Virus record (IMG/VR): IMGVR_UViG_3300046007_013046
Coordinates: 1 to 35,508 of that record
Direction: 5' to 3' (one strand)
Origin: a virus
Length of the DNA: 35,508 nt
In this document: piece after piece, positions 1 to 35,508 of the stretch
How positions within the stretch are numbered: the first letter of the stretch is position 1
Layout of the letters: each line of letters starts with the position of its first letter
Translations under genes and position numbers: made by a program
Notes under the pieces: generated by a model
The model's input: only the letters and a program-made list of their open reading frames with translations
The model's database searches: none
Told to the model about the DNA's origin: nothing

Positions 1-327
1 AAGGTTACAGATCAAAAGATGATTGACAAACATAATAGCTTACGTTTAAATAAAGATGCTATTAAAAAATCTATGGAATATCATTCTGATTACCATATGA
101 AAGTTGTAGTCAACCCAATTGAAGATCCTGAAACATGGAATGAAATTAAATCATTCTTGGATGAATTAGAAGTACCTAAGAATAAAATTTGGATTATGCC
201 TCCTGGAGATAACCGCCAAGAATTGATTCGAGTTTATCCTATGGTAATTGACTGGTGTACTAAAAATTATTATAATTTCACTGGTCGTGAACACATCATT
301 GCCTTTGATACTAAGCGCGAAGTTTAA
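1..327 (+). CDS. queE: 7-carboxy-7-deazaguanine synthase QueE-like, C-terminal part
   Basis: The frame is open from base 1, so the N-terminal part with the radical SAM cysteines lies outside the window. What remains matches the QueE C-terminus: a KVVVNP strand, then KIWIMPPG (family pattern h-h-h-MPxG), then GREHIIAFDTKREV, which resembles the RLHxxxxGNKRG ending of phage QueE proteins. QueE converts 6-carboxy-tetrahydropterin to 7-carboxy-7-deazaguanine on the route to preQ0. A folE gene 1.4 kb downstream supplies the first step of the same route, which supports the call. An unrelated radical SAM protein is possible because the active site is not visible. Confidence 0.75.
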   Translation, partial: KVTDQKMIDKHNSLRLNKDAIKKSMEYHSDYHMKVVVNPIEDPETWNEIKSFLDELEVPKNKIWIMPPGDNRQELIRVYPMVIDWCTKNYYNFTGREHIIAFDTKREV

Positions 328-340
328 TATTTATTCTCAT

Positions 341-934
341 ATGAGAAAAAGTATTTTATTATTTATTTCGTTACTATTATCAGTAACGTCTTTTGCACAA
401 GTTCTTAGAGATAGTATTCATTGGAATACTCCTTATTATACAATCATCTATTCTGAGGTATTAGAACAACCTAAAGCTATTTGGTACACGGTTGCTTGTC
501 CTGATGGAACAGCATCACGAGCAGGAATGGATTTTTACACAGAACCTGGTATTAAAACATCAGACAATGCTGATTATGTAAATAATGAATGGGATAAAGG
601 TCATATGGCACCTGCAGCGTCTTTAAATTGTAATAAAAATATGCTATGGGAAACCTTTAATTACATGAATTCAGCATTGCAACAACAATCTTTAAACAGA
701 GGTGTTTGGAAAAAGCTTGAAATACAAGAGCGTATTTGGGCCCAAACATCTCATGTTGAAGTTTATATTAGAGTTGAATTTGATAAAGTACCTAAAAGAG
801 TTCCTACAAACGCTGCTATTCCAAAAGGATTTTATAAAGAACTTAAAATAGGAAATACAAAACGCTGTTACTATTTTCCAAATGTAGCTCCTACTACAAA
901 TGAATTAGAAAAATTTAAATGTAATTGTAGATGA
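341..934 (+). CDS. secreted DNA/RNA non-specific endonuclease (NUC1 type)
   Basis: A 197-residue protein with a clear Sec signal peptide: a basic start (MRKS), a hydrophobic stretch to about residue 18 and a likely signal peptidase site SFA|Q at 19/20. The catalytic motif of the beta-beta-alpha-metal endonucleases appears as DKGH at 85-88 (family DRGH, His88 the base) followed by MAPA. The metal-binding Asn is probably Asn110 in YMNSALQQQ, with the usual LNRGVWKKLE after it. It should act in the periplasm or outside the cell. An upstream in-frame start would overlap queE and hide the signal peptide, so 341 is chosen. The stop overlaps the next start (ATGA). Confidence 0.85.
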   Translation: MRKSILLFISLLLSVTSFAQVLRDSIHWNTPYYTIIYSEVLEQPKAIWYTVACPDGTASRAGMDFYTEPGIKTSDNADYVNNEWDKGHMAPAASLNCNKNMLWETFNYMNSALQQQSLNRGVWKKLEIQERIWAQTSHVEVYIRVEFDKVPKRVPTNAAIPKGFYKELKIGNTKRCYYFPNVAPTTNELEKFKCNCR

Positions 935-1212
935 ATAAAAAATTATTGGTTGAAAACTTAGAAAATAAACAAAATGTAATTTTGTTTTTTAACTCATCAC
1001 ATTGTGGAGCTTGTCAAACAGCAAAACCCATTGTTGAAAAAATTGTAAAATCTAAAAAAGATTATTTATATTCTAATATTACAGAAGGATCATCAGATTC
1101 AGAACAATTAGAAAAATTTTGTGGTGTTGAGTTTTATCCAACACTAGTTATCATTGAAAATGGTAAAGTAAAAAGGTATGTTGGTTTAAAACAATTGAAT
1201 GAAATAAAATGA
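931..1212 (+). CDS. thioredoxin-like protein
   Basis: A 93-residue thioredoxin-fold protein. The redox motif is Cys25-Gly-Ala-Cys28 after the strand NVILFFNSSH, and the cis-proline is Pro70 in EFYPTLVII. It lacks a signal peptide, so it should work in the cytoplasm, for example as a reductant for phage or host enzymes such as ribonucleotide reductase. It overlaps both neighbours by 4 bases, so nuclease, thioredoxin and phosphoribosyltransferase are probably translationally coupled. CGAC is a variant of the classical CGPC, which may alter redox potential; a glutaredoxin-like role is the main alternative. Confidence 0.85.
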   Translation: MNKKLLVENLENKQNVILFFNSSHCGACQTAKPIVEKIVKSKKDYLYSNITEGSSDSEQLEKFCGVEFYPTLVIIENGKVKRYVGLKQLNEIK

Positions 1213-1715
1213 AACAAGTATTATTTACTGAATTAGAATTACAAAACAAAGTAGGCGAAATTGCCTACAACATTAAAAAACAAGAACACGATTTTCCTCC
1301 CGTGTTTATATGCGTTTTAAACGGCGCATTTATGTTCTTTACGGATTTAGTGAAGCGGATGGATGAATGCGAAATAGACTTTATACGCGCGAAATCATAC
1401 GAGGGAATCACACAGAGCACAGTCAAAATTACTAAATCTATTGAAATTGATATTTCAAGAAAAGACGTTTATCTTGTAGATGATATTTACGATACAGGAG
1501 AAACAATGAAAGAACTTACTAATCATCTTAAATTATACGATCCTCGATCAATCACTCCAGTTACTTTATTTAAACGTTGGAGCGCAAAACATCCTGATTT
1601 AATTTATGGATTTGAATTGTATGATGAGGCCTGGCTTGTAGGTTATGGTTTAGATAATGAAAAAGGTCTCCAACGAAATCTTAAACATATTCTTGGAATC
1701 CCAAGAGAAGATTAA
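1209..1715 (+). CDS. hypoxanthine-type purine phosphoribosyltransferase
   Basis: 168 residues with the type I phosphoribosyltransferase fold. The PRPP-binding motif is VYLVDDIYDTGETM at 87-100. The residues around SYEG (63-66) match the flexible loop, and VLNGAFMF (36-43) matches the early loop. The C-terminal hood contains the aromatic and acidic residues expected to bind a purine. HPRTs make IMP or GMP from free base and PRPP. In this neighbourhood it could salvage purines for FolE or act on a deazapurine base, but that is inference. Codons near the 5' half (about 1290-1430) are more GC-rich than those of neighbouring genes. Confidence 0.82.
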   Translation: MKQVLFTELELQNKVGEIAYNIKKQEHDFPPVFICVLNGAFMFFTDLVKRMDECEIDFIRAKSYEGITQSTVKITKSIEIDISRKDVYLVDDIYDTGETMKELTNHLKLYDPRSITPVTLFKRWSAKHPDLIYGFELYDEAWLVGYGLDNEKGLQRNLKHILGIPRED

Positions 1716-1721
1716 TATATT
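1691..1721 (+). promoter_or_regulatory. promoter of the folE operon, -33 box in an inverted repeat
   Basis: CTTGG (1692-1696), 18 bases, ATATATT (1715-1721), 16 bases before folE. The -33-like box lies in the left arm of TCTTGG-AATC-CCAAGA (1691-1706), a 6-bp stem with a 4-base loop and no T-tract. The site overlaps the 3' end of the phosphoribosyltransferase gene. It is the weakest-matching box of the ten-member set but has the same spacing. Confidence 0.6.
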
Positions 1722-1737
1722 ATATAAAAATTAAGTT

Positions 1738-2442
1738 ATGGAAAATATCGAAAATAAGCGTCGTAAAAAACACGAAAACATTGAGTGTGTTCCTGTTGGA
1801 TATGCTAATGGTGTTGCACCTGGTTTCCCATTTACCGATAGGGAAAAAGACAAAATGATTGAAGAAGCAGCCGAAGCGTTTGGTCAGTTTCTTGATGCCT
1901 TAAAATGTGATTGGAGAAACGACCCTAATTCAATGGAAACACCTCGTCGTGTAGCTAAAGCATATGTGAATGATTTGTGGAAAGGTCGTTACAACAACTT
2001 TACAGAAATTACTTCATTCCCTTCAGATGGTTATGATGGGATTATCATTGAACGTAACATTCAGCTTACTTCAATGTGCTCACATCACCACCAAACAATT
2101 CGTGGTGTAGTACATATTGGTTATGTAGCTGGAAATGAAGGTCAAGTAATTGGTTTGTCTAAACTAAACCGAATTGTAGAACATTTTGGTCGTCGAGGTG
2201 CTATCCAAGAACAACTCACTTCAGCTATTCACCAAGCAGTAGATAAAGTATGTGAAGCAAATCGTGGTGTAATTGTAACTGTAGTAGCAACTCACAACTG
2301 TGTATCTTGCCGAGGTATTAATCACCAAGGTGCAGCAATGGTAACTACTAAAGCATCAGGTGTGTTTATGGAAAACGACAATCAAGCACGTAAAGAATTC
2401 TTTGATTCATTGAAAATTAATAACGGTCATATTTCAATTTAA
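1738..2442 (+). CDS. folE: GTP cyclohydrolase I
   Basis: 234 residues. Zinc ligands are visible as Cys114 and His117 in CSHHH and Cys188 in HNCVSCRG. The core IGLSKLNRIVEHFGRR (about 138-153) and the closing SCRG...TTKASGVF are typical of FolE. It converts GTP to 7,8-dihydroneopterin triphosphate, which feeds either folate or the 7-deazaguanine pathway. A phage copy next to queE points to deazaguanine synthesis. The residue after the first zinc cysteine is Ser rather than the usual Glu, a small variation. The start follows TTAAGTT directly and is preceded by a promoter, so it heads a transcript with mazG, polymerase and clamp. Confidence 0.95.
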   Translation: MENIENKRRKKHENIECVPVGYANGVAPGFPFTDREKDKMIEEAAEAFGQFLDALKCDWRNDPNSMETPRRVAKAYVNDLWKGRYNNFTEITSFPSDGYDGIIIERNIQLTSMCSHHHQTIRGVVHIGYVAGNEGQVIGLSKLNRIVEHFGRRGAIQEQLTSAIHQAVDKVCEANRGVIVTVVATHNCVSCRGINHQGAAMVTTKASGVFMENDNQARKEFFDSLKINNGHISI

Positions 2443-2447
2443 TAGTT

Positions 2448-2933
2448 ATGAGTGATAAACAAAATTACGTACCCTTTGTAAGCGAGGTTGAAGAGTTCAA
2501 CAGCTTAATGAATAAACCCAACAACTATGAACCATCCATACCACACAATCGAGCTGAATGGGAGTTTGTATATAACTTCGTTCTCGAAGAACTTGAAGAA
2601 TATAAACAAGCTTGCGAACGTGGAGACATCGTTGAAGTTTTGGACGCATTGTGCGACATTACTTATGTATCCCTTGGGAACGGTGCTATGCTTCATGGTC
2701 TTAAGGATAAAGTTTGGCCGGCTTATATGGAAGTGCAGGCGTCAAATTTATCAAAAGCTTGTTCTACACAAGAAGAGGCAGAAGAAACTGTTAAAATTCG
2801 CTCCAACGAACAAGGTGAACTTTGTCATTGGGAGCAGGTTGGTGACAAGTATGTTGTATATCGTACTAGAGACCGTAAAGTCATAAAGTCGATTAATTAC
2901 TTTAAACCAAATCTTAAGCAGTTTTTTGAATAA
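2448..2933 (+). CDS. MazG-like nucleotide pyrophosphohydrolase
   Basis: 161 residues with the all-alpha NTP-pyrophosphatase signature: E47-E48-x-x-E51 followed by E63-x-x-D66 and D70 in EVLDALCDITYV. The segment MEVQASNLSKA is the usual (S)N-x-(S)K end of the core. These enzymes hydrolyse NTPs or dNTPs to monophosphates. In phages they are linked to control of nucleotide pools, removal of unwanted dNTPs during base modification, or lowering of alarmones. The stop overlaps the polymerase start by one base. Substrate cannot be read from the sequence. Confidence 0.8.
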   Translation: MSDKQNYVPFVSEVEEFNSLMNKPNNYEPSIPHNRAEWEFVYNFVLEELEEYKQACERGDIVEVLDALCDITYVSLGNGAMLHGLKDKVWPAYMEVQASNLSKACSTQEEAEETVKIRSNEQGELCHWEQVGDKYVVYRTRDRKVIKSINYFKPNLKQFFE

Positions 2934-5536
2934 TGTACCAATCCATCTACTACGATAGAGAGGAATACCAGTACTATTTAAGAGATGACAAAAGGGGTTG
3001 GAAGGTATTTAATTACCAACCAACCCACTATGTTGCTGATCCTGACGGTGAACTAGAAACTCTTGATGGCACTAGAGTATCGCCCATCAAAAAGATTGAT
3101 TGGAAAGATCCTAAATATTATGAAAAGGATGTAGATAAAAATACTAGAGTATTAGTAGATTTTTATTACGAATCAGATGATACTCCAACTCATCATAATT
3201 TAGTTTATCTTGATATCGAGTGTGAAATTGCTGGAGCACTTACCCCCGAAAACATTAAGGATCCTAAAGGTAAAATTACATCTGTAGCTTTATATGATAA
3301 CAATAGTAAAAAATATTACTGTTTGTTATTAGATGAAAAGAAATCATTTAAAGATGTAATCGAAGAAAATAAAGAAGTTATCCCATATGCTTCTGAAAAA
3401 GACTTACTTAACGGATTTCTTGATCTATGGATTAAATTAGATCCTACTATCATTTCAGGATGGAATAGTGAATTCTTTGATATTCCTTATTTATACTATC
3501 GTATTTCTAAAGTATTAAGTGAAGATTTAGCCCAATACTTATCTCCTATTCGTAAAGTTAAACCTACAGTAATGTTTGATGCTGGGGCAATGACTGAATT
3601 TGTAGTTGTAGGTGGTATTAATCACTTGGATTACATGAACTTGTTTAAAAAGTTTATTACTAAACAAGAGCCAAGTTATGCGTTAGGTAATATTGGAGAG
3701 AAGTATGTTAAATTAGGTAAAATTGACTATAAAGGATCACTTGACAGACTATTCCAGGAAGATATAGAAAAATTTATTGAATATAACCTTCGAGACGTTG
3801 AAATTATTGTTGAGCTAGAAAAATCACTTAAGTTTATTGATTTAACAGTTACAATTTCTCATTTATGTCATACAACTTACGAGTCAATTTATTATTCAAC
3901 AGTATTGAATGATGGAGCTATTTTAACTTATCTAAAACGTAAAGGAATTGTATCTCCTAATAAACCTACTACATATAATCCTGCACTTAAAGAAATTAAG
4001 GAAGAATATGCTGGAGGTTATTTAAAAGATCCGGTACCTGGTCTGTATGAATGGGTTATTGACCTCGATTTTACTTCGTTATATCCATCAATTATTCGCT
4101 CTCTCAATATGGGTATTGAAACATTAGTAGGACGCGTTGTAAACCGCGATAAATTCGATAATCAATGGTCTTTGCGCGAGTTAAAGGCAATGGATCCTAA
4201 TAAAGTAATCGAAATTGAAAAAGTAAAACGAGATAGATCATTAGTTCGTTCTGAAGTTAAAGTAAAAGATATTATAGAATTAATAGAAGAAAGTAATCTA
4301 ATAATCTCAGCACCTGGAGTAATATTCCGTAAGGATAAATCAAGTGTTGTATGTGAAATTTTATCTGACTGGTTTGCTAAACGTCAAGAATATAAGGCGT
4401 TAATGAAAAAAGCATATAAAGTTGATAAAGACCCGGTTATGGGAGAGTTTTATAATAAACGTCAACACGCGTATAAAATTAAATTAAACGACGTTTATGG
4501 TGTATTTGCTATTAATGGTTGGAGATACACTGATGGACATAAATTTATTAGTAAAGCTATTACACTTACTGGTCAAAGATTAACTCAAGAGTCTATTAAA
4601 TTTGTTAATAAATGGATGAATGAACAACTAAATACCAAAGATGTTGATTATATTGTCACTTCAGACACAGACTCATTGTTTATTCAAGTAAAAGATCTAA
4701 TTTTATCTCGTAACCCAGAATTAAAAGATGCTGATCAAGATACTATTGTAAAAGCTGTACTTGAAGTTGCTACTGAGGTACAAAAGTTAGCAAACGATAA
4801 TCTACATATTTTAGTTCAAGACTTATTTAATGTTAAGTACCCTGACGAACCACATTATTTTGAATTAAAACAAGAGGTTGTACTTGATAGAGGTTACTTT
4901 GCTGGTAAGCGTAGATATGCTCAACATATTGTAAATAAAGAAGGTGTACCTGTAGATGAATTAGATATGAAGGGTTTGGATTTGATGAAATCGAATTTCC
5001 CTCCACTATTTAGAAAGTTTGGTGAACATATTTTAAATGAAATTATGTTTGGTACTTCTAAAGCTAGTATTGATAAGCAAGTCCTTGAATTTAGAGAATC
5101 ACTTAGAACAGTTGGTTGGGAACAAATTATGAAACCTACTGGATTAAAGAAAATGAGTGAATATATCGCTTCAGGCCCTACAGCAGGTGAAATATTTTCT
5201 AAATTAGGTTTAAAATGTCCTATTAATACTAAAGCAGCTATCTACTATAATGACCTACTTCGTTTTAAAGGATTAGATAAAAAATACCCAACATTTCAAA
5301 TAGGAGATAAAATGTACATTGGATACCTAAAGGAAAATCCGTATCGTATCGATGTGATTGGTTTTAATGGATATAATGATCCTCCAGAAATTATGGAATT
5401 TATCGAAAAATATATCGATAGAGATGGATTATTTGACTCTGTTATGAAAAACAAATTAGAAGGCATATACCAAGACCTTAAATGGGGTATGCCAGTATTT
5501 AATAAAAAAATAAATAAATTCTTTATATTCGAATAA
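2933..5536 (+). CDS. family B DNA polymerase (T4 gp43-like)
   Basis: 867 residues with a complete exonuclease and polymerase. Exo I is D94-I-E96, Exo II is WNSEFFD with Asp183, and Exo III is Y284-N-L-R-D288. Polymerase motif A is D379-F-T-S-L-Y-P-S, motif B is K514-x3-N518...Y521-G, and motif C is DTDS at 577-580. All catalytic residues are present, so proofreading and synthesis should both work. The clamp gene starts four bases after the stop, as expected for a T4-type replisome. The length is close to that of T4 gp43 (898 residues). The C-terminus ends in a short aromatic tail (FFIFE) that could contact the clamp. Confidence 0.97.
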   Translation: MYQSIYYDREEYQYYLRDDKRGWKVFNYQPTHYVADPDGELETLDGTRVSPIKKIDWKDPKYYEKDVDKNTRVLVDFYYESDDTPTHHNLVYLDIECEIAGALTPENIKDPKGKITSVALYDNNSKKYYCLLLDEKKSFKDVIEENKEVIPYASEKDLLNGFLDLWIKLDPTIISGWNSEFFDIPYLYYRISKVLSEDLAQYLSPIRKVKPTVMFDAGAMTEFVVVGGINHLDYMNLFKKFITKQEPSYALGNIGEKYVKLGKIDYKGSLDRLFQEDIEKFIEYNLRDVEIIVELEKSLKFIDLTVTISHLCHTTYESIYYSTVLNDGAILTYLKRKGIVSPNKPTTYNPALKEIKEEYAGGYLKDPVPGLYEWVIDLDFTSLYPSIIRSLNMGIETLVGRVVNRDKFDNQWSLRELKAMDPNKVIEIEKVKRDRSLVRSEVKVKDIIELIEESNLIISAPGVIFRKDKSSVVCEILSDWFAKRQEYKALMKKAYKVDKDPVMGEFYNKRQHAYKIKLNDVYGVFAINGWRYTDGHKFISKAITLTGQRLTQESIKFVNKWMNEQLNTKDVDYIVTSDTDSLFIQVKDLILSRNPELKDADQDTIVKAVLEVATEVQKLANDNLHILVQDLFNVKYPDEPHYFELKQEVVLDRGYFAGKRRYAQHIVNKEGVPVDELDMKGLDLMKSNFPPLFRKFGEHILNEIMFGTSKASIDKQVLEFRESLRTVGWEQIMKPTGLKKMSEYIASGPTAGEIFSKLGLKCPINTKAAIYYNDLLRFKGLDKKYPTFQIGDKMYIGYLKENPYRIDVIGFNGYNDPPEIMEFIEKYIDRDGLFDSVMKNKLEGIYQDLKWGMPVFNKKINKFFIFE

Positions 5537-5539
5537 GTT

Positions 5540-6280
5540 ATGATTAATAAACTAGATTTAACTTCAGTTATTTCAAAATACTACCTAAATGGTATGGTAG
5601 AAGCAGTTAAATGGGATATCCATGATGAAAATATGGTTATCAAATTTAATGCACCTACAAAAGATATGATTGGTCGTGTTGAATTTAAAGGAATGCCTCT
5701 TGAAGATTCAACTATTGCCATTAGTAATACTACTCAATTAAATAAATTAATTGGTATTACAAGTGGTTATTTAGAATTGAAATATGAAAAAATTAATAAA
5801 TTTATTACTAAATTAATTATTGCTGATAATCAATTTACTCTTAATTATGCTCTAGCGGATACAATGATTATCCCTAAAGCCGGTGAATTAGGAGATATTG
5901 GTGAATGGAATATTGAAGCACCTTTAGATAATGAAAGTATTAATGCTATTGTTAGAGCAAAATCAGCATTAGCTGAAAGTGAAACAGTAGTTATTAAACC
6001 ACACGAAAATGCTGATGGTGAATTTCAAATTGAAATGCAATTTGGTGGTAATGTAGAACATGCTAATAAAGTATCATTCTATATCCCCAATGCTCAAACT
6101 AATGAGCTACCAGATGACTTTAAAGAACATTACAATTCAAATATGATTAAAGAAATTATGTATTGTAATAAGGATATGGTAGGAGGTAGTATTAGTATTA
6201 ATTTAGAAGGTATTATGAAATTAGAATTTGAAAACGATTCAGTAAAAAGTATTTACTATCTAGTATCAAAAGAAATCTAG
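5540..6280 (+). CDS. DNA polymerase sliding clamp (T4 gp45-like)
   Basis: 246 residues, predicted mostly beta strands with acidic character and no catalytic motif. The N-terminal half contains TTQLNKLIGITSGYLELKYE, similar to the DTNQLNKLLS region of T4-type clamps. Position directly after the polymerase and upstream of gp44/gp62-type loader genes supports the call. It would form a trimeric ring that holds the polymerase on DNA and may also serve in late transcription, as in T4. The start follows AAGTT directly. The stop is TAG. Confidence 0.8.
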   Translation: MINKLDLTSVISKYYLNGMVEAVKWDIHDENMVIKFNAPTKDMIGRVEFKGMPLEDSTIAISNTTQLNKLIGITSGYLELKYEKINKFITKLIIADNQFTLNYALADTMIIPKAGELGDIGEWNIEAPLDNESINAIVRAKSALAESETVVIKPHENADGEFQIEMQFGGNVEHANKVSFYIPNAQTNELPDDFKEHYNSNMIKEIMYCNKDMVGGSISINLEGIMKLEFENDSVKSIYYLVSKEI

Positions 6281-6329
6281 TAGTATATGTATAATCATAT
6301 ATTAAGTTATTAAAAAATTAAACCTTAGG
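6281..6329. other. short intergenic gap with weak dyads
   Basis: Between the clamp gene and the next promoter. It contains TATATG-TATAAT-CATATA (6284-6301), an AT-only inverted repeat with no T-tract, and AACC-TTAG-GGTT (6321-6332), which overlaps the promoter box. I see no gene here. Confidence 0.4.
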
Positions 6330-6359
6330 GTTGGTTATATTAAAAAAAGTTCGTATATT
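6330..6359 (+). promoter_or_regulatory. promoter of the GroES/GroEL operon
   Basis: GTTGG (6330-6334), 18 bases, GTATATT (6353-6359) inside TTCGTATATTAAC, 17 bases before the next start codon. The same spacing recurs at nine other sites in the window. Confidence 0.7.
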
Positions 6360-6376
6360 AACGGAAATAAAAAGTT

Positions 6377-6691
6377 ATGGCTAAAGAAGAATTCTCATCT
6401 CTCACAATCATTCGTGACCCCAAAATTGAACCTTATTTTATAGGTAAGGATTCGTACTGTTACACTATCTATGAAACTGTTACTCCAGATACTAAGTATA
6501 CTGAAGACAACAAACCTGGTAAAGAATATACCAAGTCACTAGGTCATTACAGTAATTTTGGAAATTGTCTTAAAGTAATTGCTCGTTTGAAAACGGATGA
6601 TAAACAAAATTACGGTTCGATTCAAGATTACCTCGAAACGTATTCACAAACAGAAAATCTTATTAATCAATTAGTTAAAGTTAAAATTTAA
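6377..6691 (+). CDS. hypothetical protein before groES
   Basis: 104 residues, not recognised. It is soluble, with beta strands in the first half (SSLTIIRDP, YCYTIYETVTP) and a helix near FGNCLKVIARLK, followed by a C-terminal helix SIQDYLETYSQTENLINQL. The start follows AAAAGTT directly and is the first gene after a strong promoter match, with groES only 2 bases downstream, so it is co-transcribed with the chaperonin genes. It has no cysteine pairs or signal peptide. Confidence 0.75.
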   Translation: MAKEEFSSLTIIRDPKIEPYFIGKDSYCYTIYETVTPDTKYTEDNKPGKEYTKSLGHYSNFGNCLKVIARLKTDDKQNYGSIQDYLETYSQTENLINQLVKVKI

Positions 6692-6693
6692 AT

Positions 6694-8600
<1,907 letters not shown>

Positions 8601-8611
8601 ATTTAGGTAGT

Positions 8612-8800
8612 ATGCAGGACGCAGTAGGTCTCATAGGCACAGTAGTACAAATTAAAGAAGTTAACTACAGAATCAAAGAATTTTACTTTGTACCTGGAAC
8701 TAATTATTTGTATGTCGGTTTAACCCATGATGAAATTACAACAGTAAACTGGAGTTATGAGAACCTACTGCCCTACCTAATTGAACAAATAAAGTTATGA
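8612..8800 (+). CDS. hypothetical small protein
   Basis: 62 residues, not recognised. A beta-rich N-terminal half (GLIGTVVQIKEVNYRIKEFYFV) and an acidic, aromatic C-terminal half suggest a small barrel-like fold. It begins 11 bases after groEL and overlaps the next gene by 4 bases, which supports it being real. There are no motifs that suggest a function. Confidence 0.65.
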   Translation: MQDAVGLIGTVVQIKEVNYRIKEFYFVPGTNYLYVGLTHDEITTVNWSYENLLPYLIEQIKL

Positions 8801-9057
8801 AAACAGAAATCCAAGAAAAATTAATTGAATTTGCTCAACGTGTCCCTCCTGGTGATCGTTGGCAAGTAATGCATGTTAATACTGTTCAAAATGGTTTAAC
8901 AGAAGCATTAGAAGCTTATTATCAAGCCGTAGTTACAAAACCTCAAGCATTTCGTTTAGATTTGGCTCAAGGAAAACTTTATGGTATCTTCAACAATGAA
9001 GTAGAAGTTAAAGAACCAGAACCAAAGAAATATAACATTTATGGGGAACTCGAGTAA
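8797..9057 (+). CDS. hypothetical protein before clamp loader
   Basis: 86 residues, not recognised. The first half is helical (EIQEKLIEFAQRV, then LTEALEAYYQAVVTKPQ), the middle has a strand pair (AFRLDLAQGKLYGIF), and the end is charged with a YNIYGELE tail. The start follows AAAGTT. It overlaps the clamp-loader gene by 17 bases. No catalytic motif is visible. Confidence 0.7.
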   Translation: MKTEIQEKLIEFAQRVPPGDRWQVMHVNTVQNGLTEALEAYYQAVVTKPQAFRLDLAQGKLYGIFNNEVEVKEPEPKKYNIYGELE

Positions 9058-9982
9058 GAAAGCACATACACTTTGGGTTGAGAAATATCGTAGTTCTAAC
9101 CTAGATTCGTATGTTGGAAATGAAAATATCAAAAAAACAATCCAACAATATCTAGATCAAAATGACATTCAAAATTTTATTTTCTATGGTCCAGCTGGCA
9201 CTGGCAAAACTACTCTTGCTAAGCTCATTGTTAATAATCTTGATTGCGATTATCTCTATATTAACGCTTCCGATGAGCGTGGTATTGAAACTATTAGAGA
9301 TAAGGTACAAGGTTTCGCGTCTGTCGCATCTTTTAAGCCGCTCAAAGTTATCATCTTGGACGAGGCTGATTTCCTTACTATACAAGCTCAAGCATCGCTC
9401 CGAAATATAATTGAAACATTTTCACGTACAACACGTTTTATTTTAACTTGTAATTTTGTTGAACGTATTATTGATCCACTTCAATCACGTTGTCAAGTAC
9501 TTAAAATTGTACCTCCTTCAAAATCTGATATTGCAAAACACGTAGCTGGTATTTTAGAACAAGAAGAAGTTGAATACGAAATTGATAATTTAAAAATTGT
9601 TGTAAATCAGTTTTATCCTGATCTTCGTAAAATGCTTAACACATTTCAAATGAGTGTTAAGGATAATAAGATAGTAATTGATAAATCAGTACTTGTTTCA
9701 AATAGTTATATGAATCAGGTATTAAAAGAATTACAACAGAAATCACCTAACTGGAGAACTATTCGACAAATTATTGCCGATTCAAATTCTAGCGATTTTG
9801 ACGAGTTATATAAGTTTCTATATGATTCATCAAGCGAATTCGCCCCAGGCAATGAAGGTATGGTAGCTATTTATATAAACGAATATTCTTACCAATCACA
9901 ATTTCGTATTGATAAAGAGATTAATTGCATGGCTTTAATTTCTCGTTTGATTGAATTAGCTAAACCACAACTACTTAAATGA
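9041..9982 (+). CDS. clamp loader large subunit, AAA+ ATPase (T4 gp44-like)
   Basis: 313 residues. It opens with the replication factor C signature LWVEKYR (11-17). Walker A is GPAGTGKT (50-57), Walker B is DEAD (107-110), sensor 1 lies near FILTCNF, and SRC at 149-151 carries the arginine finger. T4 gp44 has 319 residues. With the gp62-like subunit it would open the clamp ring on primer-template DNA. Codons in about 9240-9420 look more GC-rich than the rest of the gene. The 4-base stop/start overlap couples it to the thioesterase gene, not directly to gp62. Confidence 0.95.
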   Translation: MGNSSKKAHTLWVEKYRSSNLDSYVGNENIKKTIQQYLDQNDIQNFIFYGPAGTGKTTLAKLIVNNLDCDYLYINASDERGIETIRDKVQGFASVASFKPLKVIILDEADFLTIQAQASLRNIIETFSRTTRFILTCNFVERIIDPLQSRCQVLKIVPPSKSDIAKHVAGILEQEEVEYEIDNLKIVVNQFYPDLRKMLNTFQMSVKDNKIVIDKSVLVSNSYMNQVLKELQQKSPNWRTIRQIIADSNSSDFDELYKFLYDSSSEFAPGNEGMVAIYINEYSYQSQFRIDKEINCMALISRLIELAKPQLLK

Positions 9983-10383
9983 TGGATCTAATTTCAACTC
10001 ACCCCGTTAAAAAACTCGATTTAGGGTTTCATGGAAACTTATTTGGTGGAAAACTATTAAGTTGGATTGATGCTGCTGTTGCTGCTTATGCTATGGAAAA
10101 ATGCCATAGTAAAAATATGATCACAGTAGCTATTGATAAATGTGTATTCGAAAAACCAGCTAAAGAAGGTAATTTGATTAAAATATACGCTTGTATGTCT
10201 AAAATAGGAACAACATCAGCTACTTTTAATGTAGAAGCTAGAACATACAATGTGTTTAGAGGTGATGAAGAAGTTGTTTTAAAAACTCACATGACATTTG
10301 TTAGAGTAGACGATGAAGGAACACCAATTCCAGTCTCAGAACAAGTAAAACGTTTATTTAAAACACCAGACTCAAAATTGTGA
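9979..10383 (+). CDS. acyl-CoA thioesterase, hotdog fold
   Basis: 134 residues matching YciA/ACOT-type hotdog thioesterases: GNLFGGKLLSWIDAAVAAYA (FGG then the central helix with the catalytic-type Asp), NMITVAIDKCVFEKPAKEGNLI (strand with the FxxPxxxG turn), and THMTFVRVDDEGTPIPV at the end. Such enzymes hydrolyse acyl-CoA to free acid and CoA in the cytoplasm. It is set between the two clamp-loader subunit genes with overlaps on both sides, which is an unexpected place for a lipid-metabolism enzyme. ATG at 9982 is an equally possible start. Confidence 0.88.
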   Translation: MMDLISTHPVKKLDLGFHGNLFGGKLLSWIDAAVAAYAMEKCHSKNMITVAIDKCVFEKPAKEGNLIKIYACMSKIGTTSATFNVEARTYNVFRGDEEVVLKTHMTFVRVDDEGTPIPVSEQVKRLFKTPDSKL

Positions 10384-10592
10384 GACATTTCATAGTATAT
10401 CTTTTAACTTGGATATCAAGTAACTTGTCCATACCGTTCTGGATGATAGGACATGTTCATTTAACTATGAATGTATACCAAGACATACATGAAATCCTTA
10501 TGTCATTTGGTATGAATATTATTGTAGCAATAGGATTTTACTTAGATTATAAAAAATATAAAAATGAGCAAACAACAACAAATGAATCTTAA
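10380..10592 (+). CDS. small membrane protein
   Basis: 70 residues beginning at GTG, which overlaps the previous stop by 4 bases; the first ATG in frame is 10443. Two hydrophobic segments are visible, about residues 4-27 and 40-55, followed by a charged, hydrophilic tail (KKYKNEQTTTNES), so two membrane helices are likely. No family is recognised. With the thioesterase upstream it might concern membrane lipids, but that is only neighbourhood inference. Confidence 0.55.
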   Translation: MRHFIVYLLTWISSNLSIPFWMIGHVHLTMNVYQDIHEILMSFGMNIIVAIGFYLDYKKYKNEQTTTNES

Positions 10593-10809
10593 TATTGATA
10601 TTAAGAACACTCGCCCCGTATTGTCACCTGAAGGCAATGCTGTATTTCAAGAAGGTGTAATCCTTCGTAAAGTATCTCGTTTTGTAACTGGTACTTCTGA
10701 AGATGGAATTATTCCTGTTCCCTGTTTTTTTGATGTAGTTACTGGTAAAGTATTAGTAGAATTGCTTCCTAAAGAACTAAGAGACGAGTTCAGTGATGAA
10801 AATATTTGA
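10564..10809 (+). CDS. hypothetical small protein
   Basis: 81 residues, not recognised. A polar N-terminus (SKQQQMNLN) precedes a probable beta-rich domain (GVILRKVSRFVTG, then GIIPVPCFFDVVTGKVLVELL). The start is in AAAAATG and overlaps the membrane-protein gene by 29 bases; its end overlaps the gp62-like gene by 14 bases. The compact arrangement suggests it is expressed together with the clamp loader. Confidence 0.65.
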   Translation: MSKQQQMNLNIDIKNTRPVLSPEGNAVFQEGVILRKVSRFVTGTSEDGIIPVPCFFDVVTGKVLVELLPKELRDEFSDENI

Positions 10810-11218
10810 TTGGCTTGATCAGATAACATACCATAAAAAATCTTGGGAAGATTTTACCGAAGATCAACAAGAATCGTTTAATTCTTACATGGTTCACCGG
10901 TTTTTGAGTATGTATGAGGGATATATTGATATCACAAATGTTGTGCAAAAATTTCCTCTTACTGAAAAAAAACTAATATATAATACCTACCGTTCCATGA
11001 TCCCAAAGAAAAAAATGTTTCTGAAGTACATCAAATCCTCCAAGAAAAAAACACCACAAACTGTGTTAGAACACGTTGCAAATTATTTTACTATCTCCCT
11101 TGGAGAAGCCGAAGAATATACTTATATTCTCCGAAAAGAAGGTGTTCATGCAATTTTGTTTGAACAAGGAGTACAAGAAAAAGAAATAAATAAGTTATTA
11201 AAAGATTTAGTTTTATGA
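10796..11218 (+). CDS. clamp loader small subunit (T4 gp62-like)
   Basis: 140 residues from the ATG; a GTG codon lies just before it. The pattern fits gp62-type subunits of marine T4-like phages: FDWLDQITYHKKSW, then YMVHRFLSMY, then KKKMFLKYIKSSKKK (the basic RxRFxKW-like segment), and a C-terminal helical region LGEAEEYTYILRKEGV...KEINKLLKDL. It has no ATPase motif, as expected of gp62, and would complete the loader with the AAA+ subunit encoded 1.8 kb upstream. T4 gp62 is 187 residues, so this is a shorter form. Confidence 0.78.
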   Translation: MKIFDWLDQITYHKKSWEDFTEDQQESFNSYMVHRFLSMYEGYIDITNVVQKFPLTEKKLIYNTYRSMIPKKKMFLKYIKSSKKKTPQTVLEHVANYFTISLGEAEEYTYILRKEGVHAILFEQGVQEKEINKLLKDLVL

Positions 11219-11592
11219 TCACAGAAAATACAGGTTACGATTATACTGGAACTCAAAAAGCAATTACGGATTTTGAAAAAACATATCCTACACTTGCTGA
11301 GGCATTTAAAGAAACACAAAAAGAACAATACGAACTTTTTGCTCAAAAAATGATGGATTATGGTTTGAGTAATATTGCTCTTGGTTCACCACTTGAAGAT
11401 GCTGAAGATATTAATCTATCGTTGACTGGTATTTGGTTGCGTTGTAATGACAAAATAAACCGCTTAAAAAACATGTTAAAGCGTAAAGGTCGTAATTACG
11501 TTCAAGACGAACCAATGATCGATAGTTTTATTGACATTTCTAACTACGGCATTATCGCTCAGTTAGTAATGAAGGGTAAATGGAAAAAATAA
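11215..11592 (+). CDS. DUF1599-like (nucleotide-modification-associated) protein
   Basis: 125 residues, helical. The pattern KMMDYGLSNIALG...GIWLRCNDKINRLKNMLKRKG...DEPMIDSFIDISNYGIIAQL resembles the DUF1599 family, with DYG, then K-x-x-R, then a D-x-x-NY helix reminiscent of all-alpha NTP pyrophosphatases. Related domains have been linked to phage nucleotide modification. It starts in an ATGA overlap with the gp62-like gene and overlaps a glycosyltransferase by 13 bases. The family assignment is from pattern memory. Confidence 0.65.
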   Translation: MITENTGYDYTGTQKAITDFEKTYPTLAEAFKETQKEQYELFAQKMMDYGLSNIALGSPLEDAEDINLSLTGIWLRCNDKINRLKNMLKRKGRNYVQDEPMIDSFIDISNYGIIAQLVMKGKWKK

Positions 11593-12182
11593 AATTTAGT
11601 TTTGTTATACCTTGCTGGGAGCAGACACATTTATTAAAGTGTTTGCTTCAAAGCATTTGGTGTCAAACTTATACTAATTGGGAAGTTATTTTAGTACATG
11701 ATGGTCCAAATCCCTCACACGAAAAAGCTTTAGGAGACCTAATAGGTAATTCTAGATTCAAATATACAAATACAGAAGTAAGATATGGTTATTGGGGTCA
11801 CTACGGTAGAGAAGTGGGTACTCAATTAGCAACAGGTGATTGGATTATTCATACAAATGATGATAATTACTTTATGCCTATTCTCCTCGAAGAAATCAAT
11901 TCAGAAATCATTAGGAATCCTGAAGCTAATTTCGTATATTGGGAGATGATTTTAGGAAAATATAGCAATGTTCATAGTCATAATAAAAAAGATTATGGAC
12001 ATTTTGTTCCTAAAATTAAACACAGTTATATTGATTGGGGCCAATTTGCAACAAAAAGTGAAGTTATAAAAAAATATTCAATAAATAAACACGAGGCAGC
12101 AGCTGATGGAACATTAGTAGAAAATATGAAACACGAGTTAAATCCTGTTTTTATTGACAAGTGTTTATTTGTACACAATTAA
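11580..12182 (+). CDS. family 2-like glycosyltransferase (GT-A fold)
   Basis: 200 residues. The N-terminus FSFVIPCWEQTHLLKCLLQS and the strand WEVILVHDG are typical of GT2 enzymes. The metal-binding acidic motif is N-D94-D95-N in GDWIIHTNDDNYF. The protein is short for GT2, ending soon after the acceptor region (residues about 150-200). It stands apart from the main glycan island, between DNA-replication genes and directly overlapping the DUF1599-like gene, so a role in DNA base glycosylation should be considered. The sugar donor cannot be inferred. Confidence 0.85.
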   Translation: MEKIKFSFVIPCWEQTHLLKCLLQSIWCQTYTNWEVILVHDGPNPSHEKALGDLIGNSRFKYTNTEVRYGYWGHYGREVGTQLATGDWIIHTNDDNYFMPILLEEINSEIIRNPEANFVYWEMILGKYSNVHSHNKKDYGHFVPKIKHSYIDWGQFATKSEVIKKYSINKHEAAADGTLVENMKHELNPVFIDKCLFVHN

Positions 12183-12185
12183 GTT

Positions 12186-13139
12186 TTGGCTAAAAAGAAA
12201 AAAATACCACAAATAGTAAAGCAGATTAAAAATCAACCTTTACGAGAAATGAATTATGCCTTTGAAAAGGCAGTTTCATATAGTCAATTTTCTGTGTTTC
12301 AAAGTTGCCCTCGCAAATGGTCTTTACAGTATAGAGACGGTCATTACACGTCTGAACAATCGATTCACATGACCTTCGGGACGGCGTTACATGAGGCAAT
12401 ACAACATTATATAACAACTATATACGAGGTTAGTGGTGCTGCAGCAGACCGGATTGATTTAAAAGAATATTTTGAAGAACGATTCAGAGAAACTTATTTA
12501 AAAGATTACAAATCAAATAATAATACTCATTTTAGTAACTCAATTGAAATGAATGAGTTTTTTGAAGATGGTTTATCTATTTTAGATTTTTTAAAGAAAA
12601 GACGAAATGGATATTTTGGAAAAAAAGGTTGGCATCTAATAGGATGTGAGTTACCTCTTATGGTTAATCCTAATCCTCAATATCCAAACATTTTATATAA
12701 AGGGTATTTAGACGTAGTATTATACAATGAAACTTTCAATAAGATTAAGATCCTTGATATTAAAACTTCTACTAAAGGTTGGAGTGATAAGGAAAAGAAG
12801 GATGAAGTAAAACAATTTCAATTAATTCTTTATAAGAAATTCTTTGCTCAACAATTTAACGTTCCTGTAGATGATATTGAAATAGAATTCTTTATTGTAA
12901 AACGTAAAATCTGGGAAAATAGTGATTTCCCAATCCCACGAATACAAGAATTTAAACCAGCTTCAGGTAAAGTAAAATTAAATAAAGCATATAATGCTAT
13001 TAATGAATTTATTGGAGAAGTATTTAATGCCGATGGTTCTCATAATTCCAGAAACCATCACCCACAACCTTCAGCACATAATTGTAGGTTCTGTCCTTTT
13101 AAAAATAATAAAGAGCTTTGCGATAAGGGATTAACTTAA
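12186..13139 (+). CDS. PD-(D/E)XK nuclease, RecB/Cas4 type with four cysteines
   Basis: 317 residues from a TTG start. AAGTT stands directly before the TTG, the same arrangement seen before many ATG starts here, while the first ATG is 21 codons in. Motifs are SYSQFSVFQSCPRKW (Cys41), GTALHE (His69), GYLDVV (Asp176), LDIKTS (Asp191, Lys193) and QLILY (Gln212). Cys300, Cys303 and Cys312 with Cys41 form the iron-sulfur set known from Cas4 and AddB. It is expected to be a DNA exonuclease in recombination, repair or host DNA degradation. No Cas1 or repeats are nearby. Confidence 0.88.
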   Translation: MAKKKKIPQIVKQIKNQPLREMNYAFEKAVSYSQFSVFQSCPRKWSLQYRDGHYTSEQSIHMTFGTALHEAIQHYITTIYEVSGAAADRIDLKEYFEERFRETYLKDYKSNNNTHFSNSIEMNEFFEDGLSILDFLKKRRNGYFGKKGWHLIGCELPLMVNPNPQYPNILYKGYLDVVLYNETFNKIKILDIKTSTKGWSDKEKKDEVKQFQLILYKKFFAQQFNVPVDDIEIEFFIVKRKIWENSDFPIPRIQEFKPASGKVKLNKAYNAINEFIGEVFNADGSHNSRNHHPQPSAHNCRFCPFKNNKELCDKGLT

Positions 13140-13184
13140 GGATCTCTTTATATATTTATATATGATAATTAAATAATAAAAGCT
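13140..13184 (+). promoter_or_regulatory. AT-rich leader with TTTATATATTTAT element
   Basis: Only 45 bases between genes. It contains TTTATATATTTAT (13147-13159), similar to sequences before 341, 28667 and 32103. There is no TTTGG box at the usual distance. It might be a second promoter class or only low-complexity AT sequence. Confidence 0.3.
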
Positions 13185-13370
13185 ATGAGTAAAAAAGATA
13201 TGACACTAACCTCTGTTAAAGTACAGAGCGAGTTGTTTGAGAATTTTAAAATCTCTTGCGTAAAATACAAATTTTCCCTACAAAAGCTTGCTGATCGAGC
13301 TATTCATTTGTATCTTACCGATGACGATTTTAGAAAAAAAATTCACAATCACAACAACCTAGACGTTTAA
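13185..13370 (+). CDS. ribbon-helix-helix-like DNA-binding protein
   Basis: 61 residues. A short strand (TSVKVQSE) is followed by helix LFENFKISCVKYK, a turn FSLQ and helix KLADRAIHLYLTDDDF, which is the MetJ/Arc-type ribbon-helix-helix layout. Such dimers bind operator DNA. It sits just before the glycan island, so it might regulate it, which is inference. An AT-rich leader (13140-13184) precedes it and it lacks the common TTTGG promoter. Confidence 0.7.
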   Translation: MSKKDMTLTSVKVQSELFENFKISCVKYKFSLQKLADRAIHLYLTDDDFRKKIHNHNNLDV

Positions 13371-13391
13371 AAAAACAACAAATTTAGTTAC

Positions 13392-14828
13392 ATGAATAAT
13401 AGTTTTGAACACTTGCCAAAAGAGCAAAGGAAAAAGATCTTACTTATTTGTGACGATATCCGAGTTCATTCGGGGATTGCAACAGTAGGTAGAGAAATTG
13501 TAATTCACACCTCCCATCATTTCAATTGGGTAAACATTGGTGGAGCAGTAAAACACCCAGAAGAAGGTAAACGTTTAGATCTTTCAGAATCTACAAACGT
13601 AAATGCAGGTATTGATGATTCTTCAGTAATTATGTATCCAGTTACAGGATACGGTACTCCAGAATTAGTTCGTCACTTAATTAAAGCTGAACAACCTGAT
13701 GCTATTATGTTGATTACTGATCCTCGTTACTTTACATGGTTGTTTGCTATTGAAAATGAAATCCGTAAACACATTCCTATTGCTTACTTAAACATTTGGG
13801 ATGACTATCCAGCACCTCACTACAATAAAGCATTTTATGAGGCATGTGATTTGTTGATGGGTATTTCAAAACAAACAGTAAACATCAATAAACTTGTATT
13901 ACGAGATAAAGCGGAAAGTAGAATTTTACGTTATGTTCCTCACGGTTTGAATAATGATATTTTTAAACCTTTGAGTAAAGAAGATGAACAATTAAAAGAA
14001 TTTAAAAAGAAATTATTCCAAGGTAAAGAATATGATTTTGTTTTGTTCTTTAACTCTAGAAATATTCGCCGCAAACAAATTCCAGATGCGATGTTAGCTT
14101 ATAGATACTTTATTGATAAATTGTCTATTGAACAAGCTAAAAAATGTGCATTTGTACTTCATACCGAATTAGTAAGTGAACACGGTACAGATCTCCCAGC
14201 AGTTCAAGAATTGATTTTAAATGGAGAACAATACAATGTAATTTATACTGGAGATCGTTTTGATGCTAATGGAATGAATTTATTGTATAACAGCTGTGAT
14301 GCTCAGATTTTGTTAACATCAAATGAAGGTTGGGGATTAAGTTTAACGGAAGCTATGTTATGTGGTTTACCTATTATTGCTAACGTAACAGGTGGTATGC
14401 AAGATCAAATGCGTTTTGAATTTGAAGATGGTACTTGGATTGATTTTGATGCAGATTTCCCTTCAAATCATAACGGAACCTATAAAAAACACGGTAAATG
14501 GGCTTTCCCAGTATATCCAACAAATCGTTCATTAGTTGGTTCACCACCAACACCTTATATTTGGGATGATAGATGCACCTCAGAAGATGCAGCTGAACAA
14601 ATTATGGCTGTTTATAATTTAGGTAAAGAAGGTCGTGAAGAAGTAGGTTTAGCTGGCCGTGAATGGGCTATTGGTGATGAAGCTGGATTTACAGCAAAAC
14701 ACCAAGCATCAAGAGTTATTGAAGCATTTAATACACTATTTGAAACTTGGAAACCGAGAGAAAAATATGAATTAATTAATGTTAATCAAGTAGAAGATAG
14801 AATTGTAAACCATAAATTGTTATATTAA
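13392..14828 (+). CDS. GT4-type glycosyltransferase (GT-B fold)
   Basis: 478 residues. The donor-binding half carries SNEGWGLSLTEAMLCGLPIIANVTGG (about 309-334), the E-x7-E type motif of GT4 retaining transferases. FNSRNIRRKQIPDAMLAYR (about 219-237) is the usual phosphate-binding region. The N-terminal half has a Rossmann-like start (KILLICDDIRVHSGIATVGRE). It is long for GT4 owing to an insert after 345. It opens the glycan island; the next gene starts within its stop codon. It acts in the cytoplasm on a nucleotide sugar that cannot be named from sequence. Confidence 0.9.
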   Translation: MNNSFEHLPKEQRKKILLICDDIRVHSGIATVGREIVIHTSHHFNWVNIGGAVKHPEEGKRLDLSESTNVNAGIDDSSVIMYPVTGYGTPELVRHLIKAEQPDAIMLITDPRYFTWLFAIENEIRKHIPIAYLNIWDDYPAPHYNKAFYEACDLLMGISKQTVNINKLVLRDKAESRILRYVPHGLNNDIFKPLSKEDEQLKEFKKKLFQGKEYDFVLFFNSRNIRRKQIPDAMLAYRYFIDKLSIEQAKKCAFVLHTELVSEHGTDLPAVQELILNGEQYNVIYTGDRFDANGMNLLYNSCDAQILLTSNEGWGLSLTEAMLCGLPIIANVTGGMQDQMRFEFEDGTWIDFDADFPSNHNGTYKKHGKWAFPVYPTNRSLVGSPPTPYIWDDRCTSEDAAEQIMAVYNLGKEGREEVGLAGREWAIGDEAGFTAKHQASRVIEAFNTLFETWKPREKYELINVNQVEDRIVNHKLLY

Positions 14829-16135
14829 TGAAACCGTTATTTGTAATAAGTTCTCCTTTTGACACCTATAGTGGCTATGGTGCTCGTTCAAGAGATTTAA
14901 TTAAAGCCATTGTAGAATCTGATAAATATAATGTAAGATTGATTTCCCAACGTTGGGGAGGTACACCGTTTGGATTTTGTGAAGATAATCCAGAATGGAA
15001 ATTTCTTTTAGATCTACAACTCCCTAATAATCAACTTCCTAAACAACCAGAAATTTGGGCTCAGGTAACTGTACCTAATGAATTCCAACCAGTAGGAAAA
15101 TATAATATTGGTTTTACAGCTGGTATTGAAACTACTTTATGTGCACCTGAATGGATTGAAGGATGTAACAGAATGGATCTTAACATTGTTTCTTCAGAAC
15201 ATTCTAAAAAAGTATTTGTAGATTCTAAATATGAAAAAAGAAACAAACAAACAAATGTTCTTGAAGGTACAATTGAATTATCTAAACCTATGGAAGTGTT
15301 GTTTGAAGGAGCAAACACAGACATTTACAAAGTTATTGAATCTCACCAAGTTAAAACTATTAATTTAGATTCAATTAAAGAAAAATTTGCATATTTGTTT
15401 GTAGGTCACTGGATTACAGGTGATTTTAATGAAGATAGAAAGAATGTAAGTTTGTTAGTTAAAGCATTTTATGAAGTATTTAAAAACAAACAAAACAAAC
15501 CAGCACTTATCTTAAAAACTTCTCAAGTAGGTGCCTCTTATATGGACCGAGAAGAAATTCTTAAAAAGATTAAACAAATTCTTAAAACTGTAAACTCTAA
15601 AAATGTACCTAATGTTTATTTGTTACATGGAGAATTTACAGATGTAGAAATGAATGAATTATATAATCATTCTAAAGTAAAAGCTATGGTTAGTTTAACT
15701 AAAGGTGAAGGTTTTGGTCGTCCACTACTTGAATTTAGTTTGACTAAAAAGCCAATTATTACTACAGGATGGTCTGGACATATGGATTTCTTGAATCCCG
15801 ATTTTGTAAATCTAATTCAAGGTCAATTAACAAATGTACATGAAAGCGCTGCTAATCAGTTTCTATTAAAAGATTCTCAATGGTTCTCAGCAGACCATGG
15901 TCAAGTAGGTTACTTCCTTAAGGATGTATTTGAAAATTATAAAAACTATACTGACAAAGCAAAACGCCAAGCATATTATAGTAAATCCAACTTTAGTTGG
16001 GATAAAATGAAGGAAAAAATTGATACTATTTTAACAGATAATATCCCTGAGTTTCCTAAAGAAGTAAGTTTAAAACTACCTTCACTGAAAAAAATCGAAA
16101 TGCCAAAACTTAAAAAAGTAGAACAAAATGGATAA
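14828..16135 (+). CDS. GT4-like glycosyltransferase
   Basis: 435 residues. The N-terminus FVISSPFDTYSGYGARSRDL is the glycine-rich loop of GT-B enzymes, and KGEGFGRPLLEFSLTKKPIITTGWSGHMDF is the C-terminal nucleotide-sugar site (E-x7-E form). FVGHWITGDFNEDRKNVSLLVKAF marks the start of the second domain. The C-terminal 30 residues are Lys/Pro-rich (LKLPSLKKIEMPKLKKVEQ), a possible membrane- or partner-binding tail. It follows and overlaps another GT4 gene, so the two likely add successive sugars. Confidence 0.88.
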   Translation: MKPLFVISSPFDTYSGYGARSRDLIKAIVESDKYNVRLISQRWGGTPFGFCEDNPEWKFLLDLQLPNNQLPKQPEIWAQVTVPNEFQPVGKYNIGFTAGIETTLCAPEWIEGCNRMDLNIVSSEHSKKVFVDSKYEKRNKQTNVLEGTIELSKPMEVLFEGANTDIYKVIESHQVKTINLDSIKEKFAYLFVGHWITGDFNEDRKNVSLLVKAFYEVFKNKQNKPALILKTSQVGASYMDREEILKKIKQILKTVNSKNVPNVYLLHGEFTDVEMNELYNHSKVKAMVSLTKGEGFGRPLLEFSLTKKPIITTGWSGHMDFLNPDFVNLIQGQLTNVHESAANQFLLKDSQWFSADHGQVGYFLKDVFENYKNYTDKAKRQAYYSKSNFSWDKMKEKIDTILTDNIPEFPKEVSLKLPSLKKIEMPKLKKVEQNG

Positions 16136-16583
16136 TCTAATTGTATGCGCACATTGTGGCTCAGATGCCTGCTATGTTGATGAAGTGAATCAAGATATTA
16201 AAACTTATTTTTGTTATGGGTGTGGTTTTCAAACTAACTCATTAATGAAAGAAGGTGAAACATTTTTTGAAGAACAAATTTCCATACTTCCTGAATTGTA
16301 TAAGGATTTATTAGGTAAAGATGATGATGGTCACGTTTGGATGCCTTCATCAGTAAATGTTCCTACCCAAGGTATGATATTTGCTAATGGTCCCTCTAAA
16401 GATCAATGGGGATGGGGAGCTGTTAAAGCAGTTCCTGTTACTGAAGAGGAAAAAGAAAAATATCCTATTAAAAACCAACCAGGAAAATTTTACGAGTGGA
16501 GAATGGATATGACTACTCTTCAAATGTTCCCTGAACGTGATTTTATAGAAGCTCTTTCTTATATTGGTGTTTTACCTGAATAA
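16128..16583 (+). CDS. zinc-ribbon protein of unknown function
   Basis: 151 residues. A zinc ribbon is formed by Cys7-x2-Cys10 and Cys29-x2-Cys32. The rest is aromatic, with W-rich segments (GHVWMPSSVNVPTQGMIFANG and DQWGWGAVKAVPV) and a final helix DFIEALSYIGV. I recall similar zinc-ribbon proteins in other large aquatic phages but know no function. It overlaps the GT4 gene by 8 bases and lies within the glycan island. Confidence 0.7.
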   Translation: MDNLIVCAHCGSDACYVDEVNQDIKTYFCYGCGFQTNSLMKEGETFFEEQISILPELYKDLLGKDDDGHVWMPSSVNVPTQGMIFANGPSKDQWGWGAVKAVPVTEEEKEKYPIKNQPGKFYEWRMDMTTLQMFPERDFIEALSYIGVLPE

Positions 16584-16594
16584 AAATAAAATTT

Positions 16595-17737
16595 ATGAAA
16601 AAAATATGGTACGCTCCCTATAAGTTTGAATCTTATGGAGAAGAAGAAATTAAAGCAGTAGAAGAATCACTCCGCTCAGGATGGTTAGGTGGACAAGGTC
16701 CTAAATCAGTTGAATTTGAAGAAAAAATTGCTAAACGATTTGGTAAAAAATATGGTGTATTTGTTAACTCAGGTTCATCAGCATGTTTGTTAGCTATTGC
16801 CGCTTTGAATTTACCTAAAGGATGTAAAATTATTACTCCGGCTTGTACATTTTCAACCACATTGGCTCCTATTATTCAATTAGGTTATAAACCTAAATTT
16901 GTAGATGTAGGATTAAATGATTATGTAGCTGATATTGATCAAGTTGTAGCTGCTATTACTCCAGATGTAAAAGCAATTATGTTACCTAATTTGATTGGAA
17001 ATAAACCAGATTGGAAACGTTTAAAACAAGAAATCAAATTGTTAGGTAGAACTGATATTATCTTAATTGAAGATTCAGCTGATACAATTACTGAAACCCC
17101 TGAATCAGATGTTGCTACAACTAGTTTTTATGCCTCACACGTAATTACAGCTGGTGGAGTAGGTGGTATGGTAATGTTTAATGATAAAAAACACGTTACT
17201 TTAGCGCTACAATACCGTGATTGGGGACGTTTGGGTGATGATTCAGAAATCATGGATGATCGCTTTAACCACATGGTAGATGGTATTCCTTACGATCATA
17301 AATTCCTATACTCAGTACTAGGTTATCATATGAAAGCAAGTGAAATGAATGCTGCTTTTGGATTGGTTCAACTTCACCGCTTTGAAAAATTCGAGCAAAT
17401 CCGTAGAGCTAACATTGAACGCTACATTGAAAATCTTCAAGGTGTAGGTGATTTAATTCTCCCAGACGATTCAATCAAACCAAACTGGCTAGCTATTCCG
17501 TTTCAAACAGAACATCGCTTTGATTTACTTACATTCTTAGAAAACAACAATATTCAAACTCGTGTAACATTTGCTGGTAACGTAACACGCCACCCAGCTT
17601 ATAGAGAGTTCCTACAAGATTTTAAAAATGCAGATACTATTATGAAAAATGGTTTCTTGTTAGGAGCACACCACGGAATGACTATTGAGGACGTAGATTA
17701 TGTCTGCGATAAAATCAAAGAATTCTTTGCTAAATGA
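16595..17737 (+). CDS. DegT-family sugar enzyme with His for catalytic Lys (3-dehydratase-like)
   Basis: 380 residues of the DegT/DnrJ/EryC1 PLP fold. GWLGGQGPKSVEFE, NSGSSACLLA and IEDSADT (Asp160, contacts the pyridine nitrogen) are typical. The PLP lysine motif reads SFYASHVITAGGVGG: His182 stands where aminotransferases have Lys. That swap is known from ColD and RfbH/E1-type NDP-4-keto-6-deoxyhexose 3-dehydratases, which use PMP. It would therefore remove an oxygen at C3 of a nucleotide sugar rather than transaminate. The GG-V-GG spacing differs by one residue from GEGG. The next gene, a reductase, overlaps by 4 bases. Confidence 0.8.
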   Translation: MKKIWYAPYKFESYGEEEIKAVEESLRSGWLGGQGPKSVEFEEKIAKRFGKKYGVFVNSGSSACLLAIAALNLPKGCKIITPACTFSTTLAPIIQLGYKPKFVDVGLNDYVADIDQVVAAITPDVKAIMLPNLIGNKPDWKRLKQEIKLLGRTDIILIEDSADTITETPESDVATTSFYASHVITAGGVGGMVMFNDKKHVTLALQYRDWGRLGDDSEIMDDRFNHMVDGIPYDHKFLYSVLGYHMKASEMNAAFGLVQLHRFEKFEQIRRANIERYIENLQGVGDLILPDDSIKPNWLAIPFQTEHRFDLLTFLENNNIQTRVTFAGNVTRHPAYREFLQDFKNADTIMKNGFLLGAHHGMTIEDVDYVCDKIKEFFAK

Positions 17738-18426
17738 AACCAGTAATTCTAGGAAACGGAATTTTAGGTAAAGAATTAGCCAAACAAACAGGGTGGGATG
17801 TATTATCCCGCTCTGTTGATGGTATTGAATTAACAAATATTATTACTTGGGCACATAAATTATTGCCTTATGATACTATCATCAATTGTATTGCTTATAC
17901 AAAAACATATGATGATAATAAAAAATTGCATTGGGATGTTAATTACAAAGCAGTAGTCGATTTAATAGATTATTGTAATAACCACAATAAAAAACTAGTT
18001 CATATATCTACAGACTATGTCTATACTAATTCAATTGGTATACCAAGTGAAGAAGAAGTCCCAGTCCATCAAGCTACTTATTATGCTTACACAAAGTTAT
18101 TAGGAGATGCCTATATTGAACTTAAAGGAAAAAATTATTTAATTTTAAGGGGTACTCATAAACCTACTCCATTTCCTTATAAAGGTGCTTGGGTAAATCA
18201 CTTAGGTAATTTTGATTATGTAGATGTAATTGTTGATTATTATATTAAGCTAATTGAAAAAGATGCTAAAGGTTTATTTAATGTTGGAACCGAATTTAAA
18301 AGTATGCATCGTTTAGCTAAAAAAACTAACCCTAAAGTTTCTCCTATTTACAATGAAGATATTAGAGTACCTTTAAATGTAAGTATGAATGTTTCAAAAT
18401 TAAATAAATTTTTAGATGAAAATTAG
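17734..18426 (+). CDS. RmlD-like NAD(P)-dependent sugar reductase
   Basis: 230 residues of the extended SDR fold. GNGILGKEL is the Rossmann glycine motif, VHISTDYVYT is the usual strand with catalytic Ser/Thr, and Y-x3-K is YAYTK. It resembles dTDP-4-dehydrorhamnose reductase but is short (RmlD is about 290-300), with a reduced substrate domain. It follows the 3-dehydratase-like gene by overlap, so it may reduce the keto-sugar made by that enzyme, as ColC does after ColD. This pairing is inferred from order. Confidence 0.82.
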   Translation: MKPVILGNGILGKELAKQTGWDVLSRSVDGIELTNIITWAHKLLPYDTIINCIAYTKTYDDNKKLHWDVNYKAVVDLIDYCNNHNKKLVHISTDYVYTNSIGIPSEEEVPVHQATYYAYTKLLGDAYIELKGKNYLILRGTHKPTPFPYKGAWVNHLGNFDYVDVIVDYYIKLIEKDAKGLFNVGTEFKSMHRLAKKTNPKVSPIYNEDIRVPLNVSMNVSKLNKFLDEN

Positions 18427-19057
18427 TTATGCTATTTTAACTCACAATGAAGGTGAGTATATTGCCGAATTACTTGCGTTATTACTCACATATAAACGTG
18501 ATATAGACGAGATTGTTATCGTTGACGACTACTCTACTGATGAAAGAACTAAATCAATATTAAACGAATTTAGTGATCTAATTAAACTTGAGTATAGAAC
18601 CTTTGATGGCGACCACACCCAGAAAAACTATTTAAATTCTAAATGTACTGGGGACTATATTCTTCAACTTGATGCCGATGAATTAGTTAAACCTGAGTTT
18701 TTAGAAATGCTTCCTATTTTGTTAGAAGAAAATAATGAAATAGATTTATTCATTATGCCTCGAATCAATACCGTAGAGGGACTTACCCAAGAATGGATTG
18801 ATAAATGGAGGTGGAACGTTAATGAAAAAGGATGGGTCAACTTCCCAGACTGGCAAATGCGTCTTTATAGAAACTGTGATTGGGTAAAGTGGGATGGTTT
18901 ACTTCATAGTAAAATTGAAGGACATAAAACATATGTTTTCTTGCCTACTGAAGAATTATTTTGTATATTGCATCCAAAACAAATAGATCGACAAATTGCT
19001 CAAAATAATTTGTACGATAAAATTGAACAAACCGGCAGAAGTAAATACAAAGTATGA
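18416..19057 (+). CDS. family 2 glycosyltransferase
   Basis: 213 residues. MKISYAILTHNEGEYIAELL, EIVIVDDYSTD and YILQLDADELV show the GT2 nucleotide-binding strands and a D-x-D type LDADE motif. The region WVNFPDWQMRLYRN is the (Q/W)xR-like acceptor loop found in waaE/KdtX-type GT2 enzymes. No transmembrane segment is present. It overlaps both neighbours by 4-11 bases. Confidence 0.9.
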   Translation: MKISYAILTHNEGEYIAELLALLLTYKRDIDEIVIVDDYSTDERTKSILNEFSDLIKLEYRTFDGDHTQKNYLNSKCTGDYILQLDADELVKPEFLEMLPILLEENNEIDLFIMPRINTVEGLTQEWIDKWRWNVNEKGWVNFPDWQMRLYRNCDWVKWDGLLHSKIEGHKTYVFLPTEELFCILHPKQIDRQIAQNNLYDKIEQTGRSKYKV

Positions 19058-19743
19058 ACCTAATACTATCCCCAGCAGGCGATAATTCTCTTCACTCAGA
19101 GTGGATTCAGGGTAAACCTAACTTTGATTTAGTTCTCCTTTATTACGGAGATAATTTAGAAAAAGCAGGATCTTATTTAAAAGACACTCCACATGTTTAT
19201 GCCTCTAAAGGTTTTAAATGGTGGTTAATTAAAGCTTTTATTGAAGATAATCTAGAATGGTTTTCACAATACGAGTATATTTGGTTTCCAGACGATGATT
19301 TAAAGATTACTACTGAGGATATAAATAAGTTATTTGAGACAGCTAAGCAGTATGATTTATACATTTGCCAACCAGCTCTTTTAGGGTATGCTTCTCATCA
19401 AATAACAGTACCACAAGAAGATTCTTTATTGAGGTATACTAACTTTGTTGAAGTAATGGCTCCTTTAATGAATTTAAAGACAGCATTACAACTCAAAGAA
19501 ACATTTGATGTAAACTATTCTTCTTGGGGGTTAGATAGTATATGGCCTTATTTATTAGGAAATCCTACGGACAAGGTAGCTATAATAGATTCTATAAAGA
19601 TGGTCCATACAAAACCTGTAGGTAATCCTGAATTATACTCTAGATTACCTCATTCAATCCATTTTGATACTCAATTAGCATATAACAAATATGCCCCCGA
19701 TTTGGAATTCTCACATGTTGAATATTTTAAAATTTTATTATGA
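19054..19743 (+). CDS. DUF707-like putative glycosyltransferase
   Basis: 229 residues. GFKWWLIKAFIEDNLEWF, then YEYIWFPDDDLKI (acidic DDD motif), then YDLYICQPALLGYASH, FVEVMAPLMN and SSWGLDSIWPYLL follow the DUF707 pattern, a GT-A-like family better known from plants and some bacteria. The enzyme should be soluble. Its donor and acceptor are unknown. It has ATGA overlaps at both ends. Confidence 0.8.
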   Translation: MNLILSPAGDNSLHSEWIQGKPNFDLVLLYYGDNLEKAGSYLKDTPHVYASKGFKWWLIKAFIEDNLEWFSQYEYIWFPDDDLKITTEDINKLFETAKQYDLYICQPALLGYASHQITVPQEDSLLRYTNFVEVMAPLMNLKTALQLKETFDVNYSSWGLDSIWPYLLGNPTDKVAIIDSIKMVHTKPVGNPELYSRLPHSIHFDTQLAYNKYAPDLEFSHVEYFKILL

Positions 19744-20783
19744 AAAAAGCACTTATATTAGGTGGTGGTGGTTTTATAGGAGGCCACTTAGCCAAAAGAC
19801 TCAAAGATGAAGGTTTTTGGGTTCGTATTGTAGATATTAAAGAAAAACACGAATATTGGAATCATGAAGACATTTGTCATGAATATATTTGTGGTGATTT
19901 AAGAGATCCTATGTTAGTATCTCGAATAATGATGTCACCAAACCAAACCTCAGAATCGGATAATGTAAATTCATTTGATGAAGTATATCAATTAGCAGCT
20001 GATATGGGTGGTGCTGGTTATATTTTTACAGGTGAAAATGATGCAAATGTAATGCATAACTCAGCTTTGATTAATTTAAATGTAACCCATGAAGCAGCTA
20101 AAAAATCAGTTAAACGTGTATTTTATAGTTCATCAGCTTGTATGTATCCTGAACACAACCAATTGGATCCTGAAAATCCAAACTGTGAAGAATCATCAGC
20201 TTACCCAGCTAACCCAGACTCAGAATATGGATGGGAAAAATTGTTTAGTGAACGTTTATTTTTAGCATTTAATCGTAACTATGGTCTTGATGTTCGAGTT
20301 GCTCGTTTCCATAATATTTTTGGTCCTATGGGAACATGGATTGGTGGTAAAGAAAAAGCACCAGCGGCAATGTGTAGAAAAGCAGCAGAAGTAGGAATGG
20401 ATGAGTATATTGAAGTATGGGGAGATGGTCAACAAACACGTTCTTTTCTATACATTGATGATTGTTTAGAAGCAGTACTTCGTTTTATGCGTCAAGATGA
20501 TTTTAAAGGTCCTGTAAACATTGGTTCTGAAGAAATGGTTACAATTAACCAATTAGCAGAAATGGCTCTTGAAATTGCTAATAAAAAAGAAAGATCATAT
20601 ATTAAAAATATTGAAGGTGAAGAATTCCAACTTAAATATGGATTTAGATGTCCTGTAGGAGTTAGAGGTAGAAACTCAGATAATAAACTTTTTAAAGAAA
20701 AAATGGGATGGGAACCTACCCAACCACTTTATGAAGGTATAAGAAAAACATTTGAATGGATTAATAAACAAGTATACAAATAA
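19740..20783 (+). CDS. GDP-mannose 3,5-epimerase-like enzyme
   Basis: 347 residues of the extended SDR fold. GGGGFIGGHLAKRL is the NAD site. The segment AADMGGAGYIF, then SSSACMYPE, then RFHNIFGPMGTWIGGKEKAPAA, WGDGQQTRSFLYIDD and EGVRGRNSDN-like VRGRNSDNKL follow GDP-mannose 3,5-epimerase closely, and the active-site Tyr/Lys are in SEYGWEKL. This enzyme makes GDP-L-galactose (and GDP-L-gulose) from GDP-mannose. The phage could therefore produce an L-sugar donor for its own transferases. A close epimerase with another substrate is possible. Confidence 0.87.
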   Translation: MKKALILGGGGFIGGHLAKRLKDEGFWVRIVDIKEKHEYWNHEDICHEYICGDLRDPMLVSRIMMSPNQTSESDNVNSFDEVYQLAADMGGAGYIFTGENDANVMHNSALINLNVTHEAAKKSVKRVFYSSSACMYPEHNQLDPENPNCEESSAYPANPDSEYGWEKLFSERLFLAFNRNYGLDVRVARFHNIFGPMGTWIGGKEKAPAAMCRKAAEVGMDEYIEVWGDGQQTRSFLYIDDCLEAVLRFMRQDDFKGPVNIGSEEMVTINQLAEMALEIANKKERSYIKNIEGEEFQLKYGFRCPVGVRGRNSDNKLFKEKMGWEPTQPLYEGIRKTFEWINKQVYK

Positions 20784-20784
20784 T

Positions 20785-21723
20785 ATGAATAAATTTATAG
20801 TTACAACTACTATTAATATCCCAACATTAGCTACTCTTAGATTTTGTAAGATAGCTCAAGAAAAGGATTGGACTTTTATTATTGTAGGTGATACAAAAAC
20901 ACCTCATGATCTATATAGAGAACTTGAATCAAAATACAGAAATGTAGTTTATCTCTCTCCAGAACAACAAGAACAATTCTACCCAGAATTAAGTGAAACT
21001 ATTGGTTGGAGAAGTATTCAACGTAGAAATATTGGTTTTATATTTGCTTATGACCAAGGTGCTGATGTTGTAGCTACAATTGATGATGATAACATTCCTT
21101 ATGATAATTGGGGTGATGAAGTATTTGTAGGACAAACTATTGAAATTGATAACTACAGTCATAGAGAATATGATGTATTTGATCCTATTTCACCTACTAA
21201 CCATAATGATCTTTGGCATCGTGGTTACCCAATTGAGTATGTTCCTAGAAAAAATGATATTGAGTACTTAGGTAAAGTATATCGTGAGGTATTAATTCAA
21301 GCTGATTTCTGGGATGGTGATCCTGATATTGATGCTTTATGTCGTCTAAGTAAGAAACCTGTTGCTAAATTTGATAGATTTGAGCCCTTTGGTTCTAATG
21401 AAATATCACCATTTAATTCACAAAATACATTCTTAGCACGTAAAGTATTACCTTATTATGCTGTATTACCTCATGCTGGTAGGATGGATGATATTTGGGG
21501 AGCTTATATTGTACAACATTATTTCCCTAACTCAGTAATTTATAATAAAGCAAGTGTTTATCAAGCTCGTAATCCACAAGATCTAGTAACTAACTTAGAA
21601 AATGAAATTATTGGTTACCGAGGTACTCTTAACTTGATAAATGATCTAGAACATTATTATTATCACCTACCTGAAGCTACTCAATGTTTCTGGGATGTTT
21701 ATAGAAAACAATTTACAAAATGA
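20785..21723 (+). CDS. STELLO/GT75-like GT-A glycosyltransferase
   Basis: 312 residues from ATG 20785, which gives the strand NKFIVTTTINIPT at once; an ATG 33 bases upstream lies inside the epimerase gene. FIIVGDTKTP, VYLSPEQQE, RRNIGFIFAYDQGADVVATIDDDNIP resemble the STELLO (DUF288) and reversibly glycosylated protein families, with IDDDN as the metal site. A late region has GRMDDIWGAYI, a possible catalytic acidic motif. Donor and acceptor are unknown. Confidence 0.78.
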   Translation: MNKFIVTTTINIPTLATLRFCKIAQEKDWTFIIVGDTKTPHDLYRELESKYRNVVYLSPEQQEQFYPELSETIGWRSIQRRNIGFIFAYDQGADVVATIDDDNIPYDNWGDEVFVGQTIEIDNYSHREYDVFDPISPTNHNDLWHRGYPIEYVPRKNDIEYLGKVYREVLIQADFWDGDPDIDALCRLSKKPVAKFDRFEPFGSNEISPFNSQNTFLARKVLPYYAVLPHAGRMDDIWGAYIVQHYFPNSVIYNKASVYQARNPQDLVTNLENEIIGYRGTLNLINDLEHYYYHLPEATQCFWDVYRKQFTK

Positions 21724-22598
21724 AAATAACAGCAATAATAGTATCTAGAAATGATAACTACGGCGGTCATTTAAATGAACGAGCAACATATGCTATTAAT
21801 TCAGCAATTAACACTTATGATGAGGTAATCTATGTAGATTGGAATTCACCAACTCATAGTCTTCTTTGGGATATTCAAGACAATCTCCAGTTAAAGGGTA
21901 ATCTTAAACATTTTGTTATTCCTCCTTCAGCTGCCTCTCATCTTACTAGATTTGATTCGCATGCTCAATTATGTTGTGAAGTATTAGCTAGAAATATAGG
22001 TATTCGCAGATCAACAGGTGATTATATAGTTTCTACTAATATTGATATTATCCATCCAAAACGAGAAGATATCGAAAAAATAATTAATGATAGTGATGGT
22101 AATACTATGATTACTTTAAGTCGTAGAGAAGTTACTTGGGATATTATTAAAGAATTCCATGGTGGTGAAATAAAATATCAAGAATGGGATAAGTTAAGAG
22201 ATCATATTTATGTTAATTCTGAAAAACGAATGGTTGAAGAAAAAACAGTTAATGGAGATGATTATAGTTTAATTAACTGTTGTGGAGATTTTCAAATCGC
22301 CCCTAAACATATTTGGGATGAAATTAAAGGTTTTGAAGAAGATTTAATTTATCCTTTATATGCTGATACTAATGTCCAAAAGAAATCCGTTAAACATGGT
22401 TTTGGTTTAAAAGCAATTTTTGATCCACCAATGTTTCATATTAATCACGGTTCTAAAGGATGGGGCGGTGGTGGATTTGCTGAGGGTATTAATAAAAAAG
22501 CAAATGATATCCACAGAGCAGTTACATTCCAAGAAAAAACAGAAAATCTAGATACTTGGGGATTTTCAGATATAGAAATTGAACACGAAATTATTTGA
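21720..22598 (+). CDS. GT-A fold glycosyltransferase
   Basis: 292 residues. KITAIIVSRNDNYGGHLNERA and EVIYVDWNSP are GT-A strands, followed by CEVLARNIGIRRSTGDYIVSTNIDIIHP, where NID replaces DxD. INCCGDFQIAPKHIWDEIKGFEEDLIYPLYADTNV resembles the acceptor part of GT27-like domains. It overlaps the preceding transferase by 4 bases and ends the main island; a promoter follows directly. Confidence 0.78.
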   Translation: MKITAIIVSRNDNYGGHLNERATYAINSAINTYDEVIYVDWNSPTHSLLWDIQDNLQLKGNLKHFVIPPSAASHLTRFDSHAQLCCEVLARNIGIRRSTGDYIVSTNIDIIHPKREDIEKIINDSDGNTMITLSRREVTWDIIKEFHGGEIKYQEWDKLRDHIYVNSEKRMVEEKTVNGDDYSLINCCGDFQIAPKHIWDEIKGFEEDLIYPLYADTNVQKKSVKHGFGLKAIFDPPMFHINHGSKGWGGGGFAEGINKKANDIHRAVTFQEKTENLDTWGFSDIEIEHEII

Positions 22599-22603
22599 TT
22601 AAA

Positions 22604-22633
22604 TTTGGAAATTTAAATTTTATTCATTATATT
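22604..22633 (+). promoter_or_regulatory. promoter after the glycan island
   Basis: TTTGG (22604-22608), 18 bases, TTATATT (22627-22633) followed by AAC, 12 bases before ATG 22646. AAATTT occurs three times across the spacer. It separates the small-gene region from the glycan genes. Confidence 0.62.
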
Positions 22634-22645
22634 AACAACAAAATT

Positions 22646-22804
22646 ATGGTATTTGGATTTTATAGTAAAACAGATAAAAAAGAAGAAATAATTAATCGGA
22701 GGGTAGGATTTTCTCGTTTAGAGGCAGCTAAATATTTTGCTGATCGTAAACAATTAGATCTTAAAACTTTCTTAAAATTATACGCTGTTAAAACACTTAT
22801 ATGA
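22646..22804 (+). CDS. hypothetical small protein
   Basis: 52 residues from ATG 22646. A TTG at 22595 would extend it but would place the promoter inside the gene; AAAATT right before ATG also favours 22646. It is helical and basic: FSRLEAAKYFADRKQLDLKTFLKLYAVK. Function unknown. ATGA overlap with the next gene. Confidence 0.65.
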   Translation: MVFGFYSKTDKKEEIINRRVGFSRLEAAKYFADRKQLDLKTFLKLYAVKTLI

Positions 22805-23172
22805 AACCATTTGGTAAAAATATTAATATTAAAAAACGTAACGACGAACCAACTGAAAAGGAAGTATTCCTAGATATTATCCAATTAGTTGATGATTGTT
22901 GGAAACGTTCTAATTTTATGGAGGAAGAGATGAATTTAGGTATTTCATCATATGAAGAATCTTTTTATCTTATTATTGAAAATTTAATATTTTTACATTA
23001 TGGTGAATGGAAGGGTAATATAATTTTATGGTGGTTATTTGAACGTCTTAATGATGAAGGAGAATTACTCCCTATAGAAGTTACATTCCATGAAAAAGAA
23101 ATAACAGAAGAACACTTAATTGAAAACCCAGAACAACTTTGGGACTTACTAAAAAAAATCGAATTTAAATAA
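22801..23172 (+). CDS. conserved phage-type hypothetical protein
   Basis: 123 residues. The middle is helical and aromatic: IIQLVDDCWKRSNFMEEEM, then EESFYLIIENLIFLHYGEWKG and IILWWLFERLNDEGELLPI. I recall the W-W/WYL-ER-DEG pattern from other T4-like phages from water, without known function. An acidic C-terminal half is present. Translationally coupled to the gene before it. Confidence 0.68.
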   Translation: MKPFGKNINIKKRNDEPTEKEVFLDIIQLVDDCWKRSNFMEEEMNLGISSYEESFYLIIENLIFLHYGEWKGNIILWWLFERLNDEGELLPIEVTFHEKEITEEHLIENPEQLWDLLKKIEFK

Positions 23173-23191
23173 AAGTTATATAATTATGGTT

Positions 23192-23497
23192 ATGGCAAAG
23201 TATTGCAAAGGATGTGGTGAACAAATCCACCCGAAACGTGTAGAAATTCTCCCTAATACAACTACTTGCGTAGATTGTTCCAACACAGGCATGAAACGTG
23301 GAGTTACAGTCTTAAATGGAGACGTTGAAAAAGATGATACTTGGGTAGACATTGTGTTTATGGAACCTGAGGATTATGAACACTACATGGAACAAGAAGG
23401 AAAATTAAAACGCATAGTAGCTAGTTCTCCTAAAGCAGAAGTACAAGATTTTGATGGAGAATCAAATGACCCAGTACAACCTAATTTTGATGAATAA
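23192..23497 (+). CDS. DksA/TraR-like C4 zinc-finger protein
   Basis: 101 residues from ATG 23192 (GGTTATG); ATG 23186 is an alternative that adds two residues. The C4 finger is Cys5-x2-Cys8-Gly...Cys26-x2-Cys29, with the CGxxIxxxRxxxLP spacing seen in DksA/TraR. A long acidic C-terminal tail lacks the N-terminal coiled coil of DksA, so it may bind the polymerase secondary channel only if another part supplies a tip. A plain zinc-binding role is also possible. Confidence 0.7.
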   Translation: MAKYCKGCGEQIHPKRVEILPNTTTCVDCSNTGMKRGVTVLNGDVEKDDTWVDIVFMEPEDYEHYMEQEGKLKRIVASSPKAEVQDFDGESNDPVQPNFDE

Positions 23498-24141
23498 TGC
23501 CTAAAGCAAAACCACTTGGTAAAGAACTAATTTTAGCTGCTATGGCTAAAACTAAATCAAATAAGGCCGCTGCGCGTTATTTGAATTGTTCTTATATACA
23601 TTACAAAATGTGGGCTAGGAGGTATGAAGCAACATCCCCTGGTTATCCTAATCTATTTGAACAACATAAAAATCAATCAGGTAAAGGTATTCCTAAGTTT
23701 TTAAGTAATGGTAATCCAAGAAAAGATTTTGCTTTACTTGATTTAATTGAAGGTAGAATAGATCCATCTTCATTTAACCCTAATAAAATCAAATATAGAT
23801 TATTACAAGAGGGTTATATGAAGGAGGAATGTTATTCGTGTGGATTCCACGAGCATCGCTTATTAGACTATAAAATGCCACTTTTAATGCATTTTAAAGA
23901 CGGAAACAAACAACATTATCGTCTTGAAAACCTAGAAATGCTTTGTTATAATTGCTATTTCCTCCAGATTGGAGACATATTTAGCGACAAACAACTTGAA
24001 GGTTTAGAAGAGCATTTAATTAAAAATGAATCTAAAGTTGATTGGGAAGTAGATGATTATACTCAACAACGACTTAAAGAATTAGGATTATATGAACCTA
24101 AACCAGTTGATGATGGTAGTGAATTTATCTCTAGAATATGA
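23497..24141 (+). CDS. HNH-like protein with N-terminal helix-turn-helix
   Basis: 214 residues. Residues about 10-40 (AAMAKTKSNKAAARYLNCSYIHY) look like a helix-turn-helix for DNA contact. Residues about 112-155 have Cys-x2-Cys (CYSCG), LLMHFKDGNKQHYRLENLEMLCYNCYF, which follows an HNH layout with H...N...LENL...C-x2-C. The final HNH histidine, normally CxxCH, is Tyr here, so activity may be lost or altered. It could be a homing-type nuclease relic or a DNA-binding protein. Confidence 0.65.
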   Translation: MPKAKPLGKELILAAMAKTKSNKAAARYLNCSYIHYKMWARRYEATSPGYPNLFEQHKNQSGKGIPKFLSNGNPRKDFALLDLIEGRIDPSSFNPNKIKYRLLQEGYMKEECYSCGFHEHRLLDYKMPLLMHFKDGNKQHYRLENLEMLCYNCYFLQIGDIFSDKQLEGLEEHLIKNESKVDWEVDDYTQQRLKELGLYEPKPVDDGSEFISRI

Positions 24142-24326
24142 AAAAGAAGCGAGTACCATTACTAAAGAAAAACAAAAACAAAAAACACGATGCTATTGTA
24201 AATGACTTTGATGTTCAAAAACAAAAACATCTTGAAAAATTAGCTACTAAAACTCTTGAAGAACAAGAAAAACTTAGTAGACTAAAAGAAAAAAACATTA
24301 ACACAGACTTCTTTAAATTATTTTAA
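24138..24326 (+). CDS. hypothetical charged protein
   Basis: 62 residues, strongly basic first third (KKKRVPLLKKNKNKKH) and a probable coiled coil (QKQKHLEKLATKTLEEQEKLSRLKEK). No family recognised. It overlaps the previous stop by 4 bases (ATGA) and sits 2 bases before the next gene. Confidence 0.62.
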   Translation: MKKKRVPLLKKNKNKKHDAIVNDFDVQKQKHLEKLATKTLEEQEKLSRLKEKNINTDFFKLF

Positions 24327-24328
24327 TT

Positions 24329-24670
24329 ATGGCAGTTGAAATCACAGTACAAAACACAGATGAATTCCAGGAAATGGTAGACAATAAAGACTTTCGTCTT
24401 TCAGAAGCTATTGTAAGTGGAATTTTAAATAATATTAATGGTAAAAAGAAACACGTCCATGTATTATCTATAACTTGTTTAGAAGAAGAAGAAATTTATG
24501 ATATTACTGTTGAACGTAAATATTTTGCCGAAACACTAGAGGAAAATTTACCGTATTATGTTCGTGAGGAACGTTATGAAGAATGCCAAAAAATAGTTAA
24601 TATTATAAACGAATTAAAAAATCAAGATATTTCAACTATTGTAAATGAAATATCAAAATCCAAAAAATAA
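24329..24670 (+). CDS. hypothetical protein
   Basis: 113 residues, not recognised. An alternating strand pattern (HVHVLSITCLEEEEIYDITVERKYFAETL) is followed by helices (EERYEECQKIVNIINELKN). The start follows TTAATT. Directly after its stop comes a terminator-like hairpin that also holds a promoter box, so it ends its transcript. Confidence 0.65.
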   Translation: MAVEITVQNTDEFQEMVDNKDFRLSEAIVSGILNNINGKKKHVHVLSITCLEEEEIYDITVERKYFAETLEENLPYYVREERYEECQKIVNIINELKNQDISTIVNEISKSKK

Positions 24671-24693
24671 TTTGGTTCCCCAAATCTTTTTTT
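24670..24693 (+). terminator. short terminator-like hairpin overlapping a promoter
   Basis: ATTTGG-TTCC-CCAAAT (24670-24685), a 6-bp stem with a 4-base loop, then C and seven T (24687-24693). The left arm is the -33-type box of the promoter for the glucosaminidase gene, so termination and initiation share the same bases. The stem is weak (two G:C pairs), so efficiency is uncertain. Confidence 0.5.
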
Positions 24694-24700
24694 GTATATT
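24671..24700 (+). promoter_or_regulatory. promoter of the glucosaminidase gene
   Basis: TTTGG (24671-24675), 18 bases, GTATATT (24694-24700) then AC, 17 bases before ATG 24718. Box and spacer are perfect matches to the set. Confidence 0.72.
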
Positions 24701-24717
24701 ACCCAAAAATAAAAGTT

Positions 24718-25281
24718 ATGTTTTATAAGTACGACAAAGAACACCTGATCTGGAAACGTGATTGGAAAAAAATGAAAATCGCTCTAAGTACCGTTATTGT
24801 ACTATTAGTTATCTCATTTAGCTTGGGACGCTTAATTCGTATCCAAGCATTAGATAAGTATGAACGTGAATTACTTGTGTTGAGTCTTGAAAAAGAAAAA
24901 ACCAAATTTACAAAAGAGAAATTTGCTAACGAACTAAAACGTTTAAATGTTAAATTTCCTCATATTGTAATGGCTCAATCAATTATTGAGACAGGTAATT
25001 TTAAAAGTAAAGTATTTAAAGAAAACAATAACTTGTTTGGAATGAAACAAGCAAATGTTCGAATTAATACTGCTAAGGGTACTCAAAATAACCATGCCTA
25101 TTATGATGATTGGTATCAATCAGTTTATGATTATGCTTTTTATCAGTGCCGTTATTTAGGTGGAATTGATACTGAAGAAGAATATTATTTGTATTTGGGT
25201 CAAAACTATGCTGAAGCAGGTAATTATGTTGAAGTAGTTAAAGCAACTGTGCAAAGAGAAAAACTTAAAGATCTGTTTTGA
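24718..25281 (+). CDS. membrane-anchored N-acetylglucosaminidase (lysis or cell-wall entry)
   Basis: 187 residues. A charged head (1-20) is followed by one transmembrane helix (about 20-40) and a linker, then the glucosaminidase domain: HIVMAQSIIETGNFKSKVF with Glu91 the probable acid, KENNNLFGMKQ, YYDDWYQSVYDYAFY and YLGQNYAEAGNYVEVV. The domain cuts GlcNAc-MurNAc bonds in peptidoglycan. The N-terminal anchor would place it in the periplasm facing the wall, as in a signal-anchor endolysin. It could alternatively be a host-type wall hydrolase. The start follows AAAAGTT. Confidence 0.85.
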   Translation: MFYKYDKEHLIWKRDWKKMKIALSTVIVLLVISFSLGRLIRIQALDKYERELLVLSLEKEKTKFTKEKFANELKRLNVKFPHIVMAQSIIETGNFKSKVFKENNNLFGMKQANVRINTAKGTQNNHAYYDDWYQSVYDYAFYQCRYLGGIDTEEEYYLYLGQNYAEAGNYVEVVKATVQREKLKDLF

Positions 25282-25286
25282 TATGT

Positions 25287-25311
25287 ATTAGGGTATATTT
25301 TAACCCCTAAT
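25287..25311 (+). promoter_or_regulatory. hairpin ATTAGGG/CCCTAAT before tiny basic genes
   Basis: ATTAGGG (25287-25293), 11-base loop, CCCTAAT (25305-25311), six bases before ATG 25318. It holds GTATATTTTA but no TTTGG box at 18 bases. It lacks a T-tract, so it may be an RNA structure or operator rather than a terminator. Confidence 0.4.
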
Positions 25312-25317
25312 CAGTCA

Positions 25318-25464
25318 ATGGCAAAAGCAAAGTCGCAAACAATTGCAACAAAAAAAGAAAAACCCAAAGTTTCACGTCCTGGAGTTCATGCAAAAACAAA
25401 AATTAGTAAATTAAAACAAAGTAAAAACTATAAAAAATTGTCAGTAGGACAAGGTAAAAATTAA
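25318..25464 (+). CDS. tiny basic protein
   Basis: 48 residues, about one third Lys or Arg: MAKAKSQTIATKKEKPKV at the start and SKLKQSKNYKKLSVGQGKN at the end. It is likely to bind nucleic acid or acidic surfaces. Not recognised. Supported by a tight row of similar small genes on the same strand. Confidence 0.5.
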   Translation: MAKAKSQTIATKKEKPKVSRPGVHAKTKISKLKQSKNYKKLSVGQGKN

Positions 25465-25466
25465 TT

Positions 25467-25583
25467 ATGGCAAGCTCAGTAAAAAAAAGAATATTGGGTG
25501 CGAAGCCAAAAAGCCGTAAAGCCCAACTGAAGTTTATTAAAAGAATGGAAGCTAATAATAAAGTTCTTAACAACCTAAAATAA
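25467..25583 (+). CDS. tiny basic protein
   Basis: 38 residues, basic and probably helical (MASSVKKRILGAKPKSRK, then KFIKRMEANNKVLNNLK). The start follows TTAATT directly and lies 2 bases after the previous stop. Function unknown. Confidence 0.45.
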   Translation: MASSVKKRILGAKPKSRKAQLKFIKRMEANNKVLNNLK

Positions 25584-25602
25584 ATTTAAATTAAATTAAG
25601 TT

Positions 25603-25731
25603 ATGAGTAAAACTAGTAATCGCGCAAAATTAGACTGCTTAAAAATTTGGTTAAGCGATCGTAAGATTAAACCCAAAAAGAAAAATACACAACCCACTTG
25701 GTTAAAAGAGTTGTACGAGGATGAAGATTGA
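25603..25731 (+). CDS. tiny protein, basic middle and acidic end
   Basis: 42 residues with DCLKIWLSDRKIKPKKKN and WLKELYEDED. The start follows TTAAGTT directly, a strong local start signal. It overlaps the next gene by 11 bases. Function unknown. Confidence 0.55.
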   Translation: MSKTSNRAKLDCLKIWLSDRKIKPKKKNTQPTWLKELYEDED

Positions 25732-25903
25732 TGGAAACGCAATCGACTTTTTTAACTCTATCCCTGACGACATTTTAGCTAAAATAGCATTTTATGATTG
25801 GGAGGCATTAGAGCGTCTTTGTATTGCTTTAAGTTTAGATATACAGTTATTAAAAGAATCTGAAATAGATGAAAGTTCTAGTGATAGGGGAAACCTGTGT
25901 TGA
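25721..25903 (+). CDS. hypothetical small acidic protein
   Basis: 60 residues, helical, with FFNSIPDDILAKIAFYDWEALERLCIALSLDIQLL. The mix of hydrophobic and acidic residues suggests a small helical bundle. It overlaps genes on both sides (11 and 35 bases). Not recognised. Confidence 0.55.
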   Translation: MKIDGNAIDFFNSIPDDILAKIAFYDWEALERLCIALSLDIQLLKESEIDESSSDRGNLC

Positions 25904-26603
25904 TAAATTTGTTTATTGTAAAATAAATAGATTATCTCCTGAGGCACCAGTACCCATTTTAACCCCATGTAAAACCACTAAAAACTCGGGTATGGCCGGT
26001 AATGTGGTTGCTAATTTAAAAGCGTTAGAACCTACTTGCATTACTATGCTTTTAGGGCAAACTGAGGTTATTACTAAAACTCGTTATGTGGAGGAAAAAT
26101 CTAACCATATGTTTCTTAGACTTGATGAAGGTGAAGAAAACATAACCCCTATTAAATGGACTAAAGATTTTGAAACCATCATTAAAGATTCAGATTTAGT
26201 AATTGTAAGTGATTATAATAAAGGATTTTTAGATACTACCAGTTTATGGAATATTGGTCATTTATCTAAATTATCTATTTTAGATACTAAACGTAAACTA
26301 ACCCCCGATATAGCTAATAAATTTTCATTTATTAAATTAAATGAAAGTGAATCTAAAAATAATCAACATTTGGACCCTAAAAATATTATTGTTACTTTAG
26401 GTTCTCAAGGAGCTTATTATAATGGTGAATTAATCCCTCAAAAAAATCCCCAACAAACAATAGATGTTTCAGGGGCGGGGGATACATTTGTAGCAGCTTT
26501 TGCTGTTAAATTTTTAGAAACATTAGAAGAAAAAGTTTCAATTGAATACGCTAATAAAATATCTAGTATAGTAGTAAGTAAAAGAGGAGTAGTAACCCCA
26601 TGA
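25869..26603 (+). CDS. PfkB-family sugar kinase, heptose-7-phosphate kinase-like
   Basis: 244 residues. VLVIGETCVDKFVYCKINRLSPEAPVPIL resembles the HldE/RfaE kinase start, with R-SPEAPVP being characteristic. GMAGNVVANLKAL is the PfkB glycine motif, and DVSGAGDTFVAAFA holds the catalytic Asp in GAGD. Related enzymes phosphorylate D-glycero-D-manno-heptose-7-phosphate at C1. It is about 70-80 residues shorter than typical HldE kinase domains, with a thin region after about residue 70, and the cytidylyltransferase part is absent. Other PfkB sugars are possible. Confidence 0.8.
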   Translation: MKVLVIGETCVDKFVYCKINRLSPEAPVPILTPCKTTKNSGMAGNVVANLKALEPTCITMLLGQTEVITKTRYVEEKSNHMFLRLDEGEENITPIKWTKDFETIIKDSDLVIVSDYNKGFLDTTSLWNIGHLSKLSILDTKRKLTPDIANKFSFIKLNESESKNNQHLDPKNIIVTLGSQGAYYNGELIPQKNPQQTIDVSGAGDTFVAAFAVKFLETLEEKVSIEYANKISSIVVSKRGVVTP

Positions 26604-27547
26604 AAACATTTGAATTAGTAAATTACAACTTTGACGAACAACGAATTGACTTTCGTGTCCAGTATCCTTTAAAAGATGGTTATATTATAGCTAAAGACAT
26701 TGATTTAGAAGCTACAATATATAAGATGAAATTATGGAATGTACAACCTGATTTGTATGTTTTTTTTCAACCTACTCCTAAACACGGGTTTGACTTTGGT
26801 AGAGAAGATTTTGGTGGTTTTATATTTGAGTTGATTGATGAAGGTGTAGTATTAGATAGAATTATATTGCGTTTTAGGTATACTAATTTATACAAATATA
26901 AACAAAATATAAATGATTTTTATCATCCGTCATTTGTTAATTACAGAGAATTTTTTGTATATGATAAATACAAAGATTTTGATTTAAATAATTGTGAAAA
27001 AACAATTGATGCTGGAGCTAGTGTAGGTTTATTTACACAGTATATTTTAAATCGTGGAGCAAAACAAGTATGTTCAATCGAATGTGATGATAGAAGTGTT
27101 AAAGCACTAACAGGAAATTTTTATAGTAATCCTAACGTAACAATCATCCCTAAAGCATTATCTGGAGAAGAAGGTGATATTACCCTATATTGGAAAGAAG
27201 ATAATCCACTTATCTCAACATTAGATCTTCACCATAGTGAATTTGCTTATTCAGAAAATCCAAATTCTAAAATAATCCCATGTACAACACTAGAACGAAT
27301 TATAAGTAATTTAGGATGGGATAAAATAGATTTATTAAAACTAGATATTGAAGGAGCAGAATGGGATGTTATTGATAGTACTCCTAACTCATTATTTGAG
27401 ATAACGTCTAAAATTCTTATGGAATATCATAGTCCAAATGGTCGTTTAAATGATGTGATCGAAAGATTTAATTCACTTGGATTTAAACATAAGTTTGAAG
27501 ATGGTAGTTTTGTAGACAGTGAAAACGGAACAATCTTCTTTTATTAA
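26600..27547 (+). CDS. FkbM-family methyltransferase
   Basis: 315 residues. The SAM-binding motif is TIDAGASVGLFTQYIL (about 135-150). SIECDDRSVKALTGNF is motif II, and DLLKLDIEGAEWDVI is the FkbM hallmark. About 120 residues precede the domain, possibly an acceptor-binding region. FkbM enzymes O-methylate sugars or similar small molecules. It is coupled to the sugar kinase by ATGA overlap, so a methylated sugar derivative is plausible. Confidence 0.88.
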   Translation: MKTFELVNYNFDEQRIDFRVQYPLKDGYIIAKDIDLEATIYKMKLWNVQPDLYVFFQPTPKHGFDFGREDFGGFIFELIDEGVVLDRIILRFRYTNLYKYKQNINDFYHPSFVNYREFFVYDKYKDFDLNNCEKTIDAGASVGLFTQYILNRGAKQVCSIECDDRSVKALTGNFYSNPNVTIIPKALSGEEGDITLYWKEDNPLISTLDLHHSEFAYSENPNSKIIPCTTLERIISNLGWDKIDLLKLDIEGAEWDVIDSTPNSLFEITSKILMEYHSPNGRLNDVIERFNSLGFKHKFEDGSFVDSENGTIFFY

Positions 27548-27550
27548 AAA

Positions 27551-27580
27551 TTTGGCTTCCTGAAATTTCTTTCGTATATT
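27551..27580 (+). promoter_or_regulatory. promoter of the SWIM/HNH operon
   Basis: TTTGG (27551-27555), 18 bases, GTATATT (27574-27580), 21 bases before ATG 27602. From 27571 to the start codon the sequence is identical to 30299-30332. Confidence 0.75.
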
Positions 27581-27601
27581 CACGACATAGAAATAAAGGT
27601 T

Positions 27602-28048
27602 ATGGCACTTTGGAAGTTTAGCAATTTAAACAAGTACGGTAATTGGAGACACAGGATTATTTCTTGGCCTGACAATAAACCATTCTCACACGGTCCTGGT
27701 TTCGGTAAAGCAGTTGGTGCAAGACGTTTTAAATACGATTTTGAACACATGTATGCTCCAGCTATATTTGTATCTCCAATCAGCAAACAAAAATACATTG
27801 TACCTGGTTGGCAAAAAGTTCATCCTGATACTCAATTAAGCGATATTAATTGGATTAAACCTGAACCTAAAAAAGCAGAAGTACCTCAAGAACCACAAAC
27901 TTGGAAATTTGAATCAAGTAGTGATCCAGGTAGTTTCTATATTGTACGACAAGTTGGTCTTACTTTTAAATGTAATTGTCCAGGTGTATGGCGGTCTAAA
28001 GATCGTAAATGTAAGCATATTAAGGAGGTAGAAAAATGTGTAAAGTAA
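27602..28048 (+). CDS. SWIM zinc-finger-like protein
   Basis: 148 residues. The C-terminal part has the SWIM pattern C-x-C-x(n)-C-x-H: FKCNCPGVW...KCKHIKEV. The N-terminal 85 residues are aromatic and basic (WKFSNLNKYGNWRHRIISW), perhaps a DNA-binding surface, joined by a Pro/Glu-rich linker (EPKKAEVPQEP). SWIM domains occur in DNA- and protein-binding factors. The start follows AAAGGTT. It shares 13 bases with the HNH gene. Confidence 0.75.
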   Translation: MALWKFSNLNKYGNWRHRIISWPDNKPFSHGPGFGKAVGARRFKYDFEHMYAPAIFVSPISKQKYIVPGWQKVHPDTQLSDINWIKPEPKKAEVPQEPQTWKFESSSDPGSFYIVRQVGLTFKCNCPGVWRSKDRKCKHIKEVEKCVK

Positions 28049-28410
28049 GCTGGTGTGTAAAAGAACCACTAAAATACATGAATGGTGTTTCTAAAGCATA
28101 TTGTGAAACTCACGTTCAGTATAAAAAATATGCTTCAAATGCTCCAGTACGTCCTTGGTTAATGTATAAGGTAGAAAAAGTAATCAATAATGATTTAATT
28201 TGTGAACATTGTGGTTTAGATATGGTTAATCATTATAAAGATACTAATCTAAAAGCTATTATTACAGCAATGGATGTTGACCATATCAACCCATCTATTA
28301 AAGGCACACCAGAAGGTGAACAACCAAGTAACTATCAATTACTTTGTAAAATGTGTCACATCATTAAATCATATGATGAAGGTGATTATATAAATAAAAA
28401 ATATAGATAA
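28036..28410 (+). CDS. HNH endonuclease
   Basis: 124 residues. ICEHCG is the first zinc pair, MDVDHINPSIKG holds the catalytic His, and SNYQLLCKMCHIIKS holds the Asn and the second zinc pair plus final His, a full HNH set. It may cut DNA as a homing or packaging-type nuclease. A good Shine-Dalgarno sequence AAGGAGGT (28022-28029) lies six bases before the start, exceptional in this window, though it also encodes part of the preceding protein. Confidence 0.85.
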   Translation: MCKVSWCVKEPLKYMNGVSKAYCETHVQYKKYASNAPVRPWLMYKVEKVINNDLICEHCGLDMVNHYKDTNLKAIITAMDVDHINPSIKGTPEGEQPSNYQLLCKMCHIIKSYDEGDYINKKYR

Positions 28411-28634
28411 TGGCAAGAAGTAAAGCATATGGGGATCAACCAGTAGTAGTTGTCTTCAAAACATCAAATCGTTCAAACGCTCAAACCAAAATGAAAGTGT
28501 TCAACAATCGTAATATCGATGAGATAATCGATGTTAAAGTTAAACTACCAGGTATCCCCGAAACAGCAGTGTGGCTTGAGGTAGGAATTGGAGAGAGTTT
28601 TATCACCAAATTTGGCAATAAGTACAAAATTTAA
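28410..28634 (+). CDS. hypothetical small protein
   Basis: 74 residues, mostly predicted strands with one helix region NRNIDEIIDVKVKLPGIPETAVWLEVGIG. Not recognised. The start overlaps the last base of the HNH stop. Its 3' end carries the box of the next promoter. Confidence 0.62.
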   Translation: MARSKAYGDQPVVVVFKTSNRSNAQTKMKVFNNRNIDEIIDVKVKLPGIPETAVWLEVGIGESFITKFGNKYKI

Positions 28635-28640
28635 TATATT
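28606..28640 (+). promoter_or_regulatory. promoter with palindromic box
   Basis: TTTGG (28611-28615), 18 bases, ATATATT (28634-28640), 26 bases before ATG 28667. The box is the right half of the palindrome CCAAATTTGG (28606-28615), inside the end of the upstream gene. Confidence 0.6.
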
Positions 28641-28666
28641 TATCACATATAATTAAACTATAAAAA

Positions 28667-29350
28667 ATGGCAACACGTGCTTTAATTGGATACATGGAAA
28701 ATGGAGTTTTAACTTCAACCTATAACCATTACGATGGCTACCCTGAAAATTTAGGTAAAGCTTTAAATACATTCTATAATACACCTGAAAAAGCAAAAGA
28801 AATTGCTAACAAAGGTTATATTAGCTATGTTGATCCCGAAACAGGTGAAATCGAAGCTAAAAACCAAGACACTCCAGATAAATTAGATTTAAACAAATTA
28901 GATCCAGAACAAGCAACTTTAGAAGTAGCAGATTTGGTAGATTCATATGGTGCTGATTATGCTTATTTCTATAGTGCAGATGCTGGTTCATGGGATAATA
29001 TCAAAAACTATGGTAAGAGACAAATGTCGGATGCTTTAGAAGGTATTTTATTCCAAGGCAGTGAAAAAATGGATGAATCTATTGATGAAGCTAAAGACGT
29101 TAAAGGTCATGTAATGATGTTACTTGATAAAGTAGAATCAAAACTTAAACCTGAAGAAAAAGATATGTTTAGTACATATCAAGAATCCGTAATGCGTGAT
29201 GTTAAAGCAGGTGGTTCACGTTTAACTCAATACGAAGATTTTACATCTGAAGATATGGTTGAAGATTATAAAAACTATATTGCTGATAAAATGGATATTG
29301 ATGAAGCATTTGTGCGTCAGATGCAATATAAAGCAGGTATTATTAAATAA
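28667..29350 (+). CDS. hypothetical phage protein (MATRALIGY type)
   Basis: 227 residues. The N-terminus ATRALIGYMENGVLTSTYNH, then YDGYPENLGKALNTFYNT is a pattern I recall from other phage and some bacterial proteins of unknown function. A later acidic helical part (DESIDEAKDVKGHVMMLLDKV...) follows YGADYAYFYSADAGSWDN. No known catalytic site. It stands behind its own promoter, so it may be a single unit with the next gene. Confidence 0.72.
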   Translation: MATRALIGYMENGVLTSTYNHYDGYPENLGKALNTFYNTPEKAKEIANKGYISYVDPETGEIEAKNQDTPDKLDLNKLDPEQATLEVADLVDSYGADYAYFYSADAGSWDNIKNYGKRQMSDALEGILFQGSEKMDESIDEAKDVKGHVMMLLDKVESKLKPEEKDMFSTYQESVMRDVKAGGSRLTQYEDFTSEDMVEDYKNYIADKMDIDEAFVRQMQYKAGIIK

Positions 29351-29372
29351 AAATTAATAAAAATCAATAAAA

Positions 29373-30086
29373 ATGAAAAAAGCAGATAACTTTGACGCTA
29401 GTAAGTGGTTAGTAGAAAACAAAATCACTTTTCAATCTCGTTTAAATGAAGAAGAAGAATATTCAAGCGAGAGAATAAATCAACGTGATGTAGAAATAGC
29501 AGGTGGGGAGGTTATTAATCATACCTTTGATACTATTGATATGATTGATCTAGGTAATGGATATAAAGTAAAAGTCCTTTCTACATACTATTTTAGAGAT
29601 CCAGGAGTAAAAGGATACAGTGATTCTACTAGTGAAGAAAATCCTATGATAAGTGGAGTTAAAACCACATTAATGGACCCATCAGGTAAACCTATTAAAA
29701 ATCACAATTTTACAGGTTCAGGTCAATGGTGGATGCTTACCTCAGGAAAAAAATATTTTATGCCCCGAATCAAAGCATGGTGGGAAGAAAAAATGGGTAA
29801 ACTAGGTTTAGAAGAATCTAACTTAAACGAAAATTCAGATTTAGCATCTAAAATAGCAGCATTACCTGATTTCAACACAGCAATGAATCGTGAAAAATCT
29901 GAATTAGTAGTCGGTAAATATGTTGTTGTTCGCTATGATGACAGAGAATATGAAGATGGTCAAGACATGTATGTAGTATGGGACAATACTAGAGACCAAG
30001 ATGAAATTGGTTCATACGATGATGTTCCTGAATTTGAATCAATATATCCAAACGAAGTAGCTAATTGGTTGAAACAAAACGCATAA
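29373..30086 (+). CDS. hypothetical protein with N-terminal WLVENKITFQSRL segment
   Basis: 237 residues, two parts. The start FDASKWLVENKITFQSRLNE resembles a short N-terminal motif (F-x-x-x-x-(F/W)LxENK(I/L)TxxSRL) that I recall from other Bacteroidota and aquatic phage proteins. Residues about 30-140 look beta-rich with GQWWMLTSGKKYFMPRIKAWW. Residues 165-237 form a second region with ELVVGKYVVVRYDD. LNE occurs at 24-26 and 151-153, a form of the T4 prohead protease site (L/I-x-E). A structural role is possible but unproven. Confidence 0.65.
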   Translation: MKKADNFDASKWLVENKITFQSRLNEEEEYSSERINQRDVEIAGGEVINHTFDTIDMIDLGNGYKVKVLSTYYFRDPGVKGYSDSTSEENPMISGVKTTLMDPSGKPIKNHNFTGSGQWWMLTSGKKYFMPRIKAWWEEKMGKLGLEESNLNENSDLASKIAALPDFNTAMNREKSELVVGKYVVVRYDDREYEDGQDMYVVWDNTRDQDEIGSYDDVPEFESIYPNEVANWLKQNA

Positions 30087-30137
30087 TTTAGAATCATTCT
30101 AAATGACGAAGGGGGTTGGAAATCAACCCCCTTTTTT
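30086..30137 (+). terminator. tandem hairpins ending in a strong intrinsic terminator
   Basis: First hairpin ATTTAGAA-TCA-TTCTAAAT (30086-30104), 8-bp stem. Second GGGGGTTG-GAAAT-CAACCCCC (30111-30131), 8-bp stem with five G:C pairs at its base, followed by six T (30132-30137). It follows the stop of the 237-residue protein and is the best terminator in the window. Its left arm and loop border contain the GTTGG box of the next promoter. Confidence 0.88.
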
Positions 30138-30144
30138 GTATATT
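30115..30144 (+). promoter_or_regulatory. promoter embedded in terminator
   Basis: GTTGG (30115-30119), 18 bases, GTATATT (30138-30144) then TAC. The following ATG is only 6 bases after the element, so the RNA would be leaderless or nearly so. Confidence 0.6.
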
Positions 30145-30150
30145 TACCAC

Positions 30151-30291
30151 ATGATGAAAGAAGAGCATAAAATAAATGGTTTAGATGTTCGTCACGTAGC
30201 TCAAATCGTGCGACGTAAAATGATTACTCGTACTAAACCTAGTAAAAAAGTTTATTCTCGAAAAAATCTTAAAAAAGATTTGGAATCCTGA
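30151..30291 (+). CDS. tiny basic protein, possibly from a leaderless mRNA
   Basis: 46 residues from ATG 30151 (ATGATG; 30154 also possible). An upstream in-frame start at 30103 would run through the terminator and promoter and is rejected. It is basic: VRHVAQIVRRKMITRTKPSKK, then RKNLKKDL. Not recognised; perhaps a nucleic-acid-binding protein. Confidence 0.5.
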   Translation: MMKEEHKINGLDVRHVAQIVRRKMITRTKPSKKVYSRKNLKKDLES

Positions 30292-30308
30292 GGAATTGTT
30301 CGTATATT
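30279..30308 (+). promoter_or_regulatory. promoter, duplicate of 27571-27604 leader
   Basis: TTTGG (30279-30283), 18 bases, GTATATT (30302-30308), 21 bases before ATG 30330. The 34 bases 30299-30332 repeat 27571-27604 exactly. A 7-bp hairpin AAATCTT-AAAA-AAGATTT (30264-30281) touches the box. Confidence 0.75.
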
Positions 30309-30329
30309 CACGACATAGAAATAAAGGTT

Positions 30330-30689
30330 ATGAAAAGATTTGAAATAGAAAAACAAGAGTTATTTATTGCGTTAGCAAGTATTTTGAATACTAAAGGTGC
30401 TGACATTGAGATGGAAAGTAGTTGGGATAGTATCAACAAAACAATTGAATATATTAATGTTCCTGTAATTCGTGGGTACATGGGTCCTGAAGGTGAGGGA
30501 TTTTATTTTAGAGCTCGCCGTGATTATTTTGGTTTAAGTGCTGATAAGTTATTTAATAGTTTTCCAATCAATATTGATGGTTATAAGTTTGAAGCAGTAA
30601 GTTTTAGTGATTATGAAGTTGATGATGATCGTACTTGGTCTGAAAGTATTAGTTTTATTGTTACTAAAGATGGCAAAAACGTCATCTAA
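30330..30689 (+). CDS. hypothetical protein
   Basis: 119 residues, not recognised. An N-terminal helix (EKQELFIALASILNTKG) is followed by strands (INVPVIRGYMG, GFYFRARRDYFG, YKFEAVSFSDYEV, ISFIVTKDG). The start follows AAAGGTT after its own promoter; another promoter starts just after the stop, so it is probably transcribed alone or as a first gene. Confidence 0.68.
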   Translation: MKRFEIEKQELFIALASILNTKGADIEMESSWDSINKTIEYINVPVIRGYMGPEGEGFYFRARRDYFGLSADKLFNSFPINIDGYKFEAVSFSDYEVDDDRTWSESISFIVTKDGKNVI

Positions 30690-30693
30690 AAAA

Positions 30694-30723
30694 TTTGGTT
30701 TTCTGAAAGATTGTTCGTATATT
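30694..30723 (+). promoter_or_regulatory. promoter before 30749 gene
   Basis: TTTGG (30694-30698), 18 bases, GTATATT (30717-30723) then TAC, 25 bases before ATG 30749. A full consensus match. Confidence 0.73.
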
Positions 30724-30748
30724 TACCCCATAAGATAAAATAAGAGTT

Positions 30749-31123
30749 ATGAAAGATAATAAATTTTTGACAAACAAGTGGCTTGAAATTAAGAAAATGT
30801 TCGAAGCCAACACTAATGGTTCTAAAGAGTATGGTTCGAATTTCGAACTTGATGGTGAATTAGATGAGTTGACTCAACACTTCCTAGGTTATATTGCTAA
30901 ATTGACTTTGTCTAAAGGTTTTGATGCCGAAGTAGAAGGTGTTAAATTGGATCTTTGGAAAGAGCGTATTTGGAGTTTAATTGAAAACGCAGGTTTGCTT
31001 CCAAATATTGCTTGGAAAGATGAACTTGAAGAAGAAAAAGAAATCGAAGATACTTGGAACGAGTACAATGATGAGTTTGATATTGATATTGATGCTTTAG
31101 AAAAACAAGCTTATGGATTCTGA
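30749..31123 (+). CDS. hypothetical acidic protein
   Basis: 124 residues, helical and acidic: LTNKWLEIKKMFEAN, LDGELDELTQHFLGYIAKLTLSKGF, LWKERIWSLIENAGLLPNIAW, then a strongly acidic tail (DELEEEKEIEDTWNEYNDEFDI). Not recognised. The start follows AGAGTT. An acidic tail of this kind could mimic DNA, as in several phage anti-defence proteins, but there is no direct evidence. Confidence 0.68.
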   Translation: MKDNKFLTNKWLEIKKMFEANTNGSKEYGSNFELDGELDELTQHFLGYIAKLTLSKGFDAEVEGVKLDLWKERIWSLIENAGLLPNIAWKDELEEEKEIEDTWNEYNDEFDIDIDALEKQAYGF

Positions 31124-31247
31124 AACTAAAGAACGTTTGTATAAAGAATTAATGGGTATCCTAATGTCACTTGAAGAAGGAGATTTTAATGGAGCCACAA
31201 TGGAACTTGAATATTTAATTAACCAAATCAAATTTGACCAACTATGA
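31113..31247 (+). CDS. tiny acidic helical protein
   Basis: 44 residues: MDSETKERLYKELMGILMS, then a helix ending NQIKFDQL. It overlaps the upstream gene by 11 bases and the downstream gene by 4 (ATGA), which supports it as a coupled gene. Not recognised. Confidence 0.55.
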   Translation: MDSETKERLYKELMGILMSLEEGDFNGATMELEYLINQIKFDQL

Positions 31248-31525
31248 AATTCCTAGAACTAACAGGATACGGAAATAATTTTAAACACATTATTTCTCTT
31301 AAATCAGTCTCAGACATTACATTTGAACCTAGTTACACACATATTATACTCAATAATGGTACTTCAGTTAATGTAATTGAAAATAAAGAAGAAATCATTC
31401 AGATGATCTATCATCTTGAAGGTTTTATTACCAATAAAGAAGCAGCTTCACTTAATGAATTTTATCAACATAATGGTAGTGATGCTTGGGATGTATCAAT
31501 ACATGATGATGAATTGCCTTTCTAA
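31244..31525 (+). CDS. small protein with SSB-like acidic tip
   Basis: 93 residues. The first half is beta-rich (HIISLKSVSDITFEPSYTHIILNNGTSVNVI), the second helical. It ends HDDELPF, like the DDDIPF tip by which bacterial SSB proteins dock repair and replication partners, but the protein lacks a recognisable OB fold of normal length. It may borrow SSB partners or be a very small ssDNA-binding protein. The ATG of the next gene starts right after its stop. Confidence 0.6.
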   Translation: MKFLELTGYGNNFKHIISLKSVSDITFEPSYTHIILNNGTSVNVIENKEEIIQMIYHLEGFITNKEAASLNEFYQHNGSDAWDVSIHDDELPF

Positions 31526-31753
31526 ATGAAACCAAAATTTGTACTTGATTTACATGGTGTTAAACACCAGGATGTAGAACACACTTTAGAGAATTTTTTC
31601 CTATGGGAAAACAATATTATCTCACAATCAATTCAAGTAATCACAGGAAATTCAAGCGACATGCAAAAAGTAGTTTGCAAATGGCTTGATTCCAATGAAT
31701 TTTCTTATTACATTCCCTCACATAATACAGGAACAATTTACGTCAATGGCTGA
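31526..31753 (+). CDS. Smr-domain-like protein
   Basis: 75 residues, nearly only the domain. FVLDLHGVKHQDVEHTLENFF is the DLHG motif with helix, IQVITGNSSDMQKVVCKWLD matches the (I/V)ITGxGS...V..WL core, and NTGTIYVNG matches the GxxxV end. Smr domains nick or bind DNA, or act on RNA. The usual GKG/GRG loop is GNSS here. It overlaps the next gene by 8 bases. Confidence 0.75.
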   Translation: MKPKFVLDLHGVKHQDVEHTLENFFLWENNIISQSIQVITGNSSDMQKVVCKWLDSNEFSYYIPSHNTGTIYVNG

Positions 31754-32075
31754 AAAAAAAGGATTTACTGGAAAACTTCGTTATGATTTTAATGAAGCGC
31801 GTTGTTTAGAAATTTACATGGAATCACTGAATCGTTACTTTAGGGTAACGTGTAATGATTTTCGTTCTTGGGGAGGTAAACGTCGCATCTTGAATGTTGA
31901 TGATCCTAAAAATGCTTTTTATGAAGATTATTTCGGACCCGTCTATTATTTAGGTACCAATACTAAAGTATCAGCAGATAAGCTTGAACCAAAAACAATG
32001 CTACCTCCAGAAGGAGATTATCGTTCTTTTGGTAAATTGAGACCACATGAAAGACATTTGTTAGATAAAGTTTAA
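31746..32075 (+). CDS. hypothetical protein
   Basis: 109 residues from ATG 31746, which overlaps the Smr stop; an in-frame ATG 60 bases upstream would overlap the Smr gene more and adds a non-homologous start. Segments RYDFNEARCLEIYMESLNRYF and DFRSWGGKRRIL are followed by a tyrosine-rich part (FGPVYYLGTNTKV) and a C-terminal RPHERHLL. Not recognised. Confidence 0.6.
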   Translation: MAEKKGFTGKLRYDFNEARCLEIYMESLNRYFRVTCNDFRSWGGKRRILNVDDPKNAFYEDYFGPVYYLGTNTKVSADKLEPKTMLPPEGDYRSFGKLRPHERHLLDKV

Positions 32076-32098
32076 ATATTTATCAACACAACTGTTGT
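32071..32098 (+). promoter_or_regulatory. AT element and dyad before GT gene
   Basis: TTTAAATATTTAT (32071-32083) overlaps the stop of the previous gene. The dyad ACAAC-T-GTTGT (32088-32098) follows, five bases before ATG 32103. It may be an operator. There is no TTTGG box at the set spacing. Confidence 0.35.
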
Positions 32099-32102
32099 TT
32101 AA

Positions 32103-33209
32103 ATGAAGTTTAGCATTAGTACTACGTTCTACAAAAGGGATTTTGCTGTGGAAGAAATCTATAAGCAAGTCCTAGATCAAACCCATAATGATTGGGAATG
32201 GATAGTTACAGATGACTTTTCAGAAGAACATAGTGCTGAAGCTTTACTTTTAGATATTTGCTCTCAAGACTCTAGAGTAAAATATTTCCCCCAAACACGT
32301 AAAAAAGAAATGTATTGGAACCCTCAAAAAGGATGTTCTGGAGAATTTGTTTTACAATTAGATAGTGATGATTATCTATATCCTAGAACTTTAGAAATAT
32401 ATAATCACTTATTTTTAAAACATCCTGAGGTAGCTGGTATTAGTTGTTTAAGTCATACTGTTGATGCTGACGGTGAGTGGATTGAAATCCAAGGAGGTGG
32501 ACTTTATGATTCCGGAGAACATAATAAATTCCCTTACGTGCCAATGGGTAAGGCATTCCGAAATATATTTCCGGAATTTGATAATGGTACATTAAAATGG
32601 TATCAACAAGATACTAATATAGTTAGACACATTGAAACAATAGGTAAATGGTTATATCTACCTAGAGTACAATACAAATACTTCTATTCAGATACTACTA
32701 TATCTCGAGCACCCGGCCGAACACAAGAAGATTTTATTTCAATAGAAAAAGAACGTTTATTTATTGAATCAAAATTTCCTTATTTAGATAATCCTGACCA
32801 AACAACTGCTTTCTTATATTATCATCCAATTCAAGATACAGCTAGGGATTTTGCTTTAGCTGATTTTAATATAGGTAAACAAAGGAAAAAAATATTATAC
32901 GTTAAAGAAGATATTAAAGTATACGAAAAACAATTACTTAAAGAATTATTCTTTGACCAAGATTTATACTTTGATATAAATCAAAACATTAAATTTGATG
33001 AAATAATAATCAGAATTAATCCTAAAACATTTGCTGTTTTAGATTCTATTATTGATAAATTAAGAGAAACCAATATTCATACTAGTGTAAAACTTAGATT
33101 AGATACTAGAGATAATATTGATGCTTACGAATTTTTAACTAATAAATTTCCGGGTGGTTACGGTTGGTGCCAAAGCGGATGTGAAACTTATTTTATTACG
33201 GCGCTATGA
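32103..33209 (+). CDS. family 2 glycosyltransferase
   Basis: 368 residues. KFSISTTFYKRDFAVEEIYKQVL, WEWIVTDDFS and FVLQLDSDDYLYPRTLEIYN show the GT2 fold with LDSDD as the metal site; WYQQDTNIVRHI may belong to the acceptor side. A C-terminal part of about 120 residues after residue 240 has no match I recognise and may direct acceptor choice. It lies away from the main glycan island with two small genes and another transferase. Confidence 0.87.
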   Translation: MKFSISTTFYKRDFAVEEIYKQVLDQTHNDWEWIVTDDFSEEHSAEALLLDICSQDSRVKYFPQTRKKEMYWNPQKGCSGEFVLQLDSDDYLYPRTLEIYNHLFLKHPEVAGISCLSHTVDADGEWIEIQGGGLYDSGEHNKFPYVPMGKAFRNIFPEFDNGTLKWYQQDTNIVRHIETIGKWLYLPRVQYKYFYSDTTISRAPGRTQEDFISIEKERLFIESKFPYLDNPDQTTAFLYYHPIQDTARDFALADFNIGKQRKKILYVKEDIKVYEKQLLKELFFDQDLYFDINQNIKFDEIIIRINPKTFAVLDSIIDKLRETNIHTSVKLRLDTRDNIDAYEFLTNKFPGGYGWCQSGCETYFITAL

Positions 33210-33397
33210 CAAATGAGGAAAGAATCGAAGAAAGACTAGTACATGCTTTCGAACGTGGTTACTATCATAAGGTACTTGATAGAGTTAGTACTTTAAAATT
33301 AACAAACCCTAAAATAGATCATTACGATGCATTCGAAATAGCTTGTACTGAATCTAAAAACGAATGGTTACAAATTAAAAATATAGATGATAGATAA
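33206..33397 (+). CDS. hypothetical small protein between transferases
   Basis: 63 residues, helical: EERIEERLVHAFERGYYHKVLDRVSTL and YDAFEIACTESKNEWLQIK. Overlaps its neighbours by 4 and 11 bases. Not recognised; a regulatory or partner role for the transferases is only a guess. Confidence 0.62.
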   Translation: MTNEERIEERLVHAFERGYYHKVLDRVSTLKLTNPKIDHYDAFEIACTESKNEWLQIKNIDDR

Positions 33398-34418
33398 AAA
33401 TAATATTTGTGTTATAATAGGAAGTTACCCAACAACCTATTTAGACAATAGCTTACTCGGATTAACAATCGAAAGTTGGAAACAACAAGGATATGATATT
33501 TGCTTAGTTTCTCACACCCCACTCAACCCAGATATTCAAAAAGCAGCTAAATACTCTATCTACACAGATGAGAATGATATTCTTAAATTTGATAAGTACT
33601 CGGATGTAACTTACTACTATAGTTGTCCTGAATTCTTATATCAATCAAATTGGGGAAATACAATAGGTAAACATTCATTTGCTGTATTAAAGAATATTCA
33701 AAATGCTTTATATTTCTTAAAATCTAAGGAATATACCCATTTTATATATGCTGATTCAGATAGTTTTCTAAATATTGAGGAACATAATTTTCTAGAAAAC
33801 AATTTAATTGAAACAGATTTCCTAAATAAAAATACTTGGTTTATGACTGAGTACTCTGGAACTGTGTTTTTACCTGCCTCAAGTATGTTTGCTGGTAATA
33901 TAGATTATTTTTATTCTAAATTAGAACAATTCAAAACAACTAAAGAATATCTTAAATATTGTGGGACAGGATATAGTTTAGAATCATTTTTTAGTAAAGT
34001 ATTCTTTGAAACCGGTTTCGGAGACAAAGATATTATTTTAAATGATCCTGCTAGAAAAATATTTACAAATCCTTGGTATGGTATCTCATCAAATGGAAGT
34101 AATTTAATTCCTGGATTAAAACATAGAGATTGGTGGCTTGATTTTGTTCGTGATGATAAAGACGAAAATGTTATTTATTTAATTATAACAAATAGTGCTT
34201 ATCAATTTGATACTCAAGTTAAACTGTATAAAGATAATCAATTAGCAACCGAATTTACTCACGTAACAGGACCATTTTTGTGGATTAGGTTAGATGTAAA
34301 TGAAACAAAAGATTGGAAAGTAGAAAATTGGATCAAAAACGAAAAAGTAAAAGAAATAAATTACTCAACAGAAGAAATAAAAAATAATATATATTCATTC
34401 CTAAGTTTGGTTAATTAA
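33387..34418 (+). CDS. GT-A fold glycosyltransferase-like protein
   Basis: 343 residues. NNICVIIGSYPTTYLDNSLL, then YTHFIYADSDSFLNIEE (ADSD as the DxD-type site) and a late WWLDFVRDD fit a GT-A enzyme. After about residue 250 there are strands (VIYLIITNSAYQF...QVKLYKDNQLATEF) that look like a separate beta domain, perhaps carbohydrate binding. Family not recognised more closely. Its 3' end contains the box of the peroxiredoxin promoter. Confidence 0.7.
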   Translation: MIDKNNICVIIGSYPTTYLDNSLLGLTIESWKQQGYDICLVSHTPLNPDIQKAAKYSIYTDENDILKFDKYSDVTYYYSCPEFLYQSNWGNTIGKHSFAVLKNIQNALYFLKSKEYTHFIYADSDSFLNIEEHNFLENNLIETDFLNKNTWFMTEYSGTVFLPASSMFAGNIDYFYSKLEQFKTTKEYLKYCGTGYSLESFFSKVFFETGFGDKDIILNDPARKIFTNPWYGISSNGSNLIPGLKHRDWWLDFVRDDKDENVIYLIITNSAYQFDTQVKLYKDNQLATEFTHVTGPFLWIRLDVNETKDWKVENWIKNEKVKEINYSTEEIKNNIYSFLSLVN

Positions 34419-34435
34419 AAAATTATTAGTATATT
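34406..34435 (+). promoter_or_regulatory. promoter of the peroxiredoxin gene
   Basis: TTTGG (34406-34410), 18 bases, GTATATT (34429-34435) then AC, 17 bases before ATG 34453. Confidence 0.7.
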
Positions 34436-34452
34436 ACAACAAATAAAAAATT

Positions 34453-35064
34453 ATGTTAGTAGGTAAAGAATTTCCGTTAGCATTCCTTAAAGCAGCAAAT
34501 TATGTTGATGAACATATTGACATTATTGAGGAAGCTAAGAAACAGGGTAAAAAGATATTGTTATTTTGGTACCCAAAAGATTTTACATTTGTTTGCCCAA
34601 CCGAACTACATGCTTTTCAAGCAGCACTACCCGAATTTGAAGCCCGTAATACAATGGTATTTGGAGCAAGTTGTGATAGTGTAGAAGCACACCAAGCATG
34701 GCTTCGTACTCCAAAAGACAAAGGTGGTATTGAAGGTGTTACATATCCAATTCTAGCAGATACAACTCGAATACTAGCCAAAACATTAGATATTTTAGAC
34801 TACAATGAAATGTTTTGGTATCAAAAAGAGGGTGATAATGTAACCTATAGAGCAACATATTTAGTCGACGAGGATGGTATAGTGTTTCATGAAAGTATAA
34901 ACCACATGCCATTGGGACGCAATGTAAATGAATACCTACGTTTAATAGACGCTTATACACACGTACAAGAAGTGGGAGAAGTATGTCCCGCCAATTGGAA
35001 AAACGGTGCAGAAGCAATAAAAAAAGATATAGACAGTTTAGTAAATTATTTAAAAACTAATTAA
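34453..35064 (+). CDS. 2-Cys peroxiredoxin (AhpC/Prx1 type)
   Basis: 203 residues. The peroxidatic Cys48 is in FTFVCPTE, with the Pro/Thr environment intact, and the resolving Cys178 is in GEVCPANW. Length and both cysteines match typical 2-Cys peroxiredoxins, which reduce H2O2 and organic peroxides with electrons from thioredoxin or AhpF. The thioredoxin encoded at 931 could be the partner, though far away. It is preceded by a strong promoter match and AAAATT, so it is a separately expressed auxiliary metabolic gene. Confidence 0.95.
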   Translation: MLVGKEFPLAFLKAANYVDEHIDIIEEAKKQGKKILLFWYPKDFTFVCPTELHAFQAALPEFEARNTMVFGASCDSVEAHQAWLRTPKDKGGIEGVTYPILADTTRILAKTLDILDYNEMFWYQKEGDNVTYRATYLVDEDGIVFHESINHMPLGRNVNEYLRLIDAYTHVQEVGEVCPANWKNGAEAIKKDIDSLVNYLKTN

Positions 35065-35114
35065 GCAAGCTTGCACAGACACACCCACACCCTTAATCCG
35101 TATATACGATAAAA
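35065..35114. other. short gap with palindromes
   Basis: Contains GCAAGCTTGC (35065-35074), a CA-rich stretch (35075-35093) and CGTATATACG (35099-35108). No TTTGG box at 18 bases. A variant promoter or operator is possible. Confidence 0.35.
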
Positions 35115-35306
35115 ATGATGGACAACTTATATAACTACGTATTTTGGTATAATCCATATCAAGAATTATGGTACGCAATACCAACAACCCAATACATTGA
35201 TTTTTTTAGTGGTGAAAGAAAACCAACCGATGCTCTAAAATCAAAAAGTATAGACACACTAATTCATATTGTTCAATATCCCGAATCAATTTCTAATTTA
35301 GATTAA
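35115..35306 (+). CDS. hypothetical small aromatic protein
   Basis: 63 residues (ATG 35118 also possible). Rich in Tyr, Trp and Phe: NLYNYVFWYNPYQELWYAIPTTQYIDFFSG. Not recognised. Located 50 bases after the peroxiredoxin gene. Confidence 0.6.
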   Translation: MMDNLYNYVFWYNPYQELWYAIPTTQYIDFFSGERKPTDALKSKSIDTLIHIVQYPESISNLD

Positions 35307-35313
35307 AACTAAA

Positions 35314-35508
35314 ATGAGACTAAGCATAGAACAAAAACGTCGTCAAGCAGTAATTGACTTGATTAACCAAATGTTTATAATTGCCGGACATGAAGTAACG
35401 TACGATGATATTAAAGATCGTAAAGATGATTGGTATACTCAATGGACTATGAGCCCCGAACAAAACACCGAGTGGCAAGATTGGGGAGTAGAATATTTGA
35501 AAAAATCT
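35314..35508 (+). CDS. hypothetical protein, runs off the window
   Basis: 65 residues, open at the 3' edge. Helical start SIEQKRRQAVIDLINQMFIIAG, then YDDIKDRKDDWYTQWTMSPEQ and WQDWGVEYL. The D-D-W-Y...M-x-x-E-Q...W pattern resembles small phage proteins of unknown function. C-terminus not seen. Confidence 0.6.
   Translation, partial: MRLSIEQKRRQAVIDLINQMFIIAGHEVTYDDIKDRKDDWYTQWTMSPEQNTEWQDWGVEYLKKS

Follow-up and report, generated by a model that had tools for sequence, protein, structure and literature searches.

The region between a 237-aa gene and a small 46-aa gene raises the question of whether the same bases can end one transcript and start the next. The window, by which we mean the whole stretch of DNA analyzed, is a virus record of 35.5 kb (35,508 nucleotides) with a GC content of 32% that encodes a T4-like family B DNA polymerase. 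We found no direct DNA match to annotated phages, and most of the sequences that we compared were metagenomic contigs. Judging from the promoter type described below, the phage's host is probably a member of the Bacteroidota. The window also encodes a full-length GroEL-like chaperonin of 537 aa (6987-8600).

Anatomy of the hairpin-promoter element

A first-pass annotation of this DNA had proposed a strong hairpin followed by six T, and this proved correct to the base, with the hairpin core GGGGGTTGGAAATCAACCCCC at 30111-30131 leading directly into TTTTTT at 30132-30137 (Table 1). The GC-rich hairpin and its immediate T tract lie 22 nt past the stop codon at 30086, as in an intrinsic terminator, and the fold energy of -18.6 kcal/mol (z -3.9) was equalled by none of 200 shuffles; the A-U pairs of such hairpin stems run into the T tract. 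The GTTGG box that had been placed in the hairpin arm was found at 30115-30119, where TTG belongs to the 5' arm and the final G to the loop, and TTGG (30116-30119) is separated from TATATTTA by 19 bp. The six bases noted between the -7 element and the ATG are likewise present (TATATT at 30139-30144, then TACCAC, then the ATG at 30151). In Flavobacterium johnsoniae, the -7 box runs from T-12 to G-5, leaving 4-5 nt to the start (PMC6847099), and this spacing rule puts the predicted +1 at 30151, the A of the ATG, in agreement with the earlier proposal that the RNA would begin at or beside the start codon.

Table 1. Positions of the predicted features in the window
Feature	Position	Strand	Evidence or remark
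Promoter of the upstream unit (genes 28667-29350 and 29373-30086), TTGG-N19-TATATTTA	28612..28642	+	motif match
Upstream gene, 237 aa, final gene of the unit predicted to be terminated by the hairpin	29373..30086	+	ORF; tblastn relatives
Perfect palindrome TTTAGAAT-C-ATTCTAAA	30087..30103	+	distance to the -33 box kept at exactly 12 bp in relatives
Predicted terminator hairpin (core 30111-30131)	30108..30134	+	-18.6 kcal/mol; covaries in relatives
-33 box TTGG, in hairpin 5' arm and loop	30116..30119	+	GTGG in several relatives, TGG invariant
T tract of the terminator, also promoter-proximal part of the spacer	30132..30137	+	
-7 box TATATTTA	30139..30146	+	7/8 match to the F. johnsoniae consensus TAHHTTTG (PMC6847099); last base A, not G
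Predicted transcription start, A of the first ATG	30151..30151	+	PMC6847099 spacing rule; ATG at the same offset in 9/9 aligned sequences
Predicted leaderless gene, 46-aa basic protein MMKEEHKINGLDVRHVAQIVRRKMITRTKPSKKVYSRKNLKKDLES	30151..30291	+	viral family without known domain
Next promoter, TTGG-N19-TATATTCA, without terminator	30280..30310	+	overlaps the 3' end of the 46-aa gene

Judged by its sequence statistics, TTGG-N19-TATATT is the promoter of this phage group. A 19-bp spacing between TTGG and TATATTYA was counted 78 times in related contigs, and no other spacing more than twice; the TTTG-like -33 element is present as TTGG at this fixed spacing. The pattern was abundant in one main orientation across 19 related records, while a reversed control gave 0-1 matches per strand; within the window, the same motif occurs at 27552, 28612, 30280, and 30695, with a similar CAT near +1. 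The pattern with a canonical TTTG end had no match in the window record, and a generic sigma-70 scan of the window was uninformative here. Relative to the sigma-ABfr-type promoter of Bacteroidota (-33 TTTG, -7 TAnnTTTG), the phage promoter is alike in its TTGG and TATATTTA elements and in a start ~12 nt downstream of the T that opens the -7 box, but its -33 TTGG is sharp, its spacing is fixed at 19, and its -7 box ends in A instead of G; the -33 element is hardly visible in F. johnsoniae (PMC6847099), and the spacer is variable in length in Bacteroides thetaiotaomicron (PMC7366714). At many of these promoters, the leader ends in AAAGGTTATG directly before the gene (for example, window 30315-30332), a possible phage translation-start motif.

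We consider it highly probable, on the sequence evidence, that 30108-30151 is an intrinsic terminator fused to a promoter, from which a new RNA would start at or next to the ATG at 30151 and be translated without a leader into the 46-aa protein. In this mechanism, RNA polymerase arriving from the 28612 promoter would make the hairpin and U tract and release its transcript at ~30133-30138. The same DNA would then act as a promoter in which TTGG, at -35 to -32, belongs to the hairpin's 5' arm and loop, most of the 19-bp spacer consists of the 3' arm and T tract, and TATATTTA serves as the -7 element, and leaderless translation of an RNA beginning at or beside the ATG would yield the 46-aa product. 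The geometry works because a TTGG...CCAA-ended stem plus six T just fills the gap between the two promoter boxes. Since the hairpin lies upstream of the predicted +1, it would be contained in the upstream transcript only; it should end the 28612 unit. The simplest benefit of the fusion would be compactness and insulation between transcription units. The fused element with a near-leaderless start, as first annotated, is the best reading of the locus given that its geometry is kept in aligned relatives, that its stems covary, and that it recurs at unrelated genes and in other phages. Anatomy, fixed spacing, conservation, covariation, and recurrence can be read directly from the sequences, whereas termination, initiation, leaderless translation, and the advantage of a compact boundary are inferred from them.

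Conservation and recurrence of the element

Nine sequences, including the window, aligned without gaps across the hairpin, T tract, and -7 box. Across these nine, bases in the two arms of the helix (columns 45-56 with 62-73) were paired in 91.7% of cases, both partners had changed in six pairs, and the covariation score was matched by 0 of 500 shuffles, which ignore phylogeny. Within the stems of the wider promoter set, G-U mismatches outnumbered A-C mismatches by 27 to 5, an excess that favours pairing in RNA and to which base composition near the T tract may contribute. Both the covariation and the preference for G-U over A-C thus point to pairing at the RNA level.

These data bear on the possibility that the dyad around TTGG is a DNA operator for a repressor or activator acting on the -33 box, with the RNA hairpin being incidental. 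A dyad covering the -33 box would be a classic repression site, and a second conserved palindrome lies just upstream at a fixed spacing, so regulators probably do bind in this region. However, the stem sequence drifts freely among relatives while pairing is kept, unlike a protein site; the T tract is found on one side only; the G-U to A-C ratio runs against a DNA dyad; and fused elements within one phage differ in their stem sequences. We therefore regard an operator at the hairpin itself as improbable. The upstream palindrome is a probable regulator-binding site. Its consensus is TTTRGAAT-N-ATTCYAAA followed by TGA, and the palindrome-TGA, 12 bp before a -33 box, was also found in front of other genes, at L302 7896 (with a fused terminator) and at L131 10794 (without a terminator). 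The distance is the same at sites that have a terminator and at sites that lack one, which suggests that the palindrome is recognized as DNA, probably by an activator or some other regulator, and it is a probable operator of a small phage regulon.

The overlap of predicted terminator and promoter was not confined to this locus. When 151 non-redundant promoters were chosen by TTGG-N19-TATATT alone and a strong hairpin was defined as an MFE of <= -12 kcal/mol within the 40 nt preceding the -7 box, 24 promoters overlapped a strong hairpin, compared with a mean of 1.6 and a maximum of 3 in shuffles. Conversely, 636 kb of related phage DNA contained 17 strong terminators, and at 8 of these no more than 13 nt separated the stem from a -7 box, compared with 0/18 and 1/10 on two Bacteroidota chromosomes (1/28 over 720 kb; p = 8e-4). 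Fusion as a general feature of Bacteroidota chromosomes was thus not supported at the phage frequency, with a single case in 28 terminators, although a genome scan detected a modest excess at promoter spacing (35/120).

We also scanned a viral collection with a pattern consisting of TTGG, a loop, CCAA, a gap, TTTT, and TATATT, in which the gaps were variable, using GGTT/AACC in place of TTGG/CCAA as a control. Among the matches listed, 84 of 117 TTGG/CCAA hairpins stood at exactly 29 nt, the promoter spacing, compared with 9 of 105 for the control, and the stem extended by at least two pairs past the pattern in 57/84 of the matches listed at 29 nt but in only 5/33 of those at other distances. 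By these counts, the hairpin-promoter layout is far too frequent for chance.

Many other phages also carry fused elements, and these occur in front of unrelated genes. At L043 and L002, the upstream gene is different, yet the element still accompanies the downstream gene; at L048 and L052, the same kind of element, with an ATGATG start, precedes an unrelated 45-aa frame. A large gene (867-914 aa, with a MYQ... start) is also fused, with its start at +1 to +3 (L031 5306, L296 1443, and L019 4613). In a variant layout, the hairpin lies almost wholly between the -33 and -7 boxes (TTGGAGCCCCGAAAGGGGCTTCGTATATT), with a short T stretch after it (L045 7948, L047 8378, L048 5641, and L310 11540).

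The start of the 46-aa gene

Viral contigs yielded at least 140 relatives of the 46-aa protein, 80 of which were kept. The family has the motif NGLxxRHVAQIxRRxMIxxxxPSKKxYxRK (window 30151-30291; L447-L526), and its members show 56-100% identity, with invariant residues in A2 and A3. The protein had no homologue in annotated phages and no match in Pfam, PHROGs, or NCBIfam, and no solved structure was found for it; its AlphaFold model was modest (pLDDT 71), with a single helix at residues 13-27. The reading frame from the ATG at 30151 is under protein-level selection, and protein-level conservation is absent upstream of this ATG.

We surveyed the gene at 44 non-redundant loci, 26 of which carry the TTGG-N19 promoter type. 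The promoter was fused to a hairpin at 20/26 of these loci and the ATG fell at +1 to +4 at 19/26, with both properties present at 16/26, and fusion and start were kept despite different upstream genes. In all nine aligned sequences, the start codon coincides with the predicted +1. A sister group (L481, L483, L491, and L498) retains the fused terminator and has a leader of 14-15 nt, indicating that fusion and the leaderless start are separable; consistent with this, a link between the two was rejected in the wider promoter set (Fisher p = 0.32). The leader lengths at 245 promoters showed one peak at exactly 0, few values of 3-9 nt, and the main mode at 11-22 nt, although some of the 28 zero-length leaders are chance ATGs inside longer leaders.

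The ORF finder sets the gene start at 30103, upstream of the terminator, giving 62 codons, and none of the nine aligned sequences interrupts this frame within the element. The locus could accordingly be read as a terminator only, with the gene reached by read-through or from another promoter and translated from 30103 into a 62-aa protein. The promoter spacing here is nevertheless the standard of the group, and the 16 residues that the longer frame adds show poor conservation next to the 46-aa part; moreover, L467, L474, L492, and others outside the palindrome clade lack an upstream in-frame start and still have the ATG at +1. Since the added stretch shows no conservation as protein and does not exist in homologues outside the palindrome clade, the 62-aa form is unlikely, and we give very little weight to a terminator-only locus.

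Conversely, the element could be a promoter only, with the upstream mRNA ended by Rho-dependent or processed termination and its 3' end then mainly stabilized by the hairpin. Protection of 3' ends by hairpins does occur, and intrinsic signals may be ignored by a polymerase that is modified late in infection, but a strong GC stem with an immediate T6 is the standard form of an intrinsic terminator, and this alternative is hardly likely. The T tract bears on it further. Promoters without a hairpin carry T at spacer positions -4 and -3 in 79% of cases, so the tract is partly an ordinary spacer preference of the promoter, a point against terminator-promoter fusion. Counting back from the end of the spacer, however, the fifth position is T at a frequency of 0.75 in promoters with a hairpin, up from 0.35, which argues against a promoter whose hairpin has no part in termination.

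Relation of the proposed fused element to known systems

Each component by itself is already known: the terminator, this type of promoter, and the leaderless gene. Like an intrinsic terminator, the phage element has a GC-rich hairpin and a T tract just past the upstream stop codon, but its arm, loop, and T tract double as promoter parts of the next gene. A comparable overlap occurs at the E. coli frd terminator, the ampC attenuator, where the terminator that ends one operon extends into the regulatory region of the gene that follows. There, ampC is transcribed from a promoter located upstream, in frdD, and it is the ampC RNA on which the terminator acts, whereas in the phage the -33 box is within the hairpin and the hairpin precedes +1.

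Leaderless starts are a normal minority class in Bacteroidota, with 5.5% of the mRNAs being leaderless in F. psychrophilum (PMC9723704) and 3.7% of the 5' UTRs being shorter than 10 nt in B. thetaiotaomicron (PMC7366714). The phage gene resembles these in having its ATG at the predicted first transcript base, and differs in that this position is kept across a divergent viral family and is combined with a terminator. We found no systematic terminator-promoter fusion in phages in the titles and abstracts of the open-licence papers searched, and on that basis it appears to be unreported.

E. coli polymerase remains bound to DNA after termination and is able to restart at promoters close by, with an efficiency expected to depend on the distance between terminator and promoter (PMC6978322, PMC6978380). 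This was shown with the E. coli enzyme on separate terminators and promoters, whereas in the phage the distance would be zero. By analogy, a polymerase terminating in the T tract would cover the -33 to -7 region, and sigma could rebind and restart it in place. We regard such a re-initiation station as doubtful, and interference between termination and initiation is equally possible. If in-place restart were true, downstream output would be coupled to flux through the upstream unit despite the separate transcripts, and the fused element offers a natural zero-distance test bed for whether polymerases restart in place after termination.

With about half of the strong terminators in this phage group doubling as promoters, sharing of bases would be a standard design, and the element could serve as a natural 45-bp boundary part. 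It also calls for caution in annotation, where it is usual to call terminators and promoters separately; here, the ORF caller set the gene start upstream of the terminator.

The 237-aa gene upstream of the element has a further feature. Its first ~26 residues (MKKADNFDASKWLVENKITFQSRL; window 29373-29450) recur in many contigs (about 25-35 loci), apparently without the remainder of the protein, and to judge by this pattern they may be like a shared targeting tag, for example for the capsid.
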